This document shows positions 1-64,000 of a DNA stretch of 64,000 nucleotides, in pieces. Under the pieces are notes generated by a model. The model did no database searches. It was not told where the DNA came from and worked only from the letters and a program-made list of their open reading frames with translations. The position numbers and the translations under genes are program-made. Source of the DNA: Komagataeibacter sp. FNDCF1 (GTDB taxonomy: Bacteria > Pseudomonadota > Alphaproteobacteria > Acetobacterales > Acetobacteraceae); contig NZ_JAIWOT010000001.1 in NCBI RefSeq assembly GCF_021295335.1, positions 1,801,001-1,865,000 of the forward strand, written 5' to 3'. How positions within the stretch are numbered: position 1 is the stretch's first letter; every line of letters starts with the position of its first letter.

Positions 1-990
1 GTAACCGGTGTCGGCGAGCACTGTCTTTGGGAGACCGATCGTGTTTTCCATCGACAGCACCGTGCTGGTAAAGGACGGCGCGTCCGCTGACGTGGCGACA
101 ACGCCGGTTGTCACGATCAGCTGGCTGCCTTCAGCGCAGACCACAGCCTGAGCATTGTAAGCCTGCCGGAACTCATGGGCGTCCGAACGCCGCATGAGGC
201 GGCTGTCCGGATCAGTCAGGCTGATCTGTCTCTCGGGTGGAGGTTCATCATCGGGCGGTTTCGGCGCCCGGCCGCGACGCCCTGTTTTTGCGTCATAGAC
301 GGCTTTCTTTTTCTCGTATGCCGGTCGCGCCGCCTCGGCCTGAGCCTTCGCGTCAGATTCCAGCCGGGCGCAGGCTTCATCCAGCTTCGCTTTCAGCGTT
401 TCCCGGCGGGCAAGTTCTTCCGGCAATGCCTGCGGATCACTGTCTGTGGCGTCCGCGTGCTCCGCCTGTTCCATCAGTTTCGCGATATCCACCCCCAACT
501 GTTCACGCAGGGCCCTGATCCGGTCGTAGCGCAGGGAGCGGTATTTCGAGGCGTCGGCATCAATCTTCGTGCCGTCGATCGACACCACACCCAGACGCAG
601 CAGGCCCGTCTCGCGCGCCAGAAGCAGGACCTGCGCAAATGCAGCTTCAATGGCCGTCCGGTTCGTTCGGCGAAAGGCGGCAATCGTGTCGTGATCCGGA
701 TGCAGGTTCGCCGCCACGAAGCGCACCCCGATGTCACGATATGTCGCCCGCTCGATCCGCCGTGAGGAAAAAATCCCGTTCGCGTAACTGAAAATCAGAA
801 GAGCCAGCATCAGCCGCGGATGATACTGCGCCTTGCCACCCGTGCGCACCGGCACGCAGAACGCGGTCATCGGAACCCGCTCAACAGCGGCAACAATGAA
901 ATGCGCCATATCGTCAGCCGGAAGCCACGACTTCAAATCAGGCGGCAGAAGATACGGCTGAGACCGGTCAAACGGGATAAAGCTACTCAT
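1..990 (-). CDS. IS1182-family transposase, N-terminal 330 residues (edge-truncated)
   Basis: The frame is open from ATG at 990 to the first base of the window. It begins MSSFIPFDRSQPYLLPPDLK and is collinear, without net indels, with the complete 447-residue transposase at 42718-44061. Readable family features are the SIDGTKIDADASKYRS stretch, which holds the first catalytic aspartate, and the charged linker before KTGRRGRAPKPP. It catalyses element transposition. The missing part is the C-terminal quarter, including the HTEP-like end. Nothing in the visible part suggests inactivation. Confidence 0.85.
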   Translation of the reverse strand, partial: MSSFIPFDRSQPYLLPPDLKSWLPADDMAHFIVAAVERVPMTAFCVPVRTGGKAQYHPRLMLALLIFSYANGIFSSRRIERATYRDIGVRFVAANLHPDHDTIAAFRRTNRTAIEAAFAQVLLLARETGLLRLGVVSIDGTKIDADASKYRSLRYDRIRALREQLGVDIAKLMEQAEHADATDSDPQALPEELARRETLKAKLDEACARLESDAKAQAEAARPAYEKKKAVYDAKTGRRGRAPKPPDDEPPPERQISLTDPDSRLMRRSDAHEFRQAYNAQAVVCAEGSQLIVTTGVVATSADAPSFTSTVLSMENTIGLPKTVLADTGY

Positions 991-1043
991 CTCATAACCT
1001 TACAACCGCCCCCCTTCACAGGGTACCCCAACCCGACAGGCTG
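1..1043 (-). mobile_element. IS1182-type element, partial (runs off left edge)
   Basis: This is the promoter-proximal end of an element also present complete at 42666-44114 and in damaged form at 33232-34437. Its outer end reads CCAACCCGACAGGCTG and stops at 1043, followed by CTAG. The same terminal sequence bounds the other copies. The other end lies outside the window. Confidence 0.85.
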
Positions 1044-1046
1044 CTA

Positions 1047-2100
1047 GAGCGTTTTCTTTTCAATCTGGTTCATATCCAGCGGCGGTGAAGAAGTTGGCGC
1101 ATTCTGTGGGTGTGAACAGATCGATGAGAGAACCGATCCTGTCCCACAGAGCGTCGCGTGTGCGTTCGGCGGCGCGGCGCAGATGGGCCTTGAGTTTTGA
1201 GAAGGCCATCTCGATCGGGTTGAAGTCAGGGCTGTAGGGCGGCAGAAACAGGAGAGTTGCACCAGCGGTCTCGATTGCTGCCTGCACGGCCGCTCCCTTG
1301 TGGGAGCCGAGATTGTCCATCACGACCACATCGCCCGGTCGCAGGTCCGGCACGAGGACACGCTCGACATAGATCTGGAAGCTCCGGCCGTTGATCGGCC
1401 CGTCCAGCACCATCGGTGCGACCAGGCCGGTCAGCCTCAGGCCCGCGATGAAGGTGGTTGTTTTCCAGTGCCCATGGGGAACGGCCGAGCGCAGCCGCTG
1501 GCCGCGCGGGGCACGACCGTAGCGTCGTGCCATGTTGGTCGACGCCCAGGTCTCATCAATGAACACAAGGCGATCGGGATCGAGATCGGGCTGAGCGTCG
1601 AACCAGTCCTGCCGACGCTTCAGGACGTCCGGTCGGTCTTGCTCTGCCGCATGGGCTGTCTTTTTTTCCATGTGATCCGGTGCCGGGCACAGAAGCGCCA
1701 CAGCGTGCCGACGCTAAAATGATGCCCTTCTTCAGCCAGTTGCGCCCGGATTTCGACCAGCGTCAGGTCATCCTTCTCGTCGATCAGGGCGCGAATACGC
1801 GCGGCCTGCGCCTCGATCCGGCCTGAGAGGCGATCACCGCCTCGCGGCTTCGGCGTGACACTCCCGGTCTCTCGGGCCAGGGTACACCAACGGATCGCAC
1901 TGGCTGGACTGACACCAAACCGTTCGGCGGCCTGGCGGCGGGACAGGCCACCGGACACGGCTGCTACAACACGTTCACGAAGATCCAGAGACAGCGTACG
2001 TGACGACATTCAGGCCGGCCTCCAGCCCCGGCCGTCATCTTGAATCAGATCGCGCCAGATAAGGGAATCCCAAATGATTCAAATCGAACAGAAAACGCTC
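1047..2100 (-). mobile_element. IS630-family element (copy type a)
   Basis: The ends GAGCGTTTTCT and AGAAAACGCTC are inverted, and TA dinucleotides flank both sides (1045-1046 and 2101-2102), the usual IS630/Tc1 target duplication. The left TA is part of the CTAG that also closes the IS1182-type element, so the two elements abut at one shared CTAG. Confidence 0.88.
1060..2009 (-). CDS. IS630-family transposase, two frames joined by -1 frameshift
   Basis: The first frame (2009 to 1620) gives an N-terminal HTH module beginning [18 protein letters not shown]. The second (to 1060) carries the DDE catalytic core: [17 protein letters not shown] and [10 protein letters not shown]. The frames overlap at a run of seven A on the coding strand (1661-1667), a typical slippery site for programmed -1 frameshifting in this family, so the product is probably a fusion of about 310 residues. 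The core triad D-D-E is intact. Translation by frameshift is inferred, not shown. Confidence 0.85.
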
Positions 2101-2102
2101 TA

Positions 2103-2282
2103 GCTGTCGGGTAAAGAAGCGTAATGGGTATAGTCGCTGGTATAACCGATCTGTTTCTTTAAGACATTTTACATGACGAGAAACCATGAAAGCCTTCATG
2201 TCGGGATCAGTGGCAATCCCGTAGCGCAACCCGTTGGAGAATTCGCGCAAGTCATGGCGCCGCTGTTTCGCGTCCTCTCGCA
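2103..2282 (-). other. Unidentified coding-like fragment between IS debris
   Basis: Between the IS630 right end and the IS701 scar the minus strand reads openly through RHDLREFSNGLRYGI and ends FFTRQ at the IS border. It has no start of its own, because its frame begins inside the IS701 scar. I do not recognise a family. It is probably the tail of a gene broken by both elements. Confidence 0.3.
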
Positions 2283-2428
2283 ACATCAAGGAAAGCATAC
2301 GCAGAAGCCGCGACACGCTTGTGCGTAAACAGCGGTTCGATCCGCTCCTTTGCTACCCGAAGCCCAGATGTCGACAGTTCCAGCGTCTCTTCAACTGATG
2401 CCCCGCCATTCATGAAATCCTGAATCAT
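2283..2428 (-). pseudogene. IS701-family transposase remnant (first ~49 codons)
   Basis: From ATG at 2428 the frame reads MIQDFMNGGASVEETLELST and on to AASAYAFLDV, nearly matching the first 49 codons of the complete transposases at 8209-9459 and 10544-11794. It then diverges. The substitutions relative to the intact copies indicate an older, separate insertion now reduced to a scar. Confidence 0.8.
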
Positions 2429-2528
2429 GATGATCGATGTATAAATAACTCAACATAAAATACATATGAATTGCCAACTTATATAAATACTTTCAATAAA
2501 TTCAAAATTCTGTGTAATCTATTCTTCT
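2429..2528. other. AT-rich spacer, no gene seen
   Basis: About 100 bases of AT-rich DNA follow the stop of the porin gene and precede the IS701 scar. No clear hairpin terminator was seen. Confidence 0.4.
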
Positions 2529-4019
2529 TTACATCAACTGGATATGGCTTTTGAATCCCAACAGTGCTGCATCACGCAAGTCGGATTGGGCATTGGGATG
2601 AATATAATATTCGAACAATGGGGTGAAGATAACGCCCGGCATGACGTGTATGGCATAGTTCGCTTCCATGACGATGGTATCGCGCTGCACGCCGGTTGCA
2701 TGGTTGGGCAGGCTGCTTCTGTTGCCGGTATCGATCATGTCCTGTTCCGTCATCGTCACGCCATCGGCAATCCGTGTATAGGTCAGGGCAAAGCCCATCG
2801 TGTCATACGGACGCGAGCGGAAGTAACCGCGATTGATCAGTGCCGCATACACAAGATATTTGCGCAGTGACGTGCGTGGGTCGTTATATATCGCGCCGGA
2901 CAGCGCGGTCAGGCCGGAATCCTTGTCATGGTAATGCAGCAGGCGCTGGTCGAACATGACCCATGTGGACCATGACGCGCCATGCTGCCTCTGTTTGCGG
3001 CCCGTCAGCGCATAGGGCGCGCCGGCCACGTCAAGGTAATTGTCGTTCTGCGGCGTGCTGAACAGTTGCGCGCCGAATTTGTAATGCCCCGGCAGGGTGC
3101 CATGGCGGAACACGGGTTCCCACGCGGTTTCGATTGGTGCTGCATAACCGATGATGTTCGCGCCATTGAACTTGAATCCGGTGCGGTGCAGGTACACCTG
3201 GTAAATCCCGTTTTCAATCGGATACAGGCCGGTCTGCACGTAAACCGACCGGGCAGGACGGCCACGCACGCGGAACCCCCATGTGCCCGCGGGGTAGCCC
3301 GCGTCATAATTGGTGTCGGTAATGCCCTTGGGCCGTCCACAGAAACTGCCGTTCTGGAAGTTGCAGAACAGGGGGCTGGCCGCGAAATCCGATATTTCGG
3401 CCATGCGGCCTGCGGCAATCGCCAGCCGCCCGCCCAGAAGCGTTTCCTCCCCATAGGCATAGACAAGGTGGACCACCACGTTGCCGCCGCCGCCGTAATC
3501 TTCGGATGCATGGTTCAGCCAGTCGCCAAACATGCGGTTGGCAGTCGTGCCATACCGGCCCACGGTTATCATATGGGTGGCGAACCCGTGCCAGCCCGCT
3601 AGCTTGTCCCAGTCCACGTCCAGCTGCATGGCGTACTGCCCGGCATTGCTGGCCCCCTGCTTGTAATTGCTGAACCCCGGCGTGCTGCCCCGCGTGGGCG
3701 GCGTGATCGCCCCCGCGAATTCATTGGTATTGTCCACAAGGAAGTTGATGCCGCGACGGCGCAGCCATTTTGACACGGGGTTGGGGGCCACCGCTTCGGG
3801 TTGGGAAAACGGGGGCACCCATGTCTTGTGCGAGTCATGCTTTGGCAGCGGGCGCGACACCAGCAGGCTAGGGGCCGATCCGATGTCACGATCCATGACC
3901 TGTGCCCCTGCGGGCATGGCCCCGAACAGCAGGCAGCCCAGCGCAAGGGAGGTCGCCTGAAGCGCCATCCGCGGGATATTGCGCGCGCGTACGGGTATTG
4001 CGGTATCAGGAAACAGCAT
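2529..4019 (-). CDS. OprB-family carbohydrate-selective porin
   Basis: Predicted outer-membrane porin of about 496 residues. The start at 4019 (MLFPDTAIPVRARNI) is preferred over an upstream in-frame ATG because it directly precedes a signal peptide with hydrophobic core ATSLALGCLLFGAMPAG and cleavage near AGAQ. The mature chain has many alternating aromatic/polar stretches and repeated G-Y/W motifs typical of a beta barrel, and ends in a hydrophobic strand. It lies 12 bases after the gluconate permease gene on the same strand, so the pair is probably co-transcribed and the porin would bring gluconate or related sugar acids into the periplasm. Substrate is inferred from context; OprB members are mostly glucose or polyol channels. 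Confidence 0.8.
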   Translation of the reverse strand: MLFPDTAIPVRARNIPRMALQATSLALGCLLFGAMPAGAQVMDRDIGSAPSLLVSRPLPKHDSHKTWVPPFSQPEAVAPNPVSKWLRRRGINFLVDNTNEFAGAITPPTRGSTPGFSNYKQGASNAGQYAMQLDVDWDKLAGWHGFATHMITVGRYGTTANRMFGDWLNHASEDYGGGGNVVVHLVYAYGEETLLGGRLAIAAGRMAEISDFAASPLFCNFQNGSFCGRPKGITDTNYDAGYPAGTWGFRVRGRPARSVYVQTGLYPIENGIYQVYLHRTGFKFNGANIIGYAAPIETAWEPVFRHGTLPGHYKFGAQLFSTPQNDNYLDVAGAPYALTGRKQRQHGASWSTWVMFDQRLLHYHDKDSGLTALSGAIYNDPRTSLRKYLVYAALINRGYFRSRPYDTMGFALTYTRIADGVTMTEQDMIDTGNRSSLPNHATGVQRDTIVMEANYAIHVMPGVIFTPLFEYYIHPNAQSDLRDAALLGFKSHIQLM

Positions 4020-4030
4020 GATGCGTCCCT

Positions 4031-5374
4031 TCAATGCACGAAAATGGAAGCAATCAGGCAGAAGACCAGCCCGCATACTGCAATCAGCGTTTCCAGCACC
4101 GACCATGTCTTTATGGTCTGCGGTACGGTCAGGCCCAGATATTCCTTGATCTGCCAGAAACCGGCGTCATTCATCGGGCCGAAGGCAACCGATCCCGCCC
4201 CGGTTACCAGCACCATAAGTTCAGGTGAGACCCCGGTGCTGTGTTCCAGGATGGGGGCGACAATGCCCGACGCCGTCGCCATCGCCACGGTGGACGACCC
4301 GCACGCCACGCGCACGATGGCCGCCAGCACCCATGCCAGCACCAGCAGGGGCATGTGCGCGCCAAGGGCGGCATCGGTGATGGCGCGCGATACCCCGCTG
4401 TCGATCAGCACCCGGCCAAAGCCGCCGCCCGCGCCGATCAGCAGCATGATGAGCGCCGTGGGGCCAAGGCATTCGTTGGTAAAGCGCAGGATGGTGGCGG
4501 CCGAAAAGCCCTGCGCCACCCCCAGCACGTAAAAGGACAGCAGCGTTGCCAGCGCCAGGGCTATGTCCGTATTGCCCACGAAATGCAGCACCGTATTGGC
4601 CGTACCGTGTACCGTCGTGATCCGGTCGGCCATCGACCCGACCAGCATCAGGACAACAGGTGAAAGGATGGTAAAAACCGTCAGGAAGAAGCTCGGCATA
4701 TTGGTCGCCGGTTCGTGTTTGACGAACTGTTCCGCTAGTGGGTTTACCCCAGTCAGTGGCGTGCGGGCAGAGGCAAAGCGGCCAAAGACCGGCCCGGCAA
4801 TCACTGCGATGGGTGTGCCGATCACGATACCCAGCATGATCGTATGGCCGATATTGGCATGATACGCGCTAAGGGCCAGCAATGCCGCCGGATGCGGCGG
4901 AATAAGCGCATGCGTGACCGACAGCGCCGCCCCCATGGGCAACGCCACCCGCAGCAGGGGCATATTGGTGCGGTCGGCCAGCACGAATACCAGTGGAATG
5001 AGCAGGACGAAGCCCACCTCAAAAAACACAGGCAGGCCAATCAGCAGGCCAATCACCATCATGGCCCAGTCCACGCGTTCGCGCCCCGCGAACCCGGATA
5101 TGGTCAGTGCAATACGGTCGGCCCCACCGGATTCCGCCAGCATCTTGCCCAGCATGGTGCCAAGCGCGATGACGGTGCCAACATGGCCAAGTACATGGCC
5201 CGCGCCATTTTCAAAGGACGCAACGACATGATCCGCCGGCATGCCGGCAAAAAGGGCAAGGGCTATGGATACGATGAAAAGAACAATGAAGGGGTTCAGA
5301 CGGAACCGGGCGATCAGGACAATAACAGCCAGAATTGCCGTTACCGCAAGAGAGATGGCAAATGCCGCGCTCAT
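4031..5374 (-). CDS. gntP: GntP-family gluconate:H+ symporter
   Basis: Inner-membrane permease of about 447 residues with 12 or more hydrophobic segments. The GntP signature region LPMGAALSVTHALIPPHPAA is present, as is the conserved segment MLLIGAGGGFGRVLIDSGVS. The ATG at 5374 (MSAAFAISLAV) is chosen over an in-frame GTG at 5401 because GGGAG lies about 10 bases upstream of it. It heads a two-gene unit with the porin and is divergent from gluconate 5-dehydrogenase, so a role in gluconate (or idonate/5-ketogluconate) uptake fits. The exact substrate within GntP cannot be read from sequence. Confidence 0.88.
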   Translation of the reverse strand: MSAAFAISLAVTAILAVIVLIARFRLNPFIVLFIVSIALALFAGMPADHVVASFENGAGHVLGHVGTVIALGTMLGKMLAESGGADRIALTISGFAGRERVDWAMMVIGLLIGLPVFFEVGFVLLIPLVFVLADRTNMPLLRVALPMGAALSVTHALIPPHPAALLALSAYHANIGHTIMLGIVIGTPIAVIAGPVFGRFASARTPLTGVNPLAEQFVKHEPATNMPSFFLTVFTILSPVVLMLVGSMADRITTVHGTANTVLHFVGNTDIALALATLLSFYVLGVAQGFSAATILRFTNECLGPTALIMLLIGAGGGFGRVLIDSGVSRAITDAALGAHMPLLVLAWVLAAIVRVACGSSTVAMATASGIVAPILEHSTGVSPELMVLVTGAGSVAFGPMNDAGFWQIKEYLGLTVPQTIKTWSVLETLIAVCGLVFCLIASIFVH

Positions 5375-5753
5375 CCCATAAACACTCCCATGGTTTGACA
5401 CAACGCCTAACGCCTGCGGTTGATGGGAAGGTCAAACCATAAAGAAAATGTTATAAAAACATCGTTTGTCCTATAATTGTTCTGATCCTTTTTGCAGGAC
5501 CCTAAATAAAAATAGACATCAAAACTAAAAATATACATGTCTTTTGCAGAAAGATTTTTTATGAATTGTGCAATGCACAATGTCTGGTACAGCCCCATCG
5601 GGGATGACAGGTTACCCGTCATGATCATGTAGCTTTTCCACACAGGGCAACGGGCCTGCGGCATGATTGCGTCGCCGCACGCGGAGACGTGTGAGGGCAT
5701 GGACGCGTGGTCCTGCTATGATCACGCTCCTGATAACACAGACGGACATTGTC
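5375..5753. promoter_or_regulatory. Divergent control region between gntP and gluconate 5-dehydrogenase; GntR-like palindrome
   Basis: These 380 bases carry no convincing gene and must hold both divergent promoters. ATGTTATAAAAACAT at 5448-5462 is an imperfect palindrome with half-sites resembling the ATGTTA/TAACAT operator of LacI-family gluconate repressors, one base shorter in the middle. No gntR-like gene lies in the window, so the regulator would act from elsewhere. The rest is AT-rich on the gntP side. Confidence 0.4.
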
Positions 5754-6524
5754 ATGCAGGACGATACTCTTTTTTCACTGGCTGGAAGACGCGCGCTTGT
5801 TACCGGAGCCTCCCGTGGCATCGGCCTCACCCTGGCGCGTGGCCTTGGCCGGTATGGGGCGAAAATTGTGCTGAATGGACGCCATCCCGAACCGCTGGAG
5901 GCTGTCCGCGCCATGTTGGAACGCGAAGGGGTGGATGCCGCGATCGCGCCCTTTGACGTGACTGATCAGCAGGCCGTCATTGCAGGGGTTGAAAAGATAG
6001 AGCGCGAATGCGGGCCGATTGATATCCTGATCAACAATGCCGGCATCCAGCGCCGTGAGCCGCTGGACCAGTTCAGTCGGGCGGACTGGGATGCCCTGAT
6101 TGCCACGAACCTTAACGCGGTTTTCTTTGTCGGGCAGGCCGTGGCGAGGCATATGCTGCCACGTGGGCGGGGGAAGATCGTCAATATCTGTTCGGTACAG
6201 AGCGAACTGGCACGGCCAGGCATCGCGCCCTATACCGCAACCAAGGGAGCGGTCAAAAACCTGACCAAGGGCATGGCAACGGACTGGGCGCGTCATGGTC
6301 TGCAGATTAACGGGCTTGCACCGGGTTATTTTAAAACGGAAATGAATGAAAAGCTGGTGGCCGACCAGGCATTCACCCAATGGCTGTGCCAGCGCACGCC
6401 TGCCGGTCGCTGGGGGAACGTGGAGGAACTTGTCGGGGCGGCTGTCTTTCTGTCTTCCGATGCCTCAAGCTTTGTCAACGGGCATGTGCTTATGGTTGAC
6501 GGGGGCATAACCGCTTCCGTGTAG
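5754..6524 (+). CDS. idnO: Gluconate 5-dehydrogenase (5-ketogluconate reductase), SDR family
   Basis: Cytoplasmic short-chain dehydrogenase of 256 residues that would interconvert gluconate and 5-ketogluconate with NAD(P)H. The cofactor motif TGASRGIG is near residue 17, the structural NNAG follows, and the catalytic serine and YTATK (Tyr/Lys) are present. The C-terminus VDGGITASV is typical of the gluconate 5-dehydrogenase subgroup. ATG at 5754 (MQDDTLFSLAG) is chosen because longer in-frame starts give an unlikely Arg-rich leader. It lies between gntP and the interrupted idnD, matching the known idn/gnt pathway. Equivalent genes in acetic acid bacteria are also called gno. Confidence 0.88.
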   Translation: MQDDTLFSLAGRRALVTGASRGIGLTLARGLGRYGAKIVLNGRHPEPLEAVRAMLEREGVDAAIAPFDVTDQQAVIAGVEKIERECGPIDILINNAGIQRREPLDQFSRADWDALIATNLNAVFFVGQAVARHMLPRGRGKIVNICSVQSELARPGIAPYTATKGAVKNLTKGMATDWARHGLQINGLAPGYFKTEMNEKLVADQAFTQWLCQRTPAGRWGNVEELVGAAVFLSSDASSFVNGHVLMVDGGITASV

Positions 6525-7100
6525 ACAAAGGCTGGACTTCTTGTCCATTTCCGCCGGTATGTCCCGGCGGAAACGGATAGCATCTTTTCAACTATTCAGG
6601 GACAGCAGGATCTTGGCTGCCTGCCTGCGGTCTGGCGCCAAGGCAAAGGCTGCGGCAAATTCGCTCAGGGGAAATTGCTGGGTGACCAGAATATCGGCAA
6701 TTTCGGGCCGTTCGGCCAGTAAGGCAAGGGCTGCATCGAATTCCGTGTCAAAACGGAAAGTGCCCCTGAAATCGAGTTCACGGTTGATGATCTGGGCAAT
6801 CGGCACGGGTATGTCCCCTGGCGGGAACATGCCAACCTGCACCAGTATGCCGCCCCGCCGTGTGCGGGCTATGGCCGCAGGCAGGGCGACTGGTACGCCT
6901 GTGGCTTCAAACAGGATATCGAATTCTTCTTCCACTGTGGTATGGCGGGTGTTGTAGCACCTGCTTGCGCCCAGCCGGGTTGCGCATTGCAGTGGAAAAT
7001 CCTCCAGGTCCGTTGCCACAATACGTTCTGCCCCGTGATGGACCAGCCCCGCCACGATTAACAGCCCGATTGGCCCCACACCCTGCACCATCACGCTACG

Positions 7101-8632
7101 ACCGCGTACATTGCCCGCGCGCGCAATGGCATGCAGGGCCACGGATAAGGGTTCGGCAAGACAGGCCCGGCGGGGCGTCAGGCCGGGGGGAAGGGTATGG
7201 AGTTGCGCCGCCTTGACAGTCATCGCCCGACGAAAGCCGCCATCGGTATGGGGATCACGTGCGGCACTTCCCAAAAAGCGCATGTTGCGGCACAGGTTGC
7301 GCTGTCCGCGCATACATTCGGGGCAGTGACCACACGGCTGTGCCGGATGAATGGCGACGGCCTCGCCTACGGAAAAGCCTTTAACATCGCTGCCTAGCAC
7401 TACAGTTGCATTTTATGATGAGTTCTGACTCTATGGCTCACCATGATTCAGGATTTCATGAATGGCGGGGCGTCAGTTGAAGAGACGCTGGAACTGTGGG
7501 CATCCGGGCTTCGGGCAGCAAAGAAGCGGATTGTACCGCTGTTTACGCAGAAGCGTGTTGCGGCTTCTGCGTGTGCCTTCCTTGATGTCCTGATTGGTAA
7601 CGAACCGCGCAAGACAGGATGGATGCGTGCGGAAGCAGCAGGAGATCCTGGTCCGTGGCGGCAACAGGCGCTTCTGGGTCGCGGGCAATGGGATGCCGAT
7701 GTCCTTCGTGATGTCGTCAGGGACCATGTGGTCGAGCATCTGGGCACTGAAGAGGGCGTACTGGTCATTGACGAGACCGGTTTTCTGAAGAAAGGCCAGG
7801 CCTCCTGCGGCGTGGGGCGGCAGTATACGGGTTCCGCCGGCAAGATCACGAACTGCCAGATCGGTGACCGCGTACATTGCCCGCGCGCGCAATGGCATGC
7901 AGGGCCACGGATAAGGGTTCGGCAAGACAGGCCCGGCGGGGCGTCAGGCCGGGGGGAAGGGTATGGAGTTGCGCCGCCTTGACAGTCATCGCCCGACGAA
8001 AGCCGCCATCGGTATGGGGATCACGTGCGGCACTTCCCAAAAAGCGCATGTTGCGGCACAGGTTGCGCTGTCCGCGCATACATTCGGGGCAGTGACCACA
8101 CGGCTGTGCCGGATGAATGGCGACGGCCTCGCCTACGGAAAAGCCTTTAACATCGCTGCCTAGCACTACAGTTGCATTTTATGATGAGTTCTGACTCTAT
8201 GGCTCACCATGATTCAGGATTTCATGAATGGCGGGGCGTCAGTTGAAGAGACGCTGGAACTGTGGGCATCCGGGCTTCGGGCAGCAAAGAAGCGGATTGT
8301 ACCGCTGTTTACGCAGAAGCGTGTTGCGGCTTCTGCGTGTGCCTTCCTTGATGTCCTGATTGGTAACGAACCGCGCAAGACAGGATGGATGCGTGCGGAA
8401 GCAGCAGGAGATCCTGGTCCGTGGCGGCAACAGGCGCTTCTGGGTCGCGGGCAATGGGATGCCGATGTCCTTCGTGATGTCGTCAGGGACCATGTGGTCG
8501 AGCATCTGGGCACTGAAGAGGGCGTACTGGTCATTGACGAGACCGGTTTTCTGAAGAAAGGCCAGGCCTCCTGCGGCGTGGGGCGGCAGTATACGGGTTC
8601 CGCCGGCAAGATCACGAACTGCCAGATCGGTG
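7101..8632. repeat. 766-bp direct tandem duplication across the idnD/IS701 border
   Basis: Bases 7101-7866 and 7867-8632 are identical by eye. Each unit holds the idnD segment next to the insertion, CTAG, and the first 423 bases of the IS701-type transposase plus its leader. The junction (…CGGTG|ACCGCG…) joins transposase codon ~141 to the interior of idnD with only one base of shared sequence. Confidence 0.92.
7398..7866 (+). pseudogene. Truncated IS701-type element (duplicated 5' part)
   Basis: The left end CACTACAGTTGC and transposase codons 1 to ~141 (ATG at 7443) repeat the intact element at 8164. The frame then runs into duplicated, antisense idnD sequence and stops at 7982, so it cannot give an active transposase. 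Confidence 0.9.
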
Positions 8633-9574
8633 TGTTTGGCGCTTATGTTTCGGAACGGGGGCATGCCTTTATCGACCGCGCCCTGTATCTTCCAAAAGAC
8701 TGGACATCAAAGCCTGAGCGCATGAAGCGGGTTCACGTTCCTGATGACGTAGTGTTTGCGACCAAACCGGCACTGGCATCGAAGATGATCGAGCGGTGTC
8801 TGGATGCTGGTGTGCCTTTCCGTTGGGTTGCTGCGGACAGCGTTTACGGCGTGGGCGACGTGGAACGCACGCTTCGCCGGGCAGGAATCGGATATGTCCT
8901 TGGGGTCAAGGGCAATCACTGGTTCGGATCATGGGCAATGGAACCGCTGATTGCCGGAGAGGCGAAAGATATTGCAGCAGGACTGCCAGACCAGGCCTGG
9001 CGTCGTCTGTCAGCGGGGCACGGCACAAAAGGTGAGCGGCTGTATGACTGGGCGTATCTTCCGCTTGCTGACCTGGATGCTGAAGAATTTGACTGCCCTA
9101 TAGCCGGACCATGGACACGTGGCCTGCTGATCCGCCGGAACATCGCTGACGGGGACCTTGCCTATTTTACGACCTGGTGCCCGAAAGGGACAACCACGCA
9201 GGAACTGGTGAACGTCGAAGGGACGCGCTGGAGAATTGAAGAAGGGTTCGAGACTGCAAAAAACGAATTCGGTCTCGATCATAACGAAACCCGCTCCTGG
9301 CATGGATGGCATCGGCATGTCTCCCTGGTCATGCTGGCCTATGCCGTCATGGCCAGTGTCCGTTACCAGGCAAACTCACTGAAACCGAAAAAAACACCGC
9401 ACAGGACACGACAGTCCTCGTCCGCTGGTCCATCCAGGAAATCAGGCGCCTCGTCGTAAAACTCTCACAACGCAGGTTACCCGTCGCTCACATTCTCAGA
9501 TGGTCCGTCTTTCGACGAACACATCAGGCCAGTGCCATCCGCGCGCACTCTCGCCATAAAATGCAACTGTAGTG
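8164..9574 (+). mobile_element. IS701-type element, copy 1 (complete, 1411 bp)
   Basis: Bounded by inverted CACTACAGTTGCATTTTATG-type ends and CTAG on both sides (8160-8163, 9575-9578), matching the YTAR-like 4-bp target known for IS701 elements. The identical inverted copy lies at 10429-11839. Confidence 0.9.
8209..9459 (+). CDS. IS701-family transposase
   Basis: A 416-residue DDE transposase starting MIQDFMNGGASVEETLELWA. Visible motifs are VLVIDETGFLKKG (first acidic residue), VAADSVYG (second) and a C-terminal TRWRIEEGFETAKNEFGLD containing the glutamate of the YREK/WRIEE region. The frame is intact and identical to the inverted copy at 10544-11794, so recent activity is plausible. It acts in cis on the CACTACAG ends. 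Confidence 0.92.
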   Translation: MIQDFMNGGASVEETLELWASGLRAAKKRIVPLFTQKRVAASACAFLDVLIGNEPRKTGWMRAEAAGDPGPWRQQALLGRGQWDADVLRDVVRDHVVEHLGTEEGVLVIDETGFLKKGQASCGVGRQYTGSAGKITNCQIGVFGAYVSERGHAFIDRALYLPKDWTSKPERMKRVHVPDDVVFATKPALASKMIERCLDAGVPFRWVAADSVYGVGDVERTLRRAGIGYVLGVKGNHWFGSWAMEPLIAGEAKDIAAGLPDQAWRRLSAGHGTKGERLYDWAYLPLADLDAEEFDCPIAGPWTRGLLIRRNIADGDLAYFTTWCPKGTTTQELVNVEGTRWRIEEGFETAKNEFGLDHNETRSWHGWHRHVSLVMLAYAVMASVRYQANSLKPKKTPHRTRQSSSAGPSRKSGASS

Positions 9575-9578
9575 CTAG

Positions 9579-10424
9579 GTTTCGTGGACAAAGGTTGACA
9601 GTAACGTCCATGATTGATTCAAAGCTGCCTTTTGGAGGCGTTGTTGGGCGAGCGAATTGGGCTTTCGGACGAGGAATGGGCCATCATCGGGGCGCTGCTT
9701 CCGCCTGAGAGGGGTCGTGGCTGCCGTCCTGCGCAAGACAATCGTCTGTATTTCGAAGGCATGATGTGGATTGCCCGAACCGGATCGCAGTGGCGCCACC
9801 TGCCTGATGATTATGGCAAGTGGAACAGCGTGTTCCGACGCTACCGACGATGGGTGACGACAGGCGTGTTCGATGCGATGCTCGAAACCTTGGCTGAAAT
9901 GGTCGAGCGGGATACCACTGCCGACATGATCGACAGCACGGTGGTCCGGGCACATCATTGTGCTATCGGTATAAAAAAGGGACACAGGAAACCGAGGCGC
10001 TTGGCCGATCGCGCGGTGGTTTCACCACCAAACTGCACGCCCGATGCGACGCCAGGGGACGCCCTCTCGGTTTTGTCCTGACGCCGGGACAGACCCACGA
10101 TATTCAGGGTTTCGGCCCGCTGTTCCGCATGATCGCTGACAAGATCGAGGCGTTACTGGCAGACAAAGGTTACGATGCCGACCTCATTCGCGAGGAACTT
10201 GCCAAGGCCGAAATCGAAGCCGTCATCCCGAGCAAAAGCAACCGTCGCAATCCTGTACCTCATGATAAAACCAAATATCGCTGGCGCAATCTCGTCGAGC
10301 GCCTGTTCAACAAACTCAAGAACTGGCGACGCGTTGCCACCCGATATGACAAAACCAAGGAATCATATCTTGGCTTCGTCAGTCTCGTGTCAGCACTCCA
10401 GTGGATACCCTTTGTCCACGAAAC
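9579..10424 (+). mobile_element. IS5-family (IS427-like) element between the two IS701 copies
   Basis: The ends GTTTCGTGGACAAAGG and CCTTTGTCCACGAAAC-type are inverted. A CTAG flanks each side (9575-9578 and 10425-10428), each being also the outer CTAG of an IS701 copy. Length 846 bp. Confidence 0.88.
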
Positions 10425-10428
10425 CTAG
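9614..10428 (+). CDS. IS5/IS427-group transposase, two frames joined by frameshift
   Basis: The first frame (TTG at 9614, to 10081) contains LSDEEWAIIGALLPP, WRHLPDDYG and the first catalytic motif MIDSTVVRAHH. The second (to 10428) contains RSRGGFTTKLHARCD, LLADKGYDAD and the C-terminal RNLVERLFNKLKNWRR with the DDE glutamate. They overlap at a run of A near 9971-9976, the normal arrangement for IS427-group elements, which fuse OrfA and OrfB by frameshifting. The stop TAG lies in the flanking CTAG. Confidence 0.85.
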
Positions 10429-11839
10429 CACTACAGTTGCATTTTATGGCGAGAGTGCGCGCGGATGGCACTGGCCTGATGTGTTCGTCGAAAGACGGAC
10501 CATCTGAGAATGTGAGCGACGGGTAACCTGCGTTGTGAGAGTTTTACGACGAGGCGCCTGATTTCCTGGATGGACCAGCGGACGAGGACTGTCGTGTCCT
10601 GTGCGGTGTTTTTTTCGGTTTCAGTGAGTTTGCCTGGTAACGGACACTGGCCATGACGGCATAGGCCAGCATGACCAGGGAGACATGCCGATGCCATCCA
10701 TGCCAGGAGCGGGTTTCGTTATGATCGAGACCGAATTCGTTTTTTGCAGTCTCGAACCCTTCTTCAATTCTCCAGCGCGTCCCTTCGACGTTCACCAGTT
10801 CCTGCGTGGTTGTCCCTTTCGGGCACCAGGTCGTAAAATAGGCAAGGTCCCCGTCAGCGATGTTCCGGCGGATCAGCAGGCCACGTGTCCATGGTCCGGC
10901 TATAGGGCAGTCAAATTCTTCAGCATCCAGGTCAGCAAGCGGAAGATACGCCCAGTCATACAGCCGCTCACCTTTTGTGCCGTGCCCCGCTGACAGACGA
11001 CGCCAGGCCTGGTCTGGCAGTCCTGCTGCAATATCTTTCGCCTCTCCGGCAATCAGCGGTTCCATTGCCCATGATCCGAACCAGTGATTGCCCTTGACCC
11101 CAAGGACATATCCGATTCCTGCCCGGCGAAGCGTGCGTTCCACGTCGCCCACGCCGTAAACGCTGTCCGCAGCAACCCAACGGAAAGGCACACCAGCATC
11201 CAGACACCGCTCGATCATCTTCGATGCCAGTGCCGGTTTGGTCGCAAACACTACGTCATCAGGAACGTGAACCCGCTTCATGCGCTCAGGCTTTGATGTC
11301 CAGTCTTTTGGAAGATACAGGGCGCGGTCGATAAAGGCATGCCCCCGTTCCGAAACATAAGCGCCAAACACACCGATCTGGCAGTTCGTGATCTTGCCGG
11401 CGGAACCCGTATACTGCCGCCCCACGCCGCAGGAGGCCTGGCCTTTCTTCAGAAAACCGGTCTCGTCAATGACCAGTACGCCCTCTTCAGTGCCCAGATG
11501 CTCGACCACATGGTCCCTGACGACATCACGAAGGACATCGGCATCCCATTGCCCGCGACCCAGAAGCGCCTGTTGCCGCCACGGACCAGGATCTCCTGCT
11601 GCTTCCGCACGCATCCATCCTGTCTTGCGCGGTTCGTTACCAATCAGGACATCAAGGAAGGCACACGCAGAAGCCGCAACACGCTTCTGCGTAAACAGCG
11701 GTACAATCCGCTTCTTTGCTGCCCGAAGCCCGGATGCCCACAGTTCCAGCGTCTCTTCAACTGACGCCCCGCCATTCATGAAATCCTGAATCATGGTGAG
11801 CCATAGAGTCAGAACTCATCATAAAATGCAACTGTAGTG
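10429..11839 (-). mobile_element. IS701-type element, copy 2 (inverted, 1411 bp)
   Basis: Exact inverted counterpart of 8164-9574, with CTAG at 10425-10428 and 11840-11843. Together the two copies enclose only the IS5-type element; no passenger gene is present. Confidence 0.9.
10544..11794 (-). CDS. IS701-family transposase (second copy)
   Basis: An intact 416-residue frame identical to the copy at 8209-9459, on the opposite strand. It has the same motifs: VLVIDETG, VAADSVYG and TRWRIEEGFE. Confidence 0.92.
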   Translation of the reverse strand: MIQDFMNGGASVEETLELWASGLRAAKKRIVPLFTQKRVAASACAFLDVLIGNEPRKTGWMRAEAAGDPGPWRQQALLGRGQWDADVLRDVVRDHVVEHLGTEEGVLVIDETGFLKKGQASCGVGRQYTGSAGKITNCQIGVFGAYVSERGHAFIDRALYLPKDWTSKPERMKRVHVPDDVVFATKPALASKMIERCLDAGVPFRWVAADSVYGVGDVERTLRRAGIGYVLGVKGNHWFGSWAMEPLIAGEAKDIAAGLPDQAWRRLSAGHGTKGERLYDWAYLPLADLDAEEFDCPIAGPWTRGLLIRRNIADGDLAYFTTWCPKGTTTQELVNVEGTRWRIEEGFETAKNEFGLDHNETRSWHGWHRHVSLVMLAYAVMASVRYQANSLKPKKTPHRTRQSSSAGPSRKSGASS

Positions 11840-12095
11840 CTAGCGCATCAATGATGCCCGATACTTCATGCCCCAGAACCATGGGAGCGTGCAGCACAGA
11901 CGCCCCGACGCCCCCATGGGCAAAATAATGTAGGTCCGAACCGCATATGCCGCCCCAGGCCATATTTACCCGCACTTCATCGGAGCCGGGATGGAGTATG
12001 GAAACGGGATCCAGCCTCAGGTCATGCGGCGCATGGATAACCAGTGCCTCGGTCAGGCAGGAACCGACGTTTTTTTGACTTGCTTCAGCGTACAC

Positions 12096-12852
12096 GTTCA
12101 GGATGCTCCCCGCCTGTAACAGGACCGCCGCCTCGTAAGGACGATAGGCCATTTTCCTGTTTTTTTTGAGCCGACATGACAGCCCTGGACAGTGCATGGC
12201 ACAAAAATAAGGCTGCGCTCACTCTAACGAGACAGCAGACGGTCTGGTTTCCAGCATGAGCAGGGACGACGATCGTCCGTGGAAACGGATCAGTTAGATG
12301 GCGGCATGGGAGAGGCAGTACCTGAGGCTGAGATCGGTTTGTGTGCGTTATGCCAGATGGTCCTGAAGACAGCGGGAAAGCTGTTCCCGCGGCTTTTATC
12401 CAGTTGTATCCTCTCGAACAAGCGTTCCGACGCACGGTCGATCTCATTAAAATAGTCGCGCTGGCACTGCACCCGGTCACTGACGGCCTCGTAAGGGTCC
12501 ACCCGATTGGAGGCGTCGTTCTGTCTGGCGTGAACTGGCGCAGCCGCATATTCCTGTCGTAGCAGATAGGGCACGATAGACCTGGACAGACTGTGCGCGT
12601 GGATCAGGTGCTGCGCGCATGGTCGCCTGAATATTGTCCAGCCTGAGGCGTCCGTATCGAAGACGGGGGCCGTCAGTAATTCACGCAATGCCTATACGCT
12701 ACCATTTTACTGGATTTATTTATCCCGTTTCTGTCAGGATAGGGCGACCTTGCGCGTCAACGGGCCGAGAAATGATTACTTTCTTATTCGTTCCCTGTTC
12801 ATAGACACGAAGGCCAATAACTTTATCATGATAATATTCGGCAGGATACGCA
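12096..12852. other. Region upstream of idnD and gntK; no recognised gene
   Basis: These 750 bases separate the idnD N-terminus (minus) from gluconokinase (plus). A 132-residue minus-strand frame (12688-12290, with a DYFNEIDRASERLFERIQLD stretch) is open, but I recognise no family and its ends look non-coding. It could be a degenerate gene. The gluconokinase promoter should lie in 12690-12850, which is AT-rich. Confidence 0.35.
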
Positions 12853-13422
12853 ATGTATGATACTGGGCAGGATACGGTTTCACTCTCACGTAGATTTGGT
12901 GAGGCAGGGCGACCGTGTGTGCTGATTGTTATGGGCGTATCAGGGTGTGGCAAGAGTACACTGGCCCAACTGATAGCTGAACGGATGGCCTGGCCCCTTA
13001 TCGAAGGGGACGACCTGCATCCCCCCGCCAATATCGCGCGAATGAGCAACGGCATTCCGTTGACCGATACGGATCGTATGCCATGGCTTGATCTTATTGC
13101 TGGCCGGATACAGTCATGGCGTGATGCAGGTCAGTGTGGCATCGTGACGTGTTCATCGCTCAAGCGCAGTTACCGTAGACAGATTGGCGGCGACAGTGCG
13201 GATGTCTGCTTTGTCTATCTCAAGGGCAGCAGGGAGGACATCATGCCCCGCCTGTACCAGCGCACCGGTCATTTCATGCCGGTTGCCATGCTGGACAGCC
13301 AGTTCGCCACGCTGGAGGAACCCGACATGCATGAGGAAGTGGTCATGGTTCTGGATGTCAATGCCCCGCAGGAGCATCTGGCTGAACGGGCCTGTGCACA
13401 TCTGGCCCAGTTTTCCCTGTAA
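12853..13422 (+). CDS. gntK: Gluconokinase
   Basis: A 189-residue P-loop kinase that phosphorylates gluconate to 6-phosphogluconate for the pentose phosphate pathway. The Walker A motif GVSGCGKST is at about residue 29. GDDLHPPANIARMSNGIPLTD is the signature of GntK-type kinases, and CSSLKRSYR follows. The length matches the family, with about 20 extra N-terminal residues. It completes the gluconate block with GntP and gluconate 5-dehydrogenase, and is transcribed separately on the plus strand. Confidence 0.93.
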   Translation: MYDTGQDTVSLSRRFGEAGRPCVLIVMGVSGCGKSTLAQLIAERMAWPLIEGDDLHPPANIARMSNGIPLTDTDRMPWLDLIAGRIQSWRDAGQCGIVTCSSLKRSYRRQIGGDSADVCFVYLKGSREDIMPRLYQRTGHFMPVAMLDSQFATLEEPDMHEEVVMVLDVNAPQEHLAERACAHLAQFSL

Positions 13423-13481
13423 AAACACGACGTGCCGTGACCGGTATTCCCTCAATATCTGAGATCGACACTTCCGAAGCC

Positions 13482-13940
13482 TTAATTATGCATTTCACCG
13501 AGAAATTCCCGCAGAGCCGGTTCGAAATTCTGATTTTCGTGCCCTGGCCTGGTAAGCTTGAGGAGCGCGAAGCGCTGTAGGGCCGACAGATGTCCCCACT
13601 GTTCGGGCGTGGGTGCCCTCAACCCACTGGATTGCGCTTTCAGCGTGATCGCATCGGGCACGCCATCAGCCAGTTGCCAGGCTCCCATCCGGGCCGGTGG
13701 AAGTAGTTTTGGCTCTTCTCCCGCCCGGGTCCTGATCAGGTGCAGGAGGAACGACCGGTATGCAGCCCGTTCCAGCGGCATGGTGGCGGGGCGGTCCACC
13801 AGTGCCTGCCTGTCGTGCTGCGTAAAACGGCTCCACTGGCGCAGGCTTAGTTTTACCCCGCACAGATCCAGCTTCATGCGCACGATCATGGGAACGCAGC
13901 GTAATGACAGGGTAAAATCCATTTCGAAATTGAACAGCAT
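13482..13940 (-). CDS. Nitrate-reductase-associated protein
   Basis: A 152-residue protein beginning MLFNFEMDFTLSLRCVPMIV and continuing RMKLDLCGVKLSLRQW, the conserved opening of the family named nitrate reductase-associated protein, whose biochemical function is unknown. The start at 13940 is chosen over ATG at 13958 because family members begin at the F-FE-DF motif. It is the last gene of the nitrate cluster, 21 bases after nasS, so it is probably co-expressed with it. Confidence 0.82.
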   Translation of the reverse strand: MLFNFEMDFTLSLRCVPMIVRMKLDLCGVKLSLRQWSRFTQHDRQALVDRPATMPLERAAYRSFLLHLIRTRAGEEPKLLPPARMGAWQLADGVPDAITLKAQSSGLRAPTPEQWGHLSALQRFALLKLTRPGHENQNFEPALREFLGEMHN

Positions 13941-13961
13941 GGTTTCCCTCCCCCGCACTGT

Positions 13962-14957
13962 TCACAGTAATCGCGCGCAGGCAGGGGCAGGATTGGCGGG
14001 CACGGGAGCGATCCAGCGCATGAGCATCTGGTGCTCGGCATTGTCCACCCATCCCAGCGCCGTCATATCGCTTATGATCCAGTCAAGGTCGGACGGCAGC
14101 AGGCTGCCCCCGGCAAAGGTCACGCATTCGCGTGCGTCCCCACCGGGCAGGATGGCCTCCGTCGCCGCCAGCGGCAATGTTAGCCCGCCATCCGCAACGG
14201 GGGCCGCCAGTGCGCGCGCGATGTCCGCGCGGTGACCCGGTTGCTGGCAGAACGCAATCGCGTCCCGCAGGGCATGCGACATGCGGCGGCCCGTCGCATC
14301 GCACGACAGGAGTTTCCCCGATGCGACAATGATCTTTTCAACATGGTCGGGCAGGACGGTGGCGGATCCGCCCACGCGAAAGGCAAGTCCGCGCTGTTCC
14401 GCCTCGATACCCCATGGCGGACCGACACAGCCGCCATCAATCGCGTTTTCCGCCAGCGCCTGGATCATGTCGGTCGGGGGCATGACAGACAGGTCGATTT
14501 CATCTTCCATGCTGACATCGATCATCTTCAGGAAACGCCGGAGAATGAGGAGATGGGTGGAATACATATGCACGACGGCGATACGCGGCTTTCTCCCGAT
14601 GGTCATGGCCCACAGGTCAAACGCCTGCCGCCCCGGGGAGCCGGCATTCCATGCCCCTTCCACCGGGTTGGCGCCACGCAGCATGATCGTGTTGCCACCC
14701 CGGCTGATCCGGCCTAGCGGGCGTAGCCCTGTATCATGCCCGCGCCGCCCGAGTGCAGTCATCATGGCCAGCGGCGCGAAAATGACAGCGGCATCCAGCC
14801 GGTTCCATGCCAGACCATCGGCGATGTTGGCCCAGGATGGGGAGACGACGATCTCGATTTCCAGACCATGACGGGCAAAAATGCCCTGCTGCTGCCCCAT
14901 GATGACTGGCGCGCTGTCAGCCAGCTTCAGCACGCCGATCCGTAACGGTGTGTTCAC
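13962..14957 (-). CDS. nasS: NasS-type nitrate/nitrite-binding sensor
   Basis: A 331-residue protein of the NrtA/NasS periplasmic-binding fold. No signal peptide is seen (MNTPLRIGVLKLADSAPVIM), which fits the cytoplasmic sensor NasS rather than a transporter subunit. Recognisable motifs are VVHMYSTHLLILRRFL and GGCVGPPWG, found in nitrate/bicarbonate-binding members. The start ATG overlaps the nasT stop by four bases. In the known NasS-NasT system NasS holds NasT inactive until nitrate or nitrite binds. The role here is inferred from the adjacent ANTAR protein and the operon. Confidence 0.87.
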   Translation of the reverse strand: MNTPLRIGVLKLADSAPVIMGQQQGIFARHGLEIEIVVSPSWANIADGLAWNRLDAAVIFAPLAMMTALGRRGHDTGLRPLGRISRGGNTIMLRGANPVEGAWNAGSPGRQAFDLWAMTIGRKPRIAVVHMYSTHLLILRRFLKMIDVSMEDEIDLSVMPPTDMIQALAENAIDGGCVGPPWGIEAEQRGLAFRVGGSATVLPDHVEKIIVASGKLLSCDATGRRMSHALRDAIAFCQQPGHRADIARALAAPVADGGLTLPLAATEAILPGGDARECVTFAGGSLLPSDLDWIISDMTALGWVDNAEHQMLMRWIAPVPANPAPACARLL

Positions 14958-15565
14958 GATGCCTCATCCTTTTTCTGCGATGCCAGATACTCCCCGGCGA
15001 CGGCCGCGATGCGACGCGATGTCTGCATGGCCCGGCGCTGGAACCACCGATAGGCCTGCGCTTCGCTGGTTTTTTCATTTTTCATGAAACATCTCTTTGC
15101 CTGTTCGATCACCCTCCGCTCGGCAAGGACACGCTGCGCTTCGGTCAGTTCGTCGCGCGTGCGACGGAAGCGGGCATACAGCGCGATGGCGGCACGCAGC
15201 AGCGGCTTTACATCACGGGGCAGTGCCTCAAGCACGTTGTAGGAACATATGCCCGTATCAAAGGCTGTTTCCATCAGTTCCACATCGTCCTCATCCACAA
15301 ACAGGGCGACCGGTCGTTCCTGTGCCGAACAGGACAGGGCGCGAATACTGTCCAGCGCGTCACGGTCGGCCCTGTTCATGTCAACCAGCACGACATCGGG
15401 CCGACAGGCCCGCACGGCATCGACCAGCGCCGTGCCGGGGGGAACGGTCAGGACATCCAGCGACGCATCGGCGTGCAGCGTCTCCGACAGGGCATGGCCC
15501 CTGCGGGGGTTTTCGTCCGCGACCAGCACCCTCAGGCGCGTGCCGGGCACCATGTCCTCACACAT
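14954..15565 (-). CDS. nasT: NasT-type ANTAR-domain transcription antiterminator
   Basis: A 203-residue response-regulator-like protein. The N-terminal receiver fold (VLVADENPRRG, VVLVDMNRAD) is followed from about residue 135 by an ANTAR RNA-binding domain with ERRVIEQAKRCFMKNEKTSE and AYRWFQRRAMQTSRRIA. NasT proteins bind leader-RNA hairpins and prevent termination upstream of nitrate-assimilation genes. Its ATG overlaps the nitrate reductase stop (TGATG), indicating translational coupling, and nasS follows with a four-base overlap. Confidence 0.9.
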   Translation of the reverse strand: MCEDMVPGTRLRVLVADENPRRGHALSETLHADASLDVLTVPPGTALVDAVRACRPDVVLVDMNRADRDALDSIRALSCSAQERPVALFVDEDDVELMETAFDTGICSYNVLEALPRDVKPLLRAAIALYARFRRTRDELTEAQRVLAERRVIEQAKRCFMKNEKTSEAQAYRWFQRRAMQTSRRIAAVAGEYLASQKKDEAS

Positions 15566-18500
15566 CAGTACACATCACGCAGATAGCGGCCTTCGCGTGT
15601 CAGGTTGCTTACGAATGCATCTGCATCGCCAGATGACAGGTCACCGTGACGGGCCACGATCCGGCGCAGTGCCGCATCGACATCCCGCGCCATGCGGGTC
15701 GCATCACCGCATACATAGATATAAGCCCCATCGCGCAGCCAGTCCCACAATTCGCTGCCTGCGGCTTCCATCCGGTCCTGCACGTACACCCGCTCGGGCT
15801 GGTCGCGTGAAAAGGCGGTATCAAGGCGCGTCAGCACCCCGTTTGACAGGAAGGCGTCCAGTTCATCGTGATAGTAGAAGCCTTCCGCCGCGTGGCGTTC
15901 TCCGAAGAACAGCCAGTTCCGGCCCGAAGCCTGCCGTGCCGCGCGTTCCTGCAGGAACCCCCGGAATGGCGCAATGCCGGTGCCGGGGCCGATCATGATC
16001 ATGGCGGCGGCATCATCTGCCGGCAGCCGGAAATGTGTGGTGGGCTGGATGAAAACCGGCACGTCCGCCCCATCGTCCAGCCCCGCCAGCCAGTTCGAGC
16101 ATATGCCCGGCCATGGCGTAAGGCTGACCCCCATTGTCAATTCCACCACCCGCCCGGATGCCTGTGGCGAGGAGGCAATCGAGTAAAGCCGCGGCTGCAT
16201 GCGCCGGAACAGGCCCGCTATGTCCTGCGCCGTGACCGACAGCACTACATCGTTCAGCAGGTGGGGCAGGAAACCCGGCGCACAACCACCCAGTGCCTCC
16301 AGCATGGCCGGGTTGGGGCGGCTCAGGTCAAGGTGGCGCGTAAGGGCTTCGCGCAGCCCCACCGTTCCGCAGCCGCGCAGCACGATGGGCGTCTCTTCCG
16401 GCAGGCGCAGCGCGCGCAGGGCCGCCTGCACATGGACCGCCGGGTTGCTGGGCCATATGCCCAGCGCATCGCCGGGGAACCAGTTCAGTTCCGTTCCGCT
16501 TACATCCAGGCCGATACGCCGCGTATCCCTGTCACACCCTGCAGCGCACAGCCGCTCGTTGATGGACAAGCGGGCCATGACCGGGGCCTCCCGCGTGCCG
16601 GAAACCGGGGGCGATGGTGCTTCCACCAGTGCGGACGAGGCAACCTTTCCACCGGTTGCGACCTGCGCAAGGGCCGTAAGCATGGTTGTCCGCCACGTCT
16701 CGACCGTATCCTCGAAATCCGGCTCGCAGTCCACGCGTTCCACGAATGGCGTTGCCCCCAGTTCCCGCAGGCGTCCGTCCAGCGCACGGCCGAAGCCGCA
16801 GAAACTGGCATACGAGGAATCTCCCAGTGCCAGCACGGCAAATATCAGGCCGGGCATGGGGGCCTGGCGTTCACGCAGCATGTCCCAGAACGGAGCGGCG
16901 CAGTCTGGCGGGTCCCCGTCACCGAAGGTGGATACCACGAACAGCGCCGGACCCGCGGCGGCGGTGTTTACATCAAATGCATCAAGGCATTTTCCTTCCG
17001 CCGCGTGGCCGGCTTCGCGCAGCCAGCCAACGATCGTGGCCGCCAGTCCTTCCGCCCGCCCGGTCTGAGATGCCCACCATACGCTGATACCCGGCGTGGC
17101 GGCCGCAGGCGCCGGCATGGTCCCGCCGCCTTCACCCGGCTGCATGCGGCTGTACAAGCCTGCAAGAATACCGCTGATGCGCGCGCGCGCCTGTGCCGGC
17201 AGAGGTGCCGATGCGGGCAGCACGGGTACCTCGCCCACGCCCGGCGGGGCCATTTCCAGCCCGTCAAGGAACCCGGACAGCCATGCCCGTCCCTCCTCGG
17301 GCAGGGTTGCGGCAACGGACTGGTCCGGCCGCTCCAGACCGAGATGGCTGGCAAGGGCGCGCAGCATCATGGCGGACTCTCCTTTCCTGACTGGTTCCAC
17401 ATCATCGGCGGCCGGGCCTGCGGCCTGTTCTACCCGTTCCAGCGCCACCGCGCAGAGTTTGAAACCGGGTTGCAGCGAAATCGGGTCAACAGCATCCGGT
17501 GTAATGGAATTGACCGTCAGGTCCGGCCCGAAACGGTCATTCCAGTGGAACGGGGCAAAGCAGGTGCCGGGCCGTACCCGCGCGGAGATCTGGACCGGCA
17601 GGACAATCTGCCCCCGCCGTGATGTAATCCTTACGCGATCGTCCTGCGTCAGGCCAAGCGCATGGGCATCGGGCGGGGCAATTTCTACAAAGGGGCCGGG
17701 ATTCAGGCGGTTCAGGCTGTCCACGCGGCCGGTCTTGGTCAGCGTATGCCACTGGTGCTGCAGCCTGCCGCTGTTCAGCACGAAGGGGAATTCCTCATCC
17801 GGCCATTCATCCGGCCGCATCCACGGACGGGCAAAAAAGACGCCCTTCCCGTCCGGCGTGGCAAAGACCGGGCCGGTGCCGTCGGGGCAAAGGTAACGGA
17901 TCGGGTGCCGGGCCTGCGTGTCGCCTGCGGGCGCGGGCCATTGCACCGGCCCTTCGCGCAGCCGTACGTGGCTGACGCCTGCAATGTCATAGCCGGTTTT
18001 CGGGTTGCCGAACCGGCTGGCCTCGGCAAACACGTCGGCGGCAGAGGTGAAGGCAAAATCTTTCTCATACCCCATGGCACGCGCCACGCGGGCAATGATG
18101 TCCCAGTCCGACAGCGCATCGCCCGGCGGCGGCACGGCCTTGCGGGCCAGTGTCATGGTACGGTCGGAATTGACCTGCACGCCGTCCCCTTCGGCCCACA
18201 GGGCAGCGGGCAGCACGATATCGGCAAAGCGTGTCGTCTCGCTATCCGCGAAGGCATCCTGCACGATCACGCATTCGGCCGCCTCCAGCGCCCGGACAAC
18301 ATGGCGGCGATTGGCGACGGTGGCAACGGGATTGGTACAGATGACCCAGCATGCCCGGATCTCACCGCGTTCCATCGCCTCGAACATGGCAATCACGCCA
18401 TTGCCCCCGGTTTCGCGCAGGGTGCCGGGGGGGAGCGACCACTGTTCTTCGGTAAAGGCACGGTCGGCTGCTACCAGCGTGCTGCGCTGTCCCGGCAGGC

Positions 18501-19542
18501 CCGGCCCCATGTAGCCCATCTCGCGCCCGCCCATGGCGTTGGGCTGCCCAGTCAGCGAGAACGGCCCGCTGCCGGGGCGGCAGATGGCACCGGTGGCAAG
18601 GTGAAGGTTGCACAGGGCGTTGGTGTTCCAGGTGCCGGCAATGCTCTGGTTCAGGCCCATGGTCCACAGGCTCATCCACTCCCCGGCCTCCGCAATCCAG
18701 CGCGCGGCGGTCAGGATGTCCTCGACCGGCAGGCCGGTGATTTCAGCCACGGTCTGGGGGGCATATTCATCCAGGAAGGGTTCCATCGCCTCCCATCCTG
18801 TCGTGCTCCGGGCAATGAAGTCCCTGTCGATCGCATCGTTTTTTACCAGCAGATGCAGCAGGCCATTGAGCAGCGCCAGATCCGTGCCGGGACGGATGGG
18901 CAGGTACAGATCGGCCTTTTCCGCCGTGGCCGTCCGGCGTGGGTCAACCACGATCAGCCGTGCACCCGCCCGCTTGCGGTCCATCAACCGCAGGAACAGG
19001 ATCGGGTGGCAGTCAGCCATGTTGGCGCCAATGACGAAAAACAGGTCGGTGCAGTCGAAATCCTCATAGCTGCCCGGTGGCGCATCGGCACCAAGCGACA
19101 GCTTGTAGCCGGTGCCCGCGGCGGCCATGCACAGGCGGGAATTGGATTCAATATGCTGGCTGCGGACAAAGCCCTTGGCCAGCTTGTTGATCAGGTACTG
19201 TGCTTCCAGCGACATCTGCCCCGATACGTAAAAGGCAATGGCGTCGGGTCCATGCTCGTCAAGGATGGCGCGCAGCCGTTCCGCCGTGGCGTCGATAGCT
19301 TGCTGCATGCCCACAGATACGGCCTGTTCCCCGCGCCGGGGGCGGATGGCGGCATGGCGCAGGCGCTGGTCGGACAGGAGCGGCCGGTCGCACGAACTGC
19401 CCTTGGTGCACAGGCGGCCGCCATTTGCCGGGTGCGCGCCATCGCCCCGCACTTTTGCAATACGGCCGTTCTCCACCTCCAGTATGACCCCACAGCCCAC
19501 CCCGCAATAGGGGCAGACCGTGCGGATGTCCTCCCGCGCCAT
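15565..19542 (-). CDS. nasA: Assimilatory nitrate reductase fused to diflavin (CysJ-like) reductase
   Basis: A 1325-residue cytoplasmic protein. Residues ~5-60 bind a 4Fe-4S cluster (CPYCGVGC plus a later Cys). A molybdopterin oxidoreductase core and MolyDop-binding domain follow to ~690. After a linker, a flavodoxin domain (WWASQTGRAEGLA, ALGDSSYASFCGFG) begins near 800. Then come an FAD-binding domain (RLYSIASSPQ) and an NADPH-binding domain (GPGTGIAPFRGF, YVCGDATRMARDV) ending with the FNR-type DVY tail. The fusion would pass electrons from NADPH through FAD/FMN to Mo-bis-MGD for nitrate to nitrite. Fusions of this type are known in Acetobacteraceae and other alphaproteobacteria. It starts four bases after the nirBD stop. 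Confidence 0.92.
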   Translation of the reverse strand: MAREDIRTVCPYCGVGCGVILEVENGRIAKVRGDGAHPANGGRLCTKGSSCDRPLLSDQRLRHAAIRPRRGEQAVSVGMQQAIDATAERLRAILDEHGPDAIAFYVSGQMSLEAQYLINKLAKGFVRSQHIESNSRLCMAAAGTGYKLSLGADAPPGSYEDFDCTDLFFVIGANMADCHPILFLRLMDRKRAGARLIVVDPRRTATAEKADLYLPIRPGTDLALLNGLLHLLVKNDAIDRDFIARSTTGWEAMEPFLDEYAPQTVAEITGLPVEDILTAARWIAEAGEWMSLWTMGLNQSIAGTWNTNALCNLHLATGAICRPGSGPFSLTGQPNAMGGREMGYMGPGLPGQRSTLVAADRAFTEEQWSLPPGTLRETGGNGVIAMFEAMERGEIRACWVICTNPVATVANRRHVVRALEAAECVIVQDAFADSETTRFADIVLPAALWAEGDGVQVNSDRTMTLARKAVPPPGDALSDWDIIARVARAMGYEKDFAFTSAADVFAEASRFGNPKTGYDIAGVSHVRLREGPVQWPAPAGDTQARHPIRYLCPDGTGPVFATPDGKGVFFARPWMRPDEWPDEEFPFVLNSGRLQHQWHTLTKTGRVDSLNRLNPGPFVEIAPPDAHALGLTQDDRVRITSRRGQIVLPVQISARVRPGTCFAPFHWNDRFGPDLTVNSITPDAVDPISLQPGFKLCAVALERVEQAAGPAADDVEPVRKGESAMMLRALASHLGLERPDQSVAATLPEEGRAWLSGFLDGLEMAPPGVGEVPVLPASAPLPAQARARISGILAGLYSRMQPGEGGGTMPAPAAATPGISVWWASQTGRAEGLAATIVGWLREAGHAAEGKCLDAFDVNTAAAGPALFVVSTFGDGDPPDCAAPFWDMLRERQAPMPGLIFAVLALGDSSYASFCGFGRALDGRLRELGATPFVERVDCEPDFEDTVETWRTTMLTALAQVATGGKVASSALVEAPSPPVSGTREAPVMARLSINERLCAAGCDRDTRRIGLDVSGTELNWFPGDALGIWPSNPAVHVQAALRALRLPEETPIVLRGCGTVGLREALTRHLDLSRPNPAMLEALGGCAPGFLPHLLNDVVLSVTAQDIAGLFRRMQPRLYSIASSPQASGRVVELTMGVSLTPWPGICSNWLAGLDDGADVPVFIQPTTHFRLPADDAAAMIMIGPGTGIAPFRGFLQERAARQASGRNWLFFGERHAAEGFYYHDELDAFLSNGVLTRLDTAFSRDQPERVYVQDRMEAAGSELWDWLRDGAYIYVCGDATRMARDVDAALRRIVARHGDLSSGDADAFVSNLTREGRYLRDVY

Positions 19543-19546
19543 GGGA

Positions 19547-22444
19547 TCAGGCCGGAATGGGTTCCGGCGTGGCTGTAGCCGTCCGGGCCCGGATCGCCAC
19601 TTTCCCGTTTTCCACGCGGGCGTCCCATGTCCGCAGCCGGACGGCGGGATCTTCCAGGCACTGTCCGTCCTCCAGACGGAAATGCTGTTTGTAGAGCGGG
19701 GAGGCCACCACCACCTGTCCCTTCAGGTCGCCCATGATGCCGCGCCCGATTACATTGGCGTTTGAAAACGGATCATGGTTGTCGATCGCATAGACCCGGG
19801 CAGGCGCGCCCTGCGTTGCAGGCAGGTAGAACAGGGCAATCTGGCTTCCGTCATGCCAGGCTACGACACCTGATTTTGCCACCAGGTCATTAAGTCCGCA
19901 CAGTTCGGTCCAGTCATGCGGGCCGGGTGATGCTACGGTTTCGGGCAGGTTTTCGGCTGGACGGACCTGATCGCGCTCGGGAATGGTGCGGATGTTCGGG
20001 TCGGGGCGGCTGTCATTGACGAAGGTGCGGAACCGCTTGAGTTTTTCACGGTCCGTCAGCGCGTCGCGCCACTCGCAGTGATAGTGGTCCACCACCATCT
20101 GCATCTGCCGTTCCAGTTCCGCGCAGATGCCAAGGCTGTCGTTGATGATGACATCCTTGAGGTAATCCAGCCCGCCTTCAAGATTTTCACGCCAGACCGA
20201 GGTACGCTGCAGCTTGTCCGCTGTCCGGATATAGAACATCAGGAAACGGTCGATGTATTTCACCAGCGTCTGTGCATCGAGATCAGTCGCGAACAGTTCC
20301 GCATGGCGCGGGCGCATGCCGCCATTGCCGCAAACGTAAAGATTCCACCCATTCTCGGTTGCGATCACCCCCACATCCTTGCTCTGTGCCTCGGCACATT
20401 CGCGGGTGCAGCCGGACACGGCGAATTTGAGCTTGTGCGGCGAACGCAGGCCCTTGTAACGGTTTTCCAGATCCAGCGCCTTGCCCACACTGTCCTGCAC
20501 GCCATAGCGGCACCATGTGCTGCCAACACAGGACTTTACGGTCCGGGTGGACTTGCCATAGGCCTGCCCGGTCTCGAAGCCTGCTTCCAGCAGTTCAGCC
20601 CAGATATCAGGCAACTGGTCCAGTTGCGCACCGAACAGATCGATACGCTGACCGCCAGTGATCTTGGTATAGAGACCGTATTTCTTTGCTACCTGGCCCA
20701 GGACAATCAGCTTGTCCGGTGTGATCTCACCGCCCGCAATGCGGGGTACGACCGAATAGGTGCCGTTTTTCTGCATGTTGGCCATGAACGTGTCGTTCGT
20801 GTCCTGCAGCGGAATATAGAGCGGGTCCGTAATCGGCCTGTTCCAGGCTGATGCCAGGATGGAACCGACAGCGGGCTTGCAGATATCGCAGCCCAGCCCA
20901 CCGTTGCCGTATTGCGCCATCAGGTCTTCAAAAGTCTGGATCCCGTGCACGCGGACAAGGGAATATAGTTCCTGCCGCGTGTAGGAAAAATGTTCGCACA
21001 GGCTGTGGTCCACCGCAATGCCGCGCGCTTCGAGTTCGGTCTCGAACACGTTCTTGAGCAGGCCCGAACACCCGCCGCAGCCGGTACTGGCCTTTGTGGA
21101 CTGCTTCAGGGCGGCAATATCCGTACAGCCGCCTTCAATGGCGGTGCAGATCGCCCCTTTCGTCACGTTGTGGCACGAGCAGATCATGGCCGTATCGGGC
21201 AGCGCGTCAGCGCCCAGCAGGTCCGCTCCCTCCCCACGCGGCAGGATCAGGGCCGCCGGGTCTGCCGGGGGTTTGATGGCGTTCTGTACATATTGCACGA
21301 TCGTATCGTAATAGGCGTTATCCCCCACCAGCACGGCCCCGATCACACGACTGCCATCATCCGAGAGCACAAGGCGGCGGTAGGACCCATCCACTTCCCC
21401 GATGAAGCGGTAGCTCCGACTACCCGGTGTCGCGCCATGCGCATCGCCAATCGAGCCGACATCCACACCCAGCAGCTTGAGCTTGGTGGACATGTCCGCA
21501 CCGGTAAAGGCGGCTTCTTCCCCCGCTAGGGTGGATGCGAGCGTGCGCGCCATGGTGTAGCCCGGTGCCACCAGTCCGAACACCTGTCCGTTCCAGCACG
21601 CGCATTCCCCGATCGCGTAGATTGCCGGGTCGGATGTACGGCATTGCCCGTCTATCACGACACCGCCGCGCGAACCGATGGCAAGCCCGCAGTCACGCGC
21701 CAGCCTGTCCTGTGCGCGAATGCCGGCGGAAAAGACCACCAGATCGGTTTCAAGAAACGTACCATCGGCAAAGACAAGGCGGTGACGATGTGTCTCGCCC
21801 GCGGTGATCTGCTGCGTGGCATGGGATGTAAGCACTTCGATCCCCAGTGCCTCGATCCGCTGCTTCAGGGCCTGACCACCATCATCATCAAGCTGCACGG
21901 GCATGAGGCGCGGCGCGAATTCCACAACGGCCGTGGACAGGCCCAGCCCCGACAGCGCATTGGCGGCCTCCAGTCCCAGCAGGCCGCCGCCAATGACCAC
22001 GCCGTGCGACGCGCCATCTGCTGCGGCCCGGATCATGTCAAGGTCATCCAGCGTGCGATAGACCAGCCCCGCTGTGCCCGTATTGCCTGGAACCGGCGGC
22101 ACGAACGGCGTGGAACCAGTGGCAAGGATCAGCGTGTCGTAGGGCAGCGGGCCTTCGGCGCTTTCCACCATCCGGGCCGCGCGGTCGATGCGGGTCACCC
22201 TGACGCCACGGTGCAGGGTCAGGCCGTGATGGGTATGGAAATCATCCACATGCAGGCGCAGCGCCAGCGCGTCGCGTCCGCTCATATATTCGGTCAGGTG
22301 CACACGGTCATAGGCATCGTGAAGTTCGTCACCAAAAATGTGAATCCCGCAGTCCTCATGCAGACCATGCGCCACAAGCTGTTCGGCACAGTAATGGCCA
22401 ACCATACCGTTGCCGATGATGACGATGTTTCGCGTTCCGGTCAT
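19547..22444 (-). CDS. nirB: NAD(P)H-dependent nitrite reductase, NirB-NirD fusion
   Basis: A 965-residue enzyme reducing nitrite to ammonium. ATG at 22444 (MTGTRNIVIIGNGMVGHYCA) has GGGGA upstream; longer in-frame starts are unlikely. In order: FAD/NAD(P)-binding module, BFD-type [2Fe-2S] region (CSCHNVT...CGGCSG), ferredoxin-like half domains, siroheme/4Fe-4S site (CVGSTWC and CTRECAEAQ), and a C-terminal NirD domain (ELCGLNDLVAKSGVVAW onward). The NirD part has no Rieske Cys-His ligand pairs, as is usual for NirD. Many bacteria keep nirB and nirD separate; here they are one polypeptide. It lies 29 bases downstream of the porin gene. Confidence 0.93.
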   Translation of the reverse strand: MTGTRNIVIIGNGMVGHYCAEQLVAHGLHEDCGIHIFGDELHDAYDRVHLTEYMSGRDALALRLHVDDFHTHHGLTLHRGVRVTRIDRAARMVESAEGPLPYDTLILATGSTPFVPPVPGNTGTAGLVYRTLDDLDMIRAAADGASHGVVIGGGLLGLEAANALSGLGLSTAVVEFAPRLMPVQLDDDGGQALKQRIEALGIEVLTSHATQQITAGETHRHRLVFADGTFLETDLVVFSAGIRAQDRLARDCGLAIGSRGGVVIDGQCRTSDPAIYAIGECACWNGQVFGLVAPGYTMARTLASTLAGEEAAFTGADMSTKLKLLGVDVGSIGDAHGATPGSRSYRFIGEVDGSYRRLVLSDDGSRVIGAVLVGDNAYYDTIVQYVQNAIKPPADPAALILPRGEGADLLGADALPDTAMICSCHNVTKGAICTAIEGGCTDIAALKQSTKASTGCGGCSGLLKNVFETELEARGIAVDHSLCEHFSYTRQELYSLVRVHGIQTFEDLMAQYGNGGLGCDICKPAVGSILASAWNRPITDPLYIPLQDTNDTFMANMQKNGTYSVVPRIAGGEITPDKLIVLGQVAKKYGLYTKITGGQRIDLFGAQLDQLPDIWAELLEAGFETGQAYGKSTRTVKSCVGSTWCRYGVQDSVGKALDLENRYKGLRSPHKLKFAVSGCTRECAEAQSKDVGVIATENGWNLYVCGNGGMRPRHAELFATDLDAQTLVKYIDRFLMFYIRTADKLQRTSVWRENLEGGLDYLKDVIINDSLGICAELERQMQMVVDHYHCEWRDALTDREKLKRFRTFVNDSRPDPNIRTIPERDQVRPAENLPETVASPGPHDWTELCGLNDLVAKSGVVAWHDGSQIALFYLPATQGAPARVYAIDNHDPFSNANVIGRGIMGDLKGQVVVASPLYKQHFRLEDGQCLEDPAVRLRTWDARVENGKVAIRARTATATPEPIPA

Positions 22445-22473
22445 GTTCGTTTCCCCTGTCGTACAATCGGCTG

Positions 22474-24114
22474 TCAGAATTTGAATTCCATGGTCTGCAT
22501 GTAGAATGCCCCGTCCTTCGCCCCCGCACGATGCATGCCCTGCGATGCGACGAAGCCTGCGATATCGTGCGTCCATGTCCAGTGGGGCGCGAAATTCCAC
22601 GCAAGTTGTGTCTGGGGCGTGGTGCCAATGAACCCGCCCGAAAGCCCGTTGCGCCAGCTATAGATCTTGCCGGTGCCATACACTGCATCCTGCGTGCTTT
22701 CGCGCCAGAAAACGGGAACATGCAGCTTGAGATGCAGGTTTGGCAGCGGGGCTGCCGTAATGACCGGCCCGATGCCGACCAGGTTCTGCGATGTCAGGGC
22801 CAGTGTCACGTCATTATAATACGGCAGCGGGAAATAGGGCGTAGCAAATGTGCCGACCGCGCCGTCCTGACTGTGATAGGACCCGCCTGAAAACAGGTCG
22901 CCCTGCAAGGCAAGGGATGGTTTTGCTTTCAGGCCCTTCGCCGTCCACCCCAGTGTCCCGTTAACGGCATAGGCCCGTACCGGGCGTGTTGCTCCCCCGC
23001 CGGCGGGACGGAATTCGCCGCCCTGGAACACGCCCGTCAGGCTGATATCGAAGGGGCCGACATTCCCCCACACGCGTGCACCGATATTGTCGCGGCGGGT
23101 CGATCCGGCCTGCGTGCCCGTTGTGGTGGCCAGCGCCGCCGATGCACCGTTGAACAGGTAGCCAATGAAGAACACATCAGCAAAAACCTGGCTTTTCTGC
23201 CCCATGACCGAAAATTTCGGCAGCGCCGTGGACGTATAGATCCCATACATCCGGGCGTTGTAGTTCGTGCCGTCGGCAAATACGTTACGCGGTAGCTTGT
23301 TGGTCTGCATGAAATCGAATAGGTCCAGCCGGAAAGATTTCCACACCGCATAGCCACGGAATCCATCCCACGATTGCTGGGCATTGGTCAGGTCGCGCGC
23401 AGACTGCATGGTAACGGGAGCATCGAGAAAGATTTGGCGACCGCCGATCACGCCCATCCGTGCCCCCAGCATCCTGCCCTTTACCTCCAGAATGCCCTGC
23501 TGGAGATCCAGCCGTTCGCGCTGCACCCCGGTCTGGTAACCATAATAGTTCGATCCCCCCGCTTCGCCCCACAGGAACTCGGCATAGGCGCGGACATGTT
23601 CACCCAGGTGCAGGGCGGCGCCATACTGGCTGCGCAGCAGCACACGGCTGGCATTGGTCTTGCCGGCGGTCCCCATCTGCGGCTGGTTTTCAAAGGCATA
23701 GCGCAGCCGCTCCTCCCCATTGATGGACAGCCAGATATCGCCTTTATCTGTCAGGGGAATGTATTTCAGGCGGTTGAACCAGTCATTGCGGCGCTGTTCA
23801 GGGGGTGTATTGACAATATCGCTCCAGTCCTCGGCCCAGCGCGCCTGGCCAAAACCACCCACGGTGCCGAACCCGGCGGCGGCTCCCTTGCCTGCGTTGA
23901 AGACACCCCAGTCAGGGCTGTGCGGCAGGGCAAGGCGGTGGATGGCCGCCTTTTCAGGCGGACGGGACGCGGTTGGCAAGATACCGGTTGCCGTGACACC
24001 CGCGGCGGGCGGAGTATCGGCATGGGCCGCATGCCCGGCAAACAGGCTGGCAAGAACGGTGGTAAAGCCGACCGTAAGCGAAGCGGGCCGGAGCACGTCG
24101 GAAATACAGGTCAC
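22474..24114 (-). CDS. Outer-membrane porin, alginate-export (AlgE)-like family
   Basis: A beta-barrel protein of about 546 residues. GTG at 24114 with AGGA about 9 bases upstream gives a normal signal peptide (SLTVGFTTVLASLFAGHAAHA then DTPP). An ATG at 24156 would overlap the transporter gene by 20 bases and add an odd leader. Barrel features include INGEERLRYAFENQ, MGVIGGRQIFLDAPV and the terminal MQTMEFKF strand ending in Phe. Its place between the nitrate transporter and nitrite reductase genes suggests it carries nitrate or nitrite across the outer membrane, which is inference. Confidence 0.78.
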   Translation of the reverse strand: MTCISDVLRPASLTVGFTTVLASLFAGHAAHADTPPAAGVTATGILPTASRPPEKAAIHRLALPHSPDWGVFNAGKGAAAGFGTVGGFGQARWAEDWSDIVNTPPEQRRNDWFNRLKYIPLTDKGDIWLSINGEERLRYAFENQPQMGTAGKTNASRVLLRSQYGAALHLGEHVRAYAEFLWGEAGGSNYYGYQTGVQRERLDLQQGILEVKGRMLGARMGVIGGRQIFLDAPVTMQSARDLTNAQQSWDGFRGYAVWKSFRLDLFDFMQTNKLPRNVFADGTNYNARMYGIYTSTALPKFSVMGQKSQVFADVFFIGYLFNGASAALATTTGTQAGSTRRDNIGARVWGNVGPFDISLTGVFQGGEFRPAGGGATRPVRAYAVNGTLGWTAKGLKAKPSLALQGDLFSGGSYHSQDGAVGTFATPYFPLPYYNDVTLALTSQNLVGIGPVITAAPLPNLHLKLHVPVFWRESTQDAVYGTGKIYSWRNGLSGGFIGTTPQTQLAWNFAPHWTWTHDIAGFVASQGMHRAGAKDGAFYMQTMEFKF

Positions 24115-25341
24115 GGGATACGTTCCTGATCTGATTTTATGAAGAGGCGGCCGCATCGGCTTCAGCCGACATCCGGGGGCGTTCAGCCGCCCAGCGGCGG
24201 CGGCACACGCCAACACAGGCAAACGCCACCAGCGCAACCCCGGCAAAGCCCAGGAAGCCGGGACCGTAAGAACCCGTGGCCTGACGCGCGGCCCCCAGCG
24301 ATGACGCCAGATAGAACCCGCCTACCCCGCCGCTCATGCCCACCAGCCCGGTCAGGATCCCAACCCGGCTGGGAAAACGCGTGGGCACCAGTTGAAACAC
24401 CGCGCCATTGCCCAGACCCAGCACGAGCATGCCTAGGAAAAAGGCCGGGAAAGCCAGCCAGATCGTGGGCAGGCCAAAGCCGATCACGGCAAAGATGGCG
24501 ACCGCAAGCGCGAACAGGATGCTCAGGGCACGCTCGCCCCCGATCCGGTCGGCCAAGGCGCCCCCCAGCGGACGCACGAAAGACCCGACAAACACGACCA
24601 GCGCCGTGCAGCTTCCGGCCATGGCGGGCGGCAGACCATACTGGTCATTGAAATAGATGGTCAGGAACGAGGCAAGCCCCACAAAACCGCCGAATGTCAC
24701 GCCATAAAAGAACATCAGCAGCCAGCAGTCGCCGCTGCGCAGGACGGGTAGCCACGTCACCAGGCCACCACTGGAGCGGCGCTGCGGCGGTTCACTGGCT
24801 AGGAACACAAAGGCGACCAGCACGGCGGTCAGCGGCAGCGTTGCCAGTCCCAGCACATTGACCCAGCCATAAAGCACGGCCAGACCGGGCGCGAACAGCG
24901 AGGCGAGCGCCGTTCCCGAATTGCCGGCCCCGGCAATGCCCAGCGCCGTGCCCTGATAGTGTGGTGGATACCATGCAGAGGCGAGCGGCAGCGCAATAGC
25001 AAACGACGCCCCAGCGACACCAAGCACAAGTGCAACCCCGAACAGTGCGCCATAGCTGTGTGGCGCGATAAGCCATGTCAGGGACAGCCCGGCGATAACA
25101 AGAAGCTGGGCGCCAATCGCGACCCGTCGCGGCCCGAAATGATCGACCAGCGCGCCCGCCAGCACACGCAGGAGCGCACCCGCCAGAACCGGTGTCGCGA
25201 CCAGCAGGCCCTTCTGACCTGCATTCAGATGCAGGTCGTGAGCAATCGAAATGCCCAGCGGGCCAAGCAGGACCCACACCATGAACGAGACATCGAAATA
25301 CAGGAACGCCGCAAGAAGGGTACGCGGGTTTCCGGCTTTGA

Positions 25342-26271
25342 GAGCCCGATCCGAAAGTTTTTCAACCCTGACAATGCCTTGCTGTCCGTCGTGTGAGCAT
25401 TCGGATTGAGGCGATCAATGTCCATGCGGTTGAGGAAGCAATGGATTGTTCCCAATCTTTGGCGAGCCGCCTGCATCGTCCCAGCCATGCGAATGTCCGT
25501 TCCACCACCCAGCGACGCGGCAGGATCTGAAAACCCTTCACCGTATCGGACCGCCTGATGATTTCGAGGGTCCATTTTCCCATGGAGGCGAGCGCGGATC
25601 GCAATTTGTCGCCAGCATAGCCGCCATCAGCGAAGATGTGGCGCAGCCAGGGAAAGCGCCTGCGTATCGCTGCCAGAACATCAACGGCCCCATCACGGTC
25701 CTGGATATCAGCGGCATGAACGAGGAGAAAGATCAGGAAGCCGCAGGTATCCGTCACGATATGGCGCTTGCGGCCCTTGACCTTCTTCCCCGCGTCATAG
25801 CCCGAAATCCCGCCGCTTTCCGTGGTTTTCACCGACTGGCTGTCAATCACGCCCGCGCTCGGAGAGGCGTCACGTCCCTCGATCTCGCGCAGGCTCATGA
25901 CCAGCACCGTATTCATGACCTCGAACACTCCGGCATCACGCCAGGCGTAAAAATAGCGCCTGATGGTCGAGACCGGCGGAAAGCATTTCGGCAGCAGACG
26001 CCACGCACACCCGGCCGAGGCTATGTAGAGCATCGCATTGACCACCTCGCGCATATCCGTCGTGCGCGGACGACCGCCCCGTTTCGCCGGGGGCACAAAT
26101 GGCATGATCAAAGTCCACTCCCCGTCCGTCATGTCCGATGGATATCGCAATCTTTCCCGGCTATACTCGCGCCGGGCAATACCAGTCCATGTCACCATTC
26201 ACTCCATCTCTCTGCAAAGACGGATGAATCACAACAGGCTGGTATTGTTCAAAAACTTTCGGATCGGGCTC
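25342..26271 (-). mobile_element. IS1031-like (IS5 family) element in narK
   Basis: 930 bp bounded by inverted GAGCCCGATCCGAAAG ends with TGA duplicated on both sides (25339-25341, 26272-26274), fitting the TNA target of the IS1031 group. It is nearly identical to the tandem copies at 59782 and 60715. Confidence 0.92.
25362..26198 (-). CDS. IS5-family (IS1031 group) transposase
   Basis: A 278-residue single-frame DDE transposase starting MVTWTGIARREYSRERLRYP. Motifs: MTDGEWTLIMPFVPP, GVIDSQSVKTTE (first Asp), ADGGYAGDK (second Asp) and RRWVVERTFAWLGRCRRL (Glu). Intact. Confidence 0.93.
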   Translation of the reverse strand: MVTWTGIARREYSRERLRYPSDMTDGEWTLIMPFVPPAKRGGRPRTTDMREVVNAMLYIASAGCAWRLLPKCFPPVSTIRRYFYAWRDAGVFEVMNTVLVMSLREIEGRDASPSAGVIDSQSVKTTESGGISGYDAGKKVKGRKRHIVTDTCGFLIFLLVHAADIQDRDGAVDVLAAIRRRFPWLRHIFADGGYAGDKLRSALASMGKWTLEIIRRSDTVKGFQILPRRWVVERTFAWLGRCRRLAKDWEQSIASSTAWTLIASIRMLTRRTARHCQG

Positions 26272-26310
26272 TGAGGAATCCTGTGTCCACGTCATCGCAT
26301 CCAGTCCCCA

Positions 26311-26481
26311 TCCATCAGGTGTGACGGAGACGCCTTTATTCAGGCACGGAGACCATCGTTGGCCGCCCGGGTGTCGTCGTGATCGTTTGTGCCATTTCCA
26401 CGTCGTTCACCGCCATTGATGAACGCGTCTTTCAGGAAACCTGTCTGGTATTTAATTGCACGCGGAACAATGCGATGTCAA
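26311..26481 (-). promoter_or_regulatory. Candidate promoter and leader of the nitrate operon
   Basis: Upstream of narK on the minus strand a TTGACA lies at 26481-26476 with an AT-rich AATTAA about 18 bases later. The roughly 135-base leader that follows contains a 6-bp stem CGTTCA/TGAACG and a small GCCT-GAATAA-AGGC hairpin with a six-base loop. A NasT-dependent antitermination leader would be expected here. The paired hexaloop hairpins and poly-U terminator typical of such leaders are not clear by eye. Confidence 0.35.
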
Positions 26482-27120
26482 AACATTTTTCTCATGTTGT
26501 CATGGCAGAATCATATGAGCCAAAGCTGTCGTCCCAGAAAATATACCTGCCGAACCGCGCAATTTCGAGACATTGCATAAAAAGATCGTGGCAGGGGATC
26601 GCCGTGACCGGCGAGACGGTTTTTGCGTAGATACCACTTGCACGATCGCCCGATCGTTAGAGCGTGCATTCCGGGAGCGCTTCGCCACCGCGTAAGTGGC
26701 CGATCGGACACCCATGCCGCCGCCACCTTCAAGCAAGGCAACATATGGGCGCATGGTTGGACCGATCCCCGAAACCAAGAACGCCATGCACTTCCGCTGG
26801 CTTGGATTTACGTCCCAAGATCCGTTCCTGCACACCGTCGCGGTCCACGAATACTCCCGCTTGTGCCCACTGGCTGGCCGGTCATTTGAAATCACCCTGC
26901 TGCAAGGATTATGCGGACGGCATCAGGCCATCAACCTGTAAGCAGGCTTCATGCCGCTGAGTGGGAAACGGATGGAGCATGTTCCCGATACGCTGGGCAC
27001 TGGAGCACCGCGTACGAGATTATGCAGATGTTTTCGGACCACCCAACAAAACGACCCATGCATAAAAGGTATGCGTGGCCATAAAGGTATAAAATATTGA
27101 CATCTTTAAAGACATCCAGA
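26482..27120. other. Intergenic stretch before hmp; no recognised gene
   Basis: About 640 bases with short open frames on both strands and no family I recognise. It may contain debris of an older gene. The last 60 bases are AT-rich and belong to the hmp promoter; TCTTTAAAGA at 27102-27111 is a short palindrome there. Confidence 0.4.
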
Positions 27121-27144
27121 AAGATATTCCTAAATATATATCTT
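27121..27144. promoter_or_regulatory. NsrR-like palindrome upstream of hmp
   Basis: AAGATAT (27121-27127) and ATATCTT (27138-27144) form an inverted repeat 19 bases before the hmp start. It resembles the AAGATGC-type half-sites bound by the nitric-oxide sensor NsrR. A repressor gene is not in the window. Confidence 0.5.
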
Positions 27145-27162
27145 TAAGAAAGATCGGAAAAA

Positions 27163-28371
27163 ATGGCGTCACCTCTGGATGACAAGACCCGCAGCATCAT
27201 CAAGGCCTGCGTGCCCGCGCTGGAAGCACATGGTCTGGCGATAACGACGGAAATGTATCGCCGCCTGCTGGCCAATCCAGATATTCGCGATCTGTTCAAC
27301 ATTTCGCACCAGAAGGACGGGGAACAGCCAAAGGCACTGGCGCTTGCAGTGCTGGCCTATGCCCGCAATATCGACAACCTTGGTGCCATGGCCGGTGCGG
27401 TCGAACGCATTGCGGAAAAGCATGTCGGGCTGAACATCCTGCCCGAGCACTATCCTTATGTTGCCGATGCCCTGCTGGGCGCCATCGCCCATGTTCTGGG
27501 GGATGCGGCAACCCCCGATATCATGGATGCGTGGGGCAAGGCCTACTGGTTCCTGGCTGAAATCCTGATCGGGCGGGAAGAACAGATTTACGTGGCCCAT
27601 GCCGCGGCCCCCGGTGGCTGGGTTGGCTGGCGTCCCTTCCGTGTCAGCCGCCGCACGGTGGAAAGTGAGACCGTTACCTCCTTCGAACTGGCGCCCGTCG
27701 ATGGCAAGCCCGTCATGCGCCATGTGCCGGGGCAGTATCTCAGCTTCCGCCTCGACGTGCCGGGATATGGCTCGGAACGGCGGAATTACAGCATTTCTTC
27801 CGCACCCGGTTCACAGTCCTACCGCATCAGCGTCCGTCGCATCGACAATGGCGTGGTATCCGACTGGCTGCATGACAGCGTGCAAGAGGGCACGGTGCTG
27901 CAGGTTTCCGCTCCGGCGGGTGATTTCACGCTGGGCAACCCGGCCCCCGCACCCATCGTATTCCTCAGCGCGGGTTCTGGCCTGACGCCATTCATTTCCA
28001 TGCTGGGCGCGCTGGATGCGGCTGCGGCCACGGGCGTGCGTTACATCCACACCACCCGTACGCCCGCAACGGAAGCCTTTGGCCCCTATATCCGCGACCT
28101 TGCCGCAAAGGGCATGCTGCGCGCCGATCTGTTCTACAGCCGCGCTACACCGCAGGCAGCACAGGACGCCACAGGCGTCACCACTCACGCAGGCCGCATG
28201 ACACCAGCATGGCTTACGCACGAAATCGACCGGTCCGCGAGCTATTATATCTGCGGTCCCGACAGCTTCATGCGTGATGCCATCGCCACGCTGAAGGCGG
28301 GTGGCGTGCCCGAAAGCCAGATCCGTTTCGAATTCTTCGGTTCCGCGGCGGATGCGGCCCTGGTCGGATAG
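27163..28371 (+). CDS. hmp: Flavohaemoglobin, nitric oxide dioxygenase
   Basis: A 402-residue cytoplasmic protein converting NO and O2 to nitrate with NAD(P)H. The N-terminal globin (MASPLDDKTRSIIKACVPAL; proximal-histidine region AEKHVGL) is followed near residue 155 by an FAD-binding reductase domain with RNYSISSAPG, then a NAD-binding domain with SAGSGLTPFISML and YICGPDSFM. Length matches Hmp. It lies divergent from the nitrate operon, so it would detoxify NO made during nitrite metabolism. DUF488 follows two bases after its stop. Confidence 0.95.
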   Translation: MASPLDDKTRSIIKACVPALEAHGLAITTEMYRRLLANPDIRDLFNISHQKDGEQPKALALAVLAYARNIDNLGAMAGAVERIAEKHVGLNILPEHYPYVADALLGAIAHVLGDAATPDIMDAWGKAYWFLAEILIGREEQIYVAHAAAPGGWVGWRPFRVSRRTVESETVTSFELAPVDGKPVMRHVPGQYLSFRLDVPGYGSERRNYSISSAPGSQSYRISVRRIDNGVVSDWLHDSVQEGTVLQVSAPAGDFTLGNPAPAPIVFLSAGSGLTPFISMLGALDAAAATGVRYIHTTRTPATEAFGPYIRDLAAKGMLRADLFYSRATPQAAQDATGVTTHAGRMTPAWLTHEIDRSASYYICGPDSFMRDAIATLKAGGVPESQIRFEFFGSAADAALVG

Positions 28372-28373
28372 GC

Positions 28374-28742
28374 ATGGCGCACCCCATCCATGTCAGGCGG
28401 GTTTATGACCCGCCCGCACCCGATGATGGCAGCCGCGTGCTGGTGGACCGGCTGTGGCCCCGTGGGGTCAGCAAACAGCGCGCTGACCTGACGCTGTGGC
28501 TGAAAGATATCGCGCCCAGCACCGGACTGCGGCAATGGTTCGGGCATGACCCGGCCCGGTGGGACGGGTTTCAGGAACGCTACAGCGCGGAACTGCAGGC
28601 CAATCCCAATCCGGTGCAGCAGTTGCTGGACATGGCGCGCGCCGGTCCCATCACCCTGCTGTATGGCGCGCGTGACACGCAGCATAACGAGGCGGTTGTA
28701 CTGGCCGCCTACCTTCATCGCCTGCTGGACCACGCGTGCTGA
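28374..28742 (+). CDS. DUF488 family protein
   Basis: A 122-residue protein with the family pattern VRRVYDPPAPDDGSRVLVDRLWPRGVSK, DIAPSTGLRQWFGHDP and ITLLYGARDTQHNEAVVLA. The start lies two bases after the hmp stop, so the two genes are translated from one transcript. Function is unknown; DUF488 genes often sit beside globin or nitrosative-stress genes, so a role in that response is only a suggestion. Confidence 0.88.
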   Translation: MAHPIHVRRVYDPPAPDDGSRVLVDRLWPRGVSKQRADLTLWLKDIAPSTGLRQWFGHDPARWDGFQERYSAELQANPNPVQQLLDMARAGPITLLYGARDTQHNEAVVLAAYLHRLLDHAC

Positions 28743-28916
28743 ACGATACCGCCATTTCCTGTGTCAGCACGGCAGAAGGCATATCCCTTCGACCCGAATG
28801 GTCGCGGGTTGACGTGCTCCCCATTTTGTATCCACCCAAAATGAAGAGTTCCCGGTTTTCATGTCTCGAGGTTGATGAGAAGACAAGGGACGTTCGTGTG
28901 CAGGTCTTGCACTTAG
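28743..28916. other. Short spacer with possible IS-end debris
   Basis: No gene seen. GTTGACGTGCTCCCC followed by CATTTTG...CAAAATG near 28810-28850 looks like the terminus of some insertion sequence, but I cannot name it. Confidence 0.3.
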
Positions 28917-29968
28917 AGCATAATCCGATCTAATAGGTTCATTTTAAGATTCCCCTACTGGTCGAAATCTGATTCATACTATGTGCCGGTATGGAGGCCG
29001 ACCCGTATGACCCGAGCCCTGTCTGCTGACCTTCGCCGCCGCACGATTGCGGCTGTTGCCTCTGGCATGACCCGTCGTGCGGCGGCGGTTCGTTTTGGTG
29101 TGTCTTCGTCGAGCGTTATCCGCTGGGTTGCTGAGTGGCAGGCCAGCGGTCGTGACCATGCGCTTAAACAGGGCGGTGATCGCCGTTCTCACCGGATTGA
29201 AGCGTGGTCAGCCTTCCTGCTGGCCGCGATTGAAACAAAGGCCGATATTTCCCTTGTCGAACTGGCGGAGACACTTGCAGCGGAACACGGTGTCCGCTTT
29301 GCGCCGAGCACGATCTGGCGCTGTCTCGACCGTCACGACATGACCATCAAAAAAAACGGCGCACGCCAGCGAGCAGACACGGCCCGACGTCGCACAGCGG
29401 CGCGAGGCCTGGTTTGACAGTCAGCCTGACCTTGATCCGGCCCGTCTGATCTTCATCGACGAAACAGCCGTCTCAACGAAGATGGCCCGCCTGCGGGGGC
29501 GGTCACAACGGGGCACGCGCTGTCGGATGTCCGTGCCCCACGGGCACTGGAAAACCACGACGTTCATCGGCGGGCTGCGCCTCTCCGGCATGACAGCACC
29601 GATGATGCTGGACGGCCCAATGACCGGCGAATGGTTTGCCGCCTATACCCGCAAGGTGCTCGTTCCAACCCTGTCGCCGGGAGACGTCGTCATTCTGGAC
29701 AATCTGCCCGCCCATAAAGGAGCCGTTGCCCGCGAGGCTGTGGAGGCAGTCGGCGCCAGGTTGTTGTTCCTGCCGCCCTACAGTCCTGATTTCAACCCGA
29801 TCGAAAACATCTTCGCCAAAATGAAGGCGTGGATCAGACGGGTGGCACCGCGAACCCTCGACGCTCTTCAAAATACCGTCTGTGAAGCAATTGACGATAT
29901 CTCTCATCGCCAGGCCGCTGCGTGCTTCACCGCCGCTGGATATGAACCAGACTGATCGGATTATGCTC
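28917..29968 (+). mobile_element. IS630-family element (type b)
   Basis: Inverted ends GAGCATAATCCGATC / GATCGGATTATGCTC with TA on each side (28915-28916, 29969-29970). 1052 bp. Its right end cuts the HTH gene at 29971. Confidence 0.9.
29007..29955 (+). CDS. IS630-family transposase, two frames joined by frameshift
   Basis: Frame 1 (29007-29417) holds the HTH part (MTRALSADLRRRTIAAV...). Frame 2, to 29955, carries LIFIDETAVS, VVILDNLPAHKG and [11 protein letters not shown]. The frames meet at a run of eight A at about 29348-29355. Catalytic D-D-E is intact, so a fused transposase is likely made by slippage, as in the type-a element. Confidence 0.85.
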
Positions 29969-29970
29969 TA

Positions 29971-30364
29971 GGTGGTTCCTGACGCTCCGCATGAGGAAAC
30001 GCGCGGCCTGTGCCACCTGATGAAGCGCAGAAAGGACGATCTCGTAGGCGTTTGATGTCCTGACGCGCTTTCCCAGGGCCTGGTCATACACGTAGCGCGG
30101 CGTGTGCTTCACAATGCCCAGGGCATACGCTCGGTTCAGGGCATTGATAACGGTTCGACGACAGGCCCCAGACTTCTCGGCCATCGCCTCATGGCTGGGA
30201 AACATGGCCCCATCGTCGCCCATGAATTCTGGCAAAACAGCCAGCGCATGAGCCTCGCCAAGCGTTAGCTTACCTTCCGAACGGAAACGCCGAAGCACGG
30301 CCTGAAACCGACGAATGATCTGCCATTTTGTCAGGGGGCGGGAAGTCTTGGAAGCGATGGTCAT
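29971..30364 (-). pseudogene. Plasmid-type helix-turn-helix protein, C-terminus cut by IS630
   Basis: From ATG at 30364 (MTIASKTSRPLTKWQIIRRF) about 131 codons precede the IS630 border; the frame then stops inside the IS at 29927. It contains a winged-helix-like segment, FPSHEAMAEKSGACRRTVINAL, of the type found in plasmid replication or partition-associated HTH proteins of alphaproteobacteria. Divergent oriT-like sites begin 260 bases upstream. The full protein was probably longer. The function is not known. Confidence 0.6.
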
Positions 30365-30625
30365 TGTCTATCCTCACTCGGACTGACCATCTTCTCTTGA
30401 GGGAACCACCCAGTTTGGGCTATCGTTCTCTCGGAAAGCTGGCCCGTCCACTTGTACTGGCGGGTCAAGCTGAAAGGTCGGAGTTCGCGCTCCGGCCTTT
30501 CGCCGTTTCTGGGGCCTACCTTTCGCCCTTTCCCGAAAAAAAGCAACCTTGCCGAACCTTCATTCGGGGATCGCTAAGGCTCAGCCTTGGCCGCTGGAAA
30601 TTCGTGAGATTTCCGCGCTCCGCAC

Positions 30626-30652
30626 GACAAACCAAAAGTTTGTATAAGTGCG
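30626..30652. other. oriT-like site 1 (inverted repeat + nic-like core)
   Basis: An inverted repeat ACAAAC-caaa-GTTTGT-type arm pair is followed directly by TAAGTGCGCCCTT. From memory this core matches the nick region of RSF1010/R1162-like (MOBQ) transfer origins, which also place an inverted repeat just before the nick. No relaxase gene is in the window. Confidence 0.5.
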
Positions 30653-30704
30653 CCCTTCTGGATTTGGCACCAAACCGGCGCACGGCAAACGAAAGTTTGT
30701 GTAA

Positions 30705-31872
30705 TACCAACCATTGTTTGGCCTGACTCACGGGGTACCCATCGGTTTAAAAATGTGATTCACAGGATGCTGACCATTCTCTGAAGGAGGCATTCTGGAT
30801 GGGCAGCCCTCTGTCCCTGCGTGACGATCATGATAGTTCGGAGTTACGACGCCTTGCGCGCAGAAGCCGGCATGCGGGTCAGTCGCGTCGCCTGCTGGCG
30901 CTTGCGGCGATTTATGATGGCGCCTCACGCGGCGAGGCGGCCCTGCTTGCCGGGACAGACCGTCAGAGTATCCGTGACTGGGTGGTGCGTTTCAATGCGG
31001 ATGGTCCGGATGGCCTTGTGGATCGTCATGGCGGGGGACAGAAAGCCCGCCTGACACAGGAGATGCTGTCTGCCTTGAAAACCCGGCTCGAAGAAGGACC
31101 CATCCCTGCGGTGCATGGTGTTGTCCGCTGGAGACTGTGTGATCTCTGCGGGTGGCTGCATGAGACCTATGGCGTCAGCCTGTCGGAAACGCGTCTGGGT
31201 CAGATCATACGCCGCGAGGGGTTCCGTCTGCTGACAGCCCGGCCACGGCACTATCGCCAGGATACAGAAGCCCAGGACATTTTTAAAAAGAGTTCCCCGG
31301 TGTCATGGCGGCGATCAGGTCCAGACATCCCGGAAAAGATATCGAAATCTGGTGGTCTGACGAGGCGCGGATCGGCCAGAAAACGAAGCTGACCCGACGG
31401 TGGGCGAAACGGGGCACCCGGCCCCGGGCCGTTGCTGACCTGCGCACCAGATCCGCGTGGATTTTCGGGGCCATCTGTCCTGAAAAGGGAGCGGCCGCAG
31501 GCCTCGTGCTCCCTGTCTGCAACCTGCACGGCATGCAGCTCCATCTCGCGGAGATTTCACGCACGGTCGCGCAGGGCGCTCACGCCGTCCTCATTGTGGA
31601 TCAGGCCGCATGGCATACCAGTCAGAAGCTGGATGTTCCCTACAATATCACCATTCTCCCGCTGCCTCCCCGGGCTCCTGAACTGAACCCGGTGGAAAAT
31701 CTCTGGCAGTTCCTGCGCAATACATGGCTCTCAAACAGGATCTTCAGAACCTATGACGATATCGTTGATATCGCCTGCCATGCCTGGAACCAGCTCGTCG
31801 ATCAACCATGGCGCATCATGTCAATCGGACTGCGCAATTGGGCTCATAGGTTATAGCAATCAACGGTTGGTA
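30705..31872 (+). mobile_element. IS630-family element (type c), copy 1
   Basis: Inverted TACCAACCATTG / CAACGGTTGGTA ends with TAA repeated on both sides (30702-30704, 31873-31875). 1168 bp. The inverted twin is at 36722-37889 and a 30-base end fragment is at 57299-57330. Confidence 0.88.
30799..31856 (+). CDS. IS630-family transposase (type c), frameshifted frames
   Basis: Frame 1 (30799-31392) holds the N-terminal HTH half (MGSPLSLRDDHDSSELRRLA). Frame 2 (from about 31305 to 31856) carries IEIWWSDEARIGQK, VLIVDQAAWH and RAPELNPVENLW, the D-D-E core. The shift probably occurs at TTTTTAAAAAG near 31278-31290. The inverted copy at 36738-37795 has the same organisation, so this is the normal form rather than a chance mutation. 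Confidence 0.85.
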
Positions 31873-31904
31873 TAAGTGCGCTCTTCCGAAAAAGGGACGA
31901 TCGG

Positions 31905-32081
31905 ATGAACAAACACCGCCTGATCGAATTCGATTCTGTCGAAGCCGCTCGTGAACCAGATATGCAAAGCGTGCTTTTGGAAATGGCGAAAGAAGATGGA
32001 AATGCCGCGGGCATAGAACACGCTCTGAACATCATCTCTGCGGCAAACCAGAAAAACAAATCTGCTCTTAAAAAGCTCTAG
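31905..32081 (+). CDS. Small acidic protein, 58 residues, 3' end at an IS border
   Basis: ATG at 31905 (MNKHRLIEFDSVEAAREPDM) follows the restored oriT-like site 2 by about 17 bases. The protein is Glu/Lys-rich and probably helical (VLLEMAKEDGNAAGIEHALN). The stop TAG uses the TA target of the next IS630 plus the first IS base, so the native C-terminus may be lost. No family recognised; by position it could be a mobilisation or antitoxin-like protein. Confidence 0.45.
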   Translation: MNKHRLIEFDSVEAAREPDMQSVLLEMAKEDGNAAGIEHALNIISAANQKNKSALKKL

Positions 32082-33228
32082 TGTCCTGATCGAGAAGTTT
32101 ATATGATTATCCTGATGGCAGGGGTAATCGAATGGGACGTGTAGCGGTTGCGATTGAACTGACGGCATTGGAGCGTCAGGAACTGGAATCTCTGGCAAGG
32201 GCGCGCAAGACGGGCCAGGCGCTTGCGCGGCGAGCCCGTATTGTCCTTGCCGCAGCCGATGGGCATGAGAACAAGGCGATCCGTGACCTGACGGGCGCGG
32301 ACATCAACACGGTTGGCAAGTGGCGCCGGCGTTTTGCAACGGACCGTCTGGACGGGCTTTACGATGAACCCCGGCCGGGGACACCACGCTCGATCGGCGA
32401 CGGGGAAATCGCGGAGACGATCCGCCGGACACTGGAAGAAACCCCGCGCGGTGCTACGCATTGGTCGCTGCGCTCGATGGCACAGGCCGTGGGATATGCA
32501 CCGTCAACGATCCATCGCATCTGGAAAGCGTTCGGGTTACAGCCGCATCGAACAGAGACCTTCAAACTGTCGAACGACCCCCTCTTCGTGGAGAAGGTCC
32601 GCGACATCGTTGGTCTGTATAGGCACCGCCGGAGCGTGCGCTGGTACTGTGCGTGGATGAGAAGAGCCAGATCCAGGCGCTGGATCGCAGCCAGCCCATG
32701 CTCCCGATGCGGCCCGGCCAGGTCGAGCGGCGGACACATGACTATACCCGCCACGGTACGACCTCACTGTTCGCAGCTCTCGACATTGCCACCGGCACCA
32801 TCATTGGAAAGTGTTATCCGAAGCACCGATCCACGGAATTCCGCAAATTCCTTGACCAGATCGAAACCAATGTGCCGACTGACCTCGATATCCATCTGGT
32901 GATGGATAACTATGCCACCCACAAGACGAAGCTGATCCGTGACTGGTTGGCCAGGCGCCCGCGCTGGCACGTTCATTTTACGCCGACCGGGGCCTCATGG
33001 ATCAATCAGGTGGAGCGGTTTTTCGCTCTCGTCACTGAAAAGCAGATCAGGCGCGGCATTCACCGTTCGACCGAAGCCCTGGAGGCCGACATCAGGGCTT
33101 TCATCGCCGTCCATAACGAACAGCCCAAGCCCTTCAAATGGACCAGATCCGCCGACGACATCCTGCAGGCCGTCAAGCGATTCTGCCTCCGTACTACCAA
33201 AATCAGCGAAACTTCAGAATCAGGACAC
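32081..33228 (+). mobile_element. IS630-family element (type d)
   Basis: Ends GTGTCCTGAT / ATTCAGGACAC-type inverted, TA at 32079-32080 and 33229-33230. Its right TA is also part of the CTAG bordering the next IS1182-type element. Confidence 0.85.
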
Positions 33229-33231
33229 TAG
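32132..33231 (+). pseudogene. IS630-family transposase with single-base frameshift
   Basis: The N-terminal half (MGRVAVAIELTALERQELES..., APSTIHRIWKAFGLQPHR) runs to about 32618. The C-terminal half ([40 protein letters not shown]) continues in another frame. The sequence GGTCTGTATAGGCACC at that point suggests loss of one base, and no homopolymer slippery site is present, so this looks like inactivation rather than programmed frameshifting. Confidence 0.75.
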
Positions 33232-34437
33232 CAGCCTGTCGGGTTGGGTTACCCTGTGAAGGGGTGAGGTTGTAAGGTGGTGAGATGAGCAGCTTCATCC
33301 CGTTTGACTGGTCTCAGCCGTATCTTCTGCCTCCTGATCTGAAGTCGTGGCTTCCTGCTGACGATATGGCGCATTTCATTGTCGCAGCCGTTGAGCGGGT
33401 TCCGATGAGTGCGTTCTGCGTGCCAGTGCGCACGGGTGGCAAGGCACAGTACCATCCGCGTCTGATGTTGGCCCTTCTGATCTTCAGCTATGCGAACGGG
33501 TTGTTTTCCTCACGCCGGATCGAGCGGGCGACATATCGCGACATCGGGGTACGCTTCGTGGCGGCGAACCTGCATCCGGATCATGATACGATTGCGACCT
33601 TCCGCCGGACGAACCGGACAGCCATTGAAGCTGCATTTGCGCAGGTCCTGCTTCTGGCGCGCGAGACGGGTCTGCTGCGTCTGGGTGTAGTATCGATCGA
33701 CGGCACGAAAATTGATGCCGACGCTTCGAAATACCGTTCCCTGCGCTACGACCGGATCAGGGCGCTGCGCGAACAGCTGGCGGTGGATATCGCGAAACTG
33801 ATGGACCAGGCGGAGCACGCAGATGCCACAGACAGCGATCCGCAGGCATTGCCGGAAGCGCTTGCCCGACGGGAAACACTGAAAGCGAAGCTGGACGAAG
33901 CCTGCGCCCGGCTGGAAGCAGAGCGGCGCGATCGGCATACGAGAAAAAGAAGGCGGTGTATGACGCAAAAACAGGGCGTCGCGGCCGGGCGCCCAAACCG
34001 CCCGATGATGAACCACCACCCGACCGGCAGATCAGTCTGACCGATCCCGACAGCCGCCTCATGCGGCGCTCGGACGCCCATGAATTCCGGCAGGCTTACA
34101 ATGCCCAGGCCGTGGTCTGCGCCGAAGGCAGTCAGTTGATCGTGACAACCGACGTTGTCGCCACGTCAGCGGATGCGCCGTCCTTTGCCAGCACCGTGCT
34201 GTCGATGGAACACACGATCGGTCTCCCAAAGACAGTGCTCGCCGACACCGGTTACGCCAGCGGGCAGGCGGTCCGGGACCTGCGGAAAAAAGGCATTGAT
34301 CCGCTGGTCGCCATCGGACGTCCCTGTGCCCGCAGGCCATATGATTTCCGGCCACCTCCTGAAAACACGGAGCCACGCCGGATAACCGAACCCTGGCGGC
34401 TTGCCATGAAGGACAGGCTGGAAACAACAGAAGCCGG
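33232..34437 (+). mobile_element. IS1182-type element, 3' part missing
   Basis: The left end CAGCCTGTCGGGTTGGG follows a CTAG. The element ends abruptly at the IS3 border; the last ~170 bases of the intact copy are absent on the other side, so a deletion accompanied or followed the IS3 insertion. Confidence 0.85.
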
Positions 34438-34441
34438 GTAA
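33285..34441 (+). pseudogene. IS1182-family transposase, internally deleted and truncated
   Basis: It reads MSSFIPFDWSQPYLLPPDLK and matches the 447-residue copy to about 33925. There a deletion of part of the DAKAQAEAARPAYEKKK region shifts the frame. The remainder (AKTGRRGRAPKPP to RLAMKDRLETTEAG) continues in another frame until the IS3 insertion. Confidence 0.88.
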
Positions 34442-35632
34442 TCCCCCCATAAAAAGAGTGACTTTTGAATGAGAATTTTCTCAGCGTAAGAATTGAGGAG
34501 ATTCTGATGAAGAGTGATCGCTTTACTGACGCACAGATCATGGGTGTGATCCGCCAGGCTGAGGGCGGTGTTTCGGTTCCTGACCTGTGCCGGGAGCATG
34601 GGATCAGCAACGCCACGTTTTACCGGTGGCGCGCGAAATATGGCGGCATGGATGCTTCGATGATCAGTCAGATGAAGGCTCTGGAAGAGGAGAACCGTCG
34701 GCTGAAGCGCATGTATGCGGATTTGAGCATGCAGACGGATATCCTGAAGGAAGCCCTTGGAAAAAAATGAAGCGGCCAGCCCAGCGCCGGGAACTGGCCG
34801 CACAGGCTGTGGCGCATCATGGGGTCAGCATTGCGCTGGCCTGTCGGATTTTTGGGATATCCGAGACCTGCTTTCGCTATCGTCCGCGACTGGCAGCGGA
34901 GAACGACAGGATTTCCGCTCTTCTGGTGGGACTGACCCAGGCTCACAGGAGATGGGGATTTGGTCTGTGTTTCCTGTATCTGCGCACTGTGCAGGGACAG
35001 CTCTGGAATCATAAGCGGGTTTATCGGATCTATCGGGAACTGGAGTTCAACCTGCGGATTAAACCCCGCAGGCGTCTGGTTCGCGAAAAGCCTGAAAAGC
35101 TGTCGGTTCCGGCCCTTCCCAACAGGGTCTGGTCCATGGATTTTATGGCGGACAGGCTGATGGATGGACGTGCTTTTCGGCTCCTGAACATTCTGGATGA
35201 CTTCAATCGTGAAGGACTGGCGATCGAGGTTGATTTTTCCCTGCCAGCCTGTCGGGTTGTCCGCTGTCTGGAACAGGTTATGGAGTGGCGTGGCAGGCCA
35301 GAAGCCATCCGAATGGATAATGGCCCTGAATATGTCAGTCATACGTTGGTTTCATGGGCCGAAAAACAGGGGATTACCCTGATCTATACGCAACCGGGTA
35401 ATCCGCAGCAGAACGCCTATATTGAACGCTACAACAGAACTGTCCGGCAGGAATGGCTGGAGCAGTATTTGTTTGAAAGCATTCAGGACGTGCAGGAGGT
35501 CGCAACACAATGGCTCTGGACATATAACCATGACAGACCCAACATGGGGAACAGCGGGCTAACCCCCGCCCAGAAACTAAAAACAGCTGCCTGAATTCTC
35601 ATTCAATGCCCCACTAAAAATGGGGGGATTAC
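34438..35632 (+). mobile_element. IS3-family element
   Basis: Inverted ends GTAATCCCCCCAT / ATGGGGGGATTAC. The two-frame orfA/orfB organisation and coding content are those of IS3. No target repeat can be seen because the host IS1182 sequence is missing to the right. Confidence 0.88.
34507..35594 (+). CDS. IS3-family transposase OrfA/OrfB (frameshift fusion)
   Basis: OrfA (34507-34770) is an 87-residue HTH/leucine-zipper protein ([55 protein letters not shown]). OrfB, in the other frame from the AAAAAAA run near 34761-34767 to 35594, has the integrase core: [12 protein letters not shown] (Asp), [11 protein letters not shown] (Asp) and [16 protein letters not shown] (Glu). All catalytic residues are present, and the run of A is the usual slippery site. 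Confidence 0.9.
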
Positions 35633-35877
35633 CAATGAGCACATGTCACTGTTCCTCTTTGGGAGAACCATTCTGCGGCACATGCTGCTGTGCCAGATCT
35701 GAAATATCAAAAGCACCTATACCACTCTCTCAAACATCTCCCATCTGAGAAAAACCGAAACGGCCAGACCGTCCCAAAATACATCCACACAACCGTTTTC
35801 AAGATCACCGTTCACAGTTCTGTCCTGCGGGTGTTTCTGGGTCTTCACCTTTTCCTCATTCCATATTTTTTCGTCAC

Positions 35878-35985
35878 ATGTGGTGGTTTTCTGGTGGTTT
35901 CTTGGTTGTTTTTTGGTGGCATCTCCCTTCAGGAAAATATGTGGTGATTTTTTGGTGTTTTTCTGGTTGTTTTTTGGTGGTTTTC
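35878..35985 (+). repeat. T/G-rich strand-asymmetric repeats
   Basis: TGGTTGTTTTTTGGTGG occurs twice exactly (35903-35919 and 35964-35980) among many TGGTGG/TTTTGG units. Almost no C or A occurs on this strand over about 100 bases. Confidence 0.75.
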
Positions 35986-36115
35986 GCTTTTTGCGGGTTT
36001 ACTCGCTCACGCTCGCTAAGAGAGGACGCTGTTTTCTGCATAAATGGGTGTGGGAAAGGTCTTTTTTCTGCTCTGTTCTGACGGATTTTGCTCCTTAATC
36101 TGGCTATACACATAA

Positions 36116-36134
36116 CGCAGTTCTCCGAACTGCG
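36116..36134. other. Hairpin CGCAGTTC-TCC-GAACTGCG
   Basis: An 8-9 bp perfect stem with a 3-base loop, about 140 bases upstream of the small RHH gene. Candidate oriT or protein-binding hairpin. Confidence 0.6.
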
Positions 36135-36180
36135 TAACTCATTGAAAACAAAATACTTTGTGCAGCCTATACATTTTATG

Positions 36181-36200
36181 TGTCGGACGCGCGTCCGACA
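36181..36200. promoter_or_regulatory. Perfect 20-bp palindrome, probable operator
   Basis: TGTCGGACGCGCGTCCGACA is fully palindromic, and its half-site TCCGACA recurs at 36238-36244. The RHH-type gene starts at 36273, so autoregulation by that protein is likely but unproven. Confidence 0.6.
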
Positions 36201-36272
36201 TTTAATTGATTTTTTGGCTGTTTTCTGTAACTATATGTCCGACAAAATGATGTACATTGAACTGGAGCCGTT

Positions 36273-36569
36273 ATGCGCGAGCGTAAATACACGGTGAGAT
36301 TTACCGAAGACGAAGCAGAGTGGCTCCAGGAGGTTGCTCTTGATGGCAACGTGTCTGGCTATATTCGGGACGCTGTTTTGAGACAGTCCAAAAGTGACCG
36401 CAAACTGGTCAACATGAACGATCAGCTGGTGTATCTCGGTCAAAATATGAGGGTGGTGACTGATCTGCTGAATGACCTTGACCGTAAGGTTTCTGGCAAA
36501 CCCACAATGCCGGAAACAACCAGCTCTGAGGAGGATGGTGGCATCCCAGACGAGCTGATGGGTATATAG
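36273..36569 (+). CDS. Small ribbon-helix-helix-like protein, possible MobC-type relaxosome factor
   Basis: A 98-residue protein. The N-terminus MRERKYTVRFTEDEAEWLQE and the following VSGYIRDAVLRQ fit a ribbon-helix-helix DNA-binding fold as in plasmid mobilisation (MobC) or copy-control proteins. The C-terminal part LGQNMRVVTDLLNDLDRKV is helical. The palindromes just upstream suit its binding. A relaxase would be expected downstream, but only a 42-codon open frame (GTG at 36569, overlapping the stop) precedes an IS630 copy. Confidence 0.55.
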   Translation: MRERKYTVRFTEDEAEWLQEVALDGNVSGYIRDAVLRQSKSDRKLVNMNDQLVYLGQNMRVVTDLLNDLDRKVSGKPTMPETTSSEEDGGIPDELMGI

Positions 36570-36721
36570 TGCTGGAAATCCTACTACTGACACGCGCGAA
36601 TTCAGATAGGCAGGATATCCGTATGGCACAGGGATCGGTTGAATATGCCGGATTGCCAGTGTGGGAAGGCAAGAAGCGCTCCCTAAAAACCGGATAATCT
36701 GAACTTCATCTCAACACATAA

Positions 36722-37889
36722 TACCAACCGTTGATTGCTATAACCCATGAGCCCAATTGCGCAGTCCGATTGACATGATGCGCCATGGTTGATTGACGAG
36801 CTGGTTCCAGGCATGGCAGGCGATATCAACGATATCGTCATAGGTTCTGAAGATCCTGTTTGAGAGCCATGTATTGCGCAGGAACTGCCAGAGATTTTCC
36901 ACCGGGTTCAGTTCAGGAGCCCGGGGAGGCAGCGGGAGAATGGTGATATTGTAGGGAACATCCAGCTTCTGACTGGTATGCCATGCGGCCTGATCCACAA
37001 TGAGGACGGCGTGAGCGCCCTGCGCGACCGTGCGTGAAATCTCCGCGAGATGGAGCTGCATGCCGTGCAGGTTGCAGACAGGGAGCACGAGGCCTGCGGC
37101 CGCTCCCTTTTCAGGACAGATGGCCCCGAAAATCCACGCGGATCTGGTGCGCAGGTCAGCAACGGCCCGGGGCCGGGTGCCCCGTTTCGCCCACCGTCGG
37201 GTCAGCTTCGTTTTCTGGCCGATCCGCGCCTCGTCAGACCACCAGATTTCGATATCTTTTCCGGGATGTCTGGACCTGATCGCCGCCATGACACCGGGGA
37301 ACTCTTTTTAAAAATGTCCTGGGCTTCTGTATCCTGGCGATAGTGCCGTGGCCGGGCTGTCAGCAGGCGGAACCCCTCGCGGCGTATGATCTGACCCAGA
37401 CGCGTTTCCGACAGGCTGACGCCATAGGTCTCATGCAGCCACCCGCAGAGATCACACAGTCGCCAGCGGACAACACCATGCACCGCAGGGATGGGTCTTT
37501 CTTCGAGCCGGGTTTTCAGGGCAGACAGCATCTCCTGTGTCAGGCGGGCTTTCTGTCCCCCGCCATGACGATCCACAAGGCCATCCGGGCCATCCGCATT
37601 GAAACGCAGCACCCAGTCACGGATACTCTGACGGTCTGTCCCCGCAAGCAGGGCCGCCTCGCCGCGCGAGGCGCCATCATAAATCGCCGCAAGCGCCAAC
37701 AGGCGACGCGACTGACCCGCATGCCGGCTTCTGCGCGCAAGGCGTCGCAACTCCGAACTATCATGATCGTCACGCAGGGATAGAGGGCTGCCCATCCAGA
37801 ATGCCTCCTTCAGAGAATGGTCTGCATCCTATGAATCACATTTTTAAACCGATGGGTACCCCGTGAGTCAGGCCAAACAATGGTTGGTA
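36722..37889 (-). mobile_element. IS630-family element (type c), copy 2 (inverted)
   Basis: Near-identical to 30705-31872 in reverse, with TAA-type repeats at 36719-36721 and 37890-37892. The two copies bracket 31.9-36.7 kb in inverted orientation. Confidence 0.88.
36738..37795 (-). CDS. IS630-family transposase (type c), second copy
   Basis: Same two-frame organisation as the copy at 30799-31856, with MGSPLSLRDDHDSSELRRLA at 37795 and the catalytic half ending at 36738. A few substitutions (such as WVLRF for WVVRF) show slight divergence. The D-D-E residues are kept. Confidence 0.85.
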
Positions 37890-37917
37890 TAAGGGGCGCG
37901 GCGCGTACGAATATCGT

Positions 37918-38304
37918 TCAAACAGCTTCGATAGGACCCGGATAAGCCTGCACGAGAGGATCATGGGTCAGCAGAAGCAGCCCTTCCACCATCGCCTGAG
38001 CCACAAGAATGCGATCAAAAGGATCCCGATGCACATCTGGCAGTTGTCCTACTGCCAGAGCATGCTGGCTGGTGATCGGTAACTCCTCATAGCCATTTTC
38101 GATCAGGCCGCGCCGCAACAGATAGGGATCAACCTGGAAGTCTGCACGTACCAGTCCCACCTTGATGGTGACTTCCCATAAACTGGCAGCACTGAAAACC
38201 AGAATATTATTCTGATCGTCAATCAGGGTTCTCGCACGCTCTGACAGTTTGTCAGGCTCTCCTGCGGCCCAGAGAAGCAGATGGGTATCCAGAAGCAGCT
38301 TCAT
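37918..38304 (-). CDS. vapC: PIN-domain ribonuclease toxin (VapC type)
   Basis: A 128-residue protein, MKLLLDTHLLLWAAGEPDKL at the start. The acidic PIN residues are visible in LDTH, in SLWEVTIK (Glu), and in HRDPFDRILVAQA with the later LLTHDP. It belongs to the subgroup paired with Phd/YefM antitoxins and would cleave RNA when free. The ATG overlaps the antitoxin stop by four bases. Confidence 0.9.
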   Translation of the reverse strand: MKLLLDTHLLLWAAGEPDKLSERARTLIDDQNNILVFSAASLWEVTIKVGLVRADFQVDPYLLRRGLIENGYEELPITSQHALAVGQLPDVHRDPFDRILVAQAMVEGLLLLTHDPLVQAYPGPIEAV

Positions 38305-38546
38305 GCCGAGCCATCGAACAGAGAAATGATGTCCTCCTGTCCCATGCGATCAAAATCCTCTGGCACCCGGATTTTTCCCGTCAAAAAACCCAGACGCCGT
38401 TGCTGTTGTTCTTCAGGAGCCGTAATCGGGCTGACCCGCACCATCGGCCGACCGGCTTTGGCAATGATGAAGCTTTCCCCTTTCATGGCCGCATCGATCA
38501 ACCGGGACAAATGGGTCTTGGCTTCATGAATGTTGACTGTGCGCAT
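38301..38546 (-). CDS. Phd/YefM-family antitoxin
   Basis: An 81-residue protein starting MRTVNIHEAKTHLSRLIDAA, with GESFIIAKAGRPMVRVSP, the standard Phd fold. The C-terminal region (GFLTGKIRVPEDFD) is the usual toxin-binding tail of antitoxins that pair with PIN toxins. It is the first gene of the pair and lies 28 bases from an 11-bp inverted repeat that it probably binds. Confidence 0.9.
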   Translation of the reverse strand: MRTVNIHEAKTHLSRLIDAAMKGESFIIAKAGRPMVRVSPITAPEEQQQRRLGFLTGKIRVPEDFDRMGQEDIISLFDGSA

Positions 38547-38573
38547 AAGAGAAGCCTCCTCATCTTCTACAAC

Positions 38574-38616
38574 AAGACTTAGTCATATGAGTCTAGTCTA
38601 TCAAGGACTAAGTCTT
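38574..38616. promoter_or_regulatory. Operator of the Phd/VapC pair
   Basis: AAGACTTAGTC (38574-38584) and GACTAAGTCTT (38606-38616) are perfect inverted 11-mers, with GTCTAGTC between them. The spacing and location fit autorepression by the antitoxin-toxin complex. Confidence 0.65.
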
Positions 38617-38672
38617 CTCTCTTCAGAAAATCTGATGGCGCATTTGATGACAATATTCCGACTGGCGATACC

Positions 38673-38990
38673 GTGATACGTCACGTAAACGCGAAAACAA
38701 TGGAGAGTGATGAATATCGACAGTTCTGGCGACAGCGTGGCTGCGATACTAAGCGGAAGCGGCATAGCCCGCCGAAGGCATCTGGCGGGAAGGTACGTAA
38801 ATCGCCCCTCATTCTATTTTCTGGAGTTCTTATCGTGGAAAAAGAAGCAAAATCCCTGTCTGGTAAACCATCAAATCCACATAGCGACACAATGGATGAA
38901 CTTCTTGCCGTCTCGGATTATTCCAAGCCTCAACCTTTAGACGAACGAGAGTGGATTGACGCTCCTGCTATAGGGCGGGAACTGGTTTAA
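38673..38990 (+). CDS. Hypothetical, C-terminus resembles a MazE-type antitoxin tail
   Basis: The frame is open from 38673. A GTG at 38835 (reading VEKEAKSLSGKPSNPHSDTM) may be the true start of a 51-residue peptide. The end, MDELLAVSDYSKPQPLDERE then WIDAPAIGREL, resembles the toxin-wrapping tails of MazE/PemI antitoxins. No toxin gene follows, so it may be a leftover of a decayed pair. Family assignment is tentative. Confidence 0.4.
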   Translation: MIRHVNAKTMESDEYRQFWRQRGCDTKRKRHSPPKASGGKVRKSPLILFSGVLIVEKEAKSLSGKPSNPHSDTMDELLAVSDYSKPQPLDEREWIDAPAIGRELV

Positions 38991-39023
38991 GTATTTCTTT
39001 CTGAGAAAATGATCTACCAACGA

Positions 39024-39052
39024 ACAAACCCCGCCAGAAAGACGGGGTTTGT
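39024..39052. terminator. Hairpin, probable bidirectional terminator
   Basis: ACAAACCCCG / CGGGGTTTGT form a perfect 10-bp stem with a nine-base loop between the plus-strand small frame and the minus-strand doc gene. There is no long U-run on either side. Confidence 0.55.
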
Positions 39053-39284
39053 CTCGACCCTTTAGCACTCTCTCAGAAAGGTAAAGGACATCCTGCTTAG
39101 GATCTCTTTCATCACAGTGCAAAGCTAAAAAAGGCCAGACGCTTCAGGTTTGCGCTGTGATCGGGACCAAGGAAAAACCAGCATTTCCGTATAGGTTTTC
39201 ATGATGAACCGATACCCGTTGTAGCCGTTCATCCAACGTCGATTCCTGCGAGTAACCTCGTTATTATTGTGTTTCTGGTCGCAG

Positions 39285-39680
39285 TTATACCCTGTCGGAT
39301 ACGACATTGGCGGCCAGGAACGCCGCATAGCCCAGTTCGTCCATCTGACCTGCTGCCAGTGCAAGGACGGCATTCGCCGCATCTTCCTGAGTTGCAGTAA
39401 AACGATAGCCGTTCAGTTCCAGAAACAGCACACCGAGCACAAAGCCCGTACGCTTGTTTCCATCGATGAAGGGATGGTTTTTTACGATACCCGCCGTATA
39501 GACGGCCGCAAGAAATACTGGATCCAGCGGATCCGCATAGGCCGCATGCTGCTGTGGCCGGGCAAGAGCAGATTTCAGAAGACCTGCGTCACGCACTCCG
39601 GAAGCGCCGCCATGCGCCGCTAACAGCCGGTCATGCAGGATCAGGGCATCCCGTTCGTCTATCCAGACGAAGTCTGTCAT
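39285..39680 (-). CDS. doc: Doc/Fic-family toxin
   Basis: A 131-residue protein with the Doc signature HPFIDGNKRTGFVLGVLFLE, which holds the catalytic His-Asp and the phosphate-binding Asn-Lys-Arg. Doc proteins phosphorylate or AMPylate translation factors. Its ATG overlaps the antitoxin stop by four bases. The pair is unusual only in that the antitoxin is AbrB-like rather than Phd. Confidence 0.92.
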   Translation of the reverse strand: MTDFVWIDERDALILHDRLLAAHGGASGVRDAGLLKSALARPQQHAAYADPLDPVFLAAVYTAGIVKNHPFIDGNKRTGFVLGVLFLELNGYRFTATQEDAANAVLALAAGQMDELGYAAFLAANVVSDRV

Positions 39681-39904
39681 TGGGCCAGAACATGCAGCGT
39701 ATCACGGTAACGCCGCATAATATCCTCAGCCTTCGCCATTTTTGTTTCGAAGTCGGGATCATAGGGCACGAGCCGATATCCGCCGTCTGGTGCTTCGGTC
39801 AGATACAGGGGCGCGCCGTCCTGGGTGTTCAGCCGTGAGATCACTTCCTTGGGCAGTACTACCCCGAGTGAGTTTCCGAATTTTCGCACTTTCAGTTCGA
39901 CCAT
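39677..39904 (-). CDS. AbrB/MazE-family antitoxin of doc
   Basis: A 75-residue protein, MVELKVRKFGNSLGVVLPKE, with a swapped-hairpin DNA-binding N-terminus followed by a toxin-binding tail (YDPDFETKMAKAEDIMRRYR). It is upstream of and overlapping doc. A GTTATTA/TAATAAC palindrome lies 16 bases before its start. Confidence 0.9.
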   Translation of the reverse strand: MVELKVRKFGNSLGVVLPKEVISRLNTQDGAPLYLTEAPDGGYRLVPYDPDFETKMAKAEDIMRRYRDTLHVLAQ

Positions 39905-39920
39905 GACAGCCCCCCTTTAT

Positions 39921-39940
39921 GTTATTATTATTGTAATAAC
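39921..39940. promoter_or_regulatory. Operator of the AbrB/Doc pair
   Basis: GTTATTA-TTATTG-TAATAAC is a 7-bp inverted repeat directly upstream of the antitoxin start, the expected place for autorepression. Confidence 0.55.
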
Positions 39941-40005
39941 TTTTTGCGGTTTCAGCAACCACCATGCTCACCGGCCTGTCTGCTCATAGTGGTAAGCAGT
40001 CTTTC

Positions 40006-40413
40006 TTACGCGACGTTCCTTGGCCGACCGCCTTTAGCACCATTCCGGCGTGCTGCCGCTGCCTTTTCCTGGCTGGCGGACGATCCGCCCACGCGTCCCA
40101 TCTGTGCTGCCATCCAGCTTCGGGAACCGTAGATACCGTGGATCAGACCTTCGACCAGAACATCGGCGTCGAGACGGGGCCAGTGAAGGCCATTACCCAG
40201 CGGAGTGATCTCGATATCGGCCAGATCATTCAGGGAAGCGTCCTGCAAATCTTGTATCAGACTCACAGGCACGCTCATCTCAACACCGTTGGAGAGCGTG
40301 ACGTGAAGAGCGCGGCGAGCACGGATAAACCGTGCGGAGACCGCATGAGGAATTGTCGCTCTATGAAGCGCGTCTGCTTCACGAGCGGCCTGATAGTTCA
40401 TGTCATTCGCCAT
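40006..40413 (-). CDS. DUF2442 family protein (putative antitoxin partner)
   Basis: A protein of about 135 residues. ATG at 40413 (MANDMNYQAAREADALHRAT) overlaps the preceding DUF4160 gene by 11 bases. DUF2442 features are ALHVTLSNGVEMSVPVSLIQ and IEITPLGNGLHWPRLDADV. The basic tail RRNGAKGGRPRNVA could contact DNA. DUF4160-DUF2442 pairs are predicted toxin-antitoxin-like modules; that function is not established. Confidence 0.8.
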   Translation of the reverse strand: MANDMNYQAAREADALHRATIPHAVSARFIRARRALHVTLSNGVEMSVPVSLIQDLQDASLNDLADIEITPLGNGLHWPRLDADVLVEGLIHGIYGSRSWMAAQMGRVGGSSASQEKAAAARRNGAKGGRPRNVA

Positions 40414-40603
40414 GTATCTTCTCCCATGCTTCAGCCAACATCTCAGCGTGGTCCTGCACGATGACAAGGGCTTCCTGTATGACCTTATCTTTCATGCCAC
40501 CTGCTCGTATCAGTCGGGCTTTCCTGCCAATTTCAATCACCGCTTCTCCATCCGCGCTTATGACGTGAACGTGCATTGGTACATGATCTGCCGTATAAAT
40601 CAC
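40403..40603 (-). CDS. DUF4160 family protein
   Basis: A 66-residue frame from GTG 40603 (reading VIYTADHVPMHVHVISADGE). DUF4160 similarity continues upstream to about 40640 (PTLLRINGFR), but only an ATT or another rare codon could start it there, so the start is either non-canonical or mutated. The HVPMHVHV motif is typical. It is translationally coupled to the DUF2442 gene. Confidence 0.72.
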   Translation of the reverse strand: MIYTADHVPMHVHVISADGEAVIEIGRKARLIRAGGMKDKVIQEALVIVQDHAEMLAEAWEKIHGE

Positions 40604-40728
40604 GACACGAAATCCATTGATGCGTAGAAGCGTCGGCGTAATGCACCATATCCCTAACGCTTGGGTTTTTCAATCAGAACCATCCCGCTGAAAGTCAGGA
40701 GGAGGATATCTGGACGGACGAACAGGAA

Positions 40729-40920
40729 ATGGCCAGCCTATCAATCCCCGGCAAGGCCCGCAGAGCGCCCTGGGAGGCCGCACAAAGCGCAATTCCCGTT
40801 ACTGCCCACCAAACCAGCCACCACACACGGGAACGCCTGTACGGTCATCCTGTGGCGTCTGACGGGTATGCTGCAACACGTGAGCTGCTGAATGATCGCC
40901 TGAATACCGGTGCGTCTTGA
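40729..40920 (+). CDS. Hypothetical small protein
   Basis: 63 codons from ATG at 40729 (MASLSIPGKARRAPWEAAQS), preceded by a frame rich in acidic residues and a GGAGG at about 40701. It is divergent from the DUF4160 gene. No family recognised. It may be a fragment. Confidence 0.3.
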   Translation: MASLSIPGKARRAPWEAAQSAIPVTAHQTSHHTRERLYGHPVASDGYAATRELLNDRLNTGAS

Positions 40921-40964
40921 GCAGATTACGGTCTTGCCCGGTTCTTCTGGTGTTGCAGGCGTTG

Positions 40965-41195
40965 GGCGAGCGCGGAGCGGGAGCCCCGTAGGGCGCCGAA
41001 GGCGCCGACGCGGGAGAGGAGGGTGCTGGTGGAGAGACGATGCGGGAATGCATCGTCAGATTATGATTTTGCGCCGTAGGCATGTCCGTTTAGCGCAGCC
41101 CTGGAAGGGCGAGCAGGGGGATGCCGGGTGGGAGATCGCGCGAAGCGCGATCGGGGCGGCCGTAGGCCGCGAGCCGGCGGGGGCGTAGCCCCCAA
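40965..41195. repeat. Cluster of short GC-rich hairpins beside the plasmid origin
   Basis: At least five tight stem-loops occur in 230 bases: GGCGCCGAAGGCGCC, GATCGCGCGAAGCGCGATC, GCGGCCGTAGGCCGC, GGGGGCGTAGCCCCC and GGAGCCCCGTAGGG-type. Each has a GAAG or GTAG centre. No gene is credible here. Confidence 0.7.
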
Positions 41196-41204
41196 GAGGC
41201 GGTG

Positions 41205-41466
41205 CCTTTTTTGTTAAGAATTTTGTTAAAATATATAGTTAAGAGAGTTAAGCACTAAAAAACCTATGAAAAAACGATTGATAACAGTCTGTTACGGTTA
41301 TGGGTGGTGGGTGAAACCACGTGTTTGGGTGGGTGAAACCACGACAGTTGACCATACTTATCCACAGGAAAACGCAGCATTCCCTATAGCTTGAGTGGTT
41401 TCGAGTCGTAGTAACTCTCATTTTGACTACAGAGAGAACTCATTGGGTGGGTGAAACCACGATAGT
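41205..41466. other. Plasmid replication origin: AT-rich tract, iterons and DnaA box
   Basis: GGTGGGTGAAACCACG occurs three times (41306-41321, 41328-41343, 41446-41461), with an inverted partial copy GTGGTTTC at 41395-41402. A perfect DnaA box TTATCCACA is at 41358-41366, and an AT-rich stretch lies at 41211-41275. Iterons 1 and 2 are 22 bp apart, two helical turns. The rep gene ends at 41467, next to it. Confidence 0.82.
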
Positions 41467-41816
41467 TTAACGAGGCCGCCCTCGTGACAAACGATCCATC
41501 AACCCATCCACCTCTTCAGCACGCCGACGATCTGCTTCTACGCGCTCTCTTTCTTTTTCGAGCTTCCTATGCAGCTCAGTCGCTGCCTCAATACCTCGCA
41601 ACTGAAACATCACTGCCGGTGTACCTTCAACAGTCTGAGTCAACGACATAGTGTAATCAGGAAGTTGGTCTGCTTCGATGATCTTCCGCAGCATACGATT
41701 AAATTCTTTAGGCTGCGCATCGCTACCTGTTTTTTCATGCAGCACCTCGACACGGCATATCCACCCACCTCTCTGCTGACCAGCATGTTTACGTGCGATC
41801 CGATAGAGGGCCCGCT
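41467..41816 (-). pseudogene. Plasmid replication initiator (RepA type), N-terminus lost at an IS border
   Basis: The frame from the IS border reads ALYRIARKHAGQQRGGWICR, then VEVLHEKTGSDAQPKEFNRM and LPDYTMSLTQTVEGTPAVMF, characteristic of the C-terminal half of plasmid replication initiator protein A of alphaproteobacteria. An internal ATG at 41745 could start 92 residues. The DNA-binding N-terminal half is not found beyond the IS cluster, so it was deleted rather than merely displaced within the window. The adjacent iterons are the expected binding site of the full protein. Confidence 0.78.
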
Positions 41817-41820
41817 CTAG

Positions 41821-42661
41821 GGCCTGTTAGATCTTGAATTTCTTCCCATATTGTAGGGATGGAAGAAGGAGACAGAACAGGCACCTTTACGGACGAGACA
41901 TGGGCGATCTGGGAACCTCTGATTGAGGAGGTTCGCCCGAGGGGCAAGACGCCGCCACATGATCTGCGGCGGACGATAGCAGCGATTTTCTGGCGTCATG
42001 AGAATGGCGCGAAATGGCGGAGTATCCCCGCTGAACTGGGTCCGTGGTGGCGGGCTGCGCAGCTTTTCATCCGCTGGGCGAAGCTCGGCGTATGGGAGCG
42101 GCTGCTCGCACTGGTTCAGGAACAACAGGGAGTGGCATTCGGAATGACTTTTCTGGATGGCACAAACATCAGGGCTCACCACAAAGCGGCGGGAGCCCAA
42201 AAAAAGGGGCCTCTTTCGAAGAGCGAGACCATCGTGAAGCACTTGGCCGCTCTCGCGGCGGCTATGGCACAAAAGTCTGCGTGATCGCTGATGGACATGG
42301 AAAAGCCTTCGGTTTTGCGCTGGCCCCTGGACAGGCTCATGAACTGCCTCTGGCACCAGCCATGCTCGACAGCCTTCCCGCCACTCCCCTGTGGGTAGTA
42401 GCGGACAAGGGCTACGCGTCGAACGCCATGCGTGAACGGATATGGGACATGGGAGCACGGCCAGCCATTCCCGCGAAACGACGCGATGGCCCGGTCGCCT
42501 GCCCCAAATGGGCCTATCGGTGTCGGCATCTCGTTGAGAACCTCTGGGCTCGCCTCAAGGAGTGGCGCGCTGTCGCAACCAGATATGAAAAAACAGCAAC
42601 GTCGTTCCTCGCGGTCATCCACATCGCTGCCGCAGCAGACTGGATCAAGCCCTAACAGGCC
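41821..42661 (+). mobile_element. IS5-family element (GGCCTGTTAG ends), copy A
   Basis: Ends GGCCTGTTAG / CTAACAGGCC, CTAG at 41817-41820 and 42662-42665. Its right CTAG is shared with the next IS1182-type element. It cuts the rep gene. Confidence 0.9.
41859..42655 (+). CDS. IS5/IS427-group transposase, copy A
   Basis: Frame 1 (41859-42284) has FTDETWAIWEPLIEEVRPRG and FLDGTNIRAHHKAAG, and frame 2 has RSRGGYGTKVCVIADGHGK, WVVADKGYASN and RHLVENLWARLKEWRAVATR. They meet at a run of seven A in CCCAAAAAAAGGGG (about 42197-42203), the normal frameshift site of this group. D-D-E residues are intact. Confidence 0.85.
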
Positions 42662-42665
42662 CTAG

Positions 42666-44114
42666 CAGCCTGTCGGGTTGGGCATTTTGCGGCTGATAAC
42701 GCCGAGGCTGACCCGGCTTATGCTGCCTGAAGCCGTGCCATTCTTTTGCAGTTGTATGCGAGAGCGACGAGGGTCCATTCAGTCGTGACTTTTGCAAGGC
42801 CACGCAGACTGAATCTTCTGAAGCCCATGATGCTTTTGATAATTCCAAAGACCGGTTCAACGGTCTGTTTTCGTAGTCTGTAAATATTTCCGGCTTTTGT
42901 GGTTTCCAGTTTTTTCTTCATGGCAAGCCGCCAGGGTTCGGTGATCCGGCGCGGTTCCCTGTCTTCAGGAGGTGGCCGGAAGTCATAAGGCCTGCGGGCG
43001 CAGGGCCGTCCGATGGCGACCAGCGGATCGATGCCTTTTTTCCGCAGGTCCCGGACCGCCTGCCCGCTGGCGTAACCGGTGTCGGCGAGCACTGTCTTTG
43101 GGAGACCGATCGTGTGTTCCATCGACAGCACGGTGCTGGCAAAGGATGGCGCGTCCGCTGACGTGGCGACAACGTCGGTTGTCACGATCAGCTGACTGCC
43201 TTCGGCGCAGACCACGGCCTGGGCATTGTAAGCCTGCCGGAACTCGTGGGCGTCCGAACGCCGCATGAGGCGGCTGTCGGGATCGGTCAGACTGATCTGC
43301 CGGTCGGGTGGCGGTTCATCATCCGGCGGTTTCGGCGCCCTGCCACGACGCCCTGTTTTCGCATCATAAGCGGCTTTCTTCTTCTCGTATGCCGGTCGCG
43401 CCGCCTCGGCCTGCGCTTTCGCATCTGCTTCCAGCCGGGCGCAGGCTTCGTCCAGCTTCGCTTTCAGTGTTTCCCGTCGGGCAAGCTCTTCTGGCAGGGC
43501 CTGCGGATCTCTGTCTGTGGCATCTGCGTGCTCCGCCTGGTCCATCAGTTTCGCGATATCCACCGCCAGCTGTTCGCGCAGTGCCCTGATCCGGTCGTAG
43601 CGCAGGGAACGGTATTTCGAAGCGTCGGCATCAATTTTCGTGCCGTCAATCGATACGACACCCAGACGCAGCAGACCCGTCTCGCGCGCCAGAAGCAGGA
43701 CCTGCGCAAATGCAGCTTCAATGGCTGTCCGGTTCGTCCGGCGGAAGGTCGCAATCGTATCATGATCCGGATGCAGGTTCGCCGCCACGAAGCGTACCCC
43801 GATGTCGCGATATGTCGCCCGCTCGATCCGGCGTGAGGAAAACAACCCGTTCGCATAGCTGAAGATCAGAAGGGCCAGCATCAGGCGCGGATGATACTGC
43901 GCCTTGCCTCCCGTGCGCACTGGCACGCAGAACGCACTCATCGGAACCCGCTCAACAGCTGCGACAATGAAATGCGCCATATCGTCAGCCGGAAGCCACG
44001 ACGTCAGATCAGGCGGCAGAAGATACGGCTGGGATCGGTCAAACGGGATGAAGCGGCTCATCGCGACACTCTACAGCCTTACCCCTTCACAGGGTACCCC
44101 AACCCGACAGGCTG
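42666..44114 (-). mobile_element. IS1182-type element, complete
   Basis: 1449 bp bounded by CAGCCTGTCGGGTTGG / CCAACCCGACAGGCTG with CTAG on each side, each shared with a flanking IS5-type copy. It is the reference for the two damaged copies in the window. Confidence 0.9.
42718..44061 (-). CDS. IS1182-family transposase
   Basis: A 447-residue intact frame: MSRFIPFDRSQPYLLPPDLT, RRIERATYRDIGVRFVAANL, VSIDGTKIDADASKYR, VLADTGYASGQAVRDLRKKG (second Asp), and RLRKQTVEPVFGIIKSIMGF (Glu, C-terminal family signature). It should be active. Confidence 0.92.
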   Translation of the reverse strand: MSRFIPFDRSQPYLLPPDLTSWLPADDMAHFIVAAVERVPMSAFCVPVRTGGKAQYHPRLMLALLIFSYANGLFSSRRIERATYRDIGVRFVAANLHPDHDTIATFRRTNRTAIEAAFAQVLLLARETGLLRLGVVSIDGTKIDADASKYRSLRYDRIRALREQLAVDIAKLMDQAEHADATDRDPQALPEELARRETLKAKLDEACARLEADAKAQAEAARPAYEKKKAAYDAKTGRRGRAPKPPDDEPPPDRQISLTDPDSRLMRRSDAHEFRQAYNAQAVVCAEGSQLIVTTDVVATSADAPSFASTVLSMEHTIGLPKTVLADTGYASGQAVRDLRKKGIDPLVAIGRPCARRPYDFRPPPEDREPRRITEPWRLAMKKKLETTKAGNIYRLRKQTVEPVFGIIKSIMGFRRFSLRGLAKVTTEWTLVALAYNCKRMARLQAA

Positions 44115-44118
44115 CTAG

Positions 44119-44958
44119 GGCCTGTTAGATCTTGAATTTCTTCCCATATTGTAGGGATGGAAGAAGGAGACAGAACAGGCGCCTTTACGGACGAGACATG
44201 GGCGATCTGGGAACCTCTGGTTGAGGCGGTTCGCCCAAGGGGCAAGACGCCACCCCATGATCTGCGGCGTACGATAGCAGCAATTTTCTGGCGCCATGAG
44301 AATGGCGCGAAATGGCGGAGCATCCCCGCTGAACTGGGTCCATGGTGGCGGGCGGCGCAGCTTTTCATCCGCTGGTCGAAACTCGGCGTATGGGAACGCT
44401 TGCTCGAACTGGTTCAGGAACAACAGGGAGTGGCGTTCGGAATGACTTTTCTGGATGGTACGAACATCAGGGCTCACCACAAGGCGGCGGGAGCCCAAAA
44501 AAGGGGCCTCTTTCGAAGAACGGGACCATCGTGAAGCACTTGGCCGCTCTCGCGGCGGCTATGGCACGAAAGTCTGCGTGATCGCTGACGGACATGGAAA
44601 AGCCTTCGGTTTTGCGCTGGCCCCCGGACAGGCTCATGAACTGCCCCAGGCACCAGCCATGCTCGACAACCTCCCCTCCATTCCCCTGTGGGTAGTGGCG
44701 GACAAGGGCTACGCGTCTAACGCCTTTCGTGAACGGATATGGGACATGGGAGCCCGGCCCGCCATTCCTGCGAAACGACGCGATGGGTCGGTCGCCTGCC
44801 CAGAATGGGCCTATCGGTGTCGACATTTTGTCGAGAACCTCTGGGCTCGCCTCAAGGAGTGGGGTGCTGTCGCAACCAGATACGAAAAAACAGCAACGTC
44901 GTTCCTCGCGGTCATCCACATCGCTGCCGCAGCAGACTGGATCAAGCCCTAACAGGCC
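44119..44958 (+). mobile_element. IS5-family element (GGCCTGTTAG ends), copy B
   Basis: 840 bp, the same ends as copy A, CTAG at 44115-44118 and 44959-44962. It is one base shorter than copy A because the slippery run has six A instead of seven. Confidence 0.9.
44157..44952 (+). CDS. IS5/IS427-group transposase, copy B
   Basis: Same domain order as copy A, with about 5% substitutions (FTDETWAIWEPLVEAVRPRG; FLDGTNIRAHHKAAG; VVADKGYASNAFRERIWDMG). The A-run in CCCAAAAAAGGGG near 44496-44501 is six long, so the two frames are again offset and need slippage. Confidence 0.83.
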
Positions 44959-45031
44959 CTAGCTTTTTTCCTCTTTTTCCTGACAACGGCTTTTGATTGC
45001 GTCCCCTGTGTCGCTGTCATAATCTGCATTC

Positions 45032-46471
45032 ATGGTCCGCACTCCTTCTACAAAACCTGCCACCCGCAAATCCGCCGCATCCGCGAAAGTTGGCACGACC
45101 GTCACGAAAGACAATCTGAAAGCCCTTGGTGCGGATCGGCTTGCAGACCTTCTGGTCGAACTGTCGGAACAGGATGCCGTGCTCACCCGGAAGCTGCGCA
45201 TGGCGCTGACAGCCACTCATGCGAAAGACAAACTCGGCAAGGAGATCGAAAAGAGGCTGCGAACGATCCAGCGTTCCCGTGGATTCCTGCCCTGGGACCG
45301 GATCAAACCCCTTACGACCGAGCTCGATGCCTTACGGCAATCCATTCTCAACGATGTTGCAACGACGGATGTCGGGCAGGCCATTTCCGCCATGCGTCTT
45401 CTCGTGGAACTTGCTCCTTCCGTCTATGAGCGCTCTGATGACAGTTCCGGTTACCTGTCAGATGTGTTTCGCGAAGCGGCCTCCGATCTTGGCTCCCTCT
45501 GGGGACGACAGGCTGGTCGGGATCCGGCTGTCACTGTCAGGGATATGCTCACACTTCTCGATAACGACGGGTATGGCACCTGTGACCATCTGCTTGTCTC
45601 GTGCGGTGAAGCACTGGGGAAGCCGGGCGCGGCCATACTCAGAAGCACGCTGCTTGCACGACTGCACGACCTTCCCGCCTCAAATGAGAAGGGAGACTAT
45701 CGTACCGACTTTGCGCGCATGCAGACCCTCGGTCATCTGAAGGATCTGGCCGATGCAATAGGTGACGTCGATGCCTATATCGAAGCAGTCAACCTGAGTG
45801 AACGTCAGTCCTCTTCTATCGGCGATGTTGCACGTCGCCTGCTGGACAAGGAGCGTGCCCGTGAGGCGCTCGAATGGCTCGACCGGGAGACTGAGGAGAC
45901 GCCCCGGTTCCGCTGGGAAAATGACGATCTTCGGATCGAAGCGTGCGAAACCGTGGGCGATCGCGACACAGCCCAGTCCCTGCGATGGAAAATCTTTCAG
46001 GAACGCCTTAGCCTGCCGCACTGGCAAGCATATCAACGCCATCTCAGCGATTACGACGCGATTGATGCTGAAGAACAGGCACTCAATCACATCCGTAATT
46101 TCCCGGTCAGGGGCGTAGCCCTTTCCACTCTTCTTAAATGGCCAGCGCTCGACGCTGCTGCCCGTCTCGTGCGGGAGCATACGGCAGAACTGGACGGGCG
46201 TGATTACGGAACACTACGTCCGGCTGCGGATCGTCTGTCTGAATCGTATCCCAATGAGGCGACCCTTCTTTACCGCCTGCTGGTCGAGGCCGTGCTGAAT
46301 AAGGCGCTTTCCCGCTATTATTCCTATGCGGCGAAGGATCTCGCCTCCTGTCGGCTGCTTGCACAAATGCTGACAGCGACAAACGGCATGGAAACCCATG
46401 AAGCCTTTATGACCCGCTTGAAAGCGCAGCATAAGCGCAAGCTGGGTTTCTGGTCGCTGATCGGTGAATAA
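45032..46471 (+). CDS. DUF6880-like family protein
   Basis: A 479-residue soluble protein, no signal or membrane segment. After a Lys/Ala-rich start (MVRTPSTKPATRKSAASAKV) it reads LKALGADRLADLLVELSEQD and IEKRLRTIQRSRGFLPWDRI, the pattern of the uncharacterised DUF6880 family. The rest is helical-repeat-like, with HAEALEWL-type pairs (REALEWLDRETEE) and a tail AKDLASCRLLAQML. The start is right after the IS border region, with GC content like the core genome. Function is unknown; it stands alone. Confidence 0.7.
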   Translation: MVRTPSTKPATRKSAASAKVGTTVTKDNLKALGADRLADLLVELSEQDAVLTRKLRMALTATHAKDKLGKEIEKRLRTIQRSRGFLPWDRIKPLTTELDALRQSILNDVATTDVGQAISAMRLLVELAPSVYERSDDSSGYLSDVFREAASDLGSLWGRQAGRDPAVTVRDMLTLLDNDGYGTCDHLLVSCGEALGKPGAAILRSTLLARLHDLPASNEKGDYRTDFARMQTLGHLKDLADAIGDVDAYIEAVNLSERQSSSIGDVARRLLDKERAREALEWLDRETEETPRFRWENDDLRIEACETVGDRDTAQSLRWKIFQERLSLPHWQAYQRHLSDYDAIDAEEQALNHIRNFPVRGVALSTLLKWPALDAAARLVREHTAELDGRDYGTLRPAADRLSESYPNEATLLYRLLVEAVLNKALSRYYSYAAKDLASCRLLAQMLTATNGMETHEAFMTRLKAQHKRKLGFWSLIGE

Positions 46472-46690
46472 TTAAAGACAGCGATAGGGGCAGCAGAATG
46501 TCTGTCAGGTTGTGAAACGTCATTGGCGTAATCAAGGAGTTCGTCGACCTGCTTCATGATGTTCACGATCAGCCGGTTTGATGTGATCAGCATTACGGAA
46601 CGCATGATGGTTTCCTTCACTGACATTCAACTCCTCAGCATCCTCTCAGGACCACAGGGAGCCGTCCACGCCATCAGTTCTCAGTGAAAA
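46472..46690. other. Spacer with a possible small minus-strand frame
   Basis: A minus-strand frame starting at 46626 (MSVKETIMRSVMLITSNRLI, with GGAG upstream) runs back into the DUF6880 gene as antisense. Only its first ~40 codons could be real, and I recognise no family. Confidence 0.25.
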
Positions 46691-46825
46691 TCAACACCGA
46701 TAGGTCTGCACGACGGGCCAGCCTTCACGGACGGCCATTTCATCGCGCAGGCGCAACTGGTCCTCGATGGAGGCCGCACTCTGGTTGTCGGACGAATGGT
46801 GGGCATAAAGAGCTACGCGGGTCAT
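46691..46825 (-). pseudogene. Serine recombinase (resolvase/invertase) N-terminal fragment
   Basis: ATG at 46825 gives MTRVALYAHHSSDNQSAASI then EDQLRLRDEMAVREGWPVVQ and TYRC-stop. This is the start of a large serine recombinase, with the catalytic serine expected in the YARxS position (here AHHSSD). Only 44 codons remain. It directly follows the stop of the small gene upstream (TGAATG), an arrangement seen in integrated elements that carry their own recombinase. Confidence 0.82.
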
Positions 46826-47065
46826 TCACTCTCCCCTTTCCGGCCTGTCCTTCCCGTCCGGGCGATGGCCGGGAAGAGGGCAATTGTCGTTGGCCGCCCG
46901 CCCCAATTTCCGACGGGCGAACTCTTCGCGGGCGATCTGGCGGCCCATTGCGCTCGCCAGGGCAAACATCAGTTCATCGCACCGCGCTTTCGCGGCAGGA
47001 TCGACCGGCCCGTTATCGTTGGCCGGGACGATACCGCCGAGTTTGCGTTTCGTATCTTTTACCAT
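46826..47065 (-). CDS. Small conserved-type hypothetical protein
   Basis: 79 residues from ATG 47065 (MVKDTKRKLGGIVPANDNGP), containing two A-NDN motifs often seen in short proteins of alphaproteobacterial mobile elements, and a helix ARCDELMFALASAMGRQIAR. It is coupled to the recombinase fragment downstream. Function unknown. Confidence 0.55.
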   Translation of the reverse strand: MVKDTKRKLGGIVPANDNGPVDPAAKARCDELMFALASAMGRQIAREEFARRKLGRAANDNCPLPGHRPDGKDRPERGE

Positions 47066-47130
47066 GCCGCCACTTCCCATTTCCGCAAAAAAACAGGGTA
47101 TGAGGCATCGAAACACTCACGGTCGGAACA

Positions 47131-47355
47131 TCACAAATCCCGTGTTCGGGCGTTTACGTATGTCATAGCGGTAATCGGCGGGACTGGCGTAAGTCTCAAA
47201 CGCCCCCGCTTCGCGTTCAATTCGGAGAAATTGCGGATCTTCACCGCACGATCGGGGAATCGAGCGACGATTTCCAGTTCGCCCCCAAATGCCGGCATGA
47301 CATCAATCGGGTATAGCTTATAAGCCCACAAAACTGTCCGAACGGACGGGGCCAC
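47131..47355 (-). CDS. Hypothetical protein
   Basis: 74 codons (MAPSVRTVLWAYKLYPIDVM) on the same strand as and upstream of the recombinase fragment. The composition looks coding (VARFPDRAVKIRNFSELNAK), but no family is recognised, and it may be a fragment of the same lost element. Confidence 0.35.
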   Translation of the reverse strand: MAPSVRTVLWAYKLYPIDVMPAFGGELEIVARFPDRAVKIRNFSELNAKRGRLRLTPVPPITAMTYVNARTRDL

Positions 47356-47380
47356 CTCAAAATATACATAAAATTATTAT

Positions 47381-47414
47381 TTGATATCGAAATATATATA
47401 TATATATATATCAA
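47381..47414. promoter_or_regulatory. AT-dinucleotide tract with inverted ends upstream of hipB
   Basis: TTGATAT ... ATATCAA encloses a run of about ten AT dinucleotides, 76 bases before hipB. It may be the operator/promoter of the HipBA pair, or simply a DNA-melting element. Confidence 0.4.
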
Positions 47415-47489
47415 TCTTGAAAGGTACCCAAAATTCTGATATATAAAACTGCATCATATATGTGAATTGATGCAGAAAAGAACATTGAT

Positions 47490-48089
47490 ATGAGCTGCGA
47501 CATAACAGGCATAGCAGAGCGATTGCAAGCGGCGCGCAAAACCAAGGGGTTAAGCCAACGCGAGTTGAGCGAGTTGGCTGGGGTGCCTCAAGCGCAGATT
47601 TCCCGGATCGAAGCAGGAGCTGTCGACCTACGCCTCTCAAGCTTGGCCGCGCTCGCTCATGCCCTTGATCTGGAGCTTGCTCTTGTTCCACGCAAGGCTG
47701 TGGCCGTCGTGCGTTCCCTAAGCCGCGATGCGATCAGCTCCAACCGCAAAGACGTCGTTGCAATCCAAAAGGAGATGCAGCGAATCAGTGAGACAATGCG
47801 CGGCATCCAAATGAGCATGCCAGACCTCGAAGGACTTCAGCGACTTCAGAAGTCTATCTCCGACTTGCACCGGTTCCGAGTATCGATGCTCGACCTCGAG
47901 GAAATGAAAAAACTGCGTCACATAATTGAGCAGATCGGTCGTCCAGGAAAAGAGATGGTCTCACTCAATGAAAGCCTCAAAATAATGCGAACGATCCGCA
48001 ACAAGGCTTCACATGATCCGCTACCCGATAGCGGAGATACCCTATCACGTCCGGCCTACTCTCTTGATGAGGAGGACGATGATGCCTGA
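47490..48089 (+). CDS. hipB: HipB-type antitoxin with extended C-terminus
   Basis: A 199-residue protein. Residues ~8-62 form an XRE-type HTH (LQAARKTKGLSQRELSELAG, QISRIEAGAVDLRLSSLAAL). Typical HipB proteins are about 90 residues; here a long helical extension (IQKEMQRISETMRGIQMSMP, LQRLQKSISDLHRFRV) follows, perhaps a coiled coil, and the end is acidic (EEDDDA). It overlaps hipA by about 11 bases. It should neutralise HipA and repress the pair. Confidence 0.85.
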   Translation: MSCDITGIAERLQAARKTKGLSQRELSELAGVPQAQISRIEAGAVDLRLSSLAALAHALDLELALVPRKAVAVVRSLSRDAISSNRKDVVAIQKEMQRISETMRGIQMSMPDLEGLQRLQKSISDLHRFRVSMLDLEEMKKLRHIIEQIGRPGKEMVSLNESLKIMRTIRNKASHDPLPDSGDTLSRPAYSLDEEDDDA

Positions 48090-49323
48090 TGTTTCCTTCC
48101 TGACCGTCAAACTCCATGGCAAACCGATCGGGACACTCACGCATCTTGGCGATGAACGATCAATCTTTACGTTCAATGACGCCTATATTGGTAACGCAGA
48201 TAGAGAAACGCTCGGTTTGTCCTTCAAAGACCAGTATGGAGAGTTGCGGAACGACTTCAGGCCGATCAAGGTGAAGCTCATGCCGTTCTTCTCGAACCTG
48301 CTTCCTGAAGGTCGTCTCCGCAGCTATCTGGCAGAAAAGGCGGGCGTCAATGAGACGCGTGAGTTCTTCCTGATCCAAGCCCTCGGCCGCGACCTGCCCG
48401 GGGCTGTGACGGTCGAGGTCGCTGAAGATGAAGCACGGCCTTTGTTTGATGATCTCGATGATCAAGTCGAGGTTAAGGGCTCAAACACCCATGAAAACGC
48501 GCTCCGGTTTTCGCTTGCTGGGGTTCAGTTGAAATTTTCAGCCGTCATCGACGCTGCCGGTGGCCTGACCATTCCAGCAAGTGGGATCGGGGGCGGTTGG
48601 ATCGTCAAGCTTCCCTCAAGAGAGTATCATGGCGTCCCTGAAAACGAATTCTCGATGATGACGCTTGCTCGCATGGCTGGCATCAATGTCCCACCTATCG
48701 GCTTGGTAGATATTAGCGGTATCAAAAACTTGCCGGACGGCATCGACCAGCTTGGAGACAAGGCTTTTATCATCGAGCGCTTTGATCGTCGCGAAGATGG
48801 CACATCCATCCATATCGAGGACTTTGCTCAGGTCTATGGGGTCTATTCCGAAGATAAGTACAAAAAAGCAAGCAACCGCAGCATCGCGTCGGTGATCGCG
48901 GCTGAGTCCGATCATAACGATGTTGCCGAGTTCATCCGTCGCCTGACTTTCAATACCCTCATCGGCAACGGGGATATGCATCTGAAAAATTGGTCACTCA
49001 TCTACCCCGACCAGCGGACCGCCAAGCTCTCTCCTGCCTATGACTTCGTATCGACGATTCCCTACATTCCGGGCGATCAGTCGGCCTTGAATTTCAGTCG
49101 TACGCGACGGTTTGATCAATTCACGAAAGAGGAACTTCTTCACCTCGCCGGCAAGGCCGCGCTGCCGAGAAAGCTGGTCCTCGACACGGCACGTGAAACT
49201 GTCGGTCTCTTCATGGATCGATGGTCATCCGAGAAGGCGCATCTTCCGATGTCCCGTCATATAGTCAAGGTCATCGATAACCATCTAAAGACTCTGCCTA
49301 TCATAGGCGAGGCGACCAGCTAA
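48079..49323 (+). CDS. hipA: HipA-family serine/threonine kinase toxin
   Basis: About 414 residues. The start is at ATGATG 48079/48082 (MMPDVSFLTVKLHGKPIGTL) inside the end of hipB, indicating coupled translation. The N-terminal HipA domain (FFSNLLPEGRLRSYLAEKAG) is followed by the kinase core: LPSREYHGVPENEFSMM, FIIERFDRR, the catalytic loop GNGDMHLKNWSLIY and the metal-binding SPAYDFVST. Family members phosphorylate tRNA synthetases and induce dormancy. All motifs are intact. Confidence 0.92.
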   Translation: MMPDVSFLTVKLHGKPIGTLTHLGDERSIFTFNDAYIGNADRETLGLSFKDQYGELRNDFRPIKVKLMPFFSNLLPEGRLRSYLAEKAGVNETREFFLIQALGRDLPGAVTVEVAEDEARPLFDDLDDQVEVKGSNTHENALRFSLAGVQLKFSAVIDAAGGLTIPASGIGGGWIVKLPSREYHGVPENEFSMMTLARMAGINVPPIGLVDISGIKNLPDGIDQLGDKAFIIERFDRREDGTSIHIEDFAQVYGVYSEDKYKKASNRSIASVIAAESDHNDVAEFIRRLTFNTLIGNGDMHLKNWSLIYPDQRTAKLSPAYDFVSTIPYIPGDQSALNFSRTRRFDQFTKEELLHLAGKAALPRKLVLDTARETVGLFMDRWSSEKAHLPMSRHIVKVIDNHLKTLPIIGEATS

Positions 49324-49476
49324 GAAACGAAGCAGAATGAATATTGCCGCTGGATCCGGAGATAAGACTTTCAAGCAATGATGTCCGCTTTGCGAAACAC
49401 AGTCCAGCACTCCGCATGACCAATGTGTAGGCGTAAGCGAACATCGCGAAGATGAATTATCCTCCTGACACAACAT
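49324..49476. other. Spacer between hipA and dnaE2; nothing recognised
   Basis: About 150 bases between the hipA stop and the dnaE2 stop (convergent). No clear terminator hairpin. Confidence 0.4.
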
Positions 49477-50899
49477 TCAATGAAAATTCCGGGCCTTCAC
49501 AAGGATATTTTCGACAGACCTATCCTGATCAAGGTTGGAGAGAGCCTGCAGCGACCGATTCCCCACATCGGCCAGCAGGTGGGAGAGATCCACAATCTCA
49601 CGCGCCACCAGATGCACCACCTCCCCTTCCTTCTGCAACCGTCCGACAACCCCCAGCATCTGGCCTGAGAGGACCACACGATGAAAGCGCTCGAACATAT
49701 CGGGCCAGATAATCACGTTGATCGCCGCCGTCTCATCCTCCAGCGTCATGAACACCACGCCCTCGGCCGAACCGGGCCGCTGACGGACCAGCACCAATCC
49801 TGCCACCGACAGGCTGCTCCTGTCCCGGGCCTCCAGGGCCTGCCGGCACGTCACCATCCCGCGTTCGCTAAGATCATCGCGCAGGAAAGCCACGGGATGA
49901 TCCCGCAGGGTCAGGCCAGTGCGGTTGTAGTCGCGCGCGACCTCAGCCCCGTCCCGCATGGGCTGGAGCAGCACCTCAGGTTCTTCCGCCTCACGCATGA
50001 CGGCGGCCGCGGCAAACAGCGGCAGAGGTTCGTCACGTAGTGCTTTGATCGCCCACAGCGCCTCGCGCCGGGCCAGACCCAGCCCCGGCCGGAAAGCGTC
50101 CGCCTCGGCCAGATGGGTCAGGGCCACCCCCTTCACCCCTGCCCTACGCCACAAATCGTCGACCGAGGCAAAGGGGCGGTTGCCCCGCACCGCCACGATG
50201 CGGGCGGCATCCTCATTGGCCAGCCCTTTCACCAGGTTCATACCCAGACGGACGGCAAACAGCCCGTCATCCCGCTCCGGGCCTTCAAGCGTGCTGTCCC
50301 AGCGCGAGGCGTTGATGCAGATCGGTCGGATCTCGACCCCGTGCTCGCGCGCATCGCGCACAAGCTGGGCCGGGGCGTAGAATCCCATGGGCTGGCTGTT
50401 CAGGAGGGCTGCCAGAAACACATCCGGATTGGCGCATTTCATCCAGGATGACGAATAGGCAAGGATGGCAAATGAGGCGGCATGGCTTTCGGGAAAGCCG
50501 TAACTGCCAAACCCCTCCAGTTGCTGGAAAATGCGCTCGGCAAAGGTCTCGGGATAACCGCGCGCCGTCATGCCCTCGATCAGGCGCGTGCGGAAGCGCG
50601 AGACCGTGCCGGTGTTCTTGAAGGTGGCTATGGCGCGGCGCAGCTGGTCGGCCTCGGAGGCCGAAAACCCGGCGCAGACCATGGCCACCTGCATCACCTG
50701 TTCCTGGAATAGCGGAATGCCCAGCGTCTTCCTGAGCACCTTTTCGAGTTCCGGCGTCGGGTAGACTTCCTTTTCCTGCCCGGCCCGCCGGCGCAGATAG
50801 GGATGCACCATGTCGCCCTTATGTGGACGGCCTTTACGATGCAAGAGGTCACATTGATTGCATTGTCGTATCTTTCTTCTGCGTATTTTCGCTCCAGCG

Positions 50900-51161
50900 A
50901 AATGCACTGATACTGTCATGATGTGGAGATCCGGTCAGATGCGCCCTTATGTCCGGCCTGTTTATGCGAAATCCTTCGCTGGCCATCATGGGTGTTCGCT
51001 TGCGTGTCAGGCACCAATCTGGATCTCGTGCTCAATGGCACATGGGGACATTCGGTATTGCCTGAACTGCTTCTGATTACAGTCTTTCCCATCACGCGGT
51101 CAGTGCATACTGCCGGATCTACCGGAGCTTATTCCGGTATCCATCATCCTGGTGGTACATG
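50900..51161 (-). ncRNA. Candidate guide (bridge/seek) RNA of the IS110-family element
   Basis: The 3' non-coding part of the element contains CGCCCTTATGT (50942-50952), identical to 11 bases across the left dnaE2/IS junction (50814-50824), and CACC-A-ATCTGGAT (51012-51024), matching ATCTGGAT across the right junction (52267-52274) plus CACC just inside it. Both copies run in the same orientation as the junctions and are about 70 bases apart. Guide loops that pair with target and donor ends should look like this. The RNA limits are not known. Confidence 0.55.
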
Positions 51162-52193
51162 TCAGACTATAGCGACACTGCGACCGGCCGGACGATAGAT
51201 CTCTTTGCGCGACAACAAAACCCAGATGATCCGGGCCAGCTTGTTGGCTAACGCCACGGTTGCCAGACGGCCCGGGCGACGTTCCAGAAGCTTGCAAAGC
51301 CATACTCCCGCAGCGCTATCCCATTTCTGTGCGCGGTAAAGCATGGATGTTGCGCCCAGAACGAGCATCTTTCTTATTTCCCGGTTGCCCGTTTTGGTAA
51401 TTCTGCCCAATCGGGTTTTTCCGCCCGATGAATGCTGGCGCGGTACGAGACCAAGCCAGGCTGCGAAGTGCCGGGCCGTATCGAAAGCCCCAATATCGGT
51501 AACAGACGCGACAATCAGGGAGGCGGTTACCGGACCAATGCCCGGGATGGTCAAAAGACGGCGAGCATCTTCATCCTGTTTGGCATGTGTCCGGATACCT
51601 CCTTCCAGGTTTTCTATGCTTTCGTTCAGTCGACCATACTGTTCAAAGAGCAGCATGGTTGTCTGTTTCAGGGCATCAGGCAGATTGGATGAGGTTTCGA
51701 TTTTCGCCAGAAGTTCGGGGAGACGGGCATTTCCAAGGGGAACAATCAAACCGAATTCCGCTGCAAGTGCACGCAACGCATTCACCAGCATCGTTTGCTG
51801 TTTGACCAGAAGGGTACGAGTTGAGTGCAGCGATAACAGGCTTTGCTGCTCCCGATTTTTAATCGGGACGAAGCGCGTGTCGGGATGGATCGCGGCAAGA
51901 CAAATCGCGGCGGCATCAACAGCATCGTTTTTCTTGCCACGTTTGACAAATGGTTTGACCATTTCAGGGGGAATGAGTTTTACCTCATGACCGGTGTCAC
52001 GGATGACACGAGCCCAGTGATGCGACGTGCTACAGGCTTCGAGTACGACCAGGCAGCGCTCCAGCTTTTCAAAGAATGAGATAACTTCACTCCGCCCGAG
52101 TTTCTTCTTGAGCAGACATTTTCCGCTTGCGTCCGTGCCATGCACTTGAAAAACAGACTTGGCGATATCCAGGCCGATTATGGTAACTTTCAT
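51162..52193 (-). CDS. IS110-family transposase (DEDD recombinase)
   Basis: 343 residues from ATG 52193 (MKVTIIGLDIAKSVFQVHGT). The N-terminal RuvC-like DEDD domain shows D in GLDIAKS, E in LVVLEACSTSHHW and D-D in KNDAVDAAAI. The C-terminal transposase-20 domain has LLTIPGIGPVTASLIVASVT, FAAWLGLVPRQHSSGGKTRL and the serine region. The frame is also open upstream into dnaE2, so read-through could give a 977-residue DnaE2-transposase fusion. Confidence 0.92.
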   Translation of the reverse strand: MKVTIIGLDIAKSVFQVHGTDASGKCLLKKKLGRSEVISFFEKLERCLVVLEACSTSHHWARVIRDTGHEVKLIPPEMVKPFVKRGKKNDAVDAAAICLAAIHPDTRFVPIKNREQQSLLSLHSTRTLLVKQQTMLVNALRALAAEFGLIVPLGNARLPELLAKIETSSNLPDALKQTTMLLFEQYGRLNESIENLEGGIRTHAKQDEDARRLLTIPGIGPVTASLIVASVTDIGAFDTARHFAAWLGLVPRQHSSGGKTRLGRITKTGNREIRKMLVLGATSMLYRAQKWDSAAGVWLCKLLERRPGRLATVALANKLARIIWVLLSRKEIYRPAGRSVAIV

Positions 52194-52332
52194 CCGGGCG
52201 GTCTCCTCTGAATGGTCTTCCGACCTCATCATGGCACATTGATGTCGCATGGAGGCCGTCCACCCCATCTGGATGGGGCCGGGCCGGACGATGGCCACCT
52301 CGATCACCAGATCATAGAACACCCGGGGCCTG

Positions 52333-52376
<44 letters not shown>

Positions 52377-54091
52377 CACCCCGATCGTGTCCGCCTTCCG
52401 GATCATGGCATAGGTGCGCGGATCCTCGGCCGGGATGGTCTGCAGCGTGTAATGCTGCCCCTTGTGTTCGGCCAGAAGGTCCAGCCCCTTCTTCATGCAG
52501 GTCAGCATGCCAAGGGCCAGCACATCCACCTTCATGAATTTCAGGACGTCGATATCGTCCTTGTCCCATTCGATGATCTGGCGAGCGTCCATGGCCGCCG
52601 GTTCGATCGGCACCAGTTCGTCCAGCCGGTCATGGGTCAGGACAAACCCGCCGGGATGCTGCGACAGGTGGCGCGGCACGCCGATCAGGCACCGGGCCAG
52701 ATCCAGCGTCAGCCGGATCCGCCGGTCGGACAGGTCGATCCCCGTTTCATCCAGCGCGTCCTCATCCAGCTTGCGCCCCCAGCCCCAGATCTGCCCGGAC
52801 AGGGTGCGGATCAGGTCTTCGGGCAGGCCCATGACCTTGCCGACATCGCGCAGCGCCCCCTTCGCACGGTAGCGCGTGACCACGGCCGTAAGGGCGGCGT
52901 GGTTGCGGCCATAATGACCATAAATCCACTGGATCACCTGCTCCCGGCGCGCATGCTCGAAATCCACGTCGATATCGGGCGGCTCGCGGCGCTCTTCGGA
53001 GACGAACCGCTCGAAGAGCAGCGACGTCCGTGCCGGATCGATGGCGGTAATGCCCAGCACGTAGCAGACAGCGGAATTGGCCGCCGATCCTCGCCCCTGG
53101 CACAGGATGCCCTGCGAGCGGGCGTAACGGACGATGCTGTGGACGGTCAGGAAATACGGCGCGTAATCCATGCGCCCGATCAGGGCAAGTTCATGGTCGA
53201 GGGTTTTTCTGACCTCGGGCGGAATGCCTTCGGGATAGGCCGTTGCCGTCCCTTCCCAGGTCAGGGATTCCAGCGCCTGCTGCGGCGTCAGGCCGGGGAT
53301 GGAGACCTCGTCGGGATACTGGTAGGCCAGGTCATCAAGGCTGAAGCGACAACGGGTCACGATCTCATGGGTCCGGTCGATCGCTTCGGGATAGCGGCTG
53401 AACAGCCGGGCCATTTCTGCAGGCGGCTTGAGGTAGCGGTCCGCATGGCGCTCACGCGCGAACCCGGCTTCGTCGATGGTGGTGTGGTTGCGGATGCAGG
53501 TCACCACATCCTGCAGGATGCGCCGGTCATGGGTGTGGAACAGCACGTCATTGGTCACGACCGCTGGCACACGCGCCTGCCGGGCGAGGTTCGCCAGTTC
53601 ATACAGCCGCATCTGGTCATTGGGCCGGCGCCGCAGGGTCAGCGCCATATAGGCCCGGTCGGCAAAGGCGTCCTGCAGCTTGCGCAGATGCAGGGCGCAG
53701 GCATCATCCGCCGTGTCCGGGAGCAGGATCACAAGGAGCCCTTCGCCCCATGCCACCAGATCCTCCCAGAGCAGATGGCATTTCCCCTTCCCCGCCCGGG
53801 CCTTGCCAAGGGTGAGCAGCCGGCACAGGCAACCATAGGCGGCTCGGTCCGTCGGATAGACCAGCACGGGCGCGAAATCGGCAAGGTCCAGACGGCAGCC
53901 CACGACCAGGCGGATGCCGGTCTCTTTGGCAGCGACATGGGCCTGCACCATGCCCGCCAGGGAATTGCGGTCGCAGATGCCCAGCGCTTCAATGCCAAGG
54001 GTCTTCGCCTGCTCGAACAGTTCAATCGGTGAGGACGCGCCGCGCAGGAACGAGAAATAACTCGTCACCTGCAGTTCGACGTACTGCACGC

Positions 54092-55630
54092 TCATTCAAA
54101 GAGACCGTGCAGGAACCAGCCCTGCGAACCGGTCTCGCCATGTTCGCCATCCCCGGTCCGGTAAACCCAGAATGTCTCGCCGCTGGTATCTTCCACCCGG
54201 AAATAGTCCCGCACGGTGGTCAGTTCGGCATCCCCTTTCCACCATTCGCCAAACACGCGCTCAGGGCCATCGGCGCATCTGATCCGGCGGCGGATGCCGC
54301 GCCAGATGAAGAAGACCGGCGGATGGTCGGGCAACATCGCCATGGTCTGGATCGGCTCGGGACGGGGCAGCAGGCGCGTGGGGCGCGGCCAGTGATCCGG
54401 CCACTCCTTTCCGTCCTCGGGTGCGAGTGCGGGCACGCGGCAGACGGCCCGCTCTGGCACATCGCTTTCCACCGGGGCGAAGCGATACAGGGCCTGCGTG
54501 CCGACGCGGTTGGCCAGGGTATCGATCAGGTCGGAGACGTCGGCCTCTTCTTCCTCGATCAGGGCGGAGACACCCTGGCGGTGCAGGATCGGCTCGGCCA
54601 GCGACGCGGTCAGCACCATGCGCTCGATCCCGAAGCCCGGATCGATGGTCTCGATCCTGTCACAGAGCAGACGGGTCAGGCGTCTGACATCCCGCACCGG
54701 CAGGGCCGTGGCCACGCGCAGGGCCTCGGTTCGGCTGTCCACCCGGTGCAGCAGCAGGTCGAGGCGGCGCACGCCCTGCTCGCGTTCCTCCAACCCGGCG
54801 CACAGGGGCGGCACGAGTTTGGTGATGTAGCGGGCAATGGTCTCGGCTGCGCTGATCGGTTCGGCAAAGTTCCGGCTGACCTGCACCGGCGCCTGCAGCC
54901 GGACCGGGACAATGGCTTCCGCCTGCCGCCCGAAAGCCTGGTCCAGCCTGCGGGCGACATCCAGGCCGAAGCGCAGGGCCAGCGGTGCGCGCGGCATACC
55001 GGCCAGCGGGCCGATGCGTGACACGCCCAGCCCATGGAGGCCATCAATGATATCCTCTGGCAGGCGCAGGGCCTCGATGGGCAGGTCGACAATCGCTGCC
55101 GCCGTCTCACCGGGCGGCACGAGGGTGATACGTCCCCGGCCATAGCGCGCCAGCGCATGGGCGGCACCCCATGTATCGGCAATCGCGGCCCGGGCCGTCA
55201 TTCCGGACTTCTTCAGGCGGGTGACCATGTTCTCCAGCATGACGGCCTCGCCCCCATGCAGGTGATCGGCACCGGTCGTATCCAGCACGATGCCGTCGGG
55301 TGGATCGGGGGCCACGATGGGAGCGATGCGGTGCTGGAACCACAGCGCTAGCCGCTCCAGCCCTGCCCGGTCACCGTCCGGGTCGGCATCCATGATGAGC
55401 AGATCGGGATGGAGCGCCTGCGCTTTCGCAACAGGCATGCCGGGACGCAGGCCCAGCCTGCGGGCGGCGAGATCGACCGATAGCACGACCCGTCGCCGCC
55501 CTTCCCGTCCGACGAGCGCCAGCGGGCGGTCAGGCGCGGGCGCGTCGGTTCCCAGCCGCTTCCTGAGCCGGTCTGTCGGCCAGAGCGGCAGGTAGAGCGA
55601 GACGACACGGTGCCAGTCTCCCTTTGGCAT
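54092..55630 (-). CDS. imuB: ImuB, Y-family-like mutasome scaffold protein
   Basis: About 512 residues from ATG 55630 (MPKGDWHRVVSLYLPLWPTD). A longer in-frame start at 55675 is less likely. It has the ImuB Y-polymerase-like core (VDLAARRLGLRPGMPVAKAQ, DGIVLDTTGADHLHGGEAVM) but not the full set of catalytic acids, and a long C-terminal region with EWWKGDAELTTVRDYFRVED. ImuB links ImuA and DnaE2 to the beta clamp. It overlaps imuA by about 100 bases and dnaE2 by four. Confidence 0.9.
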   Translation of the reverse strand: MPKGDWHRVVSLYLPLWPTDRLRKRLGTDAPAPDRPLALVGREGRRRVVLSVDLAARRLGLRPGMPVAKAQALHPDLLIMDADPDGDRAGLERLALWFQHRIAPIVAPDPPDGIVLDTTGADHLHGGEAVMLENMVTRLKKSGMTARAAIADTWGAAHALARYGRGRITLVPPGETAAAIVDLPIEALRLPEDIIDGLHGLGVSRIGPLAGMPRAPLALRFGLDVARRLDQAFGRQAEAIVPVRLQAPVQVSRNFAEPISAAETIARYITKLVPPLCAGLEEREQGVRRLDLLLHRVDSRTEALRVATALPVRDVRRLTRLLCDRIETIDPGFGIERMVLTASLAEPILHRQGVSALIEEEEADVSDLIDTLANRVGTQALYRFAPVESDVPERAVCRVPALAPEDGKEWPDHWPRPTRLLPRPEPIQTMAMLPDHPPVFFIWRGIRRRIRCADGPERVFGEWWKGDAELTTVRDYFRVEDTSGETFWVYRTGDGEHGETGSQGWFLHGLFE

Positions 55631-56306
55631 CACAGGCCTCCACTTCAAAATCGGCGCATTCGCCCGCGCGGGCACGGATCAGTTCCAGCAGCCAGCGGGA
55701 CCGGCCGACGCCGGGCACTGGCAGCGGCACGGATGGGAGGACGGATACCCGCCACCGGGTGACCGAAGCGGTGGGCTGGCCGAAATCCGCCGCATCCGTC
55801 TGCCGCCGCCAGCGCCGTATGGCGATGCCCAGTGCGCCGGATGTCTCGGCCGCCAGCTGCAGGCGACGTGACGCGGTCATGGACAGGCGGGCCACCTCGG
55901 CGACGACTGCGCCCAGCCCCTGATGGCGCAATGCCTCCTCGAAACAGGCCAGCACATCGACGTCCGAACTGGCTGCGACATAGATGGTCCGTCGCGCCGA
56001 CAGGCCGACCTGCTGCAGTGCGGGGGCATACAGGTCCTGACGGGTGGCGATCCACAGTACCTTGCCCCTTGTCCGCGCTGCGATTCCGGCGGAAAACAGG
56101 CCGGATGCCGCTGCATTCAGGGCGTCATGGCCGCCGCCTGCCACTTCATGCAGCGCGCCCAGCGCCAGTCCGCCGTCTGGCAGGCGACCGTCAATCTCGG
56201 GCACCCCGAAGGGCAGCACGCCCCGCCTGCGCCGGCCCTGGCCTTCGAGGCGGCTGACCTGTGCTCTCAGCGCCTCCAGCGCGGGACGTGGTTGAGATGC
56301 GGGCAT
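55530..56306 (-). CDS. imuA: ImuA, RecA-like SOS mutagenesis protein
   Basis: A 258-residue protein (MPASQPRPALEALRAQVSRL) with the ImuA/SulA-like pattern VLPFGVPEIDGRLPDGGLAL, GALHEVAGGG and GKVLWIATRQDLYAPALQQV. It has no full Walker A. It is the first gene of the imuA-imuB-dnaE2 cassette, and its start lies 50 bases from a LexA box. The large overlap of its 3' end with imuB suggests coupled translation. Confidence 0.88.
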   Translation of the reverse strand: MPASQPRPALEALRAQVSRLEGQGRRRRGVLPFGVPEIDGRLPDGGLALGALHEVAGGGHDALNAAASGLFSAGIAARTRGKVLWIATRQDLYAPALQQVGLSARRTIYVAASSDVDVLACFEEALRHQGLGAVVAEVARLSMTASRRLQLAAETSGALGIAIRRWRRQTDAADFGQPTASVTRWRVSVLPSVPLPVPGVGRSRWLLELIRARAGECADFEVEACDAKGRLAPCRLALPAALADRPAQEAAGNRRARA

Positions 56307-56355
56307 GGGGTCGGACAGTCCATTCGGGTGTTTCTGGCATGGAATCAGTGATTGT

Positions 56356-56370
56356 GTTCGTTATTTGTTC
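56356..56370. promoter_or_regulatory. LexA (SOS) box GTTC-N7-GTTC
   Basis: GTTCGTTATTTGTTC exactly fits the direct-repeat LexA site of alphaproteobacteria. It lies between the divergent imuA (50 bases) and SRAP (200 bases) genes, so both may be damage-inducible. Confidence 0.88.
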
Positions 56371-56570
56371 TGGTACGGTGACGAATGTCAACCCATCCTG
56401 GAAAAGCGACTGTGATCCGGACGCGGGTACAGGCCTGTCGGCCGATCGTGGCTTGATGAAAACTGTCTGGATTGCAGGGGTTTATCAGGAACAGTCCAGC
56501 CGTCTTCGTCCTGAAGGGTGGGTACCGTCTGGCAGGACACCCATATCCGGACTCGCGAAAGGACGGCGTG

Positions 56571-57221
56571 ATGTGCAACCTCTATGCGATGACCAGCAGC
56601 CAGCAGGCGATCCGGGAGGCGGCCCGGGTCATGACCGACCGCACCGGCAATCTCCGGCCCCTGCCCGAGATCTGGCCCAACACCCTGGCGCCCATCGTGC
56701 GGAACACGCCGGATGGGCGGGAACTGGTCATGGCGCGCTGGGGCATGCCCACGCCGCCGGGCTACCTGAAAGGGCACAGGGTTGATCGGGGTGTGACCAA
56801 TATCCGCAATCCCATCTCGACCTGGTGGAAACGATGGGAAGGTGTGGCGCATCGCTGCCTGGTGCCGCTCACGGCTTTTTCCGAACCGGAGCGCCTGCCG
56901 GATGGGACCAGCAGGCCCGTCTGGTTTGCCCGCAGCGATGGAGAGCCGCTGGCTTTCTTTGCCGGAATCTGGTGTCAGTGGACGTCGGTACGGAAACTGG
57001 CGGATGGCGAGACGACGGATGACCTGTTCGGCTTCCTGACCACCACCGCCAATCGGGAAGTCGGCGCCATTCATCCGAAAGCCATGCCGGTCATCCTGAC
57101 CCGTTTGGAAGAACTGGATCTGTGGATGAAGGGGCCTTTGGACGATGCGCTACAACTGCAACGTCCCCTGCCCGACGATGCCCTAACGGTCGCGAATGCT
57201 TCTGTGGGACGTAATTATTAA
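56571..57221 (+). CDS. SOS-response-associated peptidase (SRAP/HMCES/YedK)
   Basis: 216 residues from ATG 56571, which places the catalytic cysteine at position 2 (MCNLYAMTSSQQAIREAARV). An upstream in-frame start would bury it. Other SRAP features are the GRELVMARWGMPTP strand, VTNIRN for the conserved Asn, CLVPLTAFSEPE (Glu) and a conserved His in GAIHPKAMPVIL. SRAP proteins crosslink to abasic sites in single-stranded DNA and protect them. Divergent from the imu cassette with a LexA box between. The last residues may be altered by the transposase remnant directly downstream. Confidence 0.92.
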   Translation: MCNLYAMTSSQQAIREAARVMTDRTGNLRPLPEIWPNTLAPIVRNTPDGRELVMARWGMPTPPGYLKGHRVDRGVTNIRNPISTWWKRWEGVAHRCLVPLTAFSEPERLPDGTSRPVWFARSDGEPLAFFAGIWCQWTSVRKLADGETTDDLFGFLTTTANREVGAIHPKAMPVILTRLEELDLWMKGPLDDALQLQRPLPDDALTVANASVGRNY

Positions 57222-57298
57222 ATGTCGCCTTTTGCGCCAGACGCCTGGCTGTGACCCCGAACGACCGTGCTGTCGATCATGTGCTGCCAGTCATCGAT
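57222..57298 (-). pseudogene. IS5-family transposase remnant
   Basis: The minus strand reads DDWQHMIDSTVVRGHSQASG then AKGDI-stop, the first catalytic-Asp region of an IS5/IS427-type transposase. Only 25 codons remain. Confidence 0.75.
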
Positions 57299-57330
57299 TA
57301 TACCAACCGTTGATTGCTATAACCTATGAG
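57299..57330. mobile_element. End fragment of IS630 type c
   Basis: TACCAACCGTTGATTGCTAT and the bases up to 57330 equal one terminus of the IS630-c copies. The rest of the element is gone. It supplies the stop codon of the adhesin fragment. Confidence 0.88.
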
Positions 57331-59170
57331 CCCGTCGTCTTCGCCGTGGCGTCGGCATGGTTGGCGATGTCATTGGCCACCAGCGTGCCCGTGGACAGCT
57401 GGTTGAGCGCGGCCGCCGCCGTGCTTTCGATCACCCCCCCGTTCAGGGTCGTCGTGCCGCTCGCCGTGACATCAAGACCGCCACTGCCCGCATACAGCCC
57501 GGACTGCGTCGCCTCGGTCGAGGCATAGCTGTCCTTGACGGTCGTGTGACTGAAACTCGCGCTGCCCCCGATGTCACCCGCGCCCCAGACCGGCACCGAG
57601 AAGCTGGCGTCCACACCCGTGGTCTTCGAATTATAGTTCGACGTATCCTGCGCCGTGGTGATGGTCAGGTCTTTCGTCGCGACATCAATCGATTTGCCGC
57701 TGATTTCCGCCCCGTTCAGGGTCGTCGTGCCAGTCGCGTTGGCAATGGTGACGGTGTCCGTACCGCTGACCGTGCTGTCCACCGCCGTGCTGGACGCGGC
57801 ATTGGTGTTGGTCTTCGAGGCGCCCAATTCGCCCTCGATGCTGACCCCGGCCCCTTTCGTGCCGATACTGGCCGAGGCCCCCACGCTCGCCTCGATCGAT
57901 TTCGAGCTGGCGACCTCGTGCGTCGTGTCATACCCCGCCTGCAGCGTCACCTGCCCCGGCGCGGTCAGGGTCACGTCCTGGCCCGAAAGCTGGGACGCCG
58001 TCGCCACGATATTGCCCGACTGGCTGTCGGTCGGCACGCCGCCTGTCGCGGTCACGGCCAGCGTGTTGCCCGCCGCCGCCGTCGAACCCTGCACCGTGCC
58101 CGTCGTCAGCGTCGTGCTCGACTTCTCGAGGTCAAAGCCGATATTCGACTGCACCGCAATCAGGTCGATATTGCCCTTGGCGGTGTCGCCTTTCTCGAAC
58201 AGGCTGGAAACGGACTTGACCTGTCTTGACGCCTCCAGACCGACCTGGGCGCCCATGCCCGCCGCCGCTGCACCGTCCACTCCGGCGAGACGCCCGCTAT
58301 CCTTGCCACTCGCCTGGGAGGCGGACAGGGCGATATCCACCATCTGTCCCACGACCGAGTTCGGGTTTAGCCCCGTGGTATCGCCGATGAACAGCGACTT
58401 GTGCGTCTGGGTCTGGGTGGCGACATCCTCAAGCGCATTGAATGACACCGACGATCCCGTGACCGTCGCATCCTTCGCAGCCCCGAGATCGGATCCGTTG
58501 ATCGTGACCGGCCCGTTCGCCGTGATGCTCAGATTGCCGCCGGTCGATGCGATCTCGCTGGGGGTCCAGCTGGTCTGGGAATAGGTGTCGGTATCGGTCG
58601 TCTTGCCAAAGCCGATCCTGGCCGAAGCCCCGCTGGTGCCAAGGAACAGCCCGGACGATTTCTGTTCATAGAAGGCGTTGGCCGTATCCTTCAGGGCGTT
58701 TTCGGTGAACGTTCCACCCGCCTGAAGCGTGACATTGCCGCCGCCTGCGACAGTGCCCGCCACGGACATGTCCCTGCCCGAGACCATGGTGACATTGTCA
58801 TTGGCCGCTACCGTGCTGCCGACCTGGTCGGTGGAACTCTCGCTCGAGGTCGTGGTGGTCCTGTTCAGGAAGCCGTGCTCGACGGTGCGGGTATAGGAGG
58901 ACTGGCTGTCGGTGACCGCGTTGAGGTTCACGTTGCCCGTCGCCATCAGCGTGGCCGACTTCCCGGCCGCGACCGTGGCGCCCGCCAGGGTGAGGTCGCC
59001 GCCGAGGGCGGCCGCCGTCAGGGTCCCGCCCGTGCTGACCGACGCCCCGAAATTCTCCGTCTCGGCCGCGCGGTGGCTGTAATCATGCTGCTCGATGTCC
59101 TGCGACGCGCTCGCCGCAACCGAACCCAGCGTGATCCCCTGCCCTGCCACAAGCGTGGTATCGCCCACCC
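57331..59170 (-). pseudogene. Filamentous-haemagglutinin-type adhesin, internal fragment
   Basis: About 610 codons of Thr/Gly/Ala/Ser-rich repeats such as GDTTLVAGQGITLGSVAA, NVTLQAGGTFTENA and TTTLNGAEISGKSIDV, matching haemagglutinin-repeat (two-partner secretion, TpsA-type) passengers. There is no signal or TPS domain at the N-terminus, which begins at an IS256 remnant. The C-terminus ends with the IS630 fragment (…TTGS-stop). It may equally be part of a contact-dependent inhibition CdiA-like protein. As it stands it cannot be secreted. No partner TpsB is in the window. Confidence 0.8.
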
Positions 59171-59358
59171 GCGGCCACTTTCCCAGTGACGAGGCCGCAG
59201 CAAAATTGATTTACCTGGCGCTCAATGCCACCTCATCAGAGTGGAAGCGCTCAGTGAGCGAATGGTATGCTGTCAGATGCCAGCTCGCCATCATGTTCGA
59301 TGATCGTTTCCCAATGGCCTGAAAAAGTGCCACCGCACAAAATTCTACACAGTCTCCC
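59171..59358 (+). pseudogene. IS256-family transposase C-terminal remnant
   Basis: Reads GHFPSDEAAAKLIYLALNAT then SSEWKRSVSEWYAVRCQLAI and MFDDRF-PMA-stop at 59322, the C-terminus of mutator-type (IS256) transposases. AAAATTCTACACAGTCTC at 59338-59355 looks like the terminal repeat of that element, immediately before the vsr sequence resumes. Confidence 0.82.
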
Positions 59359-59824
59359 GGAACGAAGCGCCCAAATGGCCTTGGTAAAGGGGAAGAATAC
59401 GAAACCCGAGCTTCGCGTCCGCCGCGCTTTGCACGCGGCGGGCTTTCGATATCGTCTCCATGACAAATCCCTTCCGGGACATCCGGATATTGTTTTTCGT
59501 TCTCGGAAAACGGTGATCTTCGTCCACGGATGCTTCTGGCACCGCCATTCAGATCCAAATTGCAAGCTCGCCCGGCTACCCAAATCGCGGTTAGAATTTT
59601 GGGAGCCCAAACTTGACGCAAACGCCGCTCGCGACCGACGCAACAAGGCTCTTCTGGAGGATGCAGGCTGGAAAGTTATAACAATATGGGAGTGTCAGAC
59701 GACACCCTCAACAATACAATCGACGATCGTAAATACGAAGAAACAATTAGAATATATCACTTCGAATAACGACGCCTCTAAGAGCCCGATCCGAAAGTTT
59801 TTGAACAATACCAGCCTGTTGTGA
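59300..59824 (+). CDS. vsr: Very-short-patch repair endonuclease Vsr, ends altered by IS elements
   Basis: Family sequence runs from LPERSAQMALVKGKNTKPEL to WKVITIWECQ, with the catalytic GHPDIVF (Asp), FVHGCFWHRH (zinc/His) and RDRRNKALLEDAGW. The nearest start, ATG 59300, lies in the IS256 remnant, so the native first ~7 residues are replaced. The stop at 59822-59824 lies inside the next IS1031-like element, so the tail SPIRKFLNNTSLL is foreign. The core is complete and could be active. No cytosine methyltransferase (dcm) partner is in the window. Confidence 0.82.
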   Translation: MIVSQWPEKVPPHKILHSLPERSAQMALVKGKNTKPELRVRRALHAAGFRYRLHDKSLPGHPDIVFRSRKTVIFVHGCFWHRHSDPNCKLARLPKSRLEFWEPKLDANAARDRRNKALLEDAGWKVITIWECQTTPSTIQSTIVNTKKQLEYITSNNDASKSPIRKFLNNTSLL

Positions 59825-60711
59825 TTCATCCGTCTTTGCGAAGAGATGGAGTGAATGGTGACATGGACTGGTATTGCCCGGCGCGAGTATAGCCGGGAAG
59901 GCTTGCGATATCCATCGGACATGACGGACGGGGAGTGGACTTTGATCATGCCATTTGTGCCCCCTGCGAAACGGGGCGGTCGTCCGCGCACGACGGATAT
60001 GCGCGAGGTGGTCAACGCGATGCTCTACATAGCCTCGGCCGGGTGCGCGTGGCGTCTGCTGCCGAAATGCTTTCCGCCGGTCTCGACCGTCAGGCGCTAT
60101 TTTTACGCCTGGCGTGATGCCGGAGTATTCGAGGCCATGAATACGGTGCTGGTCATGAGCCTGCGCGAGATCGAGGGGCGTGACGCCTCTCCGAGCGCAG
60201 GCGTGATTGACAGCCAGTCGGTGAAAACCACGGAAAGTGGCGGGATTTCAGGCTATGACGCGGGGAAAAAGGTCAAGGGCCGCAAGCGCCATATCGTGAC
60301 GGATACCTGCGGCTTCCTGATCTTTCTCCTCGTTCATGCCGCCGACATCCAGGACCGTGATGGGGCCGTTGATGTCCTGGCAGCGATACGCAGGCGCTTT
60401 CCCTGGCTGCGCCACATCTTTGCTGATGGCGGTTATGCTGGCGACAAATTGCGAAACGCGCTCGCCGCCATGGGAAAATGGACCCTCGAAATCATCAGGC
60501 GGTCCGATACGACGAAGGGCTTTCAGATCCTGCCGCGTCGCTGGGTGGTGGAACGGACATTCGCATGGCTGGGACGGTGCAGGCGGCTCGCCAAAGATTG
60601 GGAACAATCCATTGCTTCCTCAACCGCATGGACATTGATCGCCTCGATCCGAATGCTCACACGACGGACAGCAAGGCATTGTCAGGGTTGAAAAACTTTC
60701 GGATCGGGCTC
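59782..60711 (+). mobile_element. IS1031-like element, tandem copy 1
   Basis: 930 bp, GAGCCCGATCCGAAAG ends, TAA at 59779-59781 and 60712-60714. The second TAA is shared with tandem copy 2. Confidence 0.92.
59855..60691 (+). CDS. IS5-family (IS1031 group) transposase
   Basis: A 278-residue intact frame, over 95% identical by eye to the copy in narK. Motifs GVIDSQSVKTTE, ADGGYAGDK and RRWVVERTFAWLG are present. Confidence 0.93.
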   Translation: MVTWTGIARREYSREGLRYPSDMTDGEWTLIMPFVPPAKRGGRPRTTDMREVVNAMLYIASAGCAWRLLPKCFPPVSTVRRYFYAWRDAGVFEAMNTVLVMSLREIEGRDASPSAGVIDSQSVKTTESGGISGYDAGKKVKGRKRHIVTDTCGFLIFLLVHAADIQDRDGAVDVLAAIRRRFPWLRHIFADGGYAGDKLRNALAAMGKWTLEIIRRSDTTKGFQILPRRWVVERTFAWLGRCRRLAKDWEQSIASSTAWTLIASIRMLTRRTARHCQG

Positions 60712-60714
60712 TAA

Positions 60715-61644
60715 GAGCCCGATCCGAAAGTTTTTGAACAATACCAGCCTGTTGTGATTCATCCGTCTTTGCGAAGAGATGGAGTGAATGGTGACATGGA
60801 CTGGTATTGCCCGACGTGAACATAGCCGGGAAGGAATGCGATATCCATCGGATACGACGGACGAGGAGTGGGCTCTGATCATGCCATTTATACCCCCGGC
60901 GAAACGGGGTGGTCGCCCCCGCACGACGGATATGCGCGAGGTGGTCAACGCGATGCTCTACATAGCCTCGGCCGGGTGTGCGTGGCGTTTGCTGCCGAAA
61001 TGCTTTCCGCCGGTCTCAACCGTCAGGCGCTATTTTTACGCCTGGCGTGATGCCGGATTGTTCGAAGTCATGAATACGGTCCTGGTCATGAGCCTGCGCG
61101 AGATTGAGGGGCGTGAAGCCTCTCCAAGCGCGGGCGTGATTGATAGCCAGTCGGTAAAAACCACGGAAAGCGGCGGGCTTTCGGGCTATGACGCGGGTAA
61201 GAAGGTCAAGGGCCGCAAGCGCCATATCGTGACGGACACCTGCGGCTTCCTGATCTTTCTCCTCGTTCATGCCGCCGACATCCAGGACCGTGATGGGGCG
61301 GTTGATGTTCTGGCGGCAATACGCAGGCGCTTTCCCTGGCTGCGCCACATCTTTGCTGATGGCGGCTATGCTGGCAACAAATTGCGATCCGCGCTCGCCT
61401 CCATGGGAAAATGGACGGTCGAAATCATCAGGCGGTCCGATACGGCGAAGGGCTTTCAGATCCTGCCGCGCCGCTGGGTGGTTGAACGGACATTCGCCTG
61501 GCTGGGACGGTGCAGGCGGCTCGCCAAAGATTGGGAAAAGTCCATTGCTTCCTCAACCGCATGGACATTGATCGCCTCGATCCGCATGCTCACACGACGG
61601 ACAGCAAGGCATTGTCAAGCTTGAAAAACTTTCGGATCGGGCTC
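60715..61644 (+). mobile_element. IS1031-like element, tandem copy 2
   Basis: 930 bp in direct orientation right after copy 1, with only TAA between them. TAA is repeated at 61645-61647. Confidence 0.92.
60788..61624 (+). CDS. IS5-family (IS1031 group) transposase, diverged copy
   Basis: 278 residues, intact, with scattered substitutions relative to copy 1 (REHSREGMRYPSDTTDEEWA), showing that it is a separate lineage rather than a fresh duplication of its neighbour. Confidence 0.93.
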   Translation: MVTWTGIARREHSREGMRYPSDTTDEEWALIMPFIPPAKRGGRPRTTDMREVVNAMLYIASAGCAWRLLPKCFPPVSTVRRYFYAWRDAGLFEVMNTVLVMSLREIEGREASPSAGVIDSQSVKTTESGGLSGYDAGKKVKGRKRHIVTDTCGFLIFLLVHAADIQDRDGAVDVLAAIRRRFPWLRHIFADGGYAGNKLRSALASMGKWTVEIIRRSDTAKGFQILPRRWVVERTFAWLGRCRRLAKDWEKSIASSTAWTLIASIRMLTRRTARHCQA

Positions 61645-61647
61645 TAA

Positions 61648-61830
61648 GAGCCTGAATCAGAAAGCGGTTTGATTGATTTTTCGCAGAACTCTGCGGATAT
61701 GGGCAATCATCAACCACGCATGGGATGACGAGATTGTTGCCTCGACATCCTTCGTGAGGCGACGGCAGCGTCCGAGCCATGCAAAGCTACGCTGTAAGCT
61801 CCCGGCGACTGACGCCTTGCTGAATACTTC
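61648..61830 (-). pseudogene. IS5-family transposase C-terminal remnant
   Basis: The minus strand reads RSFAWLGRCRRLTKDVEATI then SSSHAWLMIAHIRRVLRKIN and QTAF-stop. The adjoining GAGCCTGAATCAGAAAG (61648-61664) is a variant IS1031-type end. The N-terminal part is absent. Confidence 0.8.
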
Positions 61831-61852
61831 TGGTCTGGTTCAGCTATGAAGC

Positions 61853-62341
61853 ATGAGCGATTTAAGAGATAGGGACGCGGTACTACCTGCGAGTGTCGCA
61901 GGTAGTACCGCAGAGAGGCTCCAAAGGAGCGGTAGAGAGACAGGCGAGCGGGACAGGCTGGCGGACGCCTCGCGGATCGAGATCGTTTCGGATCGCCGCC
62001 GCTGGCACGCCCCTGAATTTCGCGCGCGAGTGGTCATCGCGTCCTACGAGAGCCGACGCCCCATAAGGGAGGTGGCTGCACAGTATGGGATCCATCCAAG
62101 TCTGGTGTTTCGCTGGCGGCGAGAGGCTCGGGCCAAAGCGCAGGCCAAAGGCGGGACATCGTTCATACCTGTCATGGTGGCCCCGGTCCCCGAGCCGCCG
62201 CCATTGGAGCGTCGGAGAGCACAGGGAACGCTGTCCGGCCAAGCCGTCAGCCTGGTCTTTCCGGACGGTGTGCGGCTGGAGTTCGACATAGGGCTGTCCG
62301 CTGATCGTCTGCGTGAGATTGTGGGCGCACTACGATCATGA
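61853..62341 (+). CDS. tnpA: IS66-family accessory protein TnpA
   Basis: 162 residues. After an Arg-rich lead-in, HAPEFRARVVIASYESRRPI and REVAAQYGIHPSLVFRWRRE form the HTH of IS66 OrfA, and the tail LVFPDGVRLEFDIGLSADRL is the family end. A perfect 16-bp hairpin sits 25 bases after the start codon. The stop overlaps the tnpB start by four bases. Confidence 0.88.
   Translation: MSDLRDRDAVLPASVAGSTAERLQRSGRETGERDRLADASRIEIVSDRRRWHAPEFRARVVIASYESRRPIREVAAQYGIHPSLVFRWRREARAKAQAKGGTSFIPVMVAPVPEPPPLERRRAQGTLSGQAVSLVFPDGVRLEFDIGLSADRLREIVGALRS
61877..61911. repeat. Perfect 16-bp inverted repeat with 3-base loop in the tnpA start region
   Basis: GCGGTACTACCTGCGA (61877-61892), loop GTG, TCGCAGGTAGTACCGC (61896-61911). 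In RNA this stem would be very stable and close to the initiation codon. Confidence 0.9.
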
Positions 62342-62480
62342 TCCCGCTTCCTTCCACGCTGAGGATATGGCTGGCGGCCGGTGTAACCGATATGCGCCTG
62401 GGGATGCCCGGGCTGGCGTTGAAAGTCCAGGAAGCACTGGGTCGTGACCCTTTCGCGGGTGACGTCTATGCCTTCAGATT
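62338..62480 (+). pseudogene. tnpB: IS66 TnpB, truncated by an IS110-family element
   Basis: MIPLPSTLRIWLAAGVTDMR and GMPGLALKVQEALGRDPFAG then DVYAFR match the first ~47 residues of IS66 OrfB. The conserved continuation (GRRGD...) is lost where the IS110-family element begins near 62480. The IS66 transposase TnpC would be beyond the right edge. Confidence 0.88.
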
Positions 62481-62550
62481 CCATGAGGAGTGGATAGCGA
62501 GCCGCGCCGTGTCAGAGTGTGCTTGCTGAAACTCTCTGGAGGGCAGAACC

Positions 62551-63717
62551 ATGCTCGAGGCATCTGATCATCCCACGACCCCGGTCGCTATCCGCGTTGA
62601 TCTTGGCGCGATCTTCGTTTCACTGGAACTTGGAAAATCGAGTTGGCTGGTCACATCGCTCTCACCCGGAAGCGAGAAGATGTCGCGCCACTCGGTTCAA
62701 GGTGGCGATATTGCGGGCCTGTTCGGCTGTTTCACTAGTCTTCGTGACAAGGCCCGCGCTCGGGAAGGAAGACTTTTTCCGCTTGTGGTGATTCAGGAAG
62801 CCGGATTGGATGGATTCTGGATCGATAGAGCCTTGAAGCAGGAGGACTGGATCGAGAGCCATGTCGTCGATGCGGCGTCGATCGCAGTTCCCCGCAAGCA
62901 CCGGCGTGCAAAGACGGATCGTATCGACGGGGAGATGCTGGTCCGTACGCTGCTGGCGTTCAAACGCGGAGAGGCACGGGTCTGCTCAATGGTCCGCCCT
63001 CCATCACGGGAAGAGGAAGACCGCCGACGTCTCAGTCGGGAGCGTAAGGTTCTGGTGGGCGAGCGCACGCGGCATATCAACCGCGTCCAGGGCCTGCTGC
63101 TGAGCCAGGGCATTCGAGGTTACCGGCCGCTGCGACGGGATCGGCGTGCCTGTCTCGACGAGTTGCGAACGGGCGATGGTCATCCCTTGCCGAAGCATCT
63201 CAAGGCGCAGATCGGACGAGAACTGGACCGCATCGAACTTCTCATGGAACAGATTAAAATGGTTGAGAGCGAACGGGACGAATTGGCAAAAGTGAATGAC
63301 AACAATCAATGTTCGCCAGTTGTCCTGTTGCAGGGTCTCAGAGGGATTGGCGCCGAGTTTGCCACCGTTCTGACGCAGGAAGGACTGTTCCGGCATTTCG
63401 ACAACAGGCGGCAGGTCGCGGCTTATGCCGGTCTGGCGCCTTCGCCGTGGAAAAGCGGATCGATCGACCGTGAACAAGGCGTCTCGAAATCCGGTAATCC
63501 GCGCCTGCGCACGGCCATGATCCAGCTTGCCTGGCTGTGGCTCCGCTACCAGCCTGACACCGCGCTGGCGCAGTGGTTCCATGAACACGTGGGCGCAAGA
63601 AGTAACCGGAGCCGCAAAACGGCGATCGTTGCCCTGGCCCGCAAGCTTCTTGTTGCGCTCTGGAAATATGTCACGAGTGGTGTCGTTATCGATGGCGCGC
63701 ATCCGGCGTCCCGCTGA
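62551..63717 (+). CDS. IS110-family transposase (DEDD recombinase), second type
   Basis: A 388-residue intact protein, MLEASDHPTTPVAIRVDLGA. The N-terminal DEDD domain has IRVDLGAIFV (Asp), VVIQEAGLDGFW (Glu) and AKTDRIDGEML (Asp-Asp). The C-terminal domain has LQGLRGIGAEFATVLTQEGL, AAYAGLAPSPWKSGSIDREQ and SKSGNPRLRTAMIQLAWLWL. It is clearly different from the element in dnaE2. Confidence 0.9.
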   Translation: MLEASDHPTTPVAIRVDLGAIFVSLELGKSSWLVTSLSPGSEKMSRHSVQGGDIAGLFGCFTSLRDKARAREGRLFPLVVIQEAGLDGFWIDRALKQEDWIESHVVDAASIAVPRKHRRAKTDRIDGEMLVRTLLAFKRGEARVCSMVRPPSREEEDRRRLSRERKVLVGERTRHINRVQGLLLSQGIRGYRPLRRDRRACLDELRTGDGHPLPKHLKAQIGRELDRIELLMEQIKMVESERDELAKVNDNNQCSPVVLLQGLRGIGAEFATVLTQEGLFRHFDNRRQVAAYAGLAPSPWKSGSIDREQGVSKSGNPRLRTAMIQLAWLWLRYQPDTALAQWFHEHVGARSNRSRKTAIVALARKLLVALWKYVTSGVVIDGAHPASR

Positions 63718-64000
63718 TGGAAACACCACAGACATAAACCCCATCCCCAGGACCTGATCAGTCCTGTGGATCCAGGTGAACGGACCGATCGGCCCCATGG
63801 CTTGCAATGCCGACCTTTCAGAATGGTCCCGTTCTCCTGAGCCTTTGCCCCGAATGCGGGATAGTGGTGCTGCCGCGCGCGAGCGGCGACCGGATGTGAG
63901 GTTCTACAGGTGCGGCATCGCGCCGGTAGTCGTTAAACAGGCTCAGACCATGGATCCAAAACACGGAGAAGAAAAAATGATCTCGCAGTGAAAGTGGCCA
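63718..64000. other. 3' non-coding part of the second IS110-family element
   Basis: No gene is convincing here. TTTCAGAATGG at 63823-63833 weakly resembles the left junction (CTTCAGATTCC), but only six or seven bases match, so no guide can be claimed. Confidence 0.4.

What the first reader, a model, noticed from the sequence alone, without database searches (positions are those of the whole stretch)
50818..52274. IS110-family element carries copies of both of its own insertion junctions in its 3' non-coding region
Seen directly: CGCCCTTATGT at 50942-50952 equals the 11 bases across the left dnaE2/IS border (50814-50824), and ATCTGGAT at 51017-51024 (with CACC before it) equals the 8 bases across the right border (52267-52274, with CACC inside). 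Both are in the same orientation and about 70 bases apart, in the 340-base stretch after the transposase gene. A specified 11-mer would be found by chance in 340 bases less than once in a thousand trials. Known: IS110/IS1111 elements use a non-coding bridge or seek RNA whose loops pair with target and donor ends around a 2-base core. Here the core is CT. Inference: this is the guide RNA that chose dnaE2.
Basis: partly seen in the sequence, partly recalled or inferred. Interest (0 to 1): 0.82.

Follow-up and report, generated by a model that had tools for sequence, protein, structure and literature searches.

The report
IS1111 transposon's target-guide RNA
A small jumping gene in an acetic-acid bacterium appears to encode an RNA whose two short guide stretches match the DNA-polymerase gene it sits in; this is a fresh example of an RNA-guided transposon type described in 2024, not a new kind of system.

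Summary
In detail: both strings lie where stated. The element is an IS1111-type IS110-family insertion, 1,451 bp with one 2-base core, in dnaE2. Its 3' non-coding region looks like a seekRNA/bridge RNA at 50914-51097, minus strand.

In Acetobacteraceae relatives, a right-target guide is the reverse complement of each copy's own right flank (18 guides: summed runs 124, permuted mean 59.1, 0 of 100,000 as high). In the window it lies at 51042-51052 and was missed. The 11-mer at 50942-50952 is not a junction guide: CTTATGT is the fixed donor-end guide, and CGCC is fixed scaffold (RNA GGCG in 16 and AGCG in 1 of 17 readable guide lineages), matching dnaE2 by coincidence.

Added: copies sit at the same dnaE2 codons in 8 of 19 genus genomes; three others with full copies have IS 99.6-99.9% but flanks 90-94% identical to the window's. 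An 82.5% relative in Kozakia does likewise with its own matching guide. One single-base guide change matches a single-base target change.

The parts
50818..52268 (-). IS1111-type insertion sequence, 1,451 bp counting one copy of the 2-base core (CT on +, AG on the transposase strand)
   Evidence: Ends set by comparing copies at different sites
51162..52196 (-). transposase, 344 aa; carries GLVPRQHSSG, which fits the GL-P----S(t)G motif given for IS1111 in PMC11187229
   Evidence: Pfam DEDD_Tnp_IS110 and Transposase_20; NCBIfam NF033542 IS110 family RNA-guided transposase, 336.1 bits against a cut-off of 140
50914..51097 (-). candidate seekRNA / bridge RNA region
   Evidence: Covariance model R1 hit, 201.6 bits (the window copy is one of the 14 rows of the model); fold z-score -2.09, 7 of 200 shuffles as low; helices
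51042..51052 (-). right-target guide, RNA AAUGUCCCCAU, reverse complement of GGGGACAT; the dnaE2 allele here reads GGCGACAT, one mismatch
   Evidence: Guide/target match across 18 right-guide lineages, permutation 0 of 100,000
51017..51024 (-). left-target guide plus core, RNA AUCCAG, followed by AU
   Evidence: Left-target match 49 of 65 bases against permuted mean 22.5, 0 of 100,000
51028..51041 (-). hairpin GUGC/GCAC closing the target loop between the two target guides
   Evidence: Paired in 14 of 14 rows, one pair varies on one side; GUAU/AUAC in the Kozakia relative (read by eye)
50946..50952 (-). left-donor guide, RNA ACAUAAG, identical to the right end of the element plus core
   Evidence: Invariant columns in A1; same letters as the element's right end; role inferred
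50942..50945 (-).
   Evidence: RNA GGCG in 16 and AGCG in 1 of 17 readable right-guide lineages; stem 111-113/171-173 of A1 paired in 14 of 14 but never varies
50988..50994 (-). candidate right-donor guide, RNA CACCCAU, complementary to AUGGG of the left end
   Evidence: Inference from position in the fold and conservation
50824..50833 (.). subterminal inverted repeat TGGACGGCCT, right-end copy
   Evidence: Sequence
52253..52262 (.). subterminal inverted repeat AGGCCGTCCA, left-end copy
   Evidence: Sequence
50839..50844 (-). TTGCAT, -35-like box that would pair with a -10-like TAAGAT formed only when the ends join (17-base spacer)
   Evidence: TTG at this position in 10 of 11 elements that I picked; promoter activity not tested
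52271..54095 (-). dnaE2 5' part (607 aa)
   Evidence: Best NCBIfam hit PRK05672 error-prone DNA polymerase, profile 3-626 of 1047; a half gene, so below the whole-protein cut-off
49477..50817 (-). dnaE2 3' part (446 aa)
   Evidence: Best NCBIfam hit PRK05672, profile 629-1047 of 1047; likewise below the whole-protein cut-off

Best explanation
The element is an IS1111-group insertion sequence. When its two ends join in a circle, a promoter forms at the junction and drives the transposase gene and the downstream RNA (inferred from published IS1111 biology and from the end sequences). The RNA binds the transposase (inferred). One internal loop pairs with the target: AAUGUCCCCAU pairs with the right half on the transposase strand, and AUCCAG copies the left half plus the AG core. 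A second loop pairs with the joined ends of the element (CACCCAU and ACAUAAG; inferred). Recombination at the 2-base core places the IS between ATCC-AG and GGCGACATG, the codons for Ile-Gln-Gly-Asp-Met of DnaE2. The target-guide match is shown by comparison of relatives; donor pairing, RNA production and chemistry are inferred from known members.
For: Transposase family. Non-coding region downstream of the transposase gene, subterminal repeats, and top-strand match 5' of bottom-strand match, as published for IS1111 (PMC11187229). Right-target guide versus own right flank: 18 lineages, summed longest run 124, permuted mean 59.1, highest 93, 0 of 100,000; 28 of 31 guide/site pairs have a run of 5 or more and 21 of 31 have 7 or more. 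Left-target guide: 13 lineages, 49 of 65 bases, permuted mean 22.5, highest 42, 0 of 100,000. L004 and L012 lie at the same position of an IS66-family transposase gene (Pfam PF03050) and differ at 15 of 1,450 bases; the one difference in the right-target guide (T/G) matches the one difference in the guided target bases (TCATACAG/TCATCCAG). Fold: 26 named pairs, 99.2% of cells paired, 4 pairs with changes on both sides. dnaE2 copies of the window's type with a readable site are occupied 9 of 16; more distant dnaE2 copies 0 of 15.
Against: In the window itself the right guide matches dnaE2 at only 8 of 10 positions with a longest run of 5, because the allele has GGC where the guide reads GGG and the core G is unmatched. 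Three of 31 sites do not fit: L083 (run 2, a duplicated right end), L120 (run 3), L065 (run 4, altered end). Six left sites, all group C (L033, L055, L056, L082, L046, L083), match at only 2 of 5 bases. The same window guide is also found at other sites than dnaE2 (L003, L022, L032, L037). Most helices hardly vary: the number of further pair types, 7, is no higher than in shuffles (mean 7.5), so support for the fold rests on few pairs, and the outer and middle donor-loop stems never vary. RNAalifold's own consensus draws the donor part differently. The right-donor guide is placed by position only. No Rfam family matched. The permutations treat related guides as independent, and the best of nine offsets was taken, in own and permuted pairs alike.
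Confidence: 0.95

Rival explanations
1. One reading: two segments of the RNA each copy one whole insertion junction (target plus element end) and both guide from the same strand sense.
For: The 11-mer and 8-mer are present; the 11-mer is not expected by chance (0 of 20,000 shuffles).
Against: The CGCC half is GGCG in 16 and AGCG in 1 of 17 readable right-guide lineages, with unrelated right targets, and is unchanged in copies of this same IS at other sites. A separate segment of opposite sense does follow the right target.
Confidence: 0.02
2. The matches are relics of past duplication or DNA-level repeats bound by the transposase, with no guide RNA.
For: ACATAAG is fixed and could serve as a protein-binding repeat; one relative (L083) shows a duplication of its right end, apparently between two ACATAAG stretches.
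Against: Relics would not follow each copy's own target on both sides, nor lie in opposite-sense arms of a shared fold.
Confidence: 0.03
3. Beside the guide reading: dnaE2 occupancy reflects one old insertion inherited or carried on plasmids, not repeated targeting, so the dnaE2 cases are one event.
For: dnaE2::IS lies on named plasmids in K. medellinensis and Kozakia; the block with dnaE2::IS is on both C1 and C2 in this genome. Well supported tree branches force only 2 changes of state.
Against: In three other genomes with full copies the IS is 99.6-99.9% identical to the window's where flanks are 90-94%; parsimony needs 7 changes, bootstrap 6-7; the occupied dnaE2 of G016 and an empty one of G017 are almost identical; the Kozakia insertion is one base displaced.
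Confidence: 0.2

Closest known systems
IS1111-type seekRNA elements (ISEc11, ISPa11, ISKpn4; PMC11187229: abstract, two of four parts of the results, section 13, discussion and passages read)
   Same: Transposase type, long non-coding region downstream of the gene, subterminal repeats, top-strand match 5' of bottom-strand match, natural redirection among relatives
   Different: Different target (dnaE2 codons) and different RNA sequence; no RNA evidence here. In the parts read, that paper marks target matches in the RNA; a donor loop is proposed here from the fold
IS621 / IS110 bridge RNA (PMC11208160: passages and one section read; PMC11208158: listing only)
   Same: A target loop and a donor loop; the 2-base core of IS621 is recalled
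   Different: RNA lies upstream in most of the IS110 group, and target matches are in the other order (PMC11187229 abstract)
ISEc21 (IS110 group; a passage of PMC11187229)
   Same: The passage speaks of a target at conserved codons, those around the second D of a DDE transposase
   Different: IS110 group, upstream RNA, other target gene

Membership tests
IS1111 group of the IS110 family | DEDD transposase with C-terminal Transposase_20 domain, 330-350 aa | tested here: met
   344 aa; Pfam and NCBIfam hits
IS1111 group of the IS110 family | Subterminal inverted repeats of 7-17 bp | tested here: met
   TGGACGGCCT at 50824-50833 and its reverse complement at 52253-52262, 10 of 10
IS1111 group of the IS110 family | Longer non-coding region downstream of the transposase gene | tested here: met
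   About 340 bases downstream, about 72 upstream
IS1111 group of the IS110 family | Top-strand target match 5' of bottom-strand target match in the RNA | tested here: met
   51042-51052 precedes 51019-51024 on the minus strand; both follow the target across relatives
IS1111 group of the IS110 family | Promoter formed at the joined ends | tested here: inconclusive
   TTGCAT-17-TAAGAT across the junction; TTG kept in 10 of 11 picked elements; activity untested
IS1111 group of the IS110 family | Small RNA co-purifies with transposase and is required for transposition | not testable with these tools
   Needs bench work
Bridge RNA (two-loop model) | Donor loop pairing with both element ends | tested here: inconclusive
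   ACAUAAG equals the right end; CACCCAU placed by position; donor sequences hardly vary, so there is no covariation to test
Rfam families | Match above gathering score | tested here: not met
   Only a chance hit outside the element, mir-6790 at 18.1 bits against 78 (50600-52500)

The most novel reading that the evidence does not exclude
This IS lineage behaves like an RNA-guided homing element for one conserved protein motif (Ile-Gln-Gly-Asp-Met of DnaE2; its role as the SOS error-prone polymerase is recalled). It re-enters the same codons in species after species, its guides differ at the synonymous positions that differ between hosts (ATC/ATT, CAG/CAA, GGC/GGG), and it breaks the host's error-prone polymerase each time, so that the host's mutation rate is tied to the transposon's guide.
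Probability: 0.4. Interest if true: 0.55.

Novelty: new member of a known kind. Interest (0 to 1): 0.32.

Why it matters
It corrects how the guides of this element should be read, which matters for predicting targets from sequence: the two target guides are of opposite sense and face each other across a hairpin, while the conspicuous 11-base junction copy is donor guide plus scaffold. The Acetobacteraceae set gives natural guide/target covariation, down to a single base between two copies that differ at 15 positions, and so makes natural retargeting of IS1111 elements testable. Repeated loss of dnaE2 could affect mutability in Komagataeibacter.

Tried and rejected
Chance alone for the 11-mer: rejected. 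CGCC as guide: rejected because it is fixed. An exact search of the empty dnaE2 site in the non-coding region gave only matches of 6 to 8 bases, so the guides had to be found by comparing relatives. Enrichment of in-frame fusions between target gene and transposase: looked at by eye in the open-frame lengths; long frames are a minority, so not claimed. Rfam: nothing. A genome-contig scan with one protein gave 21 loci, 18 of them Komagataeibacter. The R1 model also hit 17 genomes besides our own, of 385 drawn at class level, none above 49.4 bits; their targets were not analysed. Target genes other than dnaE2 and IS66 were only glanced at in flank frames. In one search at most 20 candidates per genome were scored, and searches used stricter filters, so their counts are lower bounds.

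Paper searches: seekRNA+IS1111 (6 papers), bridge RNA+IS110+IS1111, dnaE2+IS110 none, bridge recombinase+IS110 none, two of bridge RNA/recombinase/IS1111 (38 papers, 30 listed), Komagataeibacter+insertion sequence+IS110 one paper (passages read: it reports IS110 transposase expression, and says that the role of IS110 there is unclear), dnaE2+insertion sequence+acetic acid bacteria none, IS1111+dnaE three, unrelated by title. In these searches I saw no paper on this element at dnaE2; subscription papers and bioRxiv are not in the library.

Rows dropped: one search gave 94 rows, 47 distinct. One search used 31 distinct guide/right-site and 29 distinct guide/left-site pairs from 20 guide pairs, leaving out copies cut at contig ends or without a recognisable end, and copies whose RNA did not fit the anchor pattern. 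The Kozakia copy L211 came later, did not fit the pattern, and was read by eye; it is in no count. The pattern allowed two mismatches, so a few captured ends are fuzzy (for example the left guide of L162).

Full report
Observation. CGCCCTTATGT occurs at 50814 and 50942 only; ATCTGGAT at 51017 and 52267 on the + strand and once elsewhere on the - strand. In 20,000 dinucleotide shuffles of the non-coding region the 11-mer never arose and the 8-mer arose in 454. The core is CT (AG on the transposase strand). The empty site reads ATCC-AG-GGCGACATG on the transposase strand, inside an error-prone DNA polymerase gene split into 607 and 446 residues (best NCBIfam hit PRK05672 for both halves, each below the whole-protein cut-off as a half gene would be).

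What it is. The transposase (344 aa, minus strand) hits Pfam DEDD_Tnp_IS110 and Transposase_20 and the NCBIfam model for IS110 family RNA-guided transposases. The ends carry a 10-base subterminal inverted repeat, TGGACGGCCT, and the longer non-coding region is downstream of the gene. These are the published marks of the IS1111 group (PMC11187229; read: abstract, results parts 1 and 2 of 4, section 13, discussion and passages). That paper reports that the RNA of IS1111 elements has a segment matching the top strand of the target 5' of one matching the bottom strand.

Relatives. The own genome holds two identical copies in dnaE2 (C1 and C2), a third identical copy at an unrelated C2 site, an 80% copy, and a broken copy in two pieces. 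13 of 19 genus genomes have a match to the IS, some of them only short pieces. 72 of 299 family genomes have a transposase match at 1e-60. 51 of 397 family genomes match, at 1e-6, an RNA model built from 14 of these RNAs, the window's among them.

Where the guides are. Aligning the RNA of relatives shows a conserved scaffold with two variable segments. The first lies between the stem ending in CCG and the stem GUGC (window 51042-51052, RNA AAUGUCCCCAU); the second lies after GCAC (window 51019-51024, RNA AUCCAG). Of 31 distinct guide/right-site pairs, 28 have a run of at least 5 bases in which the first segment is the reverse complement of the copy's own right flank, and 21 have at least 7. 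With one site for each of 18 guides the summed run is 124 against a permuted mean of 59.1 and maximum of 93, 0 of 100,000 reaching 124. The second segment matches the own left flank at 49 of 65 bases for 13 guides, against a permuted mean of 22.5 and maximum of 42, 0 of 100,000. Clear examples are L055 and L090 (runs of 10) and L086, L088 and L089 (9). The order, top-strand match first, is that of IS1111. Exceptions: L083 (2), L120 (3) and L065 (4) on the right; on the left six group C sites match at only 2 of 5 bases.

What the 11-mer is. In the RNA it reads ACAUAAG-GGCG. ACAUAAG is the same in 17 of the 17 right-guide lineages in which it could be read, of 19, and equals the element's right end plus core, so it is most likely the donor guide. 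The next four bases are GGCG in 16 and AGCG in 1 of those 17 lineages, with unrelated right flanks, and they are unchanged in copies of this very IS whose right flanks begin CGGG, GGGG and GGGA. Two of them belong to the arm CGC that pairs with GCG in the structure I named (columns 171-173 with 111-113 of A1, 14 of 14 paired, never varying). Their match to the GGCG of this dnaE2 allele is therefore coincidence; one other lineage, L090, also matches 4 of 4.

Fold. The window RNA folds at -57.6 kcal/mol, z -2.09, with 7 of 200 shuffles as low. A structure with a target loop and a donor loop (26 pairs, named by me from that fold) is formed by 99.2% of cells, against 22.5-39.3% when slid by 1-3 columns. 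Four pairs have changes on both sides, reached by 2 of 500 shuffles; the number of further pair types (7) is no higher than in shuffles (mean 7.5). Support from covariation is modest because the sequences are alike; the outer and middle donor-loop stems never vary. RNAalifold's own consensus draws the donor part differently, so the donor loop is the less certain half. PMC11208160 (section 12 read) says that many IS1111 RNAs have the donor bases in a multiloop.

Single-base test. L004 (own genome) and L012 (another genome) lie at the same position of an IS66-family transposase gene (Pfam PF03050 in both right flanks). Their elements differ at 15 of 1,450 bases. One difference is in the right-target guide (T/G, element position 1224), and it matches the one difference in the guided target bases, TCATACAG versus TCATCCAG. 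This is one case.

dnaE2. In 19 genus genomes the dnaE2 copies nearest to the window's (94% protein identity or more) with a readable site number 16: 9 occupied (G000 twice, G002, G003, G004, G005, G011, G013, G016) and 7 empty, one of these (G007) in a gene truncated upstream. Occupation of G003 and G016 is inferred from contigs that end a short way into the IS on each side, that of G005 from one such contig; G002 from contigs that hold the IS with one flank each. The 15 more distant copies with frames over 1,000 codons (87-89% and 60-61%; one holds a stop codon) are unoccupied; two partial copies were not classed. In three other genomes with full copies (G002, G004, G011) the IS is 99.6-99.9% identical to the window copy while the flanks are 90-94% identical (L008, L010, L009, L059; L064 is probably the G011 insertion under its public name). 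G013 has a 93% IS with other guides. A tree of dnaE2 N-halves needs 7 changes of state (bootstrap 6-7), but well supported branches force only 2. The Gluconobacter copy L065 (IS 95%) and the Kozakia plasmid copy L211 (82.5%) are also in dnaE2. The Kozakia insertion is displaced by one base, and its guides (GCATCCAAG; AATGTCGCCGT) match that allele (ATCCAAG; GGCGACATGG), with a GUAU/AUAC hairpin in place of GUGC/GCAC (read by eye). Each half-guide of this lineage spells a codon variant seen in some dnaE2. Against a simple homing picture: a copy does not always sit in its best allele (the window guide reads GGGGACAT in a GGCGACAT gene, L011 the reverse), and the same window guide also occurs at other sites (L003/L022, L032, L037). 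A passage of PMC11187229 already tells of an IS110-group target at conserved transposase codons, so aiming at conserved codons has a precedent.

Mechanism. Shown: target guides follow targets; ends and core. Supported: fold of the target loop. Inferred: RNA expression, donor pairing, circle intermediate, recombination at AG. A -35-like TTG box in the right end lies 17 bases from a TAAGAT that exists only when the ends are joined; the TTG is kept in 10 of 11 elements that I picked, in line with the junction promoter described for ISEc11.

Verdict. A well-documented new member of the IS1111 seekRNA/bridge RNA group.

Noticed in passing
51162-54095 (-): The 5' half of dnaE2 reads in frame through the IS left end into the transposase, a 977-codon open frame also present in G002, G004, G011 and G013; the K. 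medellinensis frame is annotated as a single IS110 transposase.
   Followed up: partly
49477-50919 (-): The 3' half of dnaE2 is open in frame with an ATG inside the IS right end, giving a 480-codon frame.
   Followed up: no
49426-56652: A 7.2-kb block with dnaE2::IS and the adjacent polymerase-Y-like gene is present at 99% identity on contig C2 of the same genome, so both dnaE2 copies of this type found there are interrupted.
   Followed up: partly
L083, 2740-3001: In G185 the right end is followed by a second copy of the region after the donor guide and a second right end, as if two ACATAAG stretches had recombined.
   Followed up: partly
L013, L037, L052, L119: Some insertions have the right target motif one base closer to the core than others made with the same right guide, so the guide seems to tolerate a one-base shift.
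   Followed up: partly
L015, L086, L119, L211: A few copies have GG instead of AG at the right-end core.
   Followed up: no
about 59778-60715: A repeat of about 940 bases in the window has at least 29 further copies in the genome at 97-100% identity, probably another IS.
   Followed up: no
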